Source of the DNA: Prevotella sp.
GTDB taxonomy: Bacteria > Bacteroidota > Bacteroidia > Bacteroidales > Bacteroidaceae
Direction: 5' to 3'
Assembly (NCBI GenBank): GCA_017960525.1
Contig: JAGCZA010000060.1
Span: 1-56,416 of the forward strand
DNA length: 56,416 bases
The notes beneath the pieces are model-generated. The model saw only the letters and a program-made list of their open reading frames with translations. It was not told where the DNA came from and made no database searches. A program made the translations under genes and the position numbers. Shown piece by piece: positions 1 to 56,416 of the stretch. Positions within the stretch are counted from its first letter, which is position 1. Each line of letters starts with the position of its first letter.

Positions 1-300
1 CATGTCCGCCTCGATGCTCACCTCCGACACGTCGCCGTCGAGACAATAGGGGAAGTCGGCCACGAACTCGCCCTCGAAGGCGAAGCCCGTGCAGTAGTCC
101 TTGCCCTCCTCGTCGTTGTGAACCATGTACTTGAAGCAGCCCCGCTCCACGTAGGCCACCCACTGTGCCGGCTCGCCCGCCTCCTCCAGCGTCTCGCCCC
201 GCTCCATCACGCGCCGCTCCCCGTGCTCCATGCAGTACTCCCGCAGGAACTCCAAATCGAGTCCCTCCTTGTAGGTGTTGAATTGCTTGTTTGGTGTCAT
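1..300 (-). CDS. Crp/Fnr-family transcriptional regulator, partial
   Basis: The first 100 codons of a minus-strand gene start with ATG at 300 and run off the left edge. The visible part resembles the N-terminal cyclic-nucleotide-binding-like sensor domain of Crp/Fnr regulators: a short helical lead (MTPNKQFNTYKEGLDLEFLR), then a beta-roll pattern with RGETLEEAGEPAQWVAYVERGCFKYMV followed in pieces by the acidic turn and FAFEGEFVADFPY. The C-terminal winged helix that would bind DNA lies outside the window, so neither ligand nor targets can be given. A TACCTTTG box on the minus strand (330-337) sits about 30 bases upstream of the start. The gene is more GC-rich than the defence operon that diverges from it. 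Family assignment rests on sequence pattern alone. Confidence 0.7.
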   Translation of the reverse strand, partial: MTPNKQFNTYKEGLDLEFLREYCMEHGERRVMERGETLEEAGEPAQWVAYVERGCFKYMVHNDEEGKDYCTGFAFEGEFVADFPYCLDGDVSEVSIEADM

Positions 301-329
301 TGCTGTCACTGCAGTTTGAATTTCGGGTG

Positions 330-337
330 CAAAGGTA
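330..337 (-). promoter_or_regulatory. -7 box of the Crp/Fnr-type gene
   Basis: TACCTTTG on the minus strand matches the Bacteroidota sigma-ABfr -7 consensus TAnnTTTG. I do not see a convincing TTG element at the usual distance. Confidence 0.55.
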
Positions 338-454
338 CAAAAAGTATTCGATAAAATGATATGCCTTATAGTCTTTGAGGCTATAGAGGGATAATAAAGT
401 GCAAAAAAAATAGAAAAACGAACCAAAAAGATTATTTGATTGGAAGAAAATTAC

Positions 455-462
455 TAATTTTG
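455..462 (+). promoter_or_regulatory. -7 box of the Septu-containing operon
   Basis: TAATTTTG matches TAnnTTTG and lies 43 bases before the ptuA start. A TTTG at 435-438 is a possible upstream element but its spacing (about 16) is shorter than the usual 19-21. No other promoter-like box was noticed before the later genes of the five-gene run. Confidence 0.5.
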
Positions 463-505
463 CACTCATAGAGTGAGAATTATAGTTTCATAAATTGTAG
501 AGAAT

Positions 506-1786
506 ATGATACTAACAAAAATTGAGTATAAAGGTTTCAGATGTTTCTCTGACTACAGCCTAGATTTTAGGCGTGGCGTGAATCTATTGATTGGTGATAA
601 TGGCAGTGGTAAGACTTCTGTGATTCGAGGAGTGGTGCTGGCTCTCAATGCTTTTTTCAAGGGGTTCAGTGATGAAAACACTTCGTGTGCAGGTATAGCT
701 TCGGATGACTTTAATCACAGCGTGGCTAACGAATCGAAAAGTCTGACCCGTCCTGTGGAGATTGTATTTACGATAGAAGGAAATGATGAAGAAGTGTCAA
801 TCTTCAGGGAATCGAAGAAAACCTCAACAACATACAAGAATGCAAAGGAGTTTAATGGGCAGAATAAGGAGCTGTATTATCGTGTAGCAGAAGAGGATGG
901 TAACAATCGTAGTACTCCTCTTCCATTGATTGCCTTTTTTGCAACTGATGACATCCATTCCAAAGTAGGTAATGTGAATGGGAAAGCCTTCAAAGACTAC
1001 TACCTTACTCCTTCCTTTGGGTACTATTTCTGCCTTAAGGGGGGATTCCTGGCTAAGCACTGGATTAACAGGATGCTGGTGCTGAAAGAAGGTGGAAAGG
1101 GCGAAGAGGAACTGACCGTAGTGGTGAACGCCTTGAAGAAAGCCTTGGGAGAGAAAGGGTGTGGTATAATCCGCGATGTGGACATCAGGCCTAAGCAGGG
1201 CTATGTGTATTTTATTTTTACAGACGGAAGAGAGGTGCGGTTTGAAGACTTGTCGGATGGTTATCTGAGACTGGTGAACACTGTAATGGACTTGGCTTTC
1301 AGATGTAGTGTCATGAATCGGCCTCTTTATGGCCTGGATACTTGTAATCTGACGGAGGGCGTGGTATGCATGGATGAGATAGACGACCACCTGCATCCTT
1401 CGCTTCAGGCAAGAGTTATCAAGGCTCTACAACATACATTCCCAAGGGTGCAGTTTATTATTTCCACTCATGCCCCGATGGTAATGACAAGTGTGGAGGA
1501 TATAGAGAATAATGTTGTCTACAGGCTTGACTATCAGGAAGGCAACTATCTTGCTGAAGTGGTTAGCACATACGGTCTAGATGCTAGCAGCATTATCCAA
1601 TTTTATCTTCATCAGGCTGATAAGGATATTGACGTACAACGACAGTTGGATGAACTTTTTAAACTGGTGGATGAAGAGAAAATAGAAGAGGCCAAAGCCA
1701 TGTTGACGGAGTTGGAGGCTCATTTCTCAGATCGTCTTCCAGAGATAACAAGAGCAAGAACACTGATGTCGTTTTACGAGGTATAG
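506..1786 (+). CDS. ptuA: Septu-type PtuA ATPase (AAA_21-like)
   Basis: This 426-residue ABC/SMC-like ATPase is the likely sensor or DNA-clamping subunit of a Septu anti-phage system. The sequence shows an N-terminal strand-helix typical of RecF/OLD-type ATPases, a Walker A GDNGSGKT at residues 30-37, a Walker B VVCMDEID near 285-292 and a switch histidine in IISTHAP near 321. The following gene, 2 bases away, encodes a TIGR02646-like HNH protein, which is the defining partner. In characterised Septu systems PtuA and PtuB form a complex whose nuclease is activated on infection; that is family knowledge, not seen here. No reverse transcriptase is present, so this is not the retron-Ec78 arrangement. 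The start was chosen at ATG 506, directly before the conserved first strand. Confidence 0.85.
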   Translation: MILTKIEYKGFRCFSDYSLDFRRGVNLLIGDNGSGKTSVIRGVVLALNAFFKGFSDENTSCAGIASDDFNHSVANESKSLTRPVEIVFTIEGNDEEVSIFRESKKTSTTYKNAKEFNGQNKELYYRVAEEDGNNRSTPLPLIAFFATDDIHSKVGNVNGKAFKDYYLTPSFGYYFCLKGGFLAKHWINRMLVLKEGGKGEEELTVVVNALKKALGEKGCGIIRDVDIRPKQGYVYFIFTDGREVRFEDLSDGYLRLVNTVMDLAFRCSVMNRPLYGLDTCNLTEGVVCMDEIDDHLHPSLQARVIKALQHTFPRVQFIISTHAPMVMTSVEDIENNVVYRLDYQEGNYLAEVVSTYGLDASSIIQFYLHQADKDIDVQRQLDELFKLVDEEKIEEAKAMLTELEAHFSDRLPEITRARTLMSFYEV

Positions 1787-1788
1787 CT

Positions 1789-2463
1789 ATGAGGAAAATT
1801 GACAAGAGGGCAGAGCCTCGTGAATGGAAAGACTATAGAAAGACTCCTGGCGCGCGATACCAGTCGTTTGACTTTCTGGTGGATGCCTTGTTGGATGAGC
1901 AGGGGTATATCTGTGCATATTGTGAGCGAAGGATACCTCATCAAGACGTACAACGGGGAGAGGATCACCGGATAGAACACATAAGCAGTCAGAAAAAAGG
2001 CAGAGAACTGGGTGACGATTCTGACTTGGACTATGAAAATATGGTTATTTGCTGTCCAGGAAACATATCGAACAACAAAAAAGAATATCATTGCGACAAG
2101 GCAAAGGGCAGTAAGGAACTGACCATATCTCCTTTGAATGCCGCCATGATGAGTACCATCCGCTTTACACCCACAGGAAAAATAGCTTCGACTGACGATA
2201 AACTGAATTCGGAATTGGGAAAGGATGGGTTGAACCTGAATAACCAACGATTGGTAAAGCATCGGCAGGAGGCTTGGGCCACTGTAATAGAAAGATTAAA
2301 TGCTCTTGGATGGACTAAGAAGCATGTGGAAGACATCCTTTCAGTATGGGAGGACCGTCATACCGTATTATATAAGGGGTGCGAGTGCAAGGCATATTAT
2401 CCTTTTTGCAGTATGGTATGCTTTATGCTGAGGAAGAAATTGGCTTCGGGAATACTGAAATGA
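1789..2463 (+). CDS. ptuB: Septu-type PtuB HNH endonuclease (TIGR02646-like)
   Basis: This 224-residue predicted nuclease is the effector partner of PtuA. It contains a CxxC knuckle in ICAYCERRIP (about residues 41-50), the HNH strand HRIEHI (about 60-65), the NMVICC segment and a later HCDKAKG, the spaced Cys/His pattern of TIGR02646/PtuB proteins. It starts 2 bases after ptuA and its TGA overlaps the ATG of the next gene (ATGA), so translation is probably coupled both ways. Predicted action is nucleic-acid cleavage during phage infection. The order ptuA-ptuB and both lengths fit known Septu pairs; the downstream coupled genes are the unusual part. Confidence 0.85.
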   Translation: MRKIDKRAEPREWKDYRKTPGARYQSFDFLVDALLDEQGYICAYCERRIPHQDVQRGEDHRIEHISSQKKGRELGDDSDLDYENMVICCPGNISNNKKEYHCDKAKGSKELTISPLNAAMMSTIRFTPTGKIASTDDKLNSELGKDGLNLNNQRLVKHRQEAWATVIERLNALGWTKKHVEDILSVWEDRHTVLYKGCECKAYYPFCSMVCFMLRKKLASGILK

Positions 2464-3164
2464 GATTTATTATAAATGCTATGGATAGATTTAATATTGT
2501 GTTTAACAAAATTACTGTCAATGATGATGGGTTAGACAGTAAGAAATTCTTTTCAAAACTTATAAGTATATCTTATTCCGATAATGACGGAATGGGATTT
2601 ACAGATGTAGATATGGTGGATTCTTTAGTGTCAGCAACATTCCTTAAAAGTATTACGGCCTTCTATCGTATATGGAATGCGGAAACTGGTGAAATGGAGA
2701 AGCAATCATACGAATTGGTGAAGGAAATTAGATTTTATGTGGATTTCGAAAAACACTATTTAGCTGTTGAAGGCAATATTGCGGACATGAATAAATTGAA
2801 AGGCGCTTTCAGAAACTATTTTTGGAAAAGCTTCACTTATGACTCATTGTCTTTGTCCCCATACAATTATCTGGAGATATTTCAAAATGATCATTATTTG
2901 TACAGCATAGACGAAATAACTATTACCGATTTTCCTTATAGTAACATTCTGTTGGGGAAATATGTTGCCAAGATAGTCAACCCTACAACTGATGTGGATG
3001 ACATAAGCGAATATAAGTATAATATTGTAAAAGTGAAAACCCGCTTAAACTTTGAAAACGAAACAATTGCTTTTTCAGCAAGTAGTAATAATTTGCTAAA
3101 TTTGGCGTGTTCTGACAAGGTAAAATACTTGTTTTTCAAATACTTGACCTCAAAACTATATTGA
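2460..3164 (+). CDS. Uncharacterised protein coupled to Septu, 234 residues
   Basis: I do not recognise this protein. The open frame begins upstream inside ptuB, but the ATG at 2460 overlaps the ptuB stop as ATGA and gives a natural start (MRFIINAMDRFNIVFNKI). It is AT-rich, soluble-looking, with no signal peptide, membrane segment or obvious nucleotide-binding motif. Alternating hydrophobic and acidic stretches (VDMVDSLVSATFLKSITAFY, then FYVDFEKHYLAVEG) suggest a mixed alpha/beta fold. It is followed 2 bases later by a nuclease-like gene. Position and coupling suggest an accessory or regulatory subunit of the defence operon, but this is inference from context only. Confidence 0.7.
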   Translation: MRFIINAMDRFNIVFNKITVNDDGLDSKKFFSKLISISYSDNDGMGFTDVDMVDSLVSATFLKSITAFYRIWNAETGEMEKQSYELVKEIRFYVDFEKHYLAVEGNIADMNKLKGAFRNYFWKSFTYDSLSLSPYNYLEIFQNDHYLYSIDEITITDFPYSNILLGKYVAKIVNPTTDVDDISEYKYNIVKVKTRLNFENETIAFSASSNNLLNLACSDKVKYLFFKYLTSKLY

Positions 3165-3166
3165 TT

Positions 3167-4087
3167 ATGGCAGAAAGACAAGGCGTTCAGGGGGCAATCT
3201 GGAATGACAGAGCAGTGAGACTTTTGGAGTTGCTCGGTTGGGATCATATTGGAGATAAGAATATGGACCTAAAAGGGATTGATGAAGAATTTCATGGAAT
3301 TGACGCATTGGCATGTTATGAATCTCCAGGAATCGATTTAAAGCAAAGTTGCTTGGTTGAGTCCAAAAAATATGCAATGGGCAGTTTGAGTGCTACCATA
3401 GTAAAGGGATGGATAGAAACGCTTAAACAAAAGATTGAGGTGTTGAGCCAATCAGAAGATGTACTTACAGAATTCCCTAAACTTCAAGATTGCTGTGATA
3501 TAGATTTAGGTATTATTATGTGCTGGGTTCACGATGTTAGCGATGAGTCATTTTTCGAAAAAGATTTTGAGAAATACCTCAGCAAAGCGGCTATCTTGAC
3601 TCTTGCAAAACCACTCGCATATAGACGAATTGTTGTTTTGACTAATCCTAAAATCATTAGACTATGCTCAATGGCAACCATTCTTCAAGACAATGCTTAT
3701 GATTACAAATTTGTATATCCGTCACAGTTAATAAAGGATAAGCCACTTTCAAGGACAAAAGTGCTTACTATAGAATATGCACTGAGCGACTTTATTTTAG
3801 CCGAACGTGAAAAGAAAGCATCAAAGGGCGAGAAAGAATGTGTGATTTTCTATTTCGGACAAATACGACAAGAGGCATTTATGTCTATGCATGAGGCCTT
3901 GACTATGTTTAATTTTCTTGAGGTTGATAAGAATCTCATTATTTACCACTATGAGGATAGTGATGATTCTAGAATTGTAATGAGTGATCTGGAGAAATAC
4001 TTCTCGAATGTAAAGGTATCGTTTGAACCTATGACACGATTTGAACTGTCCAAAGAACCGGCAATTATAAAGACGAATTCAAAATGA
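3167..4087 (+). CDS. PD-(D/E)XK nuclease-like protein, unrecognised family
   Basis: This 306-residue protein has an N-terminal layout typical of restriction-endonuclease-like folds: a helix (IWNDRAVRLLELLGW, first 25 residues), then an aspartate in GID (D46) and VESKKY (E65, K67), matching D-Xn-ExK. The rest is helical with several strands (GIIMCWVHD, RIVVLTN, CVIFYFGQI) and could hold a second alpha/beta domain. ATG 3167 was preferred over the TTG at 3161 that would overlap the preceding gene. Its TGA overlaps the next ATG. It is probably a nuclease or a degenerate nuclease-like sensor acting with the next protein. I cannot tie it to a named defence family. Confidence 0.7.
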   Translation: MAERQGVQGAIWNDRAVRLLELLGWDHIGDKNMDLKGIDEEFHGIDALACYESPGIDLKQSCLVESKKYAMGSLSATIVKGWIETLKQKIEVLSQSEDVLTEFPKLQDCCDIDLGIIMCWVHDVSDESFFEKDFEKYLSKAAILTLAKPLAYRRIVVLTNPKIIRLCSMATILQDNAYDYKFVYPSQLIKDKPLSRTKVLTIEYALSDFILAEREKKASKGEKECVIFYFGQIRQEAFMSMHEALTMFNFLEVDKNLIIYHYEDSDDSRIVMSDLEKYFSNVKVSFEPMTRFELSKEPAIIKTNSK

Positions 4088-5214
4088 ATAGCAAACAAAA
4101 GATCGTTTATCCATCACCGCGAGATTTGAAAGCCATACTTCTCGATAACGCAAATAGGACGGACATAAAGGCTTTCCTAAGGAGAAAGGGAATCTTCTTC
4201 TTTAATGCAACTCCCGATGATATGATGAGTAGTGTTTCTGAAATCATTTTTGGATATAATGACCTTCAGAAAATCAGGTCGTATGTCTATAGGGCTTCCA
4301 ACAAGCAGATTTTGAGCGGATTTACGCTGACATCAGATAAAATGTTTGACTTGACGAGCATTTACAATAGTGTTAGGAAGAACGGAAAGACCAAAACAGA
4401 CGGTTATGAATTGAAAAGTATTTGTCAAAAGAAAATGGCTTCTGGTGACACTTACTATGAGGGGTCAATGGTATATACCAAGAAAACAGCTGGTCGAATA
4501 GAGTTTCTGCGAACTGAAGAGAGGGATGTTTCATTTATTATGAAGAAGGTAGATGACAGGAATTGGCAGGTTGAGGTTGATGGAAGTCAGTCAGCAGATG
4601 GTAAGAGCGTTATTCAAATGCTGGAAAACATCACGAAAGACCATCAGGTGAAGATAACTTTGTTATTGCTCGACTATTTATCAAGATCGGAGAGTATCAC
4701 TTTCTTTGACAGGTTGTCGCATGAAGGTCTTGGCTCTGAGTGGAAACTGGAGGATATAGGACGTATTACACTCAAAAAACATGCAGGAACCTATGATGAT
4801 AAGGAAGAGGACGCGGATGAAGAAGATGAAGAAGCGTCAGTAGAACAATTATCAGGTATATCTCAGGCCATTTTGGAAGGGAAAAACCTGCGTGAGAACA
4901 AATTCGTGAAGCAGGCAGAAGATTCTGGATATGCATTTACCTCGATGACATATGTGTTTGCTGGTAAGGCCAAGAAGATAAAGTTAAGAGCAGAGTTTAA
5001 AAGGAATCCTAAGATTTTTGAGGTATGTTTAGAGAACTATATGGAACCTGCTATTGGTGAGAAAGAAAAATATGAGGATGCTATGAGTAGCCTTGATGAA
5101 GCAGATAATATTGCTATTCGATCTGTCTTTTGGAATAACGCTAAGAAAGTGTTTAAGTCAATACAAGACGAACGCTTGAAATCTCAAACAATGGTAACTT
5201 CAAGAAAAAAGTAA
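4084..5214 (+). CDS. Uncharacterised last protein of the Septu-linked operon, 376 residues
   Basis: I do not recognise this protein. It begins at ATG 4084, overlapping the stop of the nuclease-like gene (ATGA), so the two are probably made in fixed proportion. The N-terminal 240 residues look globular alpha/beta (KAILLDNANRTDIKAFLRRK at the start). An acidic linker rich in D and E lies at roughly residues 238-252, and a second, more basic domain follows (KAKKIKLRAEFKRNPKIFEV). The acidic linker could mimic DNA or separate two domains. No signal peptide or membrane segment. It is the last gene before a hairpin at about 5219-5262 and the convergent integrase. Confidence 0.7.
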   Translation: MNSKQKIVYPSPRDLKAILLDNANRTDIKAFLRRKGIFFFNATPDDMMSSVSEIIFGYNDLQKIRSYVYRASNKQILSGFTLTSDKMFDLTSIYNSVRKNGKTKTDGYELKSICQKKMASGDTYYEGSMVYTKKTAGRIEFLRTEERDVSFIMKKVDDRNWQVEVDGSQSADGKSVIQMLENITKDHQVKITLLLLDYLSRSESITFFDRLSHEGLGSEWKLEDIGRITLKKHAGTYDDKEEDADEEDEEASVEQLSGISQAILEGKNLRENKFVKQAEDSGYAFTSMTYVFAGKAKKIKLRAEFKRNPKIFEVCLENYMEPAIGEKEKYEDAMSSLDEADNIAIRSVFWNNAKKVFKSIQDERLKSQTMVTSRKK

Positions 5215-5508
5215 AAAAGAAGAGCCCCCCTGTTGTCCGTTATGCGGAACAAACGGGGAGGTTCGCTAAAAAGGGCGATACGTGCATCACCATCTCTATA
5301 ATCTTTTTTAGAACGTGTAGCCGTTCACACTGTTCCTGTCAGAATCGGCGTTGAGGCAGAAGGTGCCGTCGGAGCTCTGGCTACGCCCTGCGGCGCGACT
5401 CCCATAACAATCACATAACCTTCTCTGTAGCCACCACGATGAACATCTCTACGCTCCCCGACCTCTGGTTCGAACTTCGGTACGACATCAATTTCGTTTG
5501 GGCACGGT
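5215..5508. other. Region between operon and integrase with a possible gene remnant
   Basis: Besides the hairpin, a minus-strand frame ends with TAA at 5308-5310 and reads SSDGTFCLNADSDRNSVN then GYTF at its end, which looks like the natural C-terminus of a protein. The frame is closed by stops upstream (near 5451) and has no start codon, so it may be the tail of a gene truncated by insertion of the element. No family could be assigned. I could not find matching direct repeats to define attachment sites. Confidence 0.3.
5219..5262. terminator. Imperfect hairpin between convergent operon and integrase
   Basis: The arms CCCCTGTTGTCCG and CGGAACAAACGGGG pair with one small internal loop around TTATG. 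On the minus strand the stem is followed by a T-rich stretch (complement of 5213-5222), so it fits best as the terminator of the integrase transcript, possibly serving both directions. Confidence 0.45.
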
Positions 5509-6720
5509 TTACAGGTTCTTAAACGATGCGTTGAGCTTATTGCCAAGCATCGTTAGATCGTTGTCAAGTTTCTGACTTGTGATTTTGGCATAAATCTGAG
5601 TGGTCACGATATTCGTATGACCCAATACACGGCTCACACTTTCGATGGGCATGCCCTTTGAAAGCGCCAACGTGGCGAACGAGTGCCGTCCACAGTGGTA
5701 GGAGATGGCTTTCTCAATGCCGCAGGCGGTCATCACCGTTTTCAGTTTCTTGCACATCGACCAGTAGTTCATCTTGCCGAAAACCAGCTTGTCTTCTTGT
5801 AGGTGCTTGTAGCGGTCGATGATCTGCAAGGGTACGTCCATCAGCTTCACTTGGAAGGGAATGTTGGTCTTGTGACGCTTGCTGATTATCCATTTGTCGC
5901 CATTGATGTCCACAATGTTGTCAGTTGTCAGGTTCTTCACGTCAATGAACGAGAGGGCGGTGAAGCACACAAAGACGAAGATGTCACGGACGAAGGCGAG
6001 ATTGGCATCCTCGAACTCGTGCGTTACGACTGTCTTCAACTCTTCTTCGGTTAGGAACTCCCTTTCTTTGCAGTTCGGACTGATGTGGAACTGCGCAAAT
6101 GGGTTACGAGGAATCTTGCCGTTGTAGTGCGCCCTCAGCACGACACCTTTCAACCACATACACCTCTGCCAGATAGTGCCGTTAGCCAGCCCACGGTCTG
6201 TGCTGAGGTAGGCGGCAAAGTCCTTGATGAACTCTGGTGTCAGTTCCAGCATTGACATATCCGTGCGACGATAGTGCGACTGGATGAAGTCTGCCACATC
6301 CTTACGCGAACGCTCCATAGCCCAAAGCGTGCTTGCTGCTCTGTCCTTGCCCACGCGCTTCTTCTGGTTGGCAATATCCTTATCGAAAGCACTCAGCAAA
6401 GTTTCGTACTCGCTGCCAAAACCCTGATAGGAGTTGCGCACCATCTCAGCCGTCACGAAAGCCTCGCGATCCGACAAATGCTGATAATGCTTGATGATCT
6501 GCGCCTTGATGTTGTCCAGTTCGCGATTAATCTGCAATGCCTCCTTGCTACGACCCTTGGCACAATTGCCTTTCACGTCCCACATGTCAAGCGGAATCGT
6601 CTTCTTGCAACTGAACTGGCTCTGGGTTCCGTTAATCGTAACCCTGCCCATCACTGGCACCACACCGTTCTTCTCCTTACTCTTGTTTACATAGAACAGA
6701 ATGTTGAATGTACTTCTCAT
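5509..6720 (-). CDS. Tyrosine recombinase/integrase (Bacteroides type)
   Basis: This 403-residue site-specific recombinase probably mobilised the neighbouring defence genes. It has an N-terminal arm-type domain (STFNILFYVNKSKEKNGVVP), a SAM-like core-binding domain (residues ~110-200) and a C-terminal catalytic domain. Catalytic residues visible: Lys in the SKRHKT hairpin, His and Arg in YHCGRHSFAT near 340, His in VLGHTN, and the nucleophile Tyr in QIYAKIT near 376. At the position of the first catalytic Arg the sequence reads ALSFIDVKNL, with Ser in its place; the conjugative-transposon integrase IntDOT is known to lack this Arg as well. No excisionase, relaxase or conjugation gene lies nearby, so the unit is a small island rather than a conjugative element. 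Confidence 0.9.
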   Translation of the reverse strand: MRSTFNILFYVNKSKEKNGVVPVMGRVTINGTQSQFSCKKTIPLDMWDVKGNCAKGRSKEALQINRELDNIKAQIIKHYQHLSDREAFVTAEMVRNSYQGFGSEYETLLSAFDKDIANQKKRVGKDRAASTLWAMERSRKDVADFIQSHYRRTDMSMLELTPEFIKDFAAYLSTDRGLANGTIWQRCMWLKGVVLRAHYNGKIPRNPFAQFHISPNCKEREFLTEEELKTVVTHEFEDANLAFVRDIFVFVCFTALSFIDVKNLTTDNIVDINGDKWIISKRHKTNIPFQVKLMDVPLQIIDRYKHLQEDKLVFGKMNYWSMCKKLKTVMTACGIEKAISYHCGRHSFATLALSKGMPIESVSRVLGHTNIVTTQIYAKITSQKLDNDLTMLGNKLNASFKNL

Positions 6721-7365
6721 GTTTCTTACTCCGTTTTTAATTTTGGCTGCAAAACTACTTTCTTTTTAGGCATCCATCGCTATGCAAAATGTAGCAGTTT
6801 GTGGAATAAGAAACGAGCTGTGAACAGGCGGTAAAAGGTGCGCCATTCTGCTCCGATTTGCGTTGTCGCTTTAGGCTGTTTTACCCGCCTCAGAAGCCAA
6901 TTTTCGGGTTACGATTTGGCAACCTAACTCCTTCACCAATCCTCCCCAATTTGCTTTCTCCTTCAATTTGAACTTCCTCGTTTTTCCCTTGATTGCCTTT
7001 ATTTTAGGCCGAATTGCGTTAATCTTCCAAAATCGCTTCGCTTTTACAAGCTTTTTTCGTAACTTTGTAAGAATTTGCAGGATTTCTTTAAATAATGGCA
7101 GTCTGGGAAATTGAGGAAAGATTTTGTGTTGGTCAGATTTCGTTCACGTGTTGGCACTGAATTGTTCGCTCTCTAAGTTTTGTTCGTCCTAACTCTGGTG
7201 TTGCACCATAATATTCGCCGTATGACACCAACACAGAATCTTGTAGAACCCAAAAAGAAGAAAAGTCAAAAAAGACTAATTTTTCACCATTTCCTTTTCG
7301 TTCATTTTCGTTCTTGGCTTTGTTTTCTTACCTTTGCGCCCATAAAGTCAAATTATTCGTTAATT
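6721..7365. other. 645-base noncoding stretch upstream of integrase and transketolase
   Basis: No convincing gene is present. It holds an interrupted inverted repeat (AGGCGGTAAAA at 6826-6836 and TTTTACCCGCCT at 6879-6890), which could be an integrase arm-type or operator site. A TAACTTTG box at 7060-7067 precedes a 21-codon frame from ATG 7094 that looks like a remnant rather than a gene. The transketolase promoter is at the right end. Confidence 0.5.
7329..7336 (+). promoter_or_regulatory. -7 box of the transketolase genes
   Basis: TACCTTTG matches TAnnTTTG and lies 29 bases before the chosen ATG of the first transketolase gene. It supports that start over any further upstream, which would precede the promoter. 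Confidence 0.6.
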
Positions 7366-8196
7366 ATGGAAGTAAATCAACTAAAACAAAAGTCTGAACA
7401 GCTCAGATTGAACCTCATCAATCTCATCCATTCGGGCAGGACAGGCCACACGGGCGGCGATCTGTCTGTGCTGAACGTATTGACAGTTCTCTACAACCGT
7501 TTCCTGAACGTTGACCCAGCTCGTCCGAAGATGCCTGAGCGCGACCGCTTCGTGCTGAGCAAGGGCCACTGCGCCGAGGCGCTGTATTGCGTGCTCTGCG
7601 ATAAGGGCTTCATCTCGCAGGACGAGCTGGACCAGTATGGCAAGGACTTCGCACATCTGGGTGGACACCCCGACGTGACCATTCCCGGCGTGGAAATCAA
7701 CACTGGTGCGCTGGGACACGGCCTGGCTGCCGGTGTGGGTATGGCGATAGCTGCAAAGATGAAGAAAATGCCCTACAAGACCTACGTGGTCATGGGCGAC
7801 GGCGAGCAGGCCGAAGGCTCCATCTATGAGGCTGCAATGGCGGCCAACAAGTATCACTTGGACAACCTCGTCGCCATCATCGACCGCAACGGACTGCAGA
7901 TTTCGGGGTCCACGGAGGACGTGATGCCGCTGGAGAACATCAGAGAGCGCTGGACGGCCTTCGGATGGGACGTGAAGCAGATGAACGGAGACAACATCGA
8001 CGACATTGTGAGCACTATCGAAAGCATCGACTTCCAGAACGGAAAGCCACACCTGCTCATCTCGAAGACAACGAAAGGTCTGGGTGTGTCGTTTATGGAG
8101 AATGTGGCCAAGTGGCATCACGGCGTGCCCAACGAGGAACAGTACCAACAGGCACTGAAGGAGTTAGTGAAAAGTGAAATATTTGCTACCGCTTAA
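7366..8196 (+). CDS. Transketolase, N-terminal (thiamine diphosphate-binding) subunit
   Basis: This 276-residue protein carries the TPP-binding half of transketolase: HSGRTGHTGGDLS near the start, the KGHCAEALY and GHLGGHPD-like segments, and the metal/TPP motif GDGEQAEGS near residue 145. Transketolase moves two-carbon units between sugar phosphates in the non-oxidative pentose phosphate pathway in the cytoplasm. Here the enzyme is split into two genes, as in archaea and some anaerobic bacteria. The frame is open upstream to 7180, but ATG 7366 follows the TACCTTTG promoter and matches family length. The partner gene begins 42 bases downstream, beyond a run of heptamer repeats. Confidence 0.9.
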   Translation: MEVNQLKQKSEQLRLNLINLIHSGRTGHTGGDLSVLNVLTVLYNRFLNVDPARPKMPERDRFVLSKGHCAEALYCVLCDKGFISQDELDQYGKDFAHLGGHPDVTIPGVEINTGALGHGLAAGVGMAIAAKMKKMPYKTYVVMGDGEQAEGSIYEAAMAANKYHLDNLVAIIDRNGLQISGSTEDVMPLENIRERWTAFGWDVKQMNGDNIDDIVSTIESIDFQNGKPHLLISKTTKGLGVSFMENVAKWHHGVPNEEQYQQALKELVKSEIFATA

Positions 8197-8202
8197 ACTA
8201 TC

Positions 8203-8235
8203 AAATCGTAAATCGTAAATTCGCAAATCGTAAAT
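8203..8235. repeat. Heptamer repeats between transketolase subunit genes
   Basis: Degenerate tandem copies of AAATCGT fill almost the whole 42-base gap between the two coding regions. Similar 7-base-period tracts with other sequences occur at several gene junctions in this window. Confidence 0.7.
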
Positions 8236-8238
8236 AAA

Positions 8239-9189
8239 ATGAAAAGTCCAAACAAGATACCTTGCCGGAAGAGTTTCACCGACACTCTGCTGGAACTGGC
8301 AAGAACAGACAAAGATATAATAGCCGTCACCTCCGACGCCAGCGGTTCGGCCACGCTGACCGACTTTGGCAAGGAACTGCCGGAGCAGTTCGTCGAAGTG
8401 GGAATTGCTGAGCAAAACGCCGTGGGCGTGTCAGCTGGACTGGCCTCTGCTGGCATGAAAGTCTTTATTTTTGGCCCGGCGTGTTTCTATGTGGCCCGCT
8501 CATTAGAACAGGTGAAGGTCGATATGGCCTATTCACAGATGCCAGTAAAGATATGCGGTGTGAGCGGCGGTGTGGCCTACAGCCAGTTGGGGGCCACGCA
8601 CCACTCGCTGCACGACATCGCCGTGCTGCGCACCTTCCCCGGTATGGAGGTCTATCTGCCCTGCGACGTGCGTCAGACCCGCAAGCTGGTGGAGAAACTG
8701 GTGAACCGCCCCAAGCCTGCCTATATCCGCGTAGGGCGCAATGCCGTGCCCGACGTCTATGAGAACGACGACTTCGACTTTGAGCTGGGCAAGGCCAACA
8801 CGCTGATGGAGGGCAACGACCTAACCATCATCGGCACGGGCGAGACGGTGGCCCACTGCTTAGAGGCTGGGCGCATGCTGAAGGAGCATGGCATCAATGC
8901 CCGCGTGCTCGACATGCACAGCATCAAGCCCTTCGACCGCGAGGCCGTGCTGAAAGCTGCCCGCGAGACGGGCCGCATCGTCACCGCCGAGGAGCACAGC
9001 ATCTACGGCGGACTGGGAGCCATCGTGGCCGAGATAACTGCGCAGGAGTGCCCCGTCAGGATGAAGATACTGGGCGTACCCGACGAGAACGTCATCCATG
9101 CCTCACCGCTCACCGTGTTCCGCCACTACGGATTCGACTATCAGGGCATCTACGAGGCAGGAATGGCCTTAGTGGAAAGTGAGAAGTGA
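8239..9189 (+). CDS. Transketolase, C-terminal subunit
   Basis: This 316-residue protein is the second half of the split transketolase. It contains the pyrimidine-binding domain (DTLLELARTDKDIIAVTSDA, then VEVGIAEQNAVGVSAGLA with the catalytic Glu of the IAEQNA motif near residue 57) and the C-terminal transketolase domain (LTIIGTGETVAHCLEAGRML). It acts with the upstream subunit in the pentose phosphate pathway. It is probably co-transcribed with the N-terminal subunit, since only a 42-base repeat tract separates them and a strong terminator follows. The stop codon lies within an AGTGANA heptamer run. Confidence 0.92.
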   Translation: MKSPNKIPCRKSFTDTLLELARTDKDIIAVTSDASGSATLTDFGKELPEQFVEVGIAEQNAVGVSAGLASAGMKVFIFGPACFYVARSLEQVKVDMAYSQMPVKICGVSGGVAYSQLGATHHSLHDIAVLRTFPGMEVYLPCDVRQTRKLVEKLVNRPKPAYIRVGRNAVPDVYENDDFDFELGKANTLMEGNDLTIIGTGETVAHCLEAGRMLKEHGINARVLDMHSIKPFDREAVLKAARETGRIVTAEEHSIYGGLGAIVAEITAQECPVRMKILGVPDENVIHASPLTVFRHYGFDYQGIYEAGMALVESEK

Positions 9190-9191
9190 TA
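9171..9191. repeat. Three AGTGANA-like heptamers at the end of the transketolase gene
   Basis: AGTGGAA, AGTGAGA and AGTGATA follow in tandem and supply the last codons and stop of the upstream gene. Confidence 0.55.
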
Positions 9192-9204
9192 AGGATTAAG
9201 AAAT

Positions 9205-9246
9205 GCATCCAGCCATAGCGGAAACGTGTGGCTGGATGCTCTTTTT
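9205..9246 (+). terminator. Rho-independent terminator after transketolase
   Basis: A perfect 11-base stem (GCATCCAGCCA and TGGCTGGATGC) with a 13-base loop is followed by TCTTTTTG. Confidence 0.92.
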
Positions 9247-9346
9247 GCACCGTACATAGTGCATATCTTTGCGCATTTGCATTGTTTTTAGTGCGTAATT
9301 ATAAAAATATTTGCATTAATTCCATTGCAATATTAAAACTAATTTG

Positions 9347-9354
9347 TAACTTTG
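9347..9354 (+). promoter_or_regulatory. Promoter of the AAA/DUF4143-type ATPase gene
   Basis: TAACTTTG with a TTG at 9325-9327, 19 bases upstream, is a full match to the Bacteroidota promoter layout. Confidence 0.7.
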
Positions 9355-9377
9355 CCCCAAAATAAGTGATTCACAAT

Positions 9378-10547
9378 ATGGAAAGATTACAAGCCACATT
9401 CGACAAACTTCTGCGAGAGACAACATCTAAGTTTCATCGCTATATGTACAATCGCATTGACTGGCAGGCACGGGTCGTAGGACTGCTGGGGCCTCGCGGA
9501 GTCGGCAAGACCACGATGGTTCTGCAATACATCAAGGAAAACCTTCCACGAAAAGAGACGCTCTATGTGGTGGCAGAGGATCTGTATTTCTCGTCTCACA
9601 CGCTGGTTGACTTAGCCGATGCCTTTGCACGCCTTGGCGGCAAGTACCTCTTCATTGACGAGATTCATAAATATAAAGGATGGTCGCGCGAGCTGAAACT
9701 CATCTACGACTATCACTCAGAACTAAACGTGTTCTTTACAGGTTCCTCCGTCCTTGATATTTCCAAGGGTGTCGCTGACTTGAGCCGCCGCGTATTGACT
9801 TTCGAGATGCAAGGGCTCTCCTATCGCGAATATCTCTCATTGTTCCACCATATCGAGTTGCCTACCTACACCCTTCAGCAGATACTCTCTCAGGAGGTAG
9901 TGCTGCCAAAAGGATTCCTGCCCATTCAGCATTTTGCTGACTATCTGAAGCGAGGGTATTATCCTTTTAGGGATGACAACTTCGAGCGTTACATCATGCA
10001 GGTAGTAAACACCACACTCGAAGTAGATGTTGCCCAATATGGCGATCTCACGCCCGCCACCATCAGAAAGTTAAAGCGACTGCTGGCCATTATTGCCCAG
10101 GCTGCACCCTTCAAGCCAAACTTCACGCAGATTGGCGGACAGTTGGAGGTTTCACGCAACAACATTGGCGACCTTTGTGCATGGTTGGAGAAAGCCGGAC
10201 TCATCGGCCAGCTTCGTGACAGCACTAGCGGCATACAGGGACTTGGCAAGGTGGATAAAGTCTATCTCGACAATCCCACGCTAATATATGTGTTAGGTAG
10301 AGAAAACACAGAGATTGGCACCATTCGCGAGACCTTCTTCTTCAATCAGATGAGGGTGACCCACGATATTACATCCTCTACTGTTTCTGACTTCCTCATT
10401 GCAGAGAAATACACCTTTGAGGTGGGTGGCAAGAAGAAAAAGCAGAAGCAGATACAGACTGCAGAGCAAGGCTATGTCGTGAAGGATGACATTGAGACAG
10501 GCTACGGTAACGTCATCCCTCTTTGGCAGTTTGGACTTACCTATTAA
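9378..10547 (+). CDS. AAA_14/DUF4143-type ATP-binding protein
   Basis: This 389-residue protein belongs to the abundant Bacteroidota family that joins an AAA_14 ATPase domain to a DUF4143 domain. A Walker A GPRGVGKTT lies near residues 38-46, a Walker B KYLFIDEIHK near 89-98 and a sensor-like FFTGSS near 125. The second half (GDLTPATIRKLKRLLAIIAQ onward) contains a winged-helix-like segment (NFTQIGGQLEVSRNNIGDLC) and ends in a nuclease-like region typical of DUF4143. The family's function is unknown; such genes are often found in accessory regions. ATG 9378 was preferred over GTG 9366 because it fits the consensus N-terminus (MERLQATFDKLL). It has its own promoter and is monocistronic, as an IS element follows. 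Confidence 0.82.
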   Translation: MERLQATFDKLLRETTSKFHRYMYNRIDWQARVVGLLGPRGVGKTTMVLQYIKENLPRKETLYVVAEDLYFSSHTLVDLADAFARLGGKYLFIDEIHKYKGWSRELKLIYDYHSELNVFFTGSSVLDISKGVADLSRRVLTFEMQGLSYREYLSLFHHIELPTYTLQQILSQEVVLPKGFLPIQHFADYLKRGYYPFRDDNFERYIMQVVNTTLEVDVAQYGDLTPATIRKLKRLLAIIAQAAPFKPNFTQIGGQLEVSRNNIGDLCAWLEKAGLIGQLRDSTSGIQGLGKVDKVYLDNPTLIYVLGRENTEIGTIRETFFFNQMRVTHDITSSTVSDFLIAEKYTFEVGGKKKKQKQIQTAEQGYVVKDDIETGYGNVIPLWQFGLTY

Positions 10548-10611
10548 GCCAAAATTTAAATTCAAAGTCCTCAAACAATAAAAGCATATCCAGTATTGTA
10601 TGTAAGTTCTA

Positions 10612-10680
10612 TTAATTGGTTTTTTCAAGTATCTTTTCCCTTTTTGTTTCGTCTGCAGAGTATTCTACCATAATATACTT
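10612..10680 (-). pseudogene. C-terminal gene remnant left of IS982
   Basis: Read on the minus strand away from the insertion element, a frame open from the junction encodes KYIMVEYSADETKREKILEK then TN and a stop at 10612-10614. The composition is protein-like. No family can be named from 22 codons. It differs from the fragment on the right side, so the insertion was probably accompanied by deletion or rearrangement. Confidence 0.35.
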
Positions 10681-10681
10681 A

Positions 10682-10699
10682 ACCCGCTGGCGGAATTAA
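10682..10699 (+). repeat. Left terminal inverted repeat of IS982 element
   Basis: ACCCGCTGGCGGAATTAA pairs with the right end at 11692-11709 with three mismatches. Confidence 0.8.
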
Positions 10700-10789
10700 A
10701 ATTTAAGTAAAATTGTGATGTAAAAGTTGCACATATCGCTGATTTTTAGCAATTTAGTGTCATCAAACATTAAGTTATGTGATCAGATT

Positions 10790-11695
10790 ATGTGCAACCT
10801 GTATGCAAAGTACGTGAAAATTCTCGAGATATGCAAGCAATTCTCGAAAAATCTTGTAAATGACAAGGGAAATGTTCGTCGCCCTGGTCCTGTTCCCAAA
10901 TTCTCAGATCTGGAGGTGGTCGCTCTAACGCTCGCCGCAGAAACGGAAAGCTTCGACAGCGAGAACTGGCTGTTTGAGCACCAACTGAATGGTTGTCGCG
11001 AAAAGATGCCCAATCTTATCTCCCGTCGTCAGTTCAACGACCGTCGTAAGACAACGAGCGGCTTGTGCGAAGAGATTCGCAAGCGTATAGCTCAGGCCAT
11101 TGATGGAGGTGAAGATTATTACTGTATAGACTCCAAGCCGACAGAAGTCTGTCGCGCTGCACGTGGCAACCGCTGCACGATGGGGCGTACAGGTGATTTT
11201 GCCCTTGCTCCAGACTTTGGCTACTGTGCTTCTCAGGACATCTACTGTTTTGGCTATAAACTCCATGCTCTCTGTGGGTTAAGCGGTGTCATACACTCTT
11301 ATGACCTCTCGAAGGCGAGCGTTCATGACATCAACTATCTGAAGGATGTTAAGCAGGGCTATTGTAACATTAAAATCTTCGGTGATAAAGCCTATATCAG
11401 CAAAGACATCCAGCTTGACTTGTTTGAAACAGCCCATATAGAACTGGAATGTCCCTATAGGGAGAACCAAAAGGATTGGAAACCGACATTCATTCCCTAT
11501 GCCAAGGCAAGGAAGAGGATTGAGACCTTGTTCTCACAGTTGACGGATCAGTTCCTGGTCATCAGAAACTACGCTAAAGAGACGTGCGGCCTGTTTGCCA
11601 GAATCATCGGCAAGATTAGTGCGCTGACCGTATTACAATATGTGAATTACATTAATGGAAAACCCTTAGGCAGGATTAAGTACGCACTAAATTAA
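10790..11695 (+). CDS. IS982-family transposase
   Basis: This 301-residue DDE transposase appears intact. The catalytic acids are visible as D in YYCIDSKPTEV, D in IKIFGDKAYIS and E in RKRIETLFSQL. The N-terminal part (FSDLEVVALTLAAE) is the helix-turn-helix region of the family, and the C-terminal KISALTVLQYVNYINGKPLG is characteristic of IS982 transposases. The frame is open further upstream to a TTG, but ATG 10790 gives the usual N-terminus. The start lies 108 bases inside the left end and the stop close to the right inverted repeat, as is normal for this family. Confidence 0.9.
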   Translation: MCNLYAKYVKILEICKQFSKNLVNDKGNVRRPGPVPKFSDLEVVALTLAAETESFDSENWLFEHQLNGCREKMPNLISRRQFNDRRKTTSGLCEEIRKRIAQAIDGGEDYYCIDSKPTEVCRAARGNRCTMGRTGDFALAPDFGYCASQDIYCFGYKLHALCGLSGVIHSYDLSKASVHDINYLKDVKQGYCNIKIFGDKAYISKDIQLDLFETAHIELECPYRENQKDWKPTFIPYAKARKRIETLFSQLTDQFLVIRNYAKETCGLFARIIGKISALTVLQYVNYINGKPLGRIKYALN

Positions 11696-11709
11696 TTACG
11701 CTAACGGGT
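11692..11709 (-). repeat. Right terminal inverted repeat of IS982 element
   Basis: On the minus strand this reads ACCCGTTAGCGTAATTAA, the partner of the left end. Confidence 0.8.
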
Positions 11710-11710
11710 T

Positions 11711-11854
11711 AATATAGTGTATTACGGTGAAATTGGTCCTGGACAGAAAGCGATGTTTGAACATTTAGATGTTGAAGTCGTGACATCAAAGAAAAGAAAG
11801 TACGAAAACAAATACCAAGAATATATTGATGATATAAATAGTAGAACAAGGTAA
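11711..11854 (+). pseudogene. C-terminal gene remnant right of IS982
   Basis: A frame open from the element junction reads NIVYYGEIGPGQKAMFEHLD, continues with a Lys/Glu-rich tail and stops at 11852-11854. It has no start codon and begins at the insertion, so it is the tail of a disrupted gene. The product cannot be identified. The following GIY-YIG gene starts 30 bases later and may once have been co-transcribed with it. Confidence 0.45.
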
Positions 11855-11884
11855 TTCCTGTTTTATATAAAATTTAGAAGTATT

Positions 11885-12712
11885 ATGGGTAAAACAGTAA
11901 CAACATATTTGATAGACGGAGATCCGAAAGGAACTCAGTATGTGTTCATCAGCAATAAGATTTGCCAGATGTATGTGATTCCTCGTTCCAACCTTTCCAT
12001 TCTGAATGAGCGACAGGAGTTGCAGACGCCTGCATTTTATATCTTGTTAGGTGAGGATGAGGCTACAAAGCCAAAGGCTTATATTGGAGAAACGGAGAAC
12101 TTTCGTGAACGGGTGAAAGACCACGATAGTAAGAAAGCGTTTTGGCAAAAGGCTCTGCTGTTTATCTCAAAAGATGCTGCAATGACAAAGGCTGATGTGC
12201 AATACTTAGAGCATCGGGCCATTGCAGAGGCAAAGATTTCAAATACATTTGTGCTGAATGAGAACAAGCAATCGCCAAAGGCACCTAATCTTCCTGAGTA
12301 CAGGAAGGATGATATGGAGGGGTTCTTTGAAGATGTGAAGTTCCTCACATCCTTTATTGGTTGTAACATCTTTGATATTGCCAAACCGAAAGAGGAACAC
12401 TTGTTCTATACAAAGGGGCGTGGTTGCGATGCAAAGGGTTTTTATGACACCAATGGCTTCACGGTATTAAAGGGTAGCATCATAGCAAAATCGTCTGTCC
12501 CTTCTTTTACTTGGAAAGAGAAACGTGAGAATCTTCTTAAAGATTATACTGTCAGCAATGGTGACAAGTTGGAATTGGAGTCAGACAAGACATTCCCAAG
12601 TCCCAGCACTGCTGCTGATTTCTGCATTGGTAGCAGTAATAACGGCTGGCTCGTCTGGAAAGACAAAGATGGTCAAACATTGGATGCTGTGTATAGGAAA
12701 CAATTGGAATAA
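11885..12712 (+). CDS. GIY-YIG nuclease-domain protein with C-terminal DUF4357
   Basis: This 275-residue protein has a GIY-YIG-type core at about residues 50-110: FYILLGEDEA as the first motif, then AYIGETENFRERVKDH with the conserved Arg and a later ALLFISKD. The C-terminal part (SPSTAADFCIGSSNNGWLVW) matches DUF4357, which commonly follows GIY-YIG domains in Bacteroidota. The family is predicted to act on nucleic acid; the biological role is not established. It stands between an IS-disrupted gene and a broken AlbA_2 gene in an accessory block. No clear promoter was found directly upstream, so its expression may have depended on the disrupted gene. Confidence 0.85.
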   Translation: MGKTVTTYLIDGDPKGTQYVFISNKICQMYVIPRSNLSILNERQELQTPAFYILLGEDEATKPKAYIGETENFRERVKDHDSKKAFWQKALLFISKDAAMTKADVQYLEHRAIAEAKISNTFVLNENKQSPKAPNLPEYRKDDMEGFFEDVKFLTSFIGCNIFDIAKPKEEHLFYTKGRGCDAKGFYDTNGFTVLKGSIIAKSSVPSFTWKEKRENLLKDYTVSNGDKLELESDKTFPSPSTAADFCIGSSNNGWLVWKDKDGQTLDAVYRKQLE

Positions 12713-12718
12713 AAAGTG

Positions 12719-12726
12719 TATCTTTG
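12719..12726 (+). promoter_or_regulatory. Possible -7 box of the AlbA_2/RecG-like gene
   Basis: TATCTTTG lies 15 bases before ATG 12742. No upstream TTG at the right spacing. Confidence 0.4.
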
Positions 12727-12741
12727 CAAACGAAATAGATT

Positions 12742-14293
12742 ATGGTACTGGCAATAAACATAGAAGACCTGCTGAATAAGCAGAAGATAGAGTCCAACAG
12801 GATTGAGTTCAAAAAAGGTTGGAATCCTGCAAGTATATACCATAGTGTGTGCTTTCGCTAATGATTTCGATGATCTTGGTGGTGGATATATACTGGTTGG
12901 GGTAGATAATGATGATGATACAGGAATGGCTATCCGCCCTGTTGAAGGGGTACCAATCGAGAAGATTGATGGTATTCTTCAGGAAATGGTGAGCTATAAC
13001 AACAAGATGTCACCTTACTATATGCCCAGAACAAGTGTCGAAGAAGTGGATGGCAAGCAAGTTCTGGTGATTTGGTGTCCTGTTGGCATCAACAGGCCAT
13101 ATTCTGTACCAGAGAATGTGACCGCAAAGAATGGAAGCAAGGAGTACTTCTATATTCGTAGCGGAACGAGTAGCATCATTGCCAAAGGTGAGGTTCTGGA
13201 CGAACTGCGAGAACTTGCCAGTCGTGTGCCGTTTGACGAAAGGGGTAATCCTGACATCAAAGTGGAAGACATATCAACACTGTTGCTTCGCGAATACCTG
13301 GTAAAGGTCGGTAGCAAACTGGCTAATGAGTTATACGAAAGACCGGTGAGCGAGATTCTGGAACAGATGGACTTGTTTGTTGGTCCATCGGAGAACCGTA
13401 TGCTAAGAAACGTTGCCGCCATGATATTCTGCGAGAATCCAAGTAAGTTCTTCAAACGCACACAGGTGGAAGTAGTGTTCTTCCCTGAAGGTCGATTGGA
13501 GAATCCAAACAATATTTACGAAGCACCAATTATCACTGGTTCTGTAACGCAGATTATCGAGCGGACACTAGAGTATTTGAATCGCATGGTGGTAATGCAG
13601 ACCATCATTAAGCCCAAGAATGATAACCACAGTATCAAGTTCTACACATATCCCTATCAGGCATTGGAGGAAAGTATTACGAACTCGCTTTATCATCGCG
13701 ATTATCGGGAGTGGGAGCCAGTTGTGATAACGGTGGAGCCGAAGGGTATTACCATACAGAATGTAGGTGGGCCAGATCGTAGCATCCCTGCTGCTGACAT
13801 CAATCGTGGGGAACTGCTTATCTCCAAGCGTTACCGCAATCGTCGTTTGGGTGAATATCTGAAGGAGTTGGAGATGACTGAGGGACGAAGCACTGGTATT
13901 CCTACCATCCAGAATGTGCTGAAGGCTAATGGCTCACCTCGTGCTGTCGTTGTTACGGACGAAGAGCGCACCTTCTTCCGCATCACCATCCCTTGCCACG
14001 AGGCAGCAGGCAATATCATTGCAGACATCGCCAGCAAAGACAATCGTGACCCAAAAGATGACCCAATAGAATTTACTGATAGACAGAAAGTGATAATTGA
14101 AATGATTATTGCTGATCCGTTCTTATCCGCAAAGGCAATTTCGGAAAAGATGTCGGAAAAGATGTCGGAAAAGGAAGGTACCAATGAGAGAACCATTGAA
14201 AGGGATCTGGCCAAATTAAAGAAATTGGGCGTTCTCACTCGCGAAGGTGGCCGTAAGGAAGGTAAATGGGTCGTCAATGAAAAATACCAATGA
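12742..14293 (+). pseudogene. AlbA_2 (Schlafen-like) DNA-binding/RecG-like regulator, frameshifted
   Basis: Starting at ATG 12742 the protein opens as a classic AlbA_2 domain (ESNRIEFKKGWNPASIYH) but stops at 12859-12861. The rest of the domain (VCAFANDFDDLGGGYILVGV) continues in another frame and is open to 14293. Adding two bases in the GTGTGTG tract at 12845-12851 joins the two halves exactly at IYHSVCAFAND, which is how the family reads. The remaining protein has an ATPase-like region (ALEESITNSLYHRDY, then GGPDRS) and a C-terminal winged helix (NERTIERDLAKLKKLGVL), as in RecG-like transcriptional regulators. Three 12-base units encode a SEK/MSEK linker. Either a real 2-base deletion or a sequencing error. 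Confidence 0.8.
14138..14173 (+). repeat. Three tandem 12-base units in the AlbA_2 gene
   Basis: ATTTCGGAAAAG followed by two copies of ATGTCGGAAAAG encode ISEK-MSEK-MSEK between the ATPase-like region and the winged helix. In-frame length changes would be tolerated. Confidence 0.8.
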
Positions 14294-14372
14294 TAACAAC
14301 CGAGTATACCAATTACAAAGGAATGAATGTATTTGGATTATCTTGGCTCTTTGTGAATACAAACCCTATTAC

Positions 14373-14405
14373 ATTGATGGAACAACTTAAAAATGTTCCA
14401 TCAAT
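14373..14405. repeat. 12-base perfect inverted repeat after the AlbA_2 gene
   Basis: ATTGATGGAACA (14373-14384) and TGTTCCATCAAT (14394-14405) form a perfect stem with a 9-base loop. The arm TGTTCCATCAA occurs again directly at 14405-14415. There is no T tract, so a protein-binding site is as likely as a terminator. Confidence 0.6.
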
Positions 14406-14479
14406 GTTCCATCAAAATTTGAGGTACTGAAAAATGAAAATCTCTGCAAGTTTTTGACTTACAGGGATTTGTTTGTTGG

Positions 14480-14554
14480 GGTGCCCGGACGGACTCGAAC
14501 CGTCGACATTCAGAACCACAATCTGACGCTCTAACCAACTGAACTACGGGCACC
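14480..14554 (-). tRNA. tRNA-His (anticodon GTG)
   Basis: Read on the minus strand the gene folds as a standard cloverleaf: acceptor GTGCCCG with CGGGCAC, D-arm around AGTTCAGTTGGTTAGAGC, anticodon stem CAGA/TCTG enclosing TTGTGGT, T-arm GGTTCGAGTCC. The anticodon is GTG. The extra G at position -1, characteristic of tRNA-His, is encoded at 14554 and faces C73 at 14480. A CCA appears to be encoded at 14479-14477. Confidence 0.96.
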
Positions 14555-14795
14555 ATGTGTGAGAGCACTGCATCGCCTTTCGGTTTTGCGGGTGCAAAGG
14601 TAGGCATATTTTTCGGAACTGCCAAACTTTTGGGCGTTTTTTTGCAAAAAATCTGTTTCTTCAGATGCTTCTTGGGAGTTTCCTGTCCCAACTGTCGCGT
14701 TTTTTCGGGTCAGTCTATAATTCCGATGCTTATTGCACAAATAATGCACAGAAGAAAAAGACTGCTGCGTTTTTTTGCCAAAAATTTGCCGTAAG

Positions 14796-14854
14796 CAAAC
14801 TAGCAGTTTGGACGAACCAAACTACCAGTTTGGACGAACCTTTTTCAGCAAGAC
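14796..14854 (+). repeat. 22-base palindromic repeat array 1
   Basis: Two full units and a tail. Each unit joins CAAACTACCAG to TTTGGACGAAC. The inner palindromes are GTTTGG-ACGAA-CCAAAC and AAACT-ACC-AGTTT, which share bases and cannot form together. The array ends in TTTTTCAGCAAGAC. It lies between the tRNA-His gene and the terminator of the peptide gene. Confidence 0.85.
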
Positions 14855-14880
14855 ATCCGGCCAATGTGGAAGAGGCCGGC

Positions 14881-14918
14881 AAAAAAAGCTCCCGGCAGAC
14901 AGGAAGTCCACCAGGAGC
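14881..14918 (-). terminator. Rho-independent terminator of the peptide/CBM-protein transcript
   Basis: On the minus strand GCTCCTGG (14918-14911) pairs with CCGGGAGC (14895-14888), one wobble pair, followed by seven T (14887-14881). Confidence 0.8.
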
Positions 14919-14961
14919 CTTGACATAAAACTATTTGCTACAAAACTATAAAGATGCTTTA

Positions 14962-15135
14962 TTATTCCTCGTCTTCCTCGTCGTCCCAAATGCTGTGGTT
15001 TGTCTCACGAGAAAGGATAGCACCTGTCTCGACTGCATCATTGGTGTCCCTATTTACCTTCACAGAGCCATCAAGTAAAAGCTGTGCCTGTACGAGAACT
15101 GAAATAGTGCTGGGGGCTTGATATGTCTTTTTCAT
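14962..15135 (-). CDS. Small 57-residue protein with acidic C-terminus
   Basis: This short minus-strand gene starts at ATG 15135, 37 bases downstream of the secreted protein gene, and ends before a good terminator, so the two probably share a transcript. It begins MKKTYQAPSTISVLVQAQLL and ends SRETNHSIWDDEEDEE. The pattern (MKK-Y-x-P-S/T start, a short hydrophobic stretch, an SR then a Trp followed by acidic residues) resembles many small conserved peptides of Prevotella and Bacteroides whose role is unknown. It has no cleavable signal peptide that I can recognise. It could be a peptide precursor or a structural small protein; function not assigned. Confidence 0.65.
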   Translation of the reverse strand: MKKTYQAPSTISVLVQAQLLLDGSVKVNRDTNDAVETGAILSRETNHSIWDDEEDEE

Positions 15136-15172
15136 AATTGTTTTCTCCTATTTTTTAGTTTACATAATAAGT

Positions 15173-17063
15173 TTACTTTACCAGCACTTTCTTGCCGTTC
15201 ACGATGTAGAGACCCTTTGTGGGCATAGCGATGCTGCGACCTTGCAGATCGTAATAGTTATTGTCAACAGCAACCTTGGCAGCAACCTCGCTGATGCCAG
15301 TAGCCTCGTCGCCAAAGCCGATGAATGAACGGGCTGAACCTTCAGGAATCTCAAGATAAGCCTTACCAGCAGGAATAGTGTTACCACTCTTCACCAAATA
15401 GAAGCCCACGCCATTGTTACCATTAGCCAGAACGAATATGGTGCTCTCGTCTCCAACAACCGAACCGTCAGAAACCTTCAAGTCGTTGTCTGTCAAAGCA
15501 TCTGCCTCAGAAACAACGGGCAAGCCATAGGTGCCCTCTAAAGCCTCAATAATAACTCCATTATTGGCAGGAACATTGTATACACGTGTAAGTGTTACCT
15601 TACCATTTGCATATTTTGCGGTATATCCTTTAACATTGTAAAGGTTCACGGGAGAAGAGGTACTGAATGTTGAATAACCAACAGATCCAATTTTAACATA
15701 TTCAAGAGAAGCTCCGGTGCCAAGCAGCAACAGTTCGTTAATCATTCCAGAAGGTTCACCTCCCCAACCAGCTTTCTTTATACTATTAAGGTGAGCATAC
15801 GTTCCCCATGAAAGAAGGTTGAACTCAGTATATCCCATTTCATTTAATTCCTGTACAACTTCGCCGTAAGTCCCATCACCACCTTCATCATTCATTATAC
15901 GATTATACAATATACGAACAGGGAATCCAGGCGTTCCGGTAACAACGAGTTTTGAATAGCCAGTAAGATCGGCATAAACTGACCAAGGCACATTACCGCC
16001 ATAAACGACACCACCTCCACTCATTGCAGTATTCAAATTAATTTCGCCAGCAGTTCCAGTAGCCGTTGAGCCAGGTTCGGTGCCGTTCCAAGATTTACAC
16101 ATATCAAGTGTTAGCTCTTTAAAACCTTCTATTAATTCTACGAGAACATCGTTTACAGAATATACTTCAACTTTCTTAATCTCAAGTGTTCCAACGAAAC
16201 CTCCTGACTGGAAAGTTATATGCGAAGATGTTGCAGGAACCTCAAAGAACCAAATGTCTAATGTCTGCCATTCACTGGTAAATGACAACTTGCGACCTGA
16301 TGATTTTGACCAGTCGCCCATCTGACAATCCAGAGATCCTGAAGATGACCCCTTGATGGTTACACGCATAACATAATCTTTGCCATTTTCTGTGGTGATG
16401 GCATCATCAACAAAATACTGACGTTCCCAGTTTCCCTTTGAAGTCGGATTAACAACAGTCAAAGTACCATTAACTATTCCAATACTAGCACCCTCATCTT
16501 CAAAAGAACCATGCCAGAAATTATACTCAGACTTGGTAGAATAGTCGCACTCATGCACTTTATCACCAATTTCCTGCTTTTTTTCTTTTTCAAACACTTG
16601 GACTTTCTTTAACTCAATAGTACCAGCAAAAGAGCCTGACTGAAACACGAGAAACGATGAAGTTGTGATACCTCTATTTGTAATGTCTACAGCTTGCCAT
16701 TCATCAGTAAAAGAAACCTGACGAGTAAGTGCCTCATCCCAGTTTCCCATGTTACAATCGATAGTTCCAGCTCCAGAACCTTTTATTTCAAAGCGAATAA
16801 CGTATGAACCACCGACTTTAGTAGGAATACCATCTCCAACGAAATATTGTACCTGCCAATTTGCTTGTGCAGTAGGATTATTAATCGTTAATACACCATT
16901 AACAACCTCTGGTAAATCTGACATACGATAAAACCCGTATTCGGTTTTATCAGAAAAGTCATACTCATAAATAAGATTTCCAGGTAAATCCTCAGCTTTT
17001 GCCCCCCCCCACTCCTACTGCGAGAAGTGCCAAGGTGAGCATAAATTTTGTAATTTTTCTCAT
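15173..17063 (-). CDS. Secreted protein with two CBM-like domains, out of frame at a G9 run
   Basis: The natural start is ATG 17063, giving a signal peptide (MRKITKFMLTLALLAVGV) that runs into nine G (C at 17002-17010 on the plus strand). With nine the frame hits TGA at once; with eight or eleven it continues as GGAKA-EDLPGNLIYEYDF into the long open frame ending at 15173. The mature protein holds two similar domains (each with NWQ/NWE-QYFV, then a W-Q-x-x-DI and F-x-G-T-I/LE-L/IKKVEV strand), like carbohydrate-binding modules of the CBM4/9 type, then a middle beta region and a C-terminal tail YDLQGRSIAMPTKGLYIVNG followed by KKVLVK, typical of Bacteroidota surface proteins. Probably an exported glycan-binding protein subject to on/off switching, or a homopolymer sequencing error. 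Confidence 0.75.
17002..17010. repeat. Homopolymer of nine C (G on coding strand) in signal-peptide codons
   Basis: The run lies in the signal peptide of the minus-strand secreted protein. Eight or eleven bases keep the frame; nine break it. Confidence 0.85.
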
Positions 17064-17115
17064 AGTTTAAATGATTGTTAGTTAATAAATAAGATGTGAT
17101 TTCAAATCAAGGGTG

Positions 17116-17123
17116 CAAAGGTA
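17116..17123 (-). promoter_or_regulatory. -7 box of the CBM-protein gene with adjoining hairpin
   Basis: TACCTTTG on the minus strand lies about 55 bases before ATG 17063. Immediately upstream a perfect 8-base inverted repeat (AAAGCCCT at 17123-17130 and AGGGCTTT at 17140-17147) covers the region where the -33 element would be, so it could be an operator. Confidence 0.5.
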
Positions 17124-17246
17124 AAGCCCTCCGTGGAGAAGGGCTTTTCAATTTGTCTCATAGTGTTTCGTTTTGGGGTTTCCCGCAACTTTCTGTTCGT
17201 TTTCACAGCAAAATGAGGGGCAAACGGCGCTTCTGCGGGCGAGGGT

Positions 17247-17392
17247 GCAGCAACTTACCGCCCCTGTAAGGGAGGGGTAGTGGTGGGGTCTGGACTCGGC
17301 TCTGCTGCTTACAAAGCAAGAATTTTTTTGTCAGCCCAAAAGATGCTGACCCCACCCCCTACCCCTCCCCTACAGGGGCGGGGAGTTGCTGC
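17247..17392. repeat. Long interrupted inverted repeat, REP/MITE-like
   Basis: Arms of about 45 bases (17247-17290 and 17348-17392) are complementary with a few mismatches and begin GCAGCAACT; they contain GC-rich blocks such as CGCCCCTGTA and GGGGAGGGGTAG, and enclose 57 bases. No coding capacity. It lies in the 3' flank of ychF. The form suggests a non-autonomous mobile or REP-type element; copies elsewhere cannot be checked here. Confidence 0.7.
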
Positions 17393-17435
17393 GCTGTGTT
17401 TTTGCAATTTATAGAACAAGACTTCTGCTAAATCG

Positions 17436-18536
17436 TTACACGTTGAAGCGGAAGTGCATGATGTCGCCGTCTTGCACCACATAGTCTTTGCCCTCAACGC
17501 CCATCTTGCCGGCTTCCTTGACAGCAGCCTCAGAGCCGTACTTCAGGTAGTCGTCGTACTTGATGACTTCGGCCCGTATAAAGCCTTTCTCGAAGTCGGT
17601 GTGGATGACGCCAGCACACTGCGGAGCCTTCCAACCGCGTTTGAACGTCCACGCCTTCACCTCCATTTCGCCGGCGGTGATGAATGTCTGGAGGTTGAGC
17701 AGGGCGTAGGCTTTCTTGATGAGGCGGTTAACGCCGCTCTCCTCCAAGCCCAGTTCCTCCAAGAAGAGTTGCTTATCCTCGTATGAGTCCAGTTCGGCAA
17801 TGTCCTCCTCGGTCTTGGCGGCGATGACCATCATCTCGGCACCCTCCTCCTGGGCCAACTCCCCTACCCTGCGGGTGAAGTCGTTGCCGTCTTTCGCATC
17901 GGCCTCGCCCACGTTGCACACGTAGAGCACGGGCTTGGCCGTGAGCAGGAAGAGATTGCGGGCACAGTCCTGCTCCTCCTTCGAGTCGAACTCCACCACG
18001 CGGGCGTTCTTGCCCTGGTCGAGCACCTCCTTGTAGGCTTTCAGCACCGCAAGTTCCACCTTTGCGTCCTTGTTGCCTGCGGCAGCGGCCTTCTCGGTCT
18101 TGGCCAGGCGGCCCTCGATGGTCTCCAAGTCCTTCAACTGGAGTTCGGTGTCGATGATTTCCTTGTCACGTATGGGGTCAATGGTGCCGTCGACGTGGGT
18201 GATGTTCTCATCCTCGAAGCAGCGCAGCACGTGGATGATGGCGTCGGTCTCACGGATGTTGCCTAAGAACTTGTTGCCCAGTCCCTCGCCCTTCGAGGCC
18301 CCCTTCACCAGTCCGGCAATGTCTACGATTTCGCACGTGGCGGGAACGATGCGGCCTGGGTGTACCAACTCGGCCAGACGGCCCAGCCGCTCGTCGGGCA
18401 CGGTGATAACGCCCACGTTGGGCTCTATGGTGCAAAACGGAAAATTGGCTGCCTGGGCCTTCGCGCTCGACAGACAGTTGAACAGGGTGCTCTTGCCCAC
18501 ATTGGGCAGGCCCACGATACCACATTTCAATGCCAT
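17436..18536 (-). CDS. ychF: Ribosome-binding ATPase YchF
   Basis: This 366-residue protein is the universally conserved Obg-type P-loop protein YchF, which binds ATP rather than GTP and associates with ribosomes, with a role in oxidative stress responses in other bacteria. G1 is GLPNVGKST at residues 8-16; the switch and G3 are in VDIAGLVKGASKGEGLGNKF; the atypical G4 appears in LYVCNVGEAD. The C-terminal TGS domain is seen in LNLQTFITAGE and ends DYVVQDGDIMHFRFNV, the family's normal end. Full length. Single gene with its own TACCTTTG box at 18585-18592 on the minus strand. Confidence 0.96.
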   Translation of the reverse strand: MALKCGIVGLPNVGKSTLFNCLSSAKAQAANFPFCTIEPNVGVITVPDERLGRLAELVHPGRIVPATCEIVDIAGLVKGASKGEGLGNKFLGNIRETDAIIHVLRCFEDENITHVDGTIDPIRDKEIIDTELQLKDLETIEGRLAKTEKAAAAGNKDAKVELAVLKAYKEVLDQGKNARVVEFDSKEEQDCARNLFLLTAKPVLYVCNVGEADAKDGNDFTRRVGELAQEEGAEMMVIAAKTEEDIAELDSYEDKQLFLEELGLEESGVNRLIKKAYALLNLQTFITAGEMEVKAWTFKRGWKAPQCAGVIHTDFEKGFIRAEVIKYDDYLKYGSEAAVKEAGKMGVEGKDYVVQDGDIMHFRFNV

Positions 18537-18584
18537 ATTATTCTCTCTGATTTACTGTTGTTTACTTGTCACGGTTTTGGCCTG

Positions 18585-18592
18585 CAAAGGTA
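18585..18592 (-). promoter_or_regulatory. -7 box of ychF
   Basis: TACCTTTG on the minus strand, about 49 bases before the ychF start. Confidence 0.55.
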
Positions 18593-18716
18593 TAAATAAA
18601 AAGCGACATGAGAAAGGAATTGGCGTTTTTCTTTATTTCTTTATAAGAATTGAGTTAAAAAGGAGGCAAAAATGAAAGTTTTTATAAAATTAATTGCTCA
18701 ATTTGAAAAATTTTAG

Positions 18717-18724
18717 TAATTTTG
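18717..18724 (+). promoter_or_regulatory. Promoter of the SusC/SusD locus
   Basis: TAATTTTG, with a TTG at 18694-18696 about 20 bases upstream, lies 35 bases before the SusC start. No sigma/anti-sigma or hybrid two-component regulator gene is adjacent. Confidence 0.6.
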
Positions 18725-18758
18725 CCCGCTAATTCCGTAATTACGCAAAAAAATATAT

Positions 18759-21700
18759 ATGGAAAAAAGACTAATGACGCTCTTGGTGGGGTGGTTCCTC
18801 TGCATTGGAATCACCTTCGCTCAAAACCAAATCAGCGGTACCGTCTATGAAGACACTGGCGAGCCCTGTATCGGGGCCACAGTGCTCATACAGGGTACGA
18901 AGCAGGGCACTAAAACCGACCTTAACGGACAATTCAAAATCGTTGTGCCCCAAGGTAAGAAAATTGTAGTGAGTTACATCGGAATGATTTCACAGACAGT
19001 CACTCCGAAGAACGGTATGAAGATTACCCTGAAGTCCGACCAGCACATGGTGGACGAGGTGGTGGTCACCGGTGTGGTGAAGCAGGATAAGCGCCTCTTC
19101 ACGGGTGCATCGAGCAAAATTGACGCCGACAAGACCAAACTTTCGGGTATGGCCGACGTGAGCCGTTCGCTGGAAGGCCGCGCCGCCGGTGTGCAGGTGA
19201 CCAACGTGAGCGGAACCTTCGGCGCAGCGCCGAAAATCCGTGTGCGTGGCGCCACCTCCATCTACGGTAACTCGAAGCCCCTCTGGGTGGTCGACAACGT
19301 GATTATCGAGGACAACGTGGACGTCTCAGCCGACGAACTGGCTTCCGGCGACGCCAAGACGCTGATTTCGAGCGCCGTGGCCGGACTGAACTCAGACGAC
19401 ATCGAGTCGTTTACCATCCTGAAGGACGGTTCCGCCACCTCTATATATGGTGCGCGCGCAATGGCCGGTGTGATTGTCATCACCACCAAAAAGGGTGCCA
19501 AAGGCCGTGCAGCCATCAACTATACCGGTGAGTTCACCAGCCGTCTGAAGCCCAGTTACAACGACTACAACATCATGAACTCGCAGGAGATGATGGGCGT
19601 CTACAAGGAGATGAGCGACAAGGGTTGGCTCCAACTGGAGAACCTGGCCAACGCCCAGAACTCGGGTGTCTACGGCTATATGTTCCAGCAGTTGCGCAAA
19701 TACGACGTTTACAATGGCACCTTCGGCCTGCAGAACACGGAGGCCGCACGCAACGCCTATCTGCAAGCAGCCGAATTCCGCAACACCGACTGGTTCGACC
19801 TTCTCTTCTCGTCAGCCGTCTCGCAGAACCACTCCGTCTCTATCTCAGGCGGTACGGAGAAATCGCAGAGTTACTTCTCACTGTCGTTGATGGACGACCC
19901 AGGCCAGTACGTCAACCGTGGAAAGGTGAAACGCTACACGCTGAACGCCAACACCAGTTACGACCTGCTGAAGAACCTCACCGTCCGTCTGGCCGCCCAG
20001 GGCAGTTACCGTGACCAGGAGGCCCCCGGCTCGCTGAACCGCACCACCGACGTGGTGACGGGTGAGGTGAAGCGCGACTTCGACATCAACCCCTTCAGTT
20101 ACGCCATGAACACCAGCCGCTGTCTGGACCCCTATACACGCTATACGCGCTTCTACACGGGCTTCAACATCTTCGACGAACTGGCAAACAACTACAACGA
20201 CATCAACGTGAACGACCTGATGTTCCGCGCAGAGGTGGAGTACAAGCCTATACAGACCGAGAAGAGCACACTGACGCTCTCAGGACTGATTTCCACCCGT
20301 ATGTCGAACACGAAGAGCATACACAACGTGATGGACAATGCCAACCAGGCCAATGCCTATCGCGCCGGCGTGGATGCCACCGACGACAACTCGACCATCC
20401 GCGACAACAACTCGCTGCTCTACACCGACCCCGACAACGACTCGGCTATGCCCGAAACCGTGCTGCCGGTGGGTGGTATCAAGTATGAGGACAGCAACGT
20501 GGGCCGCTCCAATTTCTACCGTGCAATGGCCCAGTACCGCACAGAGTTCAACGAAGACCACTCGCTGAGCGTGCTTGCCGGTACAGAACTTTCCACACGC
20601 CGCATCACCAACACCACTTGGACGGGATGGGGCTACCAGTATGAAAACGGCGGCCTGACCTACACCCCGTATCTCTGGCTGAAACAGATGAATGAGGAGA
20701 ACACCGAGTACTTCGGCGAGTCGTTCACACAGACCAACTCGCTGGCCTACTACGGACAGTTCGACTATTCGTTCAAGAAGCGCTACACCATCAACGGAAC
20801 GATGCGCTACGAAGGCTCCAACCGTCTGGGCAAGGCCACCTCGTCGCGCTGGCTCCCCACTTGGAACATCGGTCTGAAGTACGACCTTGGCAGCGAGCCC
20901 TTTATGCAGGGCGCACAGAGTTGGCTGTCGATGGTGATGCTGCGCGGAAGCCGCTCGCTGACCGCAGCCCCCGGCCCCGACTACGTGACCAACGCCACCG
21001 CCATCTACAAGACGCAGAACAAGTGGCGCCCCACCACATCGGCTGCCGAGAGCGAAATCTACATCGACCAGATTGCCAACACAGAATTGACCTACGAGAA
21101 GAAGTATGAGTGGAACGTGGGTATCGACCTGGGATTCCTCCACGACCGCATCACCCTGACCGCCGACGCCTACTGGCGCGACAACTTCGACGAAATCGGC
21201 TATGTGTTCACGCAGGGTGCCGGTGGTATCAACCGCAAATGGGCCAACGTGGCCGACATGAAGTCACGCGGCGTCGAACTCAGCCTCCACACCGAGAACA
21301 TCGTCCTGCCACGCTTCAAGTGGAGCAGCGACATCATTTATTCTTACGCCAAGAACGAAGTGACGAGGCTGAACACCGGCGACCGTGCCGTCGACCTCGT
21401 GACAGGCGCAGGCTACGGTGTTGAGGGCTATACCGTGCGACCGCTCTTCAGTTACAAGTTTGCCGGTCTGAACAGCGAGGGTCTGCCTATGGTCTACAAC
21501 GAGGAGAACGTGGCCACCGTGGGCGACCTGAACTTCCAGGAGACAGAGAACCTGACCGACTTCCTGGTCTACGAAGGCCCCACAGAGCCTACGTGGTACG
21601 GCTCCATTGGCAACAACTTCTCTTACACCTTCAACAAGGCAGGCAAACTCGACCTCGAAGTGTTCATCACTTACAGCGGCGGCAATGTAGTGCGTATGGA

Positions 21701-22127
21701 CCCCGTGTTCAGTTCCGACTACAGCGACCTGTCATCGCTCCCGCGTGAGTTCAAGAACCGCTGGATGGTGCCTGGCGACGAGACCCGCACAAACATTCCG
21801 GCCATCGCTTCGCTCAACCAGCAGGACCGCTACGGCTCCTACACTTTGTCTACTGCCTACAATGCCTACAACTACTCCACAGCACGTATCGCCAAGGGCG
21901 ACTTCGTACGTCTGAAAGAGTTGGCACTCACCTACACGATGCCAAAGGAACTGCTCGCCAAGACCGGCTTCCTCTATGGCGCATCGCTCAAGTTGGCAGC
22001 CACAAACCTGCTCCTGATCTATGCCGACAAGGACCTGAACGGACAAGACCCCGAGTTCATCAACTCCGGTGGTGTGGCTTCGCCTATCTCCAAGCAACTC
22101 ACAGCGACCCTTCGTCTGAGTTTCTGA
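18759..22127 (+). CDS. SusC/RagA-family TonB-linked outer-membrane transporter
   Basis: This 1122-residue protein is the TonB-dependent barrel of a nutrient uptake pair. It has a signal peptide (first ~21 residues), a carboxypeptidase-regulatory-like domain (ISGTVYEDTGEPCIGATVLI), a TonB-box-like stretch around VDEVVVTGVVKQ, a plug domain (with SIYGARAMAGVIVITTKKGA) and a large beta-barrel ending in RLSF. It imports substrate captured by the SusD-like lipoprotein encoded 44 bases downstream. The locus has no glycosidase; its neighbours are a HExxH lipoprotein and a DUF4302 lipoprotein, which points to peptide or glycopeptide uptake, as for RagAB, rather than a plain polysaccharide. Substrate is inference. 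Confidence 0.93.
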   Translation: MEKRLMTLLVGWFLCIGITFAQNQISGTVYEDTGEPCIGATVLIQGTKQGTKTDLNGQFKIVVPQGKKIVVSYIGMISQTVTPKNGMKITLKSDQHMVDEVVVTGVVKQDKRLFTGASSKIDADKTKLSGMADVSRSLEGRAAGVQVTNVSGTFGAAPKIRVRGATSIYGNSKPLWVVDNVIIEDNVDVSADELASGDAKTLISSAVAGLNSDDIESFTILKDGSATSIYGARAMAGVIVITTKKGAKGRAAINYTGEFTSRLKPSYNDYNIMNSQEMMGVYKEMSDKGWLQLENLANAQNSGVYGYMFQQLRKYDVYNGTFGLQNTEAARNAYLQAAEFRNTDWFDLLFSSAVSQNHSVSISGGTEKSQSYFSLSLMDDPGQYVNRGKVKRYTLNANTSYDLLKNLTVRLAAQGSYRDQEAPGSLNRTTDVVTGEVKRDFDINPFSYAMNTSRCLDPYTRYTRFYTGFNIFDELANNYNDINVNDLMFRAEVEYKPIQTEKSTLTLSGLISTRMSNTKSIHNVMDNANQANAYRAGVDATDDNSTIRDNNSLLYTDPDNDSAMPETVLPVGGIKYEDSNVGRSNFYRAMAQYRTEFNEDHSLSVLAGTELSTRRITNTTWTGWGYQYENGGLTYTPYLWLKQMNEENTEYFGESFTQTNSLAYYGQFDYSFKKRYTINGTMRYEGSNRLGKATSSRWLPTWNIGLKYDLGSEPFMQGAQSWLSMVMLRGSRSLTAAPGPDYVTNATAIYKTQNKWRPTTSAAESEIYIDQIANTELTYEKKYEWNVGIDLGFLHDRITLTADAYWRDNFDEIGYVFTQGAGGINRKWANVADMKSRGVELSLHTENIVLPRFKWSSDIIYSYAKNEVTRLNTGDRAVDLVTGAGYGVEGYTVRPLFSYKFAGLNSEGLPMVYNEENVATVGDLNFQETENLTDFLVYEGPTEPTWYGSIGNNFSYTFNKAGKLDLEVFITYSGGNVVRMDPVFSSDYSDLSSLPREFKNRWMVPGDETRTNIPAIASLNQQDRYGSYTLSTAYNAYNYSTARIAKGDFVRLKELALTYTMPKELLAKTGFLYGASLKLAATNLLLIYADKDLNGQDPEFINSGGVASPISKQLTATLRLSF

Positions 22128-22171
22128 ACAACGTAACACCTCAATTCATCGTAATTTAGAATTATAAAGAT

Positions 22172-23899
22172 ATGATTGCCAAGATAACAAATACAGTCTG
22201 GAAATGCCTCGTAAGTTGCGTTATTTGCACAGCCATCCCAGCATGTACTGACAAACTCGACGAGGTGCCCGACAACCGCACGGAGATAGACAGTCCCGAC
22301 AAGGTGAAGAAGTTGCTCACCTCGGCTTACCCTGTCTCCACACCAGCGGTGATTTGCGAACTGTCGGGCGACAACTACGTTGACGACAACGTGGTGGTGC
22401 CTGCCACCCACAACGACGCCTATGACAAGTTCCACGAGGAAGCATACAAATGGGTGGACATCAACAACTATAGCATCAACTCCGACGACACCCCATACCA
22501 AGTGTGGGAGGCCTACTATGGTGGCATTTCGGTGTGCAACCACGCCATTGCCGCAATGGACGAAATGAGCAGGGATCCGTCCAAAGACCCCGAACTGTCG
22601 CACTCTTGGGGAGAGGCCCATATTCTCAGGGCCTATCTCCACTTCATCCTGGTGAACGTCTTTGCCGAAGCCTATAAAGACGAGACCACCAGCCGTGAGG
22701 ATCGCGGCATCCCCTACGTGACAGAGCCTGAAACAGTGGTGCGCGTGGACTACAGCACATCTGAGTACCTTCACAGCGTGGCCGAGACCTACGACTTAAT
22801 CGAGAAGGACATTCTGGAGGGCATCAACCTCATCGACGACTCGAAGTATAGCGTGTCCGCCTACCACTTCAACCGCAATGCAGCAAATGCCTTTGCTGCC
22901 CGTTTCTACCTGTTCAAGCGCGACTACCAGAAGTGCCTCCAATACGCAAACGATGCCCTGGGAGGCACGCCTATGTCGATGCTGCGCAAGTGGAGCGCCA
23001 TCAACCAGAACACGATGGACTCGCGCCTCAATGACTATAACGACGAGACCGCTCCCTGCAACTTCCTGATTCAGTCCACCTACTCGCTTCAGGACCGTAT
23101 GCTCTCAGCCTGTCGCTATGCCACCAACAACGGCACAACCTTCAAGCAGGACGGAGTGACCTGGACGGTACCCTCAACGCTTGGCATAGTTATGTCGGGA
23201 GGCGGCCCCAACTGGAGCGGCTATCTGCCTTGCTACGACGGTAACCTCTTCATCTGGGGCGGACAGGAGTACGGTGTATGGCTCTTCCGTGTCTACGAAT
23301 ATTTCGAGTACACCGACAAGATTGCCGGCATCGGCTACGTCCACATGCTCTACCAGCCCCTCACCGCCGAGGAGACGCTGCTCTGCCGGGCCGAGGCAAA
23401 ACTCTATCTGGGCGACCAGGCGGGAGCAATCCAGGACTTAGGTTTCTGGACGGCATCGCACATGGTCACCAACCCGCTCACCCTGGCCGACATCACCCGC
23501 AAATACAACCGCTCGACGCGCAACAACATATACGTGAGCGCACTACACCCGAAGGAGATGGGCTTCGAGAAGGTGCTTGAGGGCGATGACCTGGCCGTAC
23601 TCGACTGTATCCTGCACTTCCGCCGCATAGAGCGTCTCTACGAGGGCGACCGCTGGTACGACATCAAGCGCTACGGCATCACCGTCTACCACTTCTATCG
23701 CGGACCGCAGGAGGACAACATCCACATTGACTCGCTCACTTGGAACGACACGCGCCGCGTGCTCCAGTTGCCCAACAACGTCATCGAGGCCGGCTACCCC
23801 GCAAACCGTACCACCGGTAGTGGCGCTATGGGCGGAGGCGGTTATGTGTCGGCTACACCCGCCAACGAGATTCTTCCTTTTTCTAACTACACGAAATGA
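22172..23899 (+). CDS. SusD/RagB-family outer-membrane nutrient-binding lipoprotein
   Basis: This 575-residue lipoprotein forms the lid on the SusC barrel. The signal peptide ends in the lipobox IPAC near residue 25, followed by TDKLDEVPDN, a typical SusD start. TPR-like helices (AHILRAYLHFILVNVFAEAY; NAANAFAARFYLFKRDYQKC) and the C-terminal FRRIERLYEGDRWYDIKRYG are family signatures. It is co-transcribed with SusC and its TGA overlaps a possible ATG of the next gene. The ligand is unknown. Confidence 0.93.
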   Translation: MIAKITNTVWKCLVSCVICTAIPACTDKLDEVPDNRTEIDSPDKVKKLLTSAYPVSTPAVICELSGDNYVDDNVVVPATHNDAYDKFHEEAYKWVDINNYSINSDDTPYQVWEAYYGGISVCNHAIAAMDEMSRDPSKDPELSHSWGEAHILRAYLHFILVNVFAEAYKDETTSREDRGIPYVTEPETVVRVDYSTSEYLHSVAETYDLIEKDILEGINLIDDSKYSVSAYHFNRNAANAFAARFYLFKRDYQKCLQYANDALGGTPMSMLRKWSAINQNTMDSRLNDYNDETAPCNFLIQSTYSLQDRMLSACRYATNNGTTFKQDGVTWTVPSTLGIVMSGGGPNWSGYLPCYDGNLFIWGGQEYGVWLFRVYEYFEYTDKIAGIGYVHMLYQPLTAEETLLCRAEAKLYLGDQAGAIQDLGFWTASHMVTNPLTLADITRKYNRSTRNNIYVSALHPKEMGFEKVLEGDDLAVLDCILHFRRIERLYEGDRWYDIKRYGITVYHFYRGPQEDNIHIDSLTWNDTRRVLQLPNNVIEAGYPANRTTGSGAMGGGGYVSATPANEILPFSNYTK

Positions 23900-23913
23900 A
23901 AGGAGTAAAAGAT

Positions 23914-25158
23914 ATGAAAAAGACAGCAAATATAGTCTGGAAGTGCATCGCCTGCTGCTGCGTCGCAGTAGTGCTCAACGCTTGCAACAAGAGCGATGAC
24001 GACTTCACCGAGAGCATCTTCGACACCAGCATAGAGGCCGTTGACCAGAGCCAGGCCACTGCACCCTTCGACCAGTGGCTCTATGACAACTTTGTGCTTC
24101 CCTACAACACGGAGATACAGTACAAGTTCAACTACCCTGCCTCAAACCTCGACTTCCAACTCACGCCCTCTGACTACAAGAAGTCACAACTCTTGGGCCA
24201 TTTCATAAAGTACCTTTTCTATGACACCTACACTAAGTATGCAGGCGACAACTTTATGAAGTCATACGGACCCAAAATCTTCCATTTCATCGGCTCTATC
24301 GCCTACTCCCCGACAACGGGAACCGAGACGCTGGGCTATGCCTCGGCAGGCGTGAAGATAACGCTTATCAACGTGAACGCAATGAAACTGTGGGCACCCG
24401 ACAACGAGTACACAGAAGGTGACATCGACAATCTCAACGAGAAGATATTCCACACTATGCACCATGAGTTCTCGCACATCCTGCACCAGACCAAGTCGTA
24501 CCCGGTGTCATACGGACAAGTGACCCCAAGCACCTACGCGCCACGTGACTGGCAGGATCGCGACTCTGTGGAAAGCCACAGCCTGGGATATATCACACAG
24601 TATGGCTCGTCGGCCACCTACGAGGACTTCGTGGAGATGCTCTCGTGTACCATTACCGACACCGACTACCGCTGGATGACCGCCATCATCGACGCCTGCG
24701 CCAACGGCGGTGTGCGTGAAGGAGACAAGGAGCAAATCTACACGCTCATCGATTCGCTCGGAATCGAAGGTCTGGACAATCCCGACCATGTGTGGAACAA
24801 ATTCACCCTCTACAAGGAGACGGCCCGCGTGACGGAGACGGGAGAAATCAGTGAACGCTATGTGCCAAGTTTCCACCAGAGCGATGCCAGAATTCATGCA
24901 AGCGGCAAGTCGCTCACTTACGTCAAGGAGAAAGAGTTCACCTCGTTCCGCGACTTCCTCGACAATTGGGTGCAAATCGACACCAGCGACAAGGTGGGAG
25001 GCATCAACGCTATGCTTAAGAAAATTGACATTGCCACCAAGTGGTACACCGAAACCTGGGGCCTTCACCTCTATGAAATTCGCCGCGAGGTACGCGAGCG
25101 CCAGAACGCTGTGAACGACTACGTGCGCAACAACGTCACCATCTACGAACTGCAGTAA
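23914..25158 (+). CDS. Substrate-import-associated zinc metallohydrolase lipoprotein
   Basis: This ~414-residue lipoprotein carries a HExxH zinc-hydrolase motif, HEFSH, near residues 184-188 in MHHEFSHILHQ, preceded by the lipobox LNAC near residue 24. It matches the family of SusD-associated metallohydrolase lipoproteins (TIGR04549). It is expected at the outer membrane, acting on the substrate imported by the SusC/SusD pair. ATG 23914 gives a clean lipoprotein signal (MKKTANIVWKCIACCCVAVV); an ATG at 23896 overlapping the SusD stop would add six residues and is also possible. The sequence does not show the substrate, though a peptidase is the most natural reading. Confidence 0.85.
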   Translation: MKKTANIVWKCIACCCVAVVLNACNKSDDDFTESIFDTSIEAVDQSQATAPFDQWLYDNFVLPYNTEIQYKFNYPASNLDFQLTPSDYKKSQLLGHFIKYLFYDTYTKYAGDNFMKSYGPKIFHFIGSIAYSPTTGTETLGYASAGVKITLINVNAMKLWAPDNEYTEGDIDNLNEKIFHTMHHEFSHILHQTKSYPVSYGQVTPSTYAPRDWQDRDSVESHSLGYITQYGSSATYEDFVEMLSCTITDTDYRWMTAIIDACANGGVREGDKEQIYTLIDSLGIEGLDNPDHVWNKFTLYKETARVTETGEISERYVPSFHQSDARIHASGKSLTYVKEKEFTSFRDFLDNWVQIDTSDKVGGINAMLKKIDIATKWYTETWGLHLYEIRREVRERQNAVNDYVRNNVTIYELQ

Positions 25159-25168
25159 ATTGAAGATT

Positions 25169-26533
25169 ATGAAAAAGACATACAGTTTTTTCACCACCTG
25201 TGCCGTATGCTGCGCCATTTGTGCAGCCACAGCGACAATCACCTCCTGTAGTTTCGAGCAGGAAGACTATTTCGACGAGAGCGCCTCATTGCGCATCACC
25301 CACCTCAACGAACAACTGCAAGACCGCCTGGTGAAGCAGAGCGCTGAGGGCAACCACGGATGGCTGATGCAGTATTTCGTGGCCGGAACTGACGACTACG
25401 ACTTTGAAGGCTTCAACATTTTCGGACGCTTCTATGCCAACGGCAAGGTGACGATGGCCAGCAACCACCGTTTCCTGCGCAACGGACAAGCCAACAAGTA
25501 CACCGAACACGACAGTTACTACGAAATGCTGTCAGAGGAAGGCCCCGTGCTCTCGTTCAACACCTGGAACGACATCCTCACCGTGCTTGTCGACCCCGTC
25601 AGTCCTTCTGCCGCCCCAAGCAGTTTGGTGTCCGACGGTGAGGGTATGAACGGCGACCACAACCTGGTGCTGGCCAAGTACGATGACAACAGCATCACTT
25701 TCCGGGGCGAGCGCCACGGAGCCATCACACGTTTCATACCTTGCGACCGTCCCTGGGAGGAATATATCGAGGCCGTGGCAAAGACCAAGTCAGACATCAC
25801 GTCGGACATCATCACGACCTATTATGTCACCAACGGCACCGACACGATGTACTTCTCAGGTCTGAACCGTGGCTATTTTGAGTATTGCGACCGTGTAACA
25901 GACCCCCTGATACACCGCACACTCTCGTGCGTGTTTACACCCAACGGATTCCGCCTCCACCGCACCGACACACTCGGCGTGAACAAGTTCCAGGAGTTCA
26001 CGATGGCTGCCGACAGCACCTGCCTCAACTCTGAAAGCGACAGCGTGCGCGTTATCCCCCGCTGGGACAACTACATCGTCACCGCTCGCAACACCGTATG
26101 GAACTTCGACCAGGAATTGTTCTCTGCCGAACAGAAAGCCCTTCTGGAGCAGATTGATGCCGAACTGGGAAAATTCAACAAGAACTATTCGCTGGCAGGC
26201 ATAGGACTGGGACGCTCTACCGGTAGCGGAGCCGTGAAAGGCGTCGTCATCACCTTCTACACGAACACCGCAAAGACAAAGACAAACACCGCCGGACTGG
26301 CAATGAACACCTCACGCCCAGAATTCGGGAAAATGCATATAGAGAGCACCGAGGAAGTTGAGCAAGACCGCAACTTGTCCAACTTCGCCAGCAAATGCGA
26401 TGTCGCAACTCTGGTACAGCAATTCGCTGTCACCCTCTATGGCGACTACACTATCACCCCTAATAACTATTTCAGGCCTACGGGATGCACGCTTCAACTG
26501 ATTGGGGGAGCCACTACATACACACTAAAATAA
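25169..26533 (+). CDS. DUF4302-type lipoprotein of the SusC/SusD locus
   Basis: This 454-residue protein starts at ATG 25169, 10 bases after the metallohydrolase gene, with a lipobox ITSC near residue 28 followed by SFEQEDYFDESAS. The body (LQDRLVKQSAEGNHGWLMQY, FNIFGRFYANGKVTM, and SDGEGMNGDHNLVLAK) matches DUF4302, a family found downstream of SusD-like genes together with the HExxH lipoprotein. Probably surface-exposed and assisting substrate capture. No catalytic motif seen. The TTG at 25160 would add three residues and is not favoured. Confidence 0.85.
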   Translation: MKKTYSFFTTCAVCCAICAATATITSCSFEQEDYFDESASLRITHLNEQLQDRLVKQSAEGNHGWLMQYFVAGTDDYDFEGFNIFGRFYANGKVTMASNHRFLRNGQANKYTEHDSYYEMLSEEGPVLSFNTWNDILTVLVDPVSPSAAPSSLVSDGEGMNGDHNLVLAKYDDNSITFRGERHGAITRFIPCDRPWEEYIEAVAKTKSDITSDIITTYYVTNGTDTMYFSGLNRGYFEYCDRVTDPLIHRTLSCVFTPNGFRLHRTDTLGVNKFQEFTMAADSTCLNSESDSVRVIPRWDNYIVTARNTVWNFDQELFSAEQKALLEQIDAELGKFNKNYSLAGIGLGRSTGSGAVKGVVITFYTNTAKTKTNTAGLAMNTSRPEFGKMHIESTEEVEQDRNLSNFASKCDVATLVQQFAVTLYGDYTITPNNYFRPTGCTLQLIGGATTYTLK

Positions 26534-26566
26534 CAAACTAAATTAATAAACATAAAAATCAACACA

Positions 26567-29488
26567 ATGAAAAAGATTCTACTATTTGCAGTTATGGCAG
26601 TAATGGCCATTACCGCCAACGCACAAGGCAGCCCGAAGGTCTATAGTGGGCAGCCAATGGCTCCGGGGTTGACAAAGAATTCCCTGGTTAAGAAATCGTT
26701 CCAGTCCCAGTCCCCCAAAATGGGCTTGACAACCAGAAGCTACGCCCCTACCGGCAGGCATCTTACACTCGACCCCAATAAAGTTAAGCCTGTGACACGT
26801 GCAAAGCACAATTTCGCACAGCCCATCCAGCAGATGCAGGGCAAGGCTTTCGGCAAAGGCAAGGCCCAGAGCCGCCAGATGGTGAACCTCACGCCCACCC
26901 TCAACCTGAACAAGCCAACGTCGGCAAGAGCCAAGGCTCCAGCTTTCGCCGAGACCTACATCGGTATGGGTATCAATTATAGGTCTAAAGAGGTAGAGGA
27001 GTGGACGATGACCCCTTCTACAAAAACATTCACCAATAAGGATACAGGTGAGGAAAGGGAAGCCAATGTGCTTGTCAACGTCATCCCGACACCTGATTTC
27101 CTGAGTGATCTGTTTCCCGACGGCATTCCCGTGGAGTACACCATCGAGGACGATGTCATCACCATCAGCCCGCAGGCCATTGCCTCCTATAAGAACGAGG
27201 CACAAGACTCCACCTTCTACATCACCCTCTTCTCCGCAAACAGCGACGACGAGGACGGCATTATCAACATGACCCTCGGCGAGGACGGAAAGTTGGCCAT
27301 CACCAACGGCAACTGGGTCTGCCTGGGTGAGTTCGCAAACGTGGAGTTCGACCCCGATATGAGCGACGGTGACGCCTACTTAGGCTGGGACGAACTTTAT
27401 GCCAACGTCACATATTACTATCGCTATGAGTCGTCTATCAACTATGAGTACAACGCCCATGCCGTAGACTATTTCGCAAACCAGCCAGAAGACTGGGTTA
27501 TGCAGCGCGGCACGGTGACAATGGACGAGGAGGAAACACATTTCTTCGTCAATATGTCACCGCTCATCGACACCTTCGCCGACCTCTACCCCGACGGCAT
27601 CGATGTGGAGTACACACAGGAGGGCAATGTCATCACCGTGAAGCCACAGGTGATTGCCAGCTATGAGGATGAAGAAGAAGGCGGAGCTGACGGCATGGTC
27701 TACATCCTGATTTGCAGCGGCACAGCCGATGACGGCTGCATCGTGCTCACCGAGGGTGAGGACGGCTCGCTGACCACCATTGCAAACGAGAGTGTTATCT
27801 TAGGAGCTTGGTCCACAAAAGAATTCGATGCCAGCTTCGACACCTATCTTGGCTCTTATTCATATATGGACAACGTGAAGTACCGTTTGCCCAATGCTGC
27901 CCCGGAAGCACCCGAAGACGCAGCCTTCGAGTCCAACGAACTGGTACTCTTTGCCGGTATGGGTCCCAGCGGCTATTCCTACAACAGCAATCTGGCTGTC
28001 TTTGGTGCTTATACCCCTGTCTCGTTCCGCAACAACACATTTGACATCGCCACCGACTTCGAATGGACGATTACAGAGAACCCGGAAGAGGAAGACGAGG
28101 CTGTCATCACGGGCAAAGAGCGTAATTTCAGCTTCAACACCAAGGGCGGTTCCGTCTATACCGATTTCTCACTTATCGCCTCTAACGAAGGAGCCCAGTC
28201 GGAACCTTTCACTTGGGGTAAAGGACTTTCTTTCGCCAAAGATGCTAATGGCAACGACACTAACGAGAAACGCTATGAGGACGTGTATTTCTATGGCGGA
28301 CACGGTCAGGGCAGTTTCAAGTACTCTGACGACACATACGCCACAATGACCCGCCAGAACCCCGACTTAGACCTGACGTTCTATGTCAACTTTGCCACAC
28401 CAAACATTTTGGACGAAAATGAACAATTTGCAAGCGTAGCAAGAATGACGAAAATCTATTCTTACCAGGGCAAGCCCAGCACTCCACTTTACCTGACCGG
28501 CGTAACGCTGCCTATGGTATCGTTTGAGGCCCAGGAAGACTTCAACCTGCACATCAGCCTCTACAAGTGCACACGCACTTCGACGGGCAACCTCACTCTG
28601 GGCGACCTCATTGCTGAGGGCGATGCCACCACCGACAATGTTCAGGACTACGAAAGTGGAATCTCAGAAGTTGAGTTCAACGAACTGTACCGTGAGGACG
28701 AGTTCGGAATGAGCGAAACACTCGACTACCTCTTCATCGAGGACGAGTTCTGTATTGTCATTGACGGCTGGGACAATGGCACCTTCAAGGGTGTTCTGGG
28801 CAATCAGGAATACTCAAACAACGAGATTACCTCGACTTGGTTCCAGACAATCGGCCAGGAGCGTATGCGCTCCTACGGCGGCGGCTGGCCCACACTCTTC
28901 ATCGGTCTGAAAGACGCCACCTACGGCTATCTCTACACTGAGGACAACACCGACCTGCAGTTCGCTGCCAACGGCGGTGAGGCCACCATCCACATCGACC
29001 CTATGTACTATACCGTAGACGAAGAAACTGAGGAGCCGACCTACAGCCTTTCAATTGAGAAGATTACCGTTGACGGTGAAGAGGAAGAGGAGATTCCCGA
29101 ATGGCTCACCATCGAGATTGCCAACGAAGACTACACCACCGCCACTGACATTGATGAGGATGGCGAGGAGTATGAGTACTTCGTCAATGGCATCGACTAC
29201 GACATGATTGTCACAGCCGAGGAAATGCCTGAAGACGTGAAGAGCCGCAAGGTCGAGATTGTCTTCATGCAGACTGGTGCACGCCTGAAGGTTACAGTCA
29301 CCCAGGGTGAAGGCGTAGTCAAGCAAGGCGACGTCAATGCCGACGGCCAAGTTGATGTGGCTGACATCTCTTCCATCCTGACCATTATGGCCGGTGAGTA
29401 TGACTCAGTCGGCGACGTGAATGGTGACGGCCAAGTTGATGTGGCCGACATTTCAACGGTTCTGACCATTATGGCCGGAGGAGAATAA
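26567..29488 (+). CDS. Large secreted protein with BACON-like and dockerin-like C-terminal domains
   Basis: This 973-residue protein is the last gene of the SusC/SusD locus, ending at a strong terminator. It has a signal peptide (MKKILLFAVMAVMAITANAQ), a Lys/Pro-rich stretch, two or more related acidic domains (EVEEWTMTPSTKTF near residue 145 and EDWVMQRGTVTMDEEETHFF near 305, each followed by LFPDGIPVEYT / LYPDGIDVEYT), a BACON-like beta domain near residues 800-920 and two dockerin-like calcium repeats at the end (GDVNADGQVDVADISSILTI and GDVNGDGQVDVADISTVLTI). It is likely surface-exposed. No enzyme motif was recognised. The dockerin-like tail occurs on many Prevotella surface proteins without a cellulosome. 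Confidence 0.8.
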   Translation: MKKILLFAVMAVMAITANAQGSPKVYSGQPMAPGLTKNSLVKKSFQSQSPKMGLTTRSYAPTGRHLTLDPNKVKPVTRAKHNFAQPIQQMQGKAFGKGKAQSRQMVNLTPTLNLNKPTSARAKAPAFAETYIGMGINYRSKEVEEWTMTPSTKTFTNKDTGEEREANVLVNVIPTPDFLSDLFPDGIPVEYTIEDDVITISPQAIASYKNEAQDSTFYITLFSANSDDEDGIINMTLGEDGKLAITNGNWVCLGEFANVEFDPDMSDGDAYLGWDELYANVTYYYRYESSINYEYNAHAVDYFANQPEDWVMQRGTVTMDEEETHFFVNMSPLIDTFADLYPDGIDVEYTQEGNVITVKPQVIASYEDEEEGGADGMVYILICSGTADDGCIVLTEGEDGSLTTIANESVILGAWSTKEFDASFDTYLGSYSYMDNVKYRLPNAAPEAPEDAAFESNELVLFAGMGPSGYSYNSNLAVFGAYTPVSFRNNTFDIATDFEWTITENPEEEDEAVITGKERNFSFNTKGGSVYTDFSLIASNEGAQSEPFTWGKGLSFAKDANGNDTNEKRYEDVYFYGGHGQGSFKYSDDTYATMTRQNPDLDLTFYVNFATPNILDENEQFASVARMTKIYSYQGKPSTPLYLTGVTLPMVSFEAQEDFNLHISLYKCTRTSTGNLTLGDLIAEGDATTDNVQDYESGISEVEFNELYREDEFGMSETLDYLFIEDEFCIVIDGWDNGTFKGVLGNQEYSNNEITSTWFQTIGQERMRSYGGGWPTLFIGLKDATYGYLYTEDNTDLQFAANGGEATIHIDPMYYTVDEETEEPTYSLSIEKITVDGEEEEEIPEWLTIEIANEDYTTATDIDEDGEEYEYFVNGIDYDMIVTAEEMPEDVKSRKVEIVFMQTGARLKVTVTQGEGVVKQGDVNADGQVDVADISSILTIMAGEYDSVGDVNGDGQVDVADISTVLTIMAGGE

Positions 29489-29512
29489 AAAAGCCAACTC
29501 ATTATTCCCGAC

Positions 29513-29552
29513 AGCGTTCATTTGGCGTAATTGCCAAATGAACGCTTTTTTA
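29513..29552 (+). terminator. Rho-independent terminator of the SusC/SusD locus
   Basis: AGCGTTCATTTGGC and GCCAAATGAACGCT form a perfect 14-base stem around GTAATT, followed by six T. Confidence 0.93.
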
Positions 29553-29576
29553 TTTGTGTATTTGCGAAAAAAGGCT

Positions 29577-29584
29577 TATCTTTG
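29577..29584 (+). promoter_or_regulatory. Promoter upstream of the porin gene
   Basis: TATCTTTG with TTG near 29553-29555. If this is the promoter, the transcript has a leader of about 155 bases that contains the second 22-base repeat array. Confidence 0.5.
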
Positions 29585-29609
29585 CAATCGAATGAAGATA
29601 AGCGCGACC

Positions 29610-29692
29610 CCAACCTGAAGTTTGGACGAACCAAACTACGAGTTTGGACGGAGCAAACTATGAGTTTGGACGAACCAAACTTTCAGCAAGAT
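29610..29692 (+). repeat. 22-base palindromic repeat array 2, in the porin leader
   Basis: A partial unit, two full units starting at 29632 and 29654 and a tail ending TTTCAGCAAGAT. Units join CAAACTACGAG or CAAACTATGAG to TTTGGACGAAC or TTTGGACGGAG. The same unit occurs at 14796 and 44926. Confidence 0.88.
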
Positions 29693-29744
29693 TTTACCAC
29701 CGTATAAAAAAGAGAAACAACTATCATCAAAAAAGCACAGAATT

Positions 29745-30776
29745 ATGAGAAAGACATTACTGGCTTCAGCCTTGGCGGTCTTCACACTGGCGGCCAATGC
29801 ACAACAAGCCACTCAGAAGTGGTACGACAACATCAAGTTCAGCGGCTACGGTATGCTGCAATATCAGTATGAAGACAAGGACGAGGGCGAGCACAACGAG
29901 TTCAACCTGCGACTGGCCCGTTTCATCCTCGACGGCAAGAATGGCGAATTTGACTGGCGCGTCCAGATTCAAGGCACTAATGCCAAGGGGCCCGGCGAGC
30001 CTACCGTGCAACTGATCGACATCTTTGCCGAGTGGGTGAAGCACAAGGAGTTCCGTGTGAAGGCTGGCCAGTTCAAACGTGCGTTCACTTTCGAGAATCC
30101 CACCAACCCCATCACACAGGGTTGGTACGCATACGCTAACGTCATCAATGCCCTGTCGGGCTTCGGAGACCGTACTGGTGAGAAATCGAGCAGCGGACGC
30201 GACATCGGCGTACAGGTGCAGGGCGACCTCTTTCCCAATGCCGTCGGTCGCCGGCTGCTGCACTACCAGTTGGGTGTCTACAACGGTGAGGGCATCAACT
30301 CCAAAGACAAAGACCAGCGCAAGGACATCATCGGCGGTCTCTGGGTGATGCCTATCCAGGGCGTGCGTATCGGTGCTTTCGGATGGACGGGCAGCCGTGC
30401 CGATGTCGGAGAGAAGAACCGCTATGCCCTCTCCGCCGAGTACGACAAGGACGAGTACACCTTCCGTACAGAATACCTGCACAGCCAAGGCAAGGGAGCC
30501 GACGCTTCGCTTGGCGACAAGGCCGACGGCTGGTATGTCTTCGGCATCGTGCCCGTCGTCAAGAGCAAGGTGCACGCCAAGGCCCGTTACCAGTGCTACC
30601 GCAAGGCCAAGGAGTGGAGCTCATCGAAGACTATGTACGAAGTCGGCGTGAATTATTACATCACCAAGAAGCTGCAACTCAACCTGGAGTATGCCCGCGT
30701 CAATGACCGCAGCATTGCCAACCCCGACAAGCACAACTACAATTTCTTCGACGCACAGTTCGACTTCCGCTTCTAA
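29745..30776 (+). CDS. Outer-membrane porin (phosphate-selective porin O/P-like)
   Basis: This 343-residue barrel has a signal peptide (MRKTLLASALAVFTLAANAQ) and alternating beta strands: IKFSGYGMLQYQYED, FNLRLARFILDGKNGEFDWR, VRIGAFGWTGSRADVGEKNR, ending in the C-terminal phenylalanine of FFDAQFDFRF. The pattern with FRVKAGQFKRAFTFENPTNP is typical of OprP/OprO-like porins in Bacteroidota. The true solute is not shown by sequence and annotation as phosphate-selective should not be taken literally. The gene appears monocistronic; a possible weak hairpin follows. Confidence 0.85.
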   Translation: MRKTLLASALAVFTLAANAQQATQKWYDNIKFSGYGMLQYQYEDKDEGEHNEFNLRLARFILDGKNGEFDWRVQIQGTNAKGPGEPTVQLIDIFAEWVKHKEFRVKAGQFKRAFTFENPTNPITQGWYAYANVINALSGFGDRTGEKSSSGRDIGVQVQGDLFPNAVGRRLLHYQLGVYNGEGINSKDKDQRKDIIGGLWVMPIQGVRIGAFGWTGSRADVGEKNRYALSAEYDKDEYTFRTEYLHSQGKGADASLGDKADGWYVFGIVPVVKSKVHAKARYQCYRKAKEWSSSKTMYEVGVNYYITKKLQLNLEYARVNDRSIANPDKHNYNFFDAQFDFRF

Positions 30777-30801
30777 CCAAAACTGACCACACCAAGAACC
30801 A

Positions 30802-30845
30802 CTTTCCCGCAGGAACTGCTTGATTTTCTACGGGAAAGCTGTTAT
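30802..30845 (+). terminator. Possible terminator after the porin gene
   Basis: CTTTCCCG (30802-30809) and CGGGAAAG (30831-30838) form an 8-base stem with a 21-base loop, followed by CTGTTATTTTTC. Confidence 0.45.
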
Positions 30846-30882
30846 TTTTCACGTAATGTTTGGCAGTTCGTGGGCTTTTTCG

Positions 30883-30890
30883 TACCTTTG
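30883..30890 (+). promoter_or_regulatory. Promoter of pheS
   Basis: TACCTTTG with a TTG at 30860-30862, 20 bases upstream; the ATG follows 30 bases after the box. Confidence 0.65.
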
Positions 30891-30920
30891 CACCCGTAAT
30901 ATGCAAATACAACCACTAAT

Positions 30921-31976
30921 ATGATACTTGAAAAGATAGCAGAACTTCAGAAAGAAGTAGAACAGTTGAAGGCCCGCAATGCCGAGGAAGTGGAGCAGTT
31001 GCGCCAGAAATACCTGAGCCGCAAGGGCATCATCACCGAGTTGATGAACGACTTCCGCCTGGTGCCTGCCGAGGAGAAGAAGACGGTGGGCATGAAAATC
31101 AACGTGCTCAAGCAGTTGGCACAGGAGCGCATCGCCCAGTTGAAAGCCGATACCGAGGTGCAGGAGCAGACCGATGAGGCCGTTGACCTGACGCGCACGC
31201 CATACCCCACGCCGCTGGGTACGCGCCATCCGCTGACCATCGTCACCAACGAGATTATCGACATCTTCTCGCGCATGGGCTTCGTGCTGGCCGACGGCCC
31301 CGAGGTGGAGGACGACCTGCACGTGTTCACCCGCATGAACTTTGCCGCCGACCACCCCGCCCGCGACATGCAGGACACGTTCTTCGTCAGCCAGCACCCC
31401 AACGATGTGACCAAGAACATTCTGCTGCGCTCGCACACCTCCAGCGTGCAGGCCCGCGTGATGGAGCACATGCACACCGAGGACGGCAAACTGACGGCGC
31501 CCATCCGCGTCATCTGCCCGGGCCGCGTCTACCGCAACGAGGCCATCACCGCCCGCGCCCACTGCTTCTTCCACCAGGTGGAGGGTCTTTACATCGACAA
31601 GAACGTCAGCTTCACCGACCTGAAGCAGGTGCTGCTGTCGTTTGCACAGGAGATGTTCGGCCCCGACACAAAGATACGCCTGCGCCCGTCGTATTTCCCC
31701 TTCACCGAGCCGAGTGCAGAGATGGACATCTCGTGCTTCATCTGCGGCGGCGAGGGCTGCGGCTTCTGCAAGCATACGGGCTGGGTGGAAATCCTGGGCT
31801 GCGGTATGGTAGACCCCAACGTTCTGGAGCAGTGCGGCATTGATCCTAACATCTATAGTGGTTATGCCTTTGGCATGGGTGTGGAGCGCATCACTAACTT
31901 GAAGTACCGTGTCTCCGACCTCCGTATGTTCTCGGAGAACGACACCCGCTTCCTCCGCGAGTTCGAGTCAGCTTGA
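30921..31976 (+). CDS. pheS: Phenylalanine-tRNA ligase alpha subunit
   Basis: This 351-residue protein is the catalytic alpha subunit of phenylalanyl-tRNA synthetase, which charges tRNA-Phe as an alpha2-beta2 enzyme. It shows the N-terminal coiled-coil (EKIAELQKEVEQLKARNAEE), motif 1 region GTRHPLTIVTNEIIDIFSRM, motif 2 region with RVICPGRVYRNEAITARAHC and FHQVEGLYID, the FTEPSAEMDI segment and motif 3 GMGVERITNLKYRVSDLRMF. Full length. The beta subunit gene is not in the window. Confidence 0.97.
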   Translation: MILEKIAELQKEVEQLKARNAEEVEQLRQKYLSRKGIITELMNDFRLVPAEEKKTVGMKINVLKQLAQERIAQLKADTEVQEQTDEAVDLTRTPYPTPLGTRHPLTIVTNEIIDIFSRMGFVLADGPEVEDDLHVFTRMNFAADHPARDMQDTFFVSQHPNDVTKNILLRSHTSSVQARVMEHMHTEDGKLTAPIRVICPGRVYRNEAITARAHCFFHQVEGLYIDKNVSFTDLKQVLLSFAQEMFGPDTKIRLRPSYFPFTEPSAEMDISCFICGGEGCGFCKHTGWVEILGCGMVDPNVLEQCGIDPNIYSGYAFGMGVERITNLKYRVSDLRMFSENDTRFLREFESA

Positions 31977-32041
31977 TACAGTCAAATATAAAAGACAACT
32001 CTATCAATTCAAATAAAAAGACAACTCCGACAACAAAAACA

Positions 32042-32076
32042 ACAATGGTCAATTGTCAATAGTCAATGGTCAAAAG
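32042..32076. repeat. Heptamer repeats between pheS and lpxC/fabZ
   Basis: ACAATGG, TCAATTG, TCAATAG, TCAATGG and TCAAAAG in tandem, within a 138-base gap that also holds AAAAGACAACT twice and complementary GTTGTC motifs that could fold into a hairpin. Confidence 0.65.
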
Positions 32077-32114
32077 TTGTCCAAGTTGTTCAGGTTGTCG
32101 TTAATAAAGACACT

Positions 32115-33497
32115 ATGAAACAAAAGACATTGAAAGGCAGCTTTACCCTGTGCGGCAAAGGGCTGCACACGGGGTTGAGCCTTACTGTGACGTTCAACCC
32201 GGCAGCAGAGAACCACGGGTACAAGATACAGCGTATTGACTTGGAGGGAATGCCCATTATAGACGCCGTTGCCGAGAACGTGGTCGACACGCAGCGCGGC
32301 ACCGTGCTGGGCCGTGGCGACGTGCGCGTGAGCACCGTTGAGCACGCCCTGTCCGCCCTCTACGCACTGGGCATCGACAACTGCCTCATTCAGGTGAACG
32401 GCCCGGAGTTCCCCATTCTCGACGGGTCGGCTGTCAAGTATGTTGAGAAAATCATGGAGATTGGCATTGAGGAGCAGAACGCCCCCAAGGACTACTACAT
32501 CATCCGCAAGAAGATTGAGGTGAAGGACGACGAGACCGGCTCGTGCATCACGATTCTGCCCGACGAGGATATGTCGCTGACGACGATGTGCAGTTTCGAG
32601 TCGAAGTTCATCAACTCCCAGTTTGCCACTCTCGACAATGTCAACCAGTACGTCACGGAGATTGCGCCCGCCCGCACTTTCGTCTTCGTGCGCGACATCG
32701 AGCCGCTGCTGCAGGCCAACCTGATTAAGGGCGGCGATATGGACAACGCTATCGTCATCTACGAGAGGCAGACCACCCAGGAGCGTCTGGACAAACTGGC
32801 CGACCTGCTCCACGTGGAGCACCGCGACGCCACCGAACTGGGCTACATCCAGCACAAACCGCTGCAGTGGGAGAACGAGTGCACACGCCACAAACTGCTC
32901 GATGTCATCGGCGACATGGCCCTCATTGGCAAACCCATCAAGGGCCGCATCATCGCCACCCGTCCAGGCCACACCATCAATAACAAGTTTGCCCGCGAAA
33001 TGCGCAAGGAAATACGCAAGCACGAGATTCAGGCACCCTTCTACGACCCCAACGAGCCGCCTGTAATGGACGTAAACCGCATCCGCGAGTTGCTGCCCCA
33101 CCGCTATCCTATGCAGTTGGTCGACAAGGTCATCTCCATCGGCCCGACGAGCATTGTCGGCGTGAAGAACATCACGGCCAACGAGCCTTTCTTCCAGGGC
33201 CACTTCCCGCAGGAGCCAGTCATGCCCGGCGTGTTGCAGATTGAGGCGATGGCCCAGGTGGGCGGCCTGCTGGTGCTGAGTACTGTCGAGGAGCCTGAAC
33301 GCTGGAGCACATACTTCATGAAGATTGACGGCGTGAAGTTCCGCCAGAAGGTGGTGCCGGGCGACACGCTGCTTTTCAAGGTTGAGCTGCTCGCCCCCCT
33401 GCGCCACGGTATCTCCAGTATGCACGGCTACGTCTTCGTAGGCGACAAAGTCGTCTCTGAGGCCACCTTTACAGCCCAGATAGTAAAGAACAAGTAG
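32115..33497 (+). CDS. lpxC/fabZ: Bifunctional LpxC deacetylase / FabZ dehydratase
   Basis: This 460-residue fusion joins UDP-3-O-acyl-GlcNAc deacetylase (LpxC, first ~300 residues) to 3-hydroxyacyl-ACP dehydratase (FabZ, about 315-460), a fusion typical of Bacteroidota. LpxC catalyses the first committed step of lipid A synthesis: seen are TLKGSFTLCGKGLHTG, zinc-site His in STVEHALSALYALGIDN, and HKLLDVIGD and HTINNKFARE. FabZ is marked by ELLPHRYPMQLVD and GHFPQEPVMPGVLQIEAMAQ with the catalytic His and Glu. In related genomes lpxD lies immediately upstream; here it is about 5.4 kb away, inverted. Confidence 0.96.
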   Translation: MKQKTLKGSFTLCGKGLHTGLSLTVTFNPAAENHGYKIQRIDLEGMPIIDAVAENVVDTQRGTVLGRGDVRVSTVEHALSALYALGIDNCLIQVNGPEFPILDGSAVKYVEKIMEIGIEEQNAPKDYYIIRKKIEVKDDETGSCITILPDEDMSLTTMCSFESKFINSQFATLDNVNQYVTEIAPARTFVFVRDIEPLLQANLIKGGDMDNAIVIYERQTTQERLDKLADLLHVEHRDATELGYIQHKPLQWENECTRHKLLDVIGDMALIGKPIKGRIIATRPGHTINNKFAREMRKEIRKHEIQAPFYDPNEPPVMDVNRIRELLPHRYPMQLVDKVISIGPTSIVGVKNITANEPFFQGHFPQEPVMPGVLQIEAMAQVGGLLVLSTVEEPERWSTYFMKIDGVKFRQKVVPGDTLLFKVELLAPLRHGISSMHGYVFVGDKVVSEATFTAQIVKNK

Positions 33498-33506
33498 AAG
33501 AGATTT

Positions 33507-34478
33507 TCAGAAGTCTGGTTTCTTGTCATCACCCTCATGGGGGATGCTCAGAGTGGTAAACGTTGCCACCTGGCCGTAGACGGTGCCTACCAGCGAAACG
33601 GCGTATGCACAGACGTAGTAAAGCTGCTTCTTAGCCAGCCCTTCCAAGGTGGCGGCGAAAGTTGTGCCATCGTTCTGCAAAGCCTTGCATTTCTGGCCGT
33701 CGCTGGCAGGATTGGGCGATGTGCTCCACACGAAGCCGCACTCTGTAGCCACGAAAGTGCCCTGAACGATGGTCGCGCTCACGCTGGCTTTCGTCTCACC
33801 GACATCCAATATGCTTAGAGCCGAGAGTGTGGGCAGTTCAGCTGCCTTCTGGGTGATGGCCACCTGCTGCCTCAGGTCGCCAGAGGCCACTGTCAGGGTA
33901 CAGGAACGGTCTTGGGTGGTGAGATTGTCCAAGCAATGGACCGTTATCTGAGCGGGGCCATCGCCTGAAGCCGGTGTGAAGATGACCCAAGGCTGGTCGG
34001 CACTTATTGTCCAACCGGTGTTACTCACAATGTCAAACTGCATCGACAGTTCGTTGGTGGCATCGAATGACAGCAAGGATTTGTTGACTGACAGCGTCAG
34101 CGGGATATAGGTGGAAGGTGTCTGCACCACGCTGATGCGCTTCTTCACGCCGTCGGCTGTAGTGAAGATGACAGTCCCTTGACGGTTATTATCGTGCGAG
34201 GGGTTCGGCCCATCAGCCACCACCGTGACCGTTGCATTACCCATACCGCTCGCCGGCATAACAGTCAGCCAGCCGCCGTCGGTGGTAAGCTGCCAGCCGC
34301 ACTCGGCCTTCAGTTCCAGCGTTGTCTCCGTGTTGTCTCCGTTAATAATGACACCGTCGCCTGCACCGTGGTACCATAAACTCGACAATTGCGACACCTC
34401 GTTCTCGGTCTCCACGCACGATGCGAGAAAACAAGAAAGAGAAAGGGCGAAAAGATAAAAAAGTGATAACGGTTTCAT
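33507..34478 (-). CDS. BACON-domain lipoprotein
   Basis: This 323-residue protein starts at ATG 34478 with a lipoprotein signal (MKPLSLFYLFALSLSCFLAS then C). Two BACON-type beta-sandwich domains follow (CGWQLTTDGGWLTVMPASG near residue 60 and TGWTISADQPWVIFTPASGD near 160, each with the conserved W-L/V-x-x-x-P-x-S-G) and a C-terminal fibronectin-III-like domain (TECGFVWSTSPNPASDGQ, LYYVCAYAVSLVGTVYGQVA). BACON domains are thought to bind mucin or glycans. It is the last gene of a minus-strand run with the outer-membrane and BspA proteins and ends 10 bases from the convergent lpxC/fabZ stop. The longer frame to 34532 lacks a signal at its start. Confidence 0.82.
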   Translation of the reverse strand: MKPLSLFYLFALSLSCFLASCVETENEVSQLSSLWYHGAGDGVIINGDNTETTLELKAECGWQLTTDGGWLTVMPASGMGNATVTVVADGPNPSHDNNRQGTVIFTTADGVKKRISVVQTPSTYIPLTLSVNKSLLSFDATNELSMQFDIVSNTGWTISADQPWVIFTPASGDGPAQITVHCLDNLTTQDRSCTLTVASGDLRQQVAITQKAAELPTLSALSILDVGETKASVSATIVQGTFVATECGFVWSTSPNPASDGQKCKALQNDGTTFAATLEGLAKKQLYYVCAYAVSLVGTVYGQVATFTTLSIPHEGDDKKPDF

Positions 34479-34497
34479 AATCTTGTGGGTCGTCAGG

Positions 34498-35115
34498 TCA
34501 TAAATAAAAGAGCACACCAGCATAGAATGCAAGGCCGCCCTGGCTTGCCTTGCATTTGTCCGTCACGTCTTCGTAGAGCGGATTTTTGCGGAAAGCCGAC
34601 TTGTATTCAGGTGAGAGGAACAGGGCACTATGGTCCAAAGGCGACCAGACGAGCTTCAGGCCGACAGTAAAACACCACGCATCGGCACCGTTGCCCAGGT
34701 CGTTGCTGCCTGAAGACTGGACACCCTCTAACCGCTCATAGCTGGCACCCGCCTGCGGCGTCAGGGCAAGTCCGTCGGCAAGCCGCACCTGGTAGCCGTA
34801 CTTCATTCCAAGCGAATGGCGTTTGTAGTGCAGGGCACAATCCACGTCGCCATTGTCATCATACCAATAGAGCAGAGGCGACTTCTCAAGCCCCAACGTA
34901 TAGTTCAGCTGGAGGTCGTGGCCTTGCCAGATGCCGCCTAATACGAGGGTCAGGCCTCCCAGCGAGCCTTTCTTCAAGACGGAGTTCATACCGTAGCCGA
35001 CTCCAGCGTAAGCCGTCGCCGCCCGCGTGGTGATGTCCTGGGCTGCCACCCGCGTACCAGGAAGCAGCAAGGCACAGATCAGGGCCGATATGATAGTGAT
35101 CCTTTTCATACGCAT
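34498..35115 (-). CDS. Outer-membrane beta-barrel protein, 205 residues
   Basis: A signal peptide (MRMKRITIISALICALLL, cleaved near VAAQ) precedes amphipathic strands (ATAYAGVGYGMNSVLKKGSL, LGGLTLVLGGIWQGHDLQLN, HSLGMKYGYQVRLADGLALT, AGVLFYL at the end). Length and pattern fit a small 8-strand barrel. It lies 13 bases after the BspA-like gene and 19 bases before the BACON lipoprotein, so the three are likely co-expressed as a surface module. The specific family is not recognised. An ATG two codons in (35109) is equally possible. Confidence 0.75.
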   Translation of the reverse strand: MRMKRITIISALICALLLPGTRVAAQDITTRAATAYAGVGYGMNSVLKKGSLGGLTLVLGGIWQGHDLQLNYTLGLEKSPLLYWYDDNGDVDCALHYKRHSLGMKYGYQVRLADGLALTPQAGASYERLEGVQSSGSNDLGNGADAWCFTVGLKLVWSPLDHSALFLSPEYKSAFRKNPLYEDVTDKCKASQGGLAFYAGVLFYL

Positions 35116-35128
35116 ACCTTATATTTTT

Positions 35129-38100
35129 TTACTTTACCACCACTTTGCGACCATTGACAATGTAGACACCCTTTCGGTCTGTGGCGTTAAGTCTGCGGCC
35201 CTGCAGGTCGTAGAGGGTTGTTTGCGGTGATAGCTCGATGGCCGACAGAGTGATGTTCGACGGCATATCGTCGAATACTGGCAGGAAGCGCACACCTTGT
35301 TGCGTGGTGGTACGCCAAGCCTCAAAGGGTCTTACCTCACGCAGGGCAGCCACGAACACGCTACCATCGGCATCGATGGCAAACACCTCGTCGCCAGCCT
35401 CGACAGCGATTGTCGTGGGCTGGAAGCTCGAATCGCCCTTGCTGCTGGCACGCACGACGGTAGGAGCCACTATGGCCTCATCGGCACTAAAGGTCACATT
35501 GCCAGTCAGGCAGTATTGATCAGAGTAGGTTTCGTTGTTGGGCATCGCTATGATGTAAGGCTTGTAGGCCTCCACACGAGCCACCTCGCGCCAGCCGCCC
35601 TGCGTAAGCTCGCAGAGCCAGAAGGGCCGCTCCTCCAAGTTGCCTGTGGAGGTAGCGAAGGGAATAATGGTCTTTCCCGTAGCTTCGTGGCGTATGGCCT
35701 GCACGTCGAAAGGCAGGGCCAGCGTTTCCCATCCCCTGCACTCGTTGAAGCCGCTCTTCAGGCCGTAGCTGTGGGTGTAGCTGATATGGCTTGCCGTGAA
35801 CGGACGGGAACAGAAGAAATTGCAGTCGGAGGCCGAACCGGCGGAAGGGTCAGAGAGGATAATTTCTTGGGCTATGCCAGAGACCACACGGTTGTGTATG
35901 CCAGCCTGACGTCCGACGTTGTCGCTGCCGACATAGAGCAGGAGGTTTGGATTGTCGATGCCCTCCATAGCCGCTGCTGTCAAGTCGGTAGCGGCGTTCC
36001 ACTCCACGGCGGCCAGTCTTCGGCATCCGGCAAAAAGCCTTGCGCCTGTGCTGTCCACGATTGCCGGCAGTTTCGCAATAAGCAGGGGCATACGTGCAAA
36101 GGCTTCGTCGGCAAGGCCGCCATCGGTGAGCGTGGCTTCCGCCAAGTCAAGGTGTTCAACCTTCTGACCCAAGACGTTGCGCAAGAAGAGCAGTTCATTG
36201 CTTGTTACAGGGCCAACAATGGTGAAAGTATCGTTAGCCAGCGTACCATTTGGTATTGGCGTGACGGTTGTGACGTCAGAGACAACATAGCCTTCCGCCG
36301 TGGCCCAAGCCCTGACGGTGCTGTTGTCCGTCAGCATGACCGGCCCGGCATAGTCCTGTTTGTCCCCTGTGCCAATGGCATAGTGGATGGTGCTGCCCTC
36401 TGTAGCGCAGATGATGGTCAGCGCACCAGTAGCGTAGTCGAGCGACAGCACGGGCGTTTCGGCCACATACACCACCGAACCGTTCTTGTCGGTGAAATAG
36501 CCCGGCATCCCTGGGCGGTCTATCTTGGCATAGACACAGCCAGTTCGGCTGGCATCGTAAGTCGTGCCATTGCCGCCAACCAGGCTGGTGCAGCCCAAGA
36601 ACATATTCATGCCATCAGTCACCGACTCCGTATTCCAATCGCTGTCAACGAGAATAGTGGCGAGGGAATTGCAGCCAGAGAACATACTGTCCATTTTCTT
36701 CACCTTCCCAATGTCGAAGGTGCTCAAATCAAGGGATGTCAGACTGGAGCAGCCGCCAAACATATACCCTATATCAGTAACATCGGACATATTCAAATGC
36801 TCTATGCCTGTAATGGAAGTGAGGCTGCTGAAGCCATAGAACCACATCCTTGTGCTTGTAAGGGAAGTGCATTTGGCGAAAGATTCATCGAATACCACCT
36901 TACCAATCTTCTGGCCGTAACCGTACCAGGCTGCCTTATCTGCAAACGGCCCAACTTCCAGGCCACCCCGTTCCTTCTTTTTGTTATTGTAGTAGAATGT
37001 GAGCACGCTGTTGCCATCACTCAGCAAGGCGTATGGTTCAGCCTCAGCCACTTCGGGGTCGTATGGGTCATCTTTGTCAGAGAAATAACCCGGCTCTCCT
37101 GGCTTGTCTATCCTTGCGTAGATGCAGCTCGTACGGTTTATATCGTATCTCGTGCCTTTGCCGCCGATAAGGCTGGTGCAGTTTCCAAACAGTAGTGCAC
37201 GCCCGTCGATATGGTTGTACCCGTAGTTGGAAACGACATTTGAGGTGTTCCACCCTTCGCCGGCGAAGATAGTCGTCAGGTTCCTGCAATCGTAGAACAT
37301 GCAATACATATCCTCGACATTCTCTGTGTTGAAGTTTGTCAGGTCAAGTGTGGTCAGGCGACTGCAATCGTCGAACATACTCTCCATCGTCTTCACGTTG
37401 CGTGTGTCGAAGCTGGCCACATCCAAGAAGTCAAGGCTGCTGCACTTGTAGAACATAAAGCTCATATCCGTCACTTTGCCCGTGGCGAAACGGCTCACGT
37501 CCAACGTCTTGAGGCCACTGCAATTATAGAACATTCCCTGCATCGTGATCACGCTGTCTGTCTTGAACTGGCTCACGTCGAGCGAGGTGATAAGACTGCA
37601 GTTGTGGAACATAAAGTCCATTTTCTTCACGCTATCCGTCTCGAACTGGCTCACGTCCAAGCTCCTGAGGTTGCTGCAACCGCTGAACATATACCCCATA
37701 TCCGACACCAGTTTCGTGTTGAAATGGCTCACATCTATCGAAGTGAGACCGCTACAGTTGTGGAACATACAGTTCATACTCGTCACGCTGTCTGTAACAA
37801 AGTGGCTCACGTCGAGCGAGGTGAGGCCTTTACAACCATCGAACATACAATACATAGTCGTCACGTTACGTGTGTCGAAGTGGCTCACGTCCAAAGAAGT
37901 GAATTGGTGGCAATAGGCGAACATCGCTGTCATAGCCGTCACTTTCGATGTGTTGAAGTTGCTCACGTCCAATGATTTCAGGCCGCTGCAATTCCTGAAC
38001 ATCACATTCATATCAGACACGTTTTCCGTATTGAAGTTACTCACGTCCAATGAAGTGAGGCCGCTGCAACCATCAAACATATTCGACATACCTTGCACCT

Positions 38101-38908
38101 TCCCCGTGTCAAAGTGGCTCACGTCCAACGCCTTCAGACCACTACATTTCAAGAACATGCTTCCCATCAGCTCCACATTACCCGTGTTGAAATGGCTCAC
38201 GTCCAACGAGGTAAGACCGCTACATTCATTGAACATACTGAACATATTTGTCACGTTCTTTGTGTCGAAATGGCTCACATCCAACGAGGTGAGGCTCCTG
38301 CATTTGTTGAACATCCTCTCCATACTTATCACGTTCTCTGTGTCGAAGTGGCTCACGTCGAGCGAAGTTAGGGCACTACACTGGTCGAACATATAGCTCA
38401 TATCACTCACTCCGCTCGTGTCGAAATGGCTGACATCCAAAGAGGTGAGACTGGTACATTCGTCAAACATACCCGCCATAATGATCACATCGTGCGTGTC
38501 GAAATGGCTGACGTCAAGCGAGGTGAGGCTGTTGCAACAGGCAAACATGCTGAACATACTCTTCACCCCCGAAGTGTTCAAATGCTCCAAACCATCAATC
38601 GACACCAGATTCCTCATCTCAAAAAACCAGAACGCAGTACTGCTAATACTTTTACAGTTGGCAAAGGAAGGGTCGAACACCGCTTTCACGACACTTTCTC
38701 TTTGGTTATACCAAGTCTGGAAGCCTACCTTGTTGAACGGAACGATGCTCAAACCTCCCCGCTCCGCCTTTTGGTCATCGTAGAAGAACGTCAGCACCCT
38801 GTTGCTGTCGCTCAACACGGCATACGGATCCTCTGCCCAGAGCCTGAATGGCCACAAGACAACAACTACCAAACAGATTAAGAAAGGATTTTTCTTAATA
38901 TCAATCAT
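35129..38908 (-). CDS. BspA-family leucine-rich repeat (DUF285) surface protein
   Basis: This 1259-residue protein starts at ATG 38908 with a signal peptide (MIDIKKNPFLICLVVVVLWP, cleaved near RLWA-EDP). About twenty DUF285 repeats of 23-24 residues follow, consensus GLTSLDVSHFDTxNVTxM then xxMFxxCS, between roughly residues 120 and 600, with a second shorter set near 680-780. A chitobiase/BIG-like region (YATGALTIICATEGSTIHYA) and a large beta region come next, and the C-terminus YDLQGRRLNATDRKGVYIVN then GRKVVVK is a Bacteroidota sorting-type tail. BspA proteins bind fibronectin and other host ligands in oral species; here adhesion is inferred. The repeats are similar at DNA level and could recombine. 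Confidence 0.9.
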   Translation of the reverse strand: MIDIKKNPFLICLVVVVLWPFRLWAEDPYAVLSDSNRVLTFFYDDQKAERGGLSIVPFNKVGFQTWYNQRESVVKAVFDPSFANCKSISSTAFWFFEMRNLVSIDGLEHLNTSGVKSMFSMFACCNSLTSLDVSHFDTHDVIIMAGMFDECTSLTSLDVSHFDTSGVSDMSYMFDQCSALTSLDVSHFDTENVISMERMFNKCRSLTSLDVSHFDTKNVTNMFSMFNECSGLTSLDVSHFNTGNVELMGSMFLKCSGLKALDVSHFDTGKVQGMSNMFDGCSGLTSLDVSNFNTENVSDMNVMFRNCSGLKSLDVSNFNTSKVTAMTAMFAYCHQFTSLDVSHFDTRNVTTMYCMFDGCKGLTSLDVSHFVTDSVTSMNCMFHNCSGLTSIDVSHFNTKLVSDMGYMFSGCSNLRSLDVSQFETDSVKKMDFMFHNCSLITSLDVSQFKTDSVITMQGMFYNCSGLKTLDVSRFATGKVTDMSFMFYKCSSLDFLDVASFDTRNVKTMESMFDDCSRLTTLDLTNFNTENVEDMYCMFYDCRNLTTIFAGEGWNTSNVVSNYGYNHIDGRALLFGNCTSLIGGKGTRYDINRTSCIYARIDKPGEPGYFSDKDDPYDPEVAEAEPYALLSDGNSVLTFYYNNKKKERGGLEVGPFADKAAWYGYGQKIGKVVFDESFAKCTSLTSTRMWFYGFSSLTSITGIEHLNMSDVTDIGYMFGGCSSLTSLDLSTFDIGKVKKMDSMFSGCNSLATILVDSDWNTESVTDGMNMFLGCTSLVGGNGTTYDASRTGCVYAKIDRPGMPGYFTDKNGSVVYVAETPVLSLDYATGALTIICATEGSTIHYAIGTGDKQDYAGPVMLTDNSTVRAWATAEGYVVSDVTTVTPIPNGTLANDTFTIVGPVTSNELLFLRNVLGQKVEHLDLAEATLTDGGLADEAFARMPLLIAKLPAIVDSTGARLFAGCRRLAAVEWNAATDLTAAAMEGIDNPNLLLYVGSDNVGRQAGIHNRVVSGIAQEIILSDPSAGSASDCNFFCSRPFTASHISYTHSYGLKSGFNECRGWETLALPFDVQAIRHEATGKTIIPFATSTGNLEERPFWLCELTQGGWREVARVEAYKPYIIAMPNNETYSDQYCLTGNVTFSADEAIVAPTVVRASSKGDSSFQPTTIAVEAGDEVFAIDADGSVFVAALREVRPFEAWRTTTQQGVRFLPVFDDMPSNITLSAIELSPQTTLYDLQGRRLNATDRKGVYIVNGRKVVVK
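36600..38545 (-). repeat. Tandem DUF285-coding repeats
   Basis: Units of 69-72 bases recur through the BspA-like gene, with blocks such as GTGGCTCACGTC (plus-strand AAGTGGCTCACGTCCA-like) conserved almost unchanged. The first cluster spans about 37270-38545 and the second about 36600-36840. Confidence 0.8.
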
Positions 38909-38931
38909 AAGCTTGCATTTCAATTCAACTT

Positions 38932-39963
38932 TTATTTGGTAAGGGTCTCAACCTGCTTCTTCAGTTCGTTCAGTTCGCGGTACATGTCCGGGAGTTTCCT
39001 GAGGATGGCCATGCCTTTGAAGTAGGTGCGAGGCTCCATCGCCGGGGAGCCGATGAGCGACTCGCCGTTGCCCTTGGTGTTGCCGATGACGCCGCATTGT
39101 GCGCCCACAAAGGTTCTGTCGGCCACCTGGATATGCCCTGCAAAACCGGCCTGGCCGCCTGCCATACACCAGGCGCCGATCTTGGTGCTGCCGGCCATGC
39201 CCACCTGGGCCGACATAACGGTGTTCTCGCCCACCTCGCAGTTATGGGCCACCTGGATGAGGTTGTCGAGTTTCACGCCCTTGTGGATGATGGTGGCGCC
39301 CATTGTGGAGCGGTCAATACAGGTGTTGGCGCCAATCTCCACATTGTCCTCGATGATGACAATGCCAATCTGCGGAATCTTGTCGTAGCCCTCCTGGTTG
39401 GGAGCGAAGCCAAAGCCGTCGGCACCAATGACGCTGCCGGCATGGATGGTGACCGAATTGCCCAGACGGCACCCCTGATAGATGGTGACATTGGGGTAGA
39501 GCAGGCACTTCTCGCCGATGGTCACGCCGTCGCCGATGACGGTATGCGGGTAGATTTGCGTGCCGTCGCCCACCACAGTGCCGTCGCCCACCACGGCAAA
39601 GGCGCCGACATAGACATCCTTTCCGATAGTGGCTTTTGGAGAAATGCTGGCAAGCGGGTCGATGCCGGTCTTGCGCGGCTTCATACTTTCGTAAATCTGC
39701 AACAAGCGAGCAACAGCCTCGTAGGCGTTCTTCACACGGATGAGCGTGCAAGGGACAGGCTGCTCCAACTGGAGGTCGTCGTTGATAAGCACAACTGACG
39801 ACTTGGTGTCGTAGAGGAAATGGGTGTATTTGGGATTTGAGAGGAACGAAAGGGCGCCCTCCTTGCCCTCTTCAATCTTTGCAAAGGTACTGACGGCAGT
39901 ATTTTCGTTGCCCTCAATGCGTCCGCCGATCAACTCGGCAATTTGCTTGGCCGAAAACTCCAT
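38932..39963 (-). CDS. lpxD: UDP-3-O-acylglucosamine N-acyltransferase LpxD
   Basis: This 343-residue enzyme adds the N-linked acyl chain in lipid A synthesis, directly after LpxC. The N-terminal uridine-binding domain ([20 protein letters not shown]) is followed by the left-handed beta-helix of hexapeptide repeats ([40 protein letters not shown]) with the catalytic His in [15 protein letters not shown], and ends in a short coiled-coil ([15 protein letters not shown]). Full length. It lies 51 bases after the GH2 gene and 23 bases before the BspA-like gene, an unusual setting: the normal lpxC/fabZ partner is on the other strand about 5.4 kb away. Confidence 0.96.
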
Positions 39964-40014
39964 ATTTTCACGATTTAATATTTATAGTTCATTATATTAA
40001 CGACAACCTGTCTT

Positions 40015-42540
40015 TTATTTTACTGCGATATTGGCTTTTGCCGTCAGCCGGCGTTGGGCGTCGCTGACTTTCAGGGTCACCGTTCCGGCCTTGTCGGAGG
40101 CTTGGACGATGGCGACCAACTGCCCGTTGAAAAGTTTCATCGTGGGCTGCGTAAAGGGTTCGAGGCTGGTGGCGTCGCCATTGCAGACAGCGCGGAACGA
40201 CCCCGCTCCGCTTACCTCAAAACGCAACTGGTCGGCAGCATTGGGGATGAGCGTGCCGTTCTTGTCGACCAAAGAGACGGTGACAAAGGCCAGGTCTTCG
40301 CCGTCGGCTTTCAGGGTCGGCTTTATGGGGTTGCTGTCCGAAGATTGCGTCCAGACGTCGAGTTTCAGTTTGGCGGGAGTGCCTGCCGTGCGCACGGTTT
40401 TGGTGCCGGCGGCATTGCCCTGCTCGTCATAGACGACCACCTTCAGTTCGCCCGGCTCATACTTCACCTCGTTCCAGCGCAGGCGGTAGCGGTCAAGCCG
40501 CTCTTTCGGATTCTTCTTAATGCGCCCCTGGCTCTTGCCATTGACGAACAGTTCTGCTTCGTTGTAGTCGGTATAGCAGTAGACGGGGGTCACCTCGCCC
40601 TTGCGGTCGGGCCACGTCCAGTGGGGCAGCAAGTGGATGGTGTGTTCCTGCTTGTTCCAGTGCGAGCGGTAGAGGAAATAGCGGTCCTTGGGCAGTCCGG
40701 CGAGGTCGCAGATGCCGAAATATGACGAGCGGGCGGGCCAGTACTCATCGTAAGGCGACGGCTCGCCCAAGTAGTCGTAGCCCGTCCACACGAACTCGCC
40801 GATGACCCACGGATAGTCCTCCTGCCAGCGCCAGTCGTCGTCGGGCAGATTCGACCACGCACAATACTCCACGTCGTAGCCGGAGCACTGGCCGTCGGCA
40901 TTCTTGATGGCCTGCGGGTCATAGCCCTTTGCCCACGATGAGTAGCGGGCGTTGTCGTCGGGCTTCACGGGAAATTTATAGACGCCACGTGAGGACACCG
41001 TCGAGGTCGTCTCGCTACCCAGCAGAAATCCCTGCCATAGTTTGTTAAAGGTGTCCTGATAGCGGTGCAGACGATAGTTCAGGCCCGGCACGTCCATCGT
41101 TTGCAGGAAGCCGGTGCTCGCGGCATTGTCGGGACGGTCGCAACCTTGCGTCACGGGGCGCGTAGGGTCGAGTTGGTGGCAGAGGTCCTGCAGGTGGGCG
41201 GCCATCTCGCGGCCCCCAGCCATACCCTGCTCAGGAATCTCGTTGCCGATTGACCACATCACGATGCTGGGGTGCCGGCGGTTGGCCAGCACCAGGTTGG
41301 TGATATCCTTGTCGGCCCATTCCTTGAAGAAGCGGGCGTAGCCGTTCTTGCACTTCGGATAGACCCACATATCGAAACTCTCGGCCATCACCATCATACC
41401 CAACGAGTCGCAAATGTCCATCTGCCACTGGCTCGGCATATTGTGCGCGGTGCGGATGGCGTCGCAGCCCATCGCCTTCATCGTCTTAATCTGTCGGATA
41501 AGCGCAGCCTTGTTGATAGCAGCCCCTAAAGGCCCAAGGTCGTGGTGCAGGCAGACGCCCTTTATCTTTCGCGTCACACCATTGAGTTGGAAACCGCCGG
41601 CCTTCGACACGCTGACCGTGCGAAGTCCCACCTTCAGCGTCTTCTGGTCAATGGCTTCGCCGAAGTCGTCAAACACATTGGGAGCGCTCTTGCCGTCGCA
41701 GAGCGTGATGCGTAGTGTATATAAATTGGGAGTCTCGGGTGTCCACAGCATAGCATCGGGAATGAAGAATGTGCCGATAGCCTTGCCCGACCCCCTGCGC
41801 ATTGGGGCAGGAGAACACCATTTCTTTTCTTTGCCGTCGGGACGGATAAGTTCCATAACGACGGGCAATCCTTCACCACAATCAAGAATCGGTACCTCCA
41901 CGACGAACTTGGTAACGTCCCTGTCTCTGCCATCCTTCGCGTGCAAGGTAGTAGTGGTGGTGATGCCCCAGTCGTCGATGCGTGGCTTCTGTGGGGTGAG
42001 GATGAGCGTCACGGGGCGGTAGATGCCGGCACCAGGGTACCAGCGCGAACTTTCCTCCACATTTTTGAGGTCTACTTCCAAAAGATTATCGCCCGGCTTC
42101 ACACACTTGGTGATATCCACGCGGAACGTGTTGTAGCCGTAGGCCCAATAGCCCGCCTTCTGGCCATTCACGCTGACCGTAGGCTCCGCCATCGCCCCGT
42201 CGAAGAGCAGTTCGGCGTGTCCGCTAAAGCCTGCAGGAATGGTGATGGTGCGCTTGTAGTGACCCTCGCCAATCCAGGGCAGGGCACCGCTGCGCCCACT
42301 CTTCTCCGTGGGTTCCTTTTCACCGTTCTGCTCGATGGCCACCACCTGCAGGTCCCATTTCTTGTCGAAGGGACCGCTGATGGCCCAGTCGTGAGGCACG
42401 CTCACGTCCTGCCACGTCTGCTTGTCGCGGGAAAACTGCCAGCCGTCAGCCAACAGCATCTCCTGTCTCGGCTCCGCAATCACACGTAAACCGAAAAACG
42501 AAAATACGAAAATCGAAAATATGAAAAGTTTCCTCATCAC
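40015..42540 (-). CDS. Glycoside hydrolase family 2 (beta-galactosidase-like)
   Basis: This 841-residue exported enzyme has a signal peptide (MMRKLFIFSIFVFSFFGLRV), a sugar-binding jelly roll (ADGWQFSRDKQTWQDVSVPH), an immunoglobulin-like domain and a TIM barrel. The acid/base Glu is in MWSIGNEIPEQ near residue 432 and the likely nucleophile in VIGEFVWTGYDYLG near 581. C-terminal DUF4982-like and further beta domains follow (GELKVVVYDEQGNAAGTKTV). GH2 enzymes of this form usually act on beta-galactosides, sometimes beta-glucuronides; the specificity is not shown. Heptamer-like repeats rich in CGAAAAT overlap the signal-peptide codons. It lies between the NfnAB and lpxD genes without linked glycan-uptake genes. 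Confidence 0.9.
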   Translation of the reverse strand: MMRKLFIFSIFVFSFFGLRVIAEPRQEMLLADGWQFSRDKQTWQDVSVPHDWAISGPFDKKWDLQVVAIEQNGEKEPTEKSGRSGALPWIGEGHYKRTITIPAGFSGHAELLFDGAMAEPTVSVNGQKAGYWAYGYNTFRVDITKCVKPGDNLLEVDLKNVEESSRWYPGAGIYRPVTLILTPQKPRIDDWGITTTTTLHAKDGRDRDVTKFVVEVPILDCGEGLPVVMELIRPDGKEKKWCSPAPMRRGSGKAIGTFFIPDAMLWTPETPNLYTLRITLCDGKSAPNVFDDFGEAIDQKTLKVGLRTVSVSKAGGFQLNGVTRKIKGVCLHHDLGPLGAAINKAALIRQIKTMKAMGCDAIRTAHNMPSQWQMDICDSLGMMVMAESFDMWVYPKCKNGYARFFKEWADKDITNLVLANRRHPSIVMWSIGNEIPEQGMAGGREMAAHLQDLCHQLDPTRPVTQGCDRPDNAASTGFLQTMDVPGLNYRLHRYQDTFNKLWQGFLLGSETTSTVSSRGVYKFPVKPDDNARYSSWAKGYDPQAIKNADGQCSGYDVEYCAWSNLPDDDWRWQEDYPWVIGEFVWTGYDYLGEPSPYDEYWPARSSYFGICDLAGLPKDRYFLYRSHWNKQEHTIHLLPHWTWPDRKGEVTPVYCYTDYNEAELFVNGKSQGRIKKNPKERLDRYRLRWNEVKYEPGELKVVVYDEQGNAAGTKTVRTAGTPAKLKLDVWTQSSDSNPIKPTLKADGEDLAFVTVSLVDKNGTLIPNAADQLRFEVSGAGSFRAVCNGDATSLEPFTQPTMKLFNGQLVAIVQASDKAGTVTLKVSDAQRRLTAKANIAVK

Positions 42541-42582
42541 TTATCACCTATCACTTATCACCTATCACTTATCACTTATCAC
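42534..42582. repeat. Seven tandem NTATCAC-type heptamers
   Basis: TCATCAC, TTATCAC, CTATCAC, TTATCAC, CTATCAC, TTATCAC, TTATCAC run without interruption. The first copy lies in the GH2 start codons and the last reaches into the NfnAB stop region, so the tract fills the whole junction. Confidence 0.9.
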
Positions 42583-44820
42583 TTTGTGCATATGCTCGGC
42601 AGCCCGTCGACCGTCGCCCATAGCGAGGATAACGGTGGCACCACCGCGCACGATGTCGCCGCCGGCGAAAATCTCCGGACGGCTCGACTGCATACCCTCG
42701 TTCACCACAATGGTGTTCTTGCGGCCCAGTTCCAGGCCTTCGATGCTCTTCGGCACCAGCGGGTTGGGACTGACACCCACGGCCACGACCACCTGGTCAA
42801 CGTCGAGCGTCACCGTCTTACCCTCCACAGGCACAGGACTACGGCGGCCAGAGGCGTCAGGCTCGCCCAATTCCATCACCTGGAGCACGGCCTGGCACAC
42901 GGCACCACTCTCGTCGCCCTTGTACTCGATGGGGTTGTGCAGGGTGAGGAAGTTGATGCCCTCCTCCTTGGCGTGCTTCACTTCCTCCAGGCGGGCAGGC
43001 ATTTCCTGCTCCGAGCGGCGGTAGACCAGCGTCACGTCGGCGCCCAGGCGCTTCGCCGTGCGGCAGGAGTCCATAGCCGTGTTGCCGCCACCAACAACAA
43101 GCACCCGTTTGCCCAGGTTGATGGGCGTGTCGGTCTCGGGGTTGGCAGCATCCATCAGGTTCACACGTGTCAGGTACTCATTACTCGACATCACGTTGAT
43201 GAGGTTCTCGCCAGGAATATTCATAAAGTTCGGCAGACCGGCGCCACTACCCACGAAGATGCCCTTGAAGCCCTTCTGCTCAAGTTGTTCCACGGAAATG
43301 GTCTTGCCCACGATGACGTCCGTCTGGAAGTGGACACCCATCTTGGCCAGGTTCTCAATCTCCACATCCACAATCTTATTCGGCAGACGGAACTCAGGAA
43401 TGCCATACTTCAGCACACCGCCAATCTCGTGCAAAGCCTCAAACACATAAACGTCGTAGCCCAGTTTCACCATATCGCCGGCAAAACTCAGACCGGCAGG
43501 GCCGCTACCCACAACGGCTATCTTGATGCCGTTGGAGGGGGCTGTCTCCGGCAGACTGATGTTGCCGCTCTCGCGCTCGTAGTCGGCGGCAAAACGCTCC
43601 AAATAGCCAATGGCCACAGGCTTCGAGTTCATCTTCAAGTGGATACACTTGCTCTCGCATTGCTTCTCCTGGGGACAGACGCGGCCACAAACGGCCGGCA
43701 GGGACGACGTCTGCTTCAGCACACGGGCGGCAGAAAGAATGTCGCCGCGCTCAATGTTCTTGATGAATCCGGGAATGTCAATATTCACAGGGCAGCCCTC
43801 CACACAACTCGGCTTGCCACAGTCCAAACAGCGCTGTGCCTCACGCATAGCCATCTCCTTCGTCAGGCCGATGTTCACCTCCTCAGTACGGGTGGTGGCA
43901 CGATAGACAGGGTCAAGTTCAGGCATCACCACGCGCTCGATGGCGAGACGCTCCTTGGGCTTCATACTCTTGCGAAGTTCAGAACGCCAGTCGGCATTGT
44001 GGTCCTTGTTGTAATGGTCCATCTCCTCCTGTTCGACCCGCTTGAACGTGCCCATACGCTTGAACATCTCGTCCCAGTCGACCAGCGCACCGTCGAACTC
44101 AGGGCCGTCGATGCAGACAAACTTCGTCTTCCCGCCAATGGTCAGTCGGCAGGCGCCACACATACCCGTGCCGTCCACCATAATCGTGTTCAGGCTCACC
44201 TCGCAGGGGATGCCGTGCTTCTGGGCCGTCAGGTTCGAGAACTTCATCATAATAGGAGGACCGATGGCAAACACCTTGTCGACGTGCTCCTGCTCGATAA
44301 ACTTCTCGATGCCAACAGTCACCACACCCTTCTCGCCATACGAGCCGTCGTCGGTCATGATGATGACCTCGTCGCTGCTTTCACGAACCTTGTCCTCCAG
44401 TATAATCAGGTCTTTCGAGCGTCCGGCCATTACTGAGAGCACGCGGTTGCCCGCCTTCTTCAGGGCCTGGATGATGGGCAGCATCGGAGCCACGCCCAGA
44501 CCGCCGCCGGCACAGACCACCGTGCCAAACTTCTCGATGCGGGTGGGGTTGCCAAGGGGGCCGACCACGTCGGTCACATACTCGCCCACCTCCAAGTCAC
44601 AAAGCTTTGTCGACGACAGACCCACCTTCTGCACCACTAGTGTGATGGTGCCCTTTCCCACATCGGCGGCGGCAATGGTCAGCGGCATACGCTCGCCCTT
44701 CTGGCCTACACGCACAATAACGAAATTGCCCGCCTTACGACTCTGCGCAATCAGCGGGGCTTCAATCTCGAAGAGGAAAACCTTCTCCGAGAACTGTTCT
44801 TTCCTGACAATTTTGTTCAT
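42565..44820 (-). CDS. Fused NfnAB-type NADH-dependent ferredoxin:NADP oxidoreductase
   Basis: This 751-residue protein joins a ferredoxin-NADP reductase-like subunit (residues 1-~280) to a glutamate-synthase-small-subunit-like flavoprotein (~290-751). The first part has a flavin domain and NAD domain (FGTVVCAGGGLGVAPMLPII) and 2Fe-2S cysteines around GTGMCGACRLTIGGKTKFVC near 218. The second has two 4Fe-4S motifs (CLDCGKPSCVEGCPVNIDIP near 333 and CGRVCPQEKQCESKC), an FAD GxGxxG (VVGSGPAGLSFAGDMVKLGY) and an NADPH GGGNTAMD. The fusion is common in Bacteroidota and corresponds to NfnA plus NfnB, a flavin-bifurcating enzyme in other anaerobes. It may also be annotated as sulfide dehydrogenase/glutamate synthase; no large glutamate synthase subunit is nearby. 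Confidence 0.88.
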   Translation of the reverse strand: MNKIVRKEQFSEKVFLFEIEAPLIAQSRKAGNFVIVRVGQKGERMPLTIAAADVGKGTITLVVQKVGLSSTKLCDLEVGEYVTDVVGPLGNPTRIEKFGTVVCAGGGLGVAPMLPIIQALKKAGNRVLSVMAGRSKDLIILEDKVRESSDEVIIMTDDGSYGEKGVVTVGIEKFIEQEHVDKVFAIGPPIMMKFSNLTAQKHGIPCEVSLNTIMVDGTGMCGACRLTIGGKTKFVCIDGPEFDGALVDWDEMFKRMGTFKRVEQEEMDHYNKDHNADWRSELRKSMKPKERLAIERVVMPELDPVYRATTRTEEVNIGLTKEMAMREAQRCLDCGKPSCVEGCPVNIDIPGFIKNIERGDILSAARVLKQTSSLPAVCGRVCPQEKQCESKCIHLKMNSKPVAIGYLERFAADYERESGNISLPETAPSNGIKIAVVGSGPAGLSFAGDMVKLGYDVYVFEALHEIGGVLKYGIPEFRLPNKIVDVEIENLAKMGVHFQTDVIVGKTISVEQLEQKGFKGIFVGSGAGLPNFMNIPGENLINVMSSNEYLTRVNLMDAANPETDTPINLGKRVLVVGGGNTAMDSCRTAKRLGADVTLVYRRSEQEMPARLEEVKHAKEEGINFLTLHNPIEYKGDESGAVCQAVLQVMELGEPDASGRRSPVPVEGKTVTLDVDQVVVAVGVSPNPLVPKSIEGLELGRKNTIVVNEGMQSSRPEIFAGGDIVRGGATVILAMGDGRRAAEHMHKVISDK

Positions 44821-44852
44821 AGCCTTTTCGTATAGTTTTCGCTTTCAGCTTG

Positions 44853-44860
44853 CAAAAGTA
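44853..44860 (-). promoter_or_regulatory. -7 box of the NfnAB gene
   Basis: TACTTTTG on the minus strand, 32 bases before the start. Confidence 0.55.
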
Positions 44861-44925
44861 CAACTTTTCCGCGAGAATCCGCACGCTCAGACGATATTTT
44901 TTTAGCTTACCCAAATATTTGCCTG

Positions 44926-45016
44926 AGTTTGGTTCGTCCAAACCAGGAGTTTGGTTCGTCCAAACTACCAGTTTGCTCCGTCCAAACTACCAGTTTGGTT
45001 CGTCCTGATTTTCAGA
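44926..45016 (+). repeat. 22-base palindromic repeat array 3
   Basis: Three full units beginning near 44928, 44950 and 44972 and a partial fourth, each joining GTTTGGTTCGT (or GTTTGCTCCGT) to CCAAACTACCA (or CCAAACCAGGA). Read on the plus strand it is the complement of arrays 1 and 2, yet its right end again carries a TTTTCAG tail. Confidence 0.88.
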
Positions 45017-45146
45017 CCCCTCTCCCAACTCTCTCAACACGCAACTCCCAACCCTGTCCTATTTGCTAACTGCGGGTGGCAAAACCAATTTACAGATGCA
45101 CGTTTTTCATATCATTCATCATAAAAAATCTGTGTGCGCACAAAAT

Positions 45147-45174
45147 AATTGTTAATTGATAATCGATAATTATG
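45147..45174. repeat. Four AATTGAT-type heptamers upstream of pckA
   Basis: AATTGTT, AATTGAT, AATCGAT, AATTATG in tandem; they cover the position where the -33 element of the pckA promoter should lie. Confidence 0.75.
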
Positions 45175-45184
45175 AAATATTTCG

Positions 45185-45192
45185 TACCTTTG
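45185..45192 (+). promoter_or_regulatory. -7 box of pckA
   Basis: TACCTTTG, 51 bases before the pckA start. A heptamer tract ends 10 bases upstream. Confidence 0.65.
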
Positions 45193-45242
45193 CACCCGTA
45201 AAAAGATTATCAGTAATAACAACTTAAATATTATATCAAAAA

Positions 45243-46856
45243 ATGGCAAAGTTAGATTTGACACAGTATGGCATCACCGGTAGCACCGTGATTGCCCACA
45301 ATCCGTCGTATGAGTATCTTTATGAGGAGGAGACAAAGGAAGGTCTGACCGGTTTCGACAAGGGCGTGAACACCGAGCTGAACGCCGTGAACGTGATGAC
45401 CGGCATCTACACCGGCCGCTCGCCCAAGGACAAGTACATCGTCCGCGATGCACAGAGCGAGGACAAGGTGTGGTGGACTTCCGAGGAGTACAAGAACGAC
45501 AACCACCCCATGACCGAAGAGGTATGGGCAAAGGTGAAGGAAATTGCCATCAAGGAACTGTGCAATAAGAACTTGTACGTGATGGACGCCTTCTGCGGTG
45601 CCAACGAGGCAACACGTCTGCGCGTCCGATTCATCGTCGAGGTGGCCTGGCAGGCACACTTCGTGAAGAATATGTTCATCCAGCCCACCGCCGAGGAACT
45701 GGAGAACTTCGAACCGAACTTCGTCATCTACAACGCCTCGAAGGCAAAGGTGGAGAACTACAAGGAACTGGGCCTGAACTCGGAGACCTGCGTGGCCTTC
45801 AACACATCAACCCGCGAGCAGTGCATCATCAACACCTGGTACGGCGGCGAGATGAAGAAGGGTATGTTCTCAATGATGAACTACTATCTGCCCCTGCAGG
45901 GCATCGCTTCAATGCACTGCTCGGCCAACACCGATATGGAGGGCAAGAACACCGCCATCTTCTTCGGCCTCTCCGGCACTGGCAAGACCACTCTTTCCAC
46001 CGACCCGAAACGCCTGCTTATCGGCGACGACGAGCACGGATGGGACGATGAGGGCGTGTTCAACTTCGAGGGCGGATGCTACGCCAAGGTCATCAACCTC
46101 GACAAGGAGAGCGAGCCTGACATCTACAACGCTATCCGTCGCGACGCCCTGCTTGAGAACGTCACCGTTGACGAGAACGGCAAAATAGATTTCGCCGACA
46201 AGAGCGTGACCGAGAACACCCGCGTCAGTTATCCCATCGAGCACATCGAGAAGATTGCCAAGAAGGTGAACCAGAAGAGCGCTGGCCCAGAGGCCAAGAA
46301 CGTCATCTTCCTCAGTGCCGATGCCTTCGGCGTGCTGCCTCCCGTGAGCATCCTGACCCCAGAGCAGACGAAGTACTACTTCCTCTCTGGCTTCACCGCC
46401 AAACTGGCTGGCACAGAGCGCGGCATCACCGAGCCTACTCCCACCTTCAGCGCCTGCTTCGGCCAGGCCTTCCTCGAACTGCATCCCACGAAGTATGCCG
46501 AGGAACTGGTGAAGCGTATGGAGAAGAGCGGTGCCAAGGCCTACCTGGTGAACACCGGATGGAACGGCACAGGCAAGCGTATCAGCATCAAGGACACCCG
46601 TGGCATCATCGACGCCATCCTGGGCGGTGACATCCTGAACGCTCCCACCAAGAAGATTCCTTACTTCGACTTCGAGGTTCCCACACAACTCAACGGCGTG
46701 GCATGGGGCATCCTCGACCCACGCGACACCTACCAGAACCGCGCTGAGTGGGAAGAGAAGGCCAAAGACCTCGCCGCCCGCTTCATCAAGAACTTCAAGA
46801 AGTACGAAGGCAATGAGGCCGGCAAGGCTCTTGTCGAGGCTGGTCCGAAACTTTAA
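45243..46856 (+). CDS. pckA: Phosphoenolpyruvate carboxykinase (ATP)
   Basis: This 537-residue enzyme interconverts oxaloacetate and phosphoenolpyruvate with ATP/ADP. In Bacteroidota it works mainly in the carboxylating direction on the route from PEP to succinate. Seen are [12 protein letters not shown] with the substrate Arg, the PEPCK signature [20 protein letters not shown], the P-loop [20 protein letters not shown], the metal site [20 protein letters not shown], and the C-terminal [20 protein letters not shown]. Full length. Single gene between its own promoter and terminator. Confidence 0.97.
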
Positions 46857-46876
46857 GAACTAAACGAGATTCATAG

Positions 46877-46912
46877 AAAAAGCCTGTTCGCAATTCGCGG
46901 ACAGGCTTTTTT
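46877..46912 (+). terminator. Rho-independent terminator of pckA
   Basis: AAAAGCCTGTTCGC and GCGGACAGGCTTTT pair around AATTC with one mismatch and continue into a T run. Confidence 0.92.
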
Positions 46913-46917
46913 GTTGG

Positions 46918-47403
46918 TTACGCGCCAGCGGGCACATAGTCCACAAAGTCATAGGGGTGGGCGTGGCGCTCGTCGGCGGGGTGATGCTCGCGGCTCACCT
47001 CTCTCCACGCGCTGTAGTCGGGGAAGTAGGCGTCGGCCTGTTCTGGGGTGTCGTCTACCTCGGTGAGGCAGAGGCGGTCGGCCTTGTCCATCAGGTTGCG
47101 GTAGAGACTCTCACCACCTATTATATATATATCCTCGTCAGGACGGCAGGAGGCGATGAACTCACCCCACGTGGCGAAGCACTCGCAGCCCGGCAACTGG
47201 GCTTTGGTGCGCGTGAGCACGCAATTGCGCCTGTTGGGCAGGGCACCCTTTGGCAGACTCTCAAAGGTGCGCCGCCCCATCAGGATGGTGTGGCCGGTGG
47301 TGAGCAGGCGGAAACGCCGCAGGTCGTTGGGCAGCCAGTAGATAAGTTCGTTACGGTAGCCAATGGCCCTGTTCTTGGCTACGGCGGCAATCATTGTTAC
47401 CAT
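46918..47403 (-). CDS. folA: Dihydrofolate reductase
   Basis: This 161-residue enzyme reduces dihydrofolate with NADPH. Family motifs: MIAAVAKNRAIGYRNELIYW at the start, LPNDLRRFRLLTTGHTILMG then RRTFESLP, and YIIGGESLYRNLMDKADRLC. ATG 47403 matches the normal start and overlaps the end of the DUF2264 gene by 7 bases; the open frame extends upstream without family similarity. Last gene of the purH-mre-mrdA run, facing the pckA terminator. Confidence 0.95.
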   Translation of the reverse strand: MVTMIAAVAKNRAIGYRNELIYWLPNDLRRFRLLTTGHTILMGRRTFESLPKGALPNRRNCVLTRTKAQLPGCECFATWGEFIASCRPDEDIYIIGGESLYRNLMDKADRLCLTEVDDTPEQADAYFPDYSAWREVSREHHPADERHAHPYDFVDYVPAGA

Positions 47404-48662
47404 CTGTCTTTTGTTGTGATGTCGTCTGCCCATCTGTGGTCTTTGGGGAAAGGTTGTCCGTTCCATGCTTTCACTTGTGTCCAGGGTTCGGCTGCCGATG
47501 TCCAGAAGTCGTGGTCGGCAGGCAGGCCGAGCGGCATCAGCGAGAGGCTGGTCATATAGAGCGAGCCGTTGTTGGTGTACCAGTCGGCGGTCTCAGGCTG
47601 GTGCCCGCAGAAGCCGATGGTGAGGAATCCACCCTCGTTGTAGTTCTGCTGCTGGTCGTACATTCGATGCATCACCTTGGTCAGTGCGGCCCGCACCTGT
47701 CCGTTGGCCAGTTCCTTGGGCAGCGTCTGTTTCCAGGCCATCATTGCCAATGGTTGCATAGCGGCCATACGGTAAGGCGTGGAGCGTCCGATGACGGGGA
47801 AAGTGCCTTCGGGCGAGATGAATCTTTCTAAGATGATGCTGAACTTCTGGGCCCGCTTGAGGGCGCGGTCGTAGTATTTCTTGTACTCCAAGCGGGTGTT
47901 GGCCTTGGCGTCAATCATATTCTGCAAAGTCTCCAAATACATAGCGTGGAAGACGTAACTGCTGTAGTAGTCGAAGGCAAAGACAGGGCCGTCGGCATAC
48001 CATCCGTCGCCCACATACCATTCCTCCACCTTGCGGATGGTCATCATCACGCGGAAGTCGTCGTACTCCCTCAGTCCGACGGCCTTGGCAATGAAACTCT
48101 CAATCACGCTGGAGAAAAGGAACCAGTTGGTGTAGGGCGGCTCAATGGAGCGAAGTTTCTTGAACTCCTGAATATAGCGGTCCTTGGTGGTCTGGTCGAG
48201 GGGCACCCAAAGGGCATCGTAGGCGCGGATGAACGACTCGGCGATGTAGGCGGCATCGACCAGATTCTGTCCGCTGGCTCCCCATACTAAGTAGTCGGGA
48301 CTCTCAGGATCTACGCTGTTCTTGTACGAGGCCAAGGCCCACTCGCGCAGTTGCTTGCGCTGCTGCCCCTCGGCGGTGTCGTCGTCGGGCAGGGCGAGCC
48401 AGGGGGCCACACCGGCCATCAGCCGTCCGAAGGTCTCCATATAGACCACTTTGCGGTTGCGGTTGTCGAATGAGGGGCTGAACTCGGTCAGCATGTTCTT
48501 CTGCAGTTCGCCCTTCGCCATATTCTCCAGCACGGGCTGTGCCATCTTCCAGGCCTGCTCGCACCAGTACTCACGGTCGCTCTGCACCTTCACTTGTTTT
48601 TTCTTGGCTTGTAGAGGCAGCGCCAGCAGGGCTACTGCCATCAATAGAAATACTTTCTTCAT
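47397..48662 (-). CDS. DUF2264-family exported protein
   Basis: This 421-residue protein has a signal peptide (MKKVFLLMAVALLALPLQA) and an alpha/alpha-barrel-like body: MLTEFSPSFDNRNRKVVYME, FGRLMAGVAPWLALPDDDTA, WYVGDGWYADGPVFAFDYYS, and SPEGTFPVIGRSTPYRMAAM. These match DUF2264, a family related to unsaturated glucuronyl hydrolase-like barrels; some members have been reported as glycosidases. It is probably a periplasmic carbohydrate-active enzyme with unknown substrate. It lies between mrdA and folA, where rodA is often found in related genomes. A heptamer tract fills part of the gap to mrdA. Confidence 0.82.
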   Translation of the reverse strand: MKKVFLLMAVALLALPLQAKKKQVKVQSDREYWCEQAWKMAQPVLENMAKGELQKNMLTEFSPSFDNRNRKVVYMETFGRLMAGVAPWLALPDDDTAEGQQRKQLREWALASYKNSVDPESPDYLVWGASGQNLVDAAYIAESFIRAYDALWVPLDQTTKDRYIQEFKKLRSIEPPYTNWFLFSSVIESFIAKAVGLREYDDFRVMMTIRKVEEWYVGDGWYADGPVFAFDYYSSYVFHAMYLETLQNMIDAKANTRLEYKKYYDRALKRAQKFSIILERFISPEGTFPVIGRSTPYRMAAMQPLAMMAWKQTLPKELANGQVRAALTKVMHRMYDQQQNYNEGGFLTIGFCGHQPETADWYTNNGSLYMTSLSLMPLGLPADHDFWTSAAEPWTQVKAWNGQPFPKDHRWADDITTKDRW

Positions 48663-48686
48663 AGTTATTTGGAATTTAATGATTGG

Positions 48687-48714
48687 TCACTCTTCACTTT
48701 TCACTTTTCACTAG
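48687..48714. repeat. Four TCACTTT-type heptamers between mrdA and DUF2264 genes
   Basis: TCACTCT, TCACTTT, TCACTTT, TCACTAG in tandem in the 60-base gap. Confidence 0.75.
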
Positions 48715-48722
48715 CGAAGCGC

Positions 48723-50567
48723 TCACCGTTCTGTGGTGCCATAGTTGATGCGCTTGTTCTGTATCTCCGTCGCTTTCCGCTCTGAGGCTTCCGACAATTT
48801 CCCGTTGATGAACTGCTCCATTATCAGACCGCCGATGGGCACACCGTAGGTGGCTCCCCAGCCGCCATTCTCTACATAGACGGCCACGGCAATCTTCGGC
48901 TCGTCCATAGGGGCAAAGCCCATAAAGACAGAATGGTCGTGGCCTTTGTTCTGTGCCGTTCCCGTCTTTCCGCAGGGCATAAAGTCGTAGTGGGCCAGGG
49001 CCTTACAGGTACCGCCGAGGGCCGCCGAGCGCATACCTTTCACCACATAGTCGTAGGCTTCGGTCGAGGCAAACGTCCTGCGTGGAGTGGTGAAGGTCGA
49101 GTCGAGTTGTTCGCCCTGCACCTTCTTCACCACGTGGGGTGTGATGAACCATCCCCTGTTTGCGATGGTGGCCCCCAGGTTGGCTATTTGCAGCGGCGTG
49201 GCGTTCACCTCGCCCTGTCCGATGGCGATGGAGATGATGGTGAGTCCGTTCCACGAACCCTTATATGCCTTATCATAGAACTGCGCATTAGGGATGAGTC
49301 CGCGCTTCTCGCCAGGCAGGTCGATGCCCAACGGGTAGCCGAAGCCCATACTCACCATATAGTCGCGCCATGTGTTCATAGCGTCCTGTACCGTATTATA
49401 TTTGTCGCTGCCAATCATGTGGTAGAGGCCCCAGCAGAAATAGCCGTTGCACGAGGTGCTGATGGCAGGCACGAGCGGCAGAGGCGAGCCGTGGCCGTGG
49501 CAGCCCACGCGCAGGCCCTTGTATACAAAGCCGTGGTAGCAGGGGTAGGCCGTCTGCGGGGTGATGATGCCTTCGCTGAGGAAAGTGAGCGCCTGCGTAG
49601 TCTTGAAAGTGGAGCCTGGCGGATACTGGCCCATAATACTGCGGTTGTAAAGCGGCTTCCATACGTCCTGGCTCAACTGGCGATGGGTCTTCGAGCGTTG
49701 GCGGCCCACCATCAGACGCGGGTCGTAACTGGGCGAACTGACCATACAGAGCACCTCGCCCGTCTTGGGTTCCAGAGCCACGATGCTGCCAATCTTTCCC
49801 TCCAGCAGCCGCTCGCCGAGGGCTTGCAGGCGGTAGTCGATGCCCAGCGTGAGGTTCTTGCCTGGCACGGGCTTTTGGTCCAGTTCGCCGTTCTTGTAAC
49901 TGCCTTTGATGCGTCCGTGGGCGTCGCGCAGCAGTATCTGCACGCCCTTTTCGCCGCGCAGTTGCCGCTCATAGGAACGCTCCACGCCCAGTTTGCCAAT
50001 GTAGTCGCCGGGCTGGTAGTAGTCGTCGGCCTCAACGTCGGAGGGCGACACCTCGGCCACGTCGCCCAGCACGTGGGCGGCAAAGGTGTGCTTATAGTGG
50101 CGCACGCTGCGTTTCTGCACGTAGAAGCCTGGGAAACGGTACATCTTCTCGCGGAAGATGCTGAAGTCGTGGTCGGAGAGTTGGGTGAGGAACACCTGCT
50201 GGGTGAAGCGCGAGTAGCCAGGGTTCTTCGAGCGGTCCTTGATGGTGGCCATACGCTGGTCAAACTCCTGCTGCGTAATGGCCAGTGTCTTGCAGAGTTC
50301 CAACGTGTCCAAGTGGTCGCCCACCTCGTTCATCACCACCATAATGTCGTAACTGGGTTGGTTGAATACGAGCAGTTCGCCGTTGCGGTCGGTGATAATG
50401 CCGCGTGAGGGGAAGTCCACTTTCTTCAGGAAGGCGTTGGAGTCGGCATTCTTCTTGTAGTCATCGCTCATCAGTTGCAATGTGAACAGGCGCACGATGT
50501 AGATGGTGACAATAAGGATTGCCACACCTGCTACCACATATTTCCTATTTTCATTAGCGTTAACCAA
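48723..50567 (-). CDS. mrdA: Penicillin-binding protein 2 (elongasome transpeptidase)
   Basis: This 614-residue class B PBP cross-links peptidoglycan during cell elongation. It has one N-terminal membrane helix (VVAGVAILIVTIYIVRLFTL), a pedestal/dimerisation domain (FPSRGIITDRNGELLVFNQP) and a transpeptidase domain with SxxK in YPPGSTFKTTQAL, SxN-like STSCNGYF and KTGT in MPCGKTGTAQNKG. The start appears to be TTG at 50567: a stop lies three codons upstream in frame and no ATG precedes the membrane helix. It follows mreD by 35 bases filled with an 8-base repeated pattern. Works with MreBCD and RodA; rodA is not adjacent here. Confidence 0.93.
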   Translation of the reverse strand: MVNANENRKYVVAGVAILIVTIYIVRLFTLQLMSDDYKKNADSNAFLKKVDFPSRGIITDRNGELLVFNQPSYDIMVVMNEVGDHLDTLELCKTLAITQQEFDQRMATIKDRSKNPGYSRFTQQVFLTQLSDHDFSIFREKMYRFPGFYVQKRSVRHYKHTFAAHVLGDVAEVSPSDVEADDYYQPGDYIGKLGVERSYERQLRGEKGVQILLRDAHGRIKGSYKNGELDQKPVPGKNLTLGIDYRLQALGERLLEGKIGSIVALEPKTGEVLCMVSSPSYDPRLMVGRQRSKTHRQLSQDVWKPLYNRSIMGQYPPGSTFKTTQALTFLSEGIITPQTAYPCYHGFVYKGLRVGCHGHGSPLPLVPAISTSCNGYFCWGLYHMIGSDKYNTVQDAMNTWRDYMVSMGFGYPLGIDLPGEKRGLIPNAQFYDKAYKGSWNGLTIISIAIGQGEVNATPLQIANLGATIANRGWFITPHVVKKVQGEQLDSTFTTPRRTFASTEAYDYVVKGMRSAALGGTCKALAHYDFMPCGKTGTAQNKGHDHSVFMGFAPMDEPKIAVAVYVENGGWGATYGVPIGGLIMEQFINGKLSEASERKATEIQNKRINYGTTER

Positions 50568-50602
50568 GGGGGTTCAGGAGTTGGGGAGTTCAGGAGGTAA
50601 AG

Positions 50603-51100
50603 TTATTGGCGCAGGCGCTCCAGGGTGAAGATGAGCACCAGCGTGAGCAGGGCGCTGCCCGCCACGCACTCAATCCAGAAGAGCCAGTTGAAGAAGTTAA
50701 AGGTTTCGAGCGTGAAGAAGACCAGACAATAGACCAGCACCAGGATGACGGTGAGCGTGGCGAAATTGCCAAAGCCCAGGGCAGTCGCCGAGCAAGGAAT
50801 ATTCTCTTCGGCATCGCGGGGCAGGAACAGTTCCAGCAGATAGGGCTGCAGGAAGGCCACCAGCGTCATTGAGCCACAGGCCACGCCGGGCATATTGGAG
50901 AACACATCGACGCAAAGGCCCAACGCAAAACTCCAGAGCAATGACGCCCAGCGGGGGTAGCCACGGGGGAAGATGATGGCGAAGTAGACATAGAGCAACG
51001 GCGTGGCGCAATGGAACAGTTGGACGTGGTTGAGCACCAGCACCTGTGCCAGACAGAAAGCCACGAAGACGAGCAAGCGTCGCAATATCTCAAATGCCAT
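50603..51100 (-). CDS. mreD: Rod shape-determining protein MreD
   Basis: This 165-residue integral membrane protein starts at ATG 51100 (MAFEILRRLLVFVAFCLAQV), five bases after mreC. Five or so hydrophobic helices are visible, including LLYVYFAIIFPRGYPRWASL, LLWSFALGLCVDVFSNMPGV and LTVILVLVYCLVFFTL. The upstream extension of the frame is a shadow of mreC. Part of the elongasome with MreB, MreC and PBP2. Confidence 0.9.
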   Translation of the reverse strand: MAFEILRRLLVFVAFCLAQVLVLNHVQLFHCATPLLYVYFAIIFPRGYPRWASLLWSFALGLCVDVFSNMPGVACGSMTLVAFLQPYLLELFLPRDAEENIPCSATALGFGNFATLTVILVLVYCLVFFTLETFNFFNWLFWIECVAGSALLTLVLIFTLERLRQ

Positions 51101-51105
51101 AGTCT

Positions 51106-51966
51106 TTATTTGTATAAACTGAGCGAGTCCTGCGCTGCCTCCATCAGCAGCCGCTGTTCGCGTATGCCCTTGTCGCTGATGACATAGACATCGCGCAGGC
51201 AGGCAAAGTCGGTCGAGAGGTGTATCTTCAGCCTGTAGGATAGGCCGTCGGTCGAGTTGTAGATGGCCGTGATGCGGCCCACGGAAATGCCCGGCGGGAA
51301 GATGGACGAGTAGCCGCTGGTTTCCACCCAGTCGCCCTTGCGGAAGAAGGCGTGGCGGGGCACGTCCTCCAGATAGGCCTCGACGGGGCTGCCCCCGCTC
51401 CAGGTGAGATAGCCGAAATAGTCGTGGCCACGGATGGCACAACTGATGCGTGACTGCTTGTTGAGAATGGGAATCACCACCGAGTAGTGCGTGCCGGCCA
51501 GATAGACCACGCCCACGAGACCCGTCCCGCTGGCCACGCCCATATCGGCCTCCACGCCGTCAGCTGTGCCACGGTCAATGGTAATCAGGTTGTCGTAACT
51601 GTCCACGCTGTTGGCCACCACCTTGGCGGGGATGAGTTGGAAACTGGAGAGTTGGGCAGCCGTCTGGCGCTCCATATCGGTGCTATCCTTGGCCGTCTGT
51701 GCCAACTCCCGGCGCAGCCGCCCCACTTCCTGCTCCAGGAAGAGGTTGCGCTGGCTCAACTCCTGGCTGCGGCGGGTGAGCGTGAAGAACTGGGTCACCT
51801 CTGCCTGCCACTCATAGACCTTGCCTGTAACGGCATTGGCCGACGAGAGCCACACGCTACCCTGATAGCTGTTGTAACTGAACAGCATAACGGCACTGGC
51901 CGCCTCGAGCAGGAGGAACACAATCCAGTGGAAATGTTGGGCCAGAAACGCCAGTAGGTTCTGCAT
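51106..51966 (-). CDS. mreC: Rod shape-determining protein MreC
   Basis: This 286-residue bitopic protein has an N-terminal membrane helix (FHWIVFLLLEAASAVMLF), a coiled coil (RRSQELSQRNLFLEQEVGRL then RRELAQ) and the periplasmic beta domain (ITIDRGTADGVEADMGVASG, VVIPILNKQSRISCAIRGHD). It scaffolds PBP2 to MreB. One base separates its ATG from the mreB stop. Confidence 0.95.
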   Translation of the reverse strand: MQNLLAFLAQHFHWIVFLLLEAASAVMLFSYNSYQGSVWLSSANAVTGKVYEWQAEVTQFFTLTRRSQELSQRNLFLEQEVGRLRRELAQTAKDSTDMERQTAAQLSSFQLIPAKVVANSVDSYDNLITIDRGTADGVEADMGVASGTGLVGVVYLAGTHYSVVIPILNKQSRISCAIRGHDYFGYLTWSGGSPVEAYLEDVPRHAFFRKGDWVETSGYSSIFPPGISVGRITAIYNSTDGLSYRLKIHLSTDFACLRDVYVISDKGIREQRLLMEAAQDSLSLYK

Positions 51967-51967
51967 C

Positions 51968-52990
51968 CTATCGCATCAGGAACGTGAATCGGTTCACATT
52001 CTTCAGGGCAATGCCGGCACCCTTTGCCACGCAATGGAGCGGGTCTTCGGCCACCACGAAAGGAATGTTGATTTTGTCGGTGAGACGCTTGTCGAGACCG
52101 CGCAACAGGGCACCGCCACCCGTCAGGTAGATGCCATTCTTCACGATGTCGGCATACAGTTCGGGGGGCGTGTTCTCCAGGGCGGTGAGCACGGCGCTCT
52201 CAATGCGGGCCACGGTCTTGTCCAGACAATGGGCTATCTCCTGATAACACACGGGCACCTCCATAGGCAGGGCGGTGATACGGTTCGGGCCGTGCACGAT
52301 GTAGTCCTCGGGGGCCTCGTCACCCAGGTCGGTGAGGGCGCTACCCACGCTGATCTTGATACGCTCGGCCATACGCTCCGACACCTTCACGTTGTGCTGG
52401 CGCGACATATATTCCTGGATATCGGCGGTCAGGTCGTCGCCGGCCACCTTGATGCTGCTGTTGCTGACGATGCCGCCAAGCGAGATGACTGCAATCTCGG
52501 TGGTACCGCCGCCTATATCGACAATCATATTGCCCTCCGGTGCCTCCACGTCGATGCCGATACCAATGGCAGCAGCCATCGGCTCGAAAATTAGGTAGAC
52601 GTCACGCCCGTCGGCATGCTCGGCAGAGTCGCGCACGGCACGCAACTCCACTTCGGTAGAGCCGCTGGGCACGCCGATGACCATTCGCAGCGACGGCGAG
52701 AAGAAGTGGCGCCCGGTGTGCACCATCTTTATCAGGCCGCGCATCATCTGTTCGCAGGCCGAGAAGTCGGCAATCACACCGTCGCGCAGCGGGCGGATGG
52801 TGCGGATGTTGTCGTGTGTCTTCTCATACATCATCTTGGCCTCGTTGCCTACGGCCATCATTTTGTCGGTACGGCGGTCGAGTGCCACCACCGACGGCTC
52901 ATCAACCACAATCTTGTCGTCGCTGATGATAATTGTATTGGCTGTGCCAAGGTCCATAGCCAACTCTTGGCGGAAACTGAAGAATCCCAT
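51968..52990 (-). CDS. mreB: Rod shape-determining protein MreB
   Basis: This 340-residue bacterial actin directs lateral wall synthesis. Actin-fold motifs: phosphate 1 AMDLGTANTIIISDDKIVVD, connect 1, phosphate 2 NMIVDIGGGTTEIAVISLGG and the adenosine motif GIYLTGGGALLRGLDKRL. Full length. It is downstream of the IMP cyclohydrolase gene, with a 40-base repeat tract between. Confidence 0.97.
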   Translation of the reverse strand: MGFFSFRQELAMDLGTANTIIISDDKIVVDEPSVVALDRRTDKMMAVGNEAKMMYEKTHDNIRTIRPLRDGVIADFSACEQMMRGLIKMVHTGRHFFSPSLRMVIGVPSGSTEVELRAVRDSAEHADGRDVYLIFEPMAAAIGIGIDVEAPEGNMIVDIGGGTTEIAVISLGGIVSNSSIKVAGDDLTADIQEYMSRQHNVKVSERMAERIKISVGSALTDLGDEAPEDYIVHGPNRITALPMEVPVCYQEIAHCLDKTVARIESAVLTALENTPPELYADIVKNGIYLTGGGALLRGLDKRLTDKINIPFVVAEDPLHCVAKGAGIALKNVNRFTFLMR

Positions 52991-52993
52991 AGA

Positions 52994-53040
52994 TATTTAC
53001 GATTTACGTATTTTCGATTTTCGATTTAATTTACGATTTG
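52994..53040. repeat. GATTTAC/GATTTTC heptamers between purH and mreB
   Basis: A 7-base-period tract with one 8-base step fills the junction. Its right end supplies the last codons and the TAA stop of the IMP cyclohydrolase gene. Confidence 0.75.
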
Positions 53041-53633
53041 CTGGCCACAAACCAGTTGTGGATGGCCGTATCATAGTGTGAACTGACGCCGAAGGCTTTC
53101 TCGGCGAACATACGGCGCTGCTCCAGCGTGGTGGCTGCGCCCTGACGGTTCAGGATGTCGAGCAGCACGGCATACTCAGCCTTCGACGGCACGATGACCA
53201 CGTCGTTGAAGTTCTTGGCACCGGCGCGGATGAGCGAGATGCCGCCAATGTCGATTTTCTCAATGATGTCCTGCTCCGAGGCGCCGCTGGCCACGGTCTG
53301 CTCAAAGGGATAGAGGTCCACGATGACGAGGTCTATCTCCGGTATCTCATATTGTGCCATCTGCTGGCGGTCGCCCTCATTGTCGCGGCGGCCCAGGATG
53401 CCTCCGAACACTTTCGGGTGGAGCGTCTTCACGCGACCGCCTAAGATCGACGGATAGGTGGTCACGTCCTCCACCTTCTGGCAGGGGTAGCCCTGCTCTT
53501 CTATAAACTTCTGCGTGCCGCCTGTCGACAGGAAGCGCACACCCTCCTCGTTGAGCTTTTTCAGCAGCTCGTCGAGGCCATCCTTGTGGAAGACGGAAAT
53601 CAGCGCCGTCTTCATCTGCTTTGTTTCTGCCAT
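53031..53633 (-). CDS. purH: Stand-alone IMP cyclohydrolase (PurH N-terminal domain)
   Basis: This 200-residue protein has the MGS-like fold of the IMP cyclohydrolase half of PurH: ALISVFHKDGLDELLKKLNE, RFLSTGGTQKFIEEQG, YPSILGGRVKTLHPKVFGGI, EKIDIGGISLIRAGAKNF. It would close the FAICAR ring to IMP, the last step of purine synthesis. The usual bifunctional enzyme is about 500 residues and continues into AICAR transformylase; here the protein ends exactly at the domain boundary (YDTAIHNWFVASKS), with the stop inside a heptamer tract. Either a genuine one-domain enzyme with transformylase encoded elsewhere, or an old truncation. ATG 53633 or the ATG at 53615 may be used. Confidence 0.9.
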   Translation of the reverse strand: MAETKQMKTALISVFHKDGLDELLKKLNEEGVRFLSTGGTQKFIEEQGYPCQKVEDVTTYPSILGGRVKTLHPKVFGGILGRRDNEGDRQQMAQYEIPEIDLVIVDLYPFEQTVASGASEQDIIEKIDIGGISLIRAGAKNFNDVVIVPSKAEYAVLLDILNRQGAATTLEQRRMFAEKAFGVSSHYDTAIHNWFVASKS

Positions 53634-53686
53634 AACCTATTGAAAATTTCCTGTTATTCCCTACTGCGCTTTGCAGTTTAAGGGTG

Positions 53687-53694
53687 CAAATATA
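53687..53694 (-). promoter_or_regulatory. -7 box of the purH-mre run
   Basis: TATATTTG on the minus strand, 53 bases before the purH start. No other TAnnTTTG box was noticed before mreB. Confidence 0.5.
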
Positions 53695-53861
53695 CAAAAA
53701 ATATTCCGTACCCACCACTTATTTTCGCATTTATTTTTCCGCAACCATAAAAAGTTATCGCAAATCAAGTGCGACTGTTAAGACCCGCACAGAGACAGTC
53801 CCTTTTGAACCCCCAACTGCGAAATTTATGCAAATTGTTTGGTCGTCTCGCTATTTTTCCG

Positions 53862-53869
53862 TAATTTTG
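53862..53869 (+). promoter_or_regulatory. Promoter of the LRR-protein/luxS genes
   Basis: TAATTTTG with a TTG at 53839-53841, 20 bases upstream, 44 bases before the start. Confidence 0.65.
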
Positions 53870-53913
53870 CGGGCAAAATCCAAGAAAACATTAATCACTA
53901 CTAACACAAAAAG

Positions 53914-55728
53914 ATGAAATCAAGACTCAATTTGCGACTATCATCGCTATTGCTCCTCTTCTGGGGCGCAGTCCAGTTTGTTTCCGCCTACGACTTTGAG
54001 AGTGGCGGCGTGTATTACAACATCACTTCAAAGACCGACATGACGGCGGCTGTAACTTTCTTTAACAAGACGGGCAACACCTATAGTGGCGTGGTTTCCA
54101 TACCGGCTTCCGTCGTACATGACGGGAACACCTATACGGTAACGGCCATCGGCGACTACGCCTTCGTAGGATGCACGAGCCTGAAGGGAATCAGCATCAC
54201 CGAAAGAACCACCACCATCGGCAACTATGTCTTCTCCGGGTGCAATGGCTTGACAGAATTCACCGTTCCCACGCAGATTACCTCAATCGGCAATTCGGCC
54301 TTTTCTGGGTGCTATGGCATTAAAAGCATCACAATTGAGGAGAGCGACGAGACGTTGGAGTTGGGCTTCAATAGTTCCTCTACACGTGGTCTCTTCTATG
54401 ACTGCCCACTGCAGTCCGTGTTCATTGGCCGCCTGCTCAGTTACCCTGCAGGTTACAGCAACGCACGTTCCCCATTTGCCAACATCAAGACGCTAAAGAA
54501 GGCACACCTCGGAAATCCAGTGACAAGAATACAGAACTATCTGTTCTACGACTGCACGGAACTTGAGACGATGGAGTACAACAGCAACTGCAAGCCGACG
54601 GCTGTGGGGCAATACGCCTTCTACGGATGCAAGTCGCTGACCTGGGATGCCCTGGCACTCCCAGAGTCGGTCAAAACCATAGAAAACAACGCCTTCCAGA
54701 ACTGCACAGGTTTCACCACCATCGTCATCAAGCCCAATATCACGTCTATTGAGAACAATGCCTTTAACGGCTGCACGTCAATAACGGGTTTTCCCATTGA
54801 GGAGAGCGACGAGACGTTGGAGTTGGGCTTCAATAGTTCCTCTACACGTGGTCTCTTCTATGACTGCCCACTGCAGTCCGTGTTCATTGGCCGCCTGCTC
54901 AGTTACCCTACAGGTTACAGCAACGCACGTTCCCCATTTGCCAACATCAAGACGCTAAAGAAGGCACACCTCGGAAATCCAGTGACAAAAATACAGAACT
55001 ATCTGTTCTACGACTGCACGGAACTTGAGACGATGGAGTACAACAGCAACTGCAAGCCGACGGTTGTGGGAGAATACTCATTCTATGGCTGCAAAGGGCT
55101 CAAGAACATCGTCATACCGGCGAAAGTGACTTCCGTCGGACAATATGCGCTGGCCAACTGCTCGGCAATGGCAGAGCTGACCAGCATGGCTGCGGTTCCT
55201 CCAACGTGCAACAACTACGCCTTCGACGGCATCGACAAGTCGACTTGCAAGCTGATTATCCCAGAGGGCACCAAAGCGGACTATCAGTCGGCTGCGCAAT
55301 GGAAAGAATTCCTCCTTGTCGAGGAGAAAGAGTTTGACGACGAGGCCGGCAAGGAGCAATGCGCCACGCCCACCATTGCCTTCGTTGGCGGCAAGCTGAC
55401 GTTTGCCACAGCCACCGAGGGTGCCGACTGCGTCTGGACGCTCGCGAGCACGGGCGGCAACAGTGGCCGCAACACCGCCATCGAGGTGCCCAGCGTGTTT
55501 GAGCTGACCGTCTATGCCACAAAGGATGGCTGGAAGAACAGCGACCACGCCACCGCCCTGCTGGTCTGGGGCGATGCCGATGTGGAGGGCGACAATGTCA
55601 TCCGCCTCGGTGGCGCAGGTGGCAAAACCTGCGACGTGAACGGTGACGGGAAAGTTGATGTGGCCGACATAGCCACCATCCTCACCGATATGTCAAGACA
55701 AGCAAGAATGCAAAAAGAGGAGGAGTAA
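53914..55728 (+). CDS. BspA-type leucine-rich repeat (LRR_5) secreted protein with dockerin-like tail
   Basis: This 604-residue protein has a signal peptide (LNLRLSSLLLLFWGAVQFVS) and LRR_5 repeats of the form TAIGDYAFVGCTSLKGISIT and ITSIGNSAFSGCYGIKSITI. Two nearly identical blocks of about 92 residues begin IEESDETLELGFNSSSTRGL (residues ~141 and ~295). A beta domain follows (CATPTIAFVGGKLTFATATE) and one dockerin-like calcium repeat (CDVNGDGKVDVADIATILTD) near the end. It is a probable surface adhesin, distinct from the DUF285 protein at 35129. luxS begins six bases after its stop, so the two are probably co-transcribed. Confidence 0.88.
   Translation: MKSRLNLRLSSLLLLFWGAVQFVSAYDFESGGVYYNITSKTDMTAAVTFFNKTGNTYSGVVSIPASVVHDGNTYTVTAIGDYAFVGCTSLKGISITERTTTIGNYVFSGCNGLTEFTVPTQITSIGNSAFSGCYGIKSITIEESDETLELGFNSSSTRGLFYDCPLQSVFIGRLLSYPAGYSNARSPFANIKTLKKAHLGNPVTRIQNYLFYDCTELETMEYNSNCKPTAVGQYAFYGCKSLTWDALALPESVKTIENNAFQNCTGFTTIVIKPNITSIENNAFNGCTSITGFPIEESDETLELGFNSSSTRGLFYDCPLQSVFIGRLLSYPTGYSNARSPFANIKTLKKAHLGNPVTKIQNYLFYDCTELETMEYNSNCKPTVVGEYSFYGCKGLKNIVIPAKVTSVGQYALANCSAMAELTSMAAVPPTCNNYAFDGIDKSTCKLIIPEGTKADYQSAAQWKEFLLVEEKEFDDEAGKEQCATPTIAFVGGKLTFATATEGADCVWTLASTGGNSGRNTAIEVPSVFELTVYATKDGWKNSDHATALLVWGDADVEGDNVIRLGGAGGKTCDVNGDGKVDVADIATILTDMSRQARMQKEEE
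54334..54609 (+). repeat. Internal direct repeat, copy 1
   Basis: About 276 bases repeated 462 bases downstream with only about four to five differences. Confidence 0.9.
54796..55071 (+). repeat. Internal direct repeat, copy 2
   Basis: Second copy of the block at 54334; the offset of 462 bases is 154 codons, so the frame is kept. Confidence 0.9.
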
Positions 55729-55734
55729 AAAGAA

Positions 55735-56229
55735 ATGGAAGTCATACAGAGTTTCACCATCGACCACACCCGCCTGAAGCCGGGCATCTATGTGTCCCGC
55801 GTGGACAAGGGATTCACTACTTTCGACCTGCGCATTACTGAGCCAAACGCAGAGCCAGCCGTAGCTCCAGCCGCCATTCACAGCCTGGAGCACCTGATGG
55901 CCACCTGGTTCCGCAACAGCGAGGCGAAGGAAGACGTGGTGTACGTAGGGCCAATGGGGTGCCTTACGGGTATGTACATCATCATGACGGGCAGCTATAC
56001 CGTTGAGGACATGCGCCGCCTGACCATCGAGTGCCTCCAGTGGATTCTCACCCAGACCGAGGTGCCAGCCACACGTCCGGAGGCATGCGGCAACTATCTG
56101 CTGCACGACCTGCCCATGTGCAAGTGGGAGAGCCGGCGCTATCTGGACCGCCTCCAGCACGATTTCCACAGCGAGTACACCAAGCTCCGCATCACCCTGG
56201 ACGACGGCAAAGTGTTTGCCGACGCCTAA
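55735..56229 (+). CDS. luxS: S-ribosylhomocysteine lyase LuxS
   Basis: This 164-residue enzyme cleaves S-ribosylhomocysteine to homocysteine and DPD, the precursor of autoinducer-2, in the activated methyl cycle. Metal ligands are visible as His49 and His53 in IHSLEH and Cys118 in EACGNYLLHDL; Glu52 and Cys76 (GPMGCLTG) match the catalytic residues. Full length. It is six bases after the stop of the LRR surface protein, an uncommon neighbour. Confidence 0.96.
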   Translation: MEVIQSFTIDHTRLKPGIYVSRVDKGFTTFDLRITEPNAEPAVAPAAIHSLEHLMATWFRNSEAKEDVVYVGPMGCLTGMYIIMTGSYTVEDMRRLTIECLQWILTQTEVPATRPEACGNYLLHDLPMCKWESRRYLDRLQHDFHSEYTKLRITLDDGKVFADA

Positions 56230-56416
56230 CTGAAAAACGCCTTACTGGGCTTGCTTAGAAAGAACCGTCCTTTCTCATCAATTCTCTAGCCTGAATTATT
56301 CATAGATAGGTTTTTCTCCTCACGCTTGGAATGAGACGTTCCCTTACTGGTGGACAAAACATTCCCACACCTGGTGAAAACGCCATAACAAGTCAATTCC
56401 TTCTATCCAAACGACG
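56230..56416. other. Right-edge noncoding stretch
   Basis: No gene, RNA or clear terminator seen. Two related segments (CCTTACTGGTGGACAAAAC and CCACACCTGGTGAAAACG) lie next to each other near 56342-56389. Confidence 0.4.

Follow-up and report, generated by a model that had tools for sequence, protein, structure and literature searches.

3HP is an anti-phage system, the source of which, in Rousset et al., was a hotspot of P2-like phages; according to the accessible text of that paper, the E. coli system protects against phage P1 and is described there as having "no clear predicted domain" (PMC9122126). It carries the name Rst_3HP in DefenseFinder, which gives the systems of Rousset as its source (PMC9090908, accessible part). 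Septu of E. coli is described, in the accessible part of PMC13096335, as cleaving tRNA-Tyr. A further point of reference is the RdgC fold: RdgC reduces RecA-catalysed strand exchange, and a change of conformation upon DNA binding has been proposed for RexA, a protein with the RdgC fold that belongs to an exclusion system (both from the accessible part of PMC11077077). The fourth is GAPS4, with its proteins GapS4a and GapS4b.

The window, which is the whole stretch of DNA analysed, comprises 56,416 bases of Prevotella sp. contig JAGCZA010000060.1 and contains a plus-strand array of five genes. The first two are ptuA (506-1786), encoding a Septu ATPase of 426 residues (PADLOC PtuA, E 1e-144; Pfam AAA_21, 3e-24) with the Walker A motif GDNGSGKT read by eye, and ptuB (1789-2463), encoding a Septu HNH nuclease of 224 residues (PADLOC PtuB, E 3e-59; TIGR02646, 9e-14, slightly below the model cut-off), and as neighbours they form a typical Septu pair by PADLOC. 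They are followed by genes C (2460-3164, 234 residues), D (3167-4087, 306 residues) and E (4084-5214, 376 residues, with the acidic linker stretch EEDADEEDEEA), all with ATG starts. The ptuB/C and D/E junctions are ATGA overlaps and C is separated from D by 2 bases. A tyrosine integrase of 403 residues lies on the minus strand at 5509-6720 (Pfam Phage_integrase, 1e-13; Arm-DNA-bind_5; Phage_int_SAM_5). The gene map of the first-pass annotation is right when read directly from the DNA, with all five genes real, D46, E65 and K67 of protein D in place and the acidic stretch of E present, and its description of AT-rich DNA beside an integrase also holds: the GC content of C, D and E is 0.319, 0.372 and 0.385, compared with 0.436 for ptuA, 0.443 for ptuB, 0.50 in the integrase gene and 0.518 over the whole window. 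The fall in GC from ptuAB to C-D-E suggests separate origins for the two modules.

A promoter-like site, TTTG-N16-TAATTTTG, is located upstream of ptuA at 435-462 and is the single plus-strand match to TTTG-N14..23-TANNTTTG in bases 1-5600, a match that does not itself imply function. The spacer in the promoter consensus TTTG-N-TANNTTTG is usually longer than the N16 found here. On the 3' side of gene E a hairpin occupies 5222-5264 (fold -26.9 kcal/mol, z -3.3); by eye, its plus strand has no T run and the A-rich stretch that precedes it forms a T run on the minus strand, which makes it a poor terminator for the five-gene array; as a terminator it would better suit transcription arriving from the side of the integrase.

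The distribution of C, D and E was followed with HMMs built from 11 loci and run on the open reading frames of loci L001-L048, with clusters defined at 80% identity of D and a strong D (243 bits or more) required. C and E adjoin D in 18/18 clusters, a count that describes D and E in company with C, the loci having been gathered by D and E queries, and C may also occur alone. The order is C-D-E in five clusters, the window included, and D-E-C in 13. Since the three genes are conserved as proteins and have the same neighbours in every cluster, the arrangement is more than chance. The carriers are Bacteroidota, haloarchaeal and proteobacterial plasmids, prophages and filamentous phages. Searches by tblastn with D recovered a contig from the human gut (L002; its IMG/VR record, of the same element, is L006) and haloarchaeal plasmids of Natronorubrum daqingense (L003) and Halobacterium sp. 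DL1 (L004), and in L002, L003 and L004 homologues of C and E flank D in the order seen in the window; E as query in a GTDB scan contributed a genome of Bacteroidales (L007). The haloarchaeal D query led to plasmids of Pseudomonas nitroreducens (L020) and Azospirillum (L021), with the order D-E-C, and the Pseudomonas D query to 22 plasmid records, three of them already among the loci, and 9 IMG/VR contigs. Six of the other 19 plasmid records were taken into the locus set (L032-L037), as were four of the 8 phage records returned by the E. coli D query.

Homologues of the window PtuA and PtuB were found by phmmer (E up to 1) in none of the other 17 trio clusters, the flanking DNA examined being 0.15 to 8.3 kb on the left and 0.17 to 7.9 kb on the right, and shortest on the right in L007 (171 bases) and L048 (240 bases) and on the left in L002 (150 bases) and L046 (484 bases). 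In Aliarcobacter (L032) a Septu-related ATPase-HNH pair (PADLOC PDC-M01A/B) lies beside the trio on the opposite strand, and its ATPase also matches the PtuA model at 2e-39; because this pair escaped phmmer, further distant Septu types may also have been overlooked. Two readings had been offered at first pass, namely an extended Septu variant with a second nuclease module and a separate three-gene system stacked on Septu. The former, which treats the trio as an accessory of Septu, with all five proteins forming one extended system that has a second nuclease arm, draws on the ptuB/C overlap, the one promoter-like site upstream of ptuA and the Aliarcobacter neighbour; against it stand the 17 clusters, the unlike base composition of the two modules and the E. 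coli trio, identified by name, which on the accessible evidence protects without Septu when cloned. On these grounds, within the flanking DNA examined, it was rejected and is considered highly improbable. The second reading agrees with the trio being found without window-type PtuA/PtuB in the other 17 clusters, and these comparisons support the view that C-D-E is probably not a regular part of Septu and would be a self-standing three-gene system, with the Septu pair upstream best seen as its independent neighbour. The window would then hold two independent defence systems joined in an operon-like array through a 4-base gene overlap, and together these might provide RNA-directed and DNA-directed layers from one transcript.

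The trio had been described as unrecognised, a description that is superseded by its relationship to 3HP. An E. coli plasmid copy (L033) gives full-length matches to PADLOC Hp1, Hp2 and Hp3 and, with its relatives, is located in P2-like elements between the portal gene and the DinI/replication genes, the hotspot of Rousset et al., and the trio of a Vibrio phage (L047) is labelled Rst_3HP__Hp1, Hp2 and Hp3; the L033 trio was equated with published 3HP by these names and this position. Among 5426 complete E. coli genomes, megablast detects E. coli 3HP in 18, and in 17 of these the match spans at least 80% of the query. The E. coli Hp1, Hp2 and Hp3 proteins match phrog_7059, phrog_6531 and phrog_5850 at 2e-164, 1e-171 and 3e-96, and window D, E and C match the same three families at 5e-9, 3e-8 and 1e-5, respectively. 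All three proteins of L006 also match these families, as do Hp1 and Hp3 of L003, the Hp2 of which has no match. The PADLOC 2.0.0 Hp1-Hp3 models match none of the three window proteins (E up to 10), none of the three in L007 and only Hp1 (3e-6) in haloarchaeal L003. As the PHROG families are shared but the PADLOC models miss the trio, it is called here a 3HP-like sister clade. By sequence comparison, C-D-E is a divergent, order-permuted relative of 3HP in which D corresponds to Hp1, E to Hp2 and C to Hp3, and as a kind of system the trio is not novel. Window D is 18-19% identical to six aligned IMG/VR relatives of the D-E-C order.

Proteins D and E are also related to GAPS4. The GapS4a model NF047933 matches residues 9-277 of D (E 1.8e-13; 50.4 bits against a cut-off of 270) and the D proteins of L007, L003 and L004 (3/3 in that scan), with no match to Pseudomonas D; at E 0.001 it finds 6 of 395 genomes in the phylum sample, including that of the window and with three above the cut-off, and none of 14 control genomes. 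The GapS4b model NF047934 has no match to window E at E up to 1, and by the NCBIfam cut-offs the window therefore falls outside both GAPS4 models. The five loci of that sample besides the window, L015-L019, encode GapS4a followed by a GapS4b-like protein, or the two fused; the latter protein was confirmed by NF047934 in 3/3 scanned, with scores that pass the cut-off in L015 and L016 and fall under it in L018, by alignment in L017 and by eye in the fused L019. Profile comparison by hhalign gives 98.6% for D with GapS4a (E-value 5e-16; 98.7% with 11 members) and 94.3% for E with GapS4b (1e-7; 96.6% and 5e-10 with 11 members), compared with at most 0.5% and 0.2% in 30 column-shuffled controls each. 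The C profile matches neither GapS4a nor GapS4b, and the C HMM finds nothing in the six GapS4a loci (L015-L019 and L038). From the two profile homologies it follows that 3HP has the components of GAPS4 and one protein more. GAPS4 may respond to DNA ends, a point that is given no weight here. We tentatively propose, as a possibility that falls short of being probable, that 3HP and GAPS4 belong, as its two branches, to a single superfamily of DNA-sensing nuclease systems with a GapS4a/b-like pair as the core, to which 3HP adds a DNA-encircling RdgC-fold sensor and some GAPS4 loci add a nucleoid-associated protein of the NA37/YejK family as a third gene. Literature searches found no paper that links 3HP to GAPS4, within a literature of which the subscription part, including the GAPS4 paper, was mostly out of reach.

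The residues D...(D/E)xK are present in D of 18/18 clusters (D46, E65 and K67 in the window). The early proposal that the middle protein is a nuclease is supported by this motif and by the relationship to GapS4a and, less firmly, by a predicted structure that is nuclease-like at moderate confidence, so that D is probably a PD-(D/E)XK nuclease. The first and third proteins, which had been suggested to sense or restrain the effector, can now be described more specifically, with C having the predicted fold of RdgC and E being GapS4b-like. The RdgC fold of C is predicted with confidence, in a protein about 70 residues shorter than E. coli RdgC; the hhalign probability of C with RdgC is 0.6%, near the level of shuffles, and Pfam scans of the C proteins list no RdgC model for any of them.

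We consider it somewhat more probable than not that the three genes form a divergent relative of 3HP, complete and self-standing, in which C clamps DNA and delivers it to a D-E nuclease, and, as part of that same overall explanation, that two modules in a single operon-like array make up a defence island here. D would be a PD-(D/E)XK DNA nuclease kept in complex with E, a complex suggested by their homologues GapS4a and GapS4b, which belong to a single system. C, with the fold of the ring-forming, DNA-binding RdgC, would encircle or clamp DNA and thereby supply recognition of invading or damaged DNA, and would bring that DNA to D-E, or license D-E, for cutting. The trio would presumably protect its Prevotella host against phages; the reported protection of E. 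coli against P1 by 3HP fits action on incoming linear DNA and is no proof of it.

Translational coupling and the constant linkage of the three genes would fit a toxin with its restraint, that is, a nuclease system which also hits host DNA in abortive infection, with C holding back D-E until infection removes C, and the conformational change proposed for RexA on DNA binding points the same way. C is, however, the last gene in 13/18 clusters, which would be uncommon for an antitoxin, and its predicted fold is that of a DNA-binding ring, and this arrangement is regarded as unlikely. Somewhat less likely again is a D-E nuclease that needs no clamp, with C having a role of its own, such as preventing incoming phage DNA from recombining or circularising, in the way that RdgC restrains RecA. 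The P1 genome is linear and must circularise, and protection against P1 by 3HP, the effect of RdgC on RecA-catalysed strand exchange and the GAPS4 relatives without C (6/6 GapS4a loci by the C HMM) are in favour of such a role; the presence of C in 18/18 3HP-like clusters suggests instead that C is not optional. For the DNA-clamping reading, the nuclease motif, the GapS4b-like partner and the RdgC-fold clamp give 3HP a testable mechanism.

That 3HP is an anti-phage system was already known. Within the literature searched, what is new consists of the fold assignments, the bridge between 3HP and GAPS4, and the occurrence in Bacteroidota and haloarchaea, by which the range of 3HP-like systems is extended to carriers that PADLOC 2.0.0 largely misses. 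Were the superfamily proposal true, bacteria and archaea would both be using a DNA clamp related in fold to kinetochore CENP-L/Iml3 for immune sensing.

Compared with known systems, the locus is closest to 3HP, with which it shares all three components, adjacent and overlapping, the same three PHROG families and an association with mobile elements; it differs in the order Hp3-Hp1-Hp2 in place of Hp1-Hp2-Hp3, in the position of the trio behind ptuAB, in being missed by the PADLOC models, and in Hp1, which has ExK in 5/5 clusters of the C-D-E order and DxK in 13/13 of the D-E-C order. With GAPS4 it has in common D and E, which are remote homologues of GapS4a and GapS4b in the same order; it differs in having C, in a D far below the NF047933 cut-off, and in [E/D]xK where GapS4a has SxK (5/5 examined). 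Septu is represented by the window ptuA and ptuB and itself lacks C, D and E. C has the predicted fold of RdgC and of lambda RexA without a sequence match to RdgC, and differs from both in that its partners are a nuclease-like pair.

The choice between glutamate and aspartate at catalytic residue 65 of the nuclease-like protein D (window numbering; the glutamate of the D46...E65-x-K67 motif) tracks gene order across the 18 clusters into which the trio loci, that of the window included, were grouped at 80 % identity of D. The residue is glutamate in all five clusters with the order C-D-E and aspartate in all 13 with the order D-E-C. The E proteins of two haloarchaeal plasmids carry an extra helix-hairpin-helix domain at the C-terminus, matched by the Pfam family HHH_5 at 2e-11 in Natronorubrum daqingense (L003:7001-8302) and at 1e-5, slightly below the cut-off, in Halobacterium sp. 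DL1 (L004:6972-8273).

A complete trio is present on two Pseudomonas aeruginosa filamentous phages of approximately 13 kb (L046 and L048). In Aliarcobacter, a plasmid carries a 3HP-like trio that is adjoined, in divergent orientation, by an ATPase-HNH pair related to Septu (PDC-M01A/B; L032:1628-4415). Beyond the integrase, the window contains a transposase-like ORF and an ORF resembling, by eye, a GIY-YIG nuclease (10727-11695 and 11885-12712).

At one GAPS4 locus, GapS4a and GapS4b seem to be fused in a single ORF of 895 residues (L019:3594-6281), whose additional N-terminal part contains, by eye, a QIK motif, as though another nuclease domain had taken the place of the altered active site of GapS4a. 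A gene for an NA37 (YejK-type) nucleoid-associated protein directly follows GapS4b in three of the five Bacteroidota GapS4a loci, at L016:2806-3852 (Pfam, 7e-36), L019:2569-3597 (Pfam, 2e-34) and, assigned by resemblance as NA37-like, L017:7062-8132. The NA37 protein of the GapS4a loci is perhaps the counterpart to the RdgC-fold protein of 3HP.
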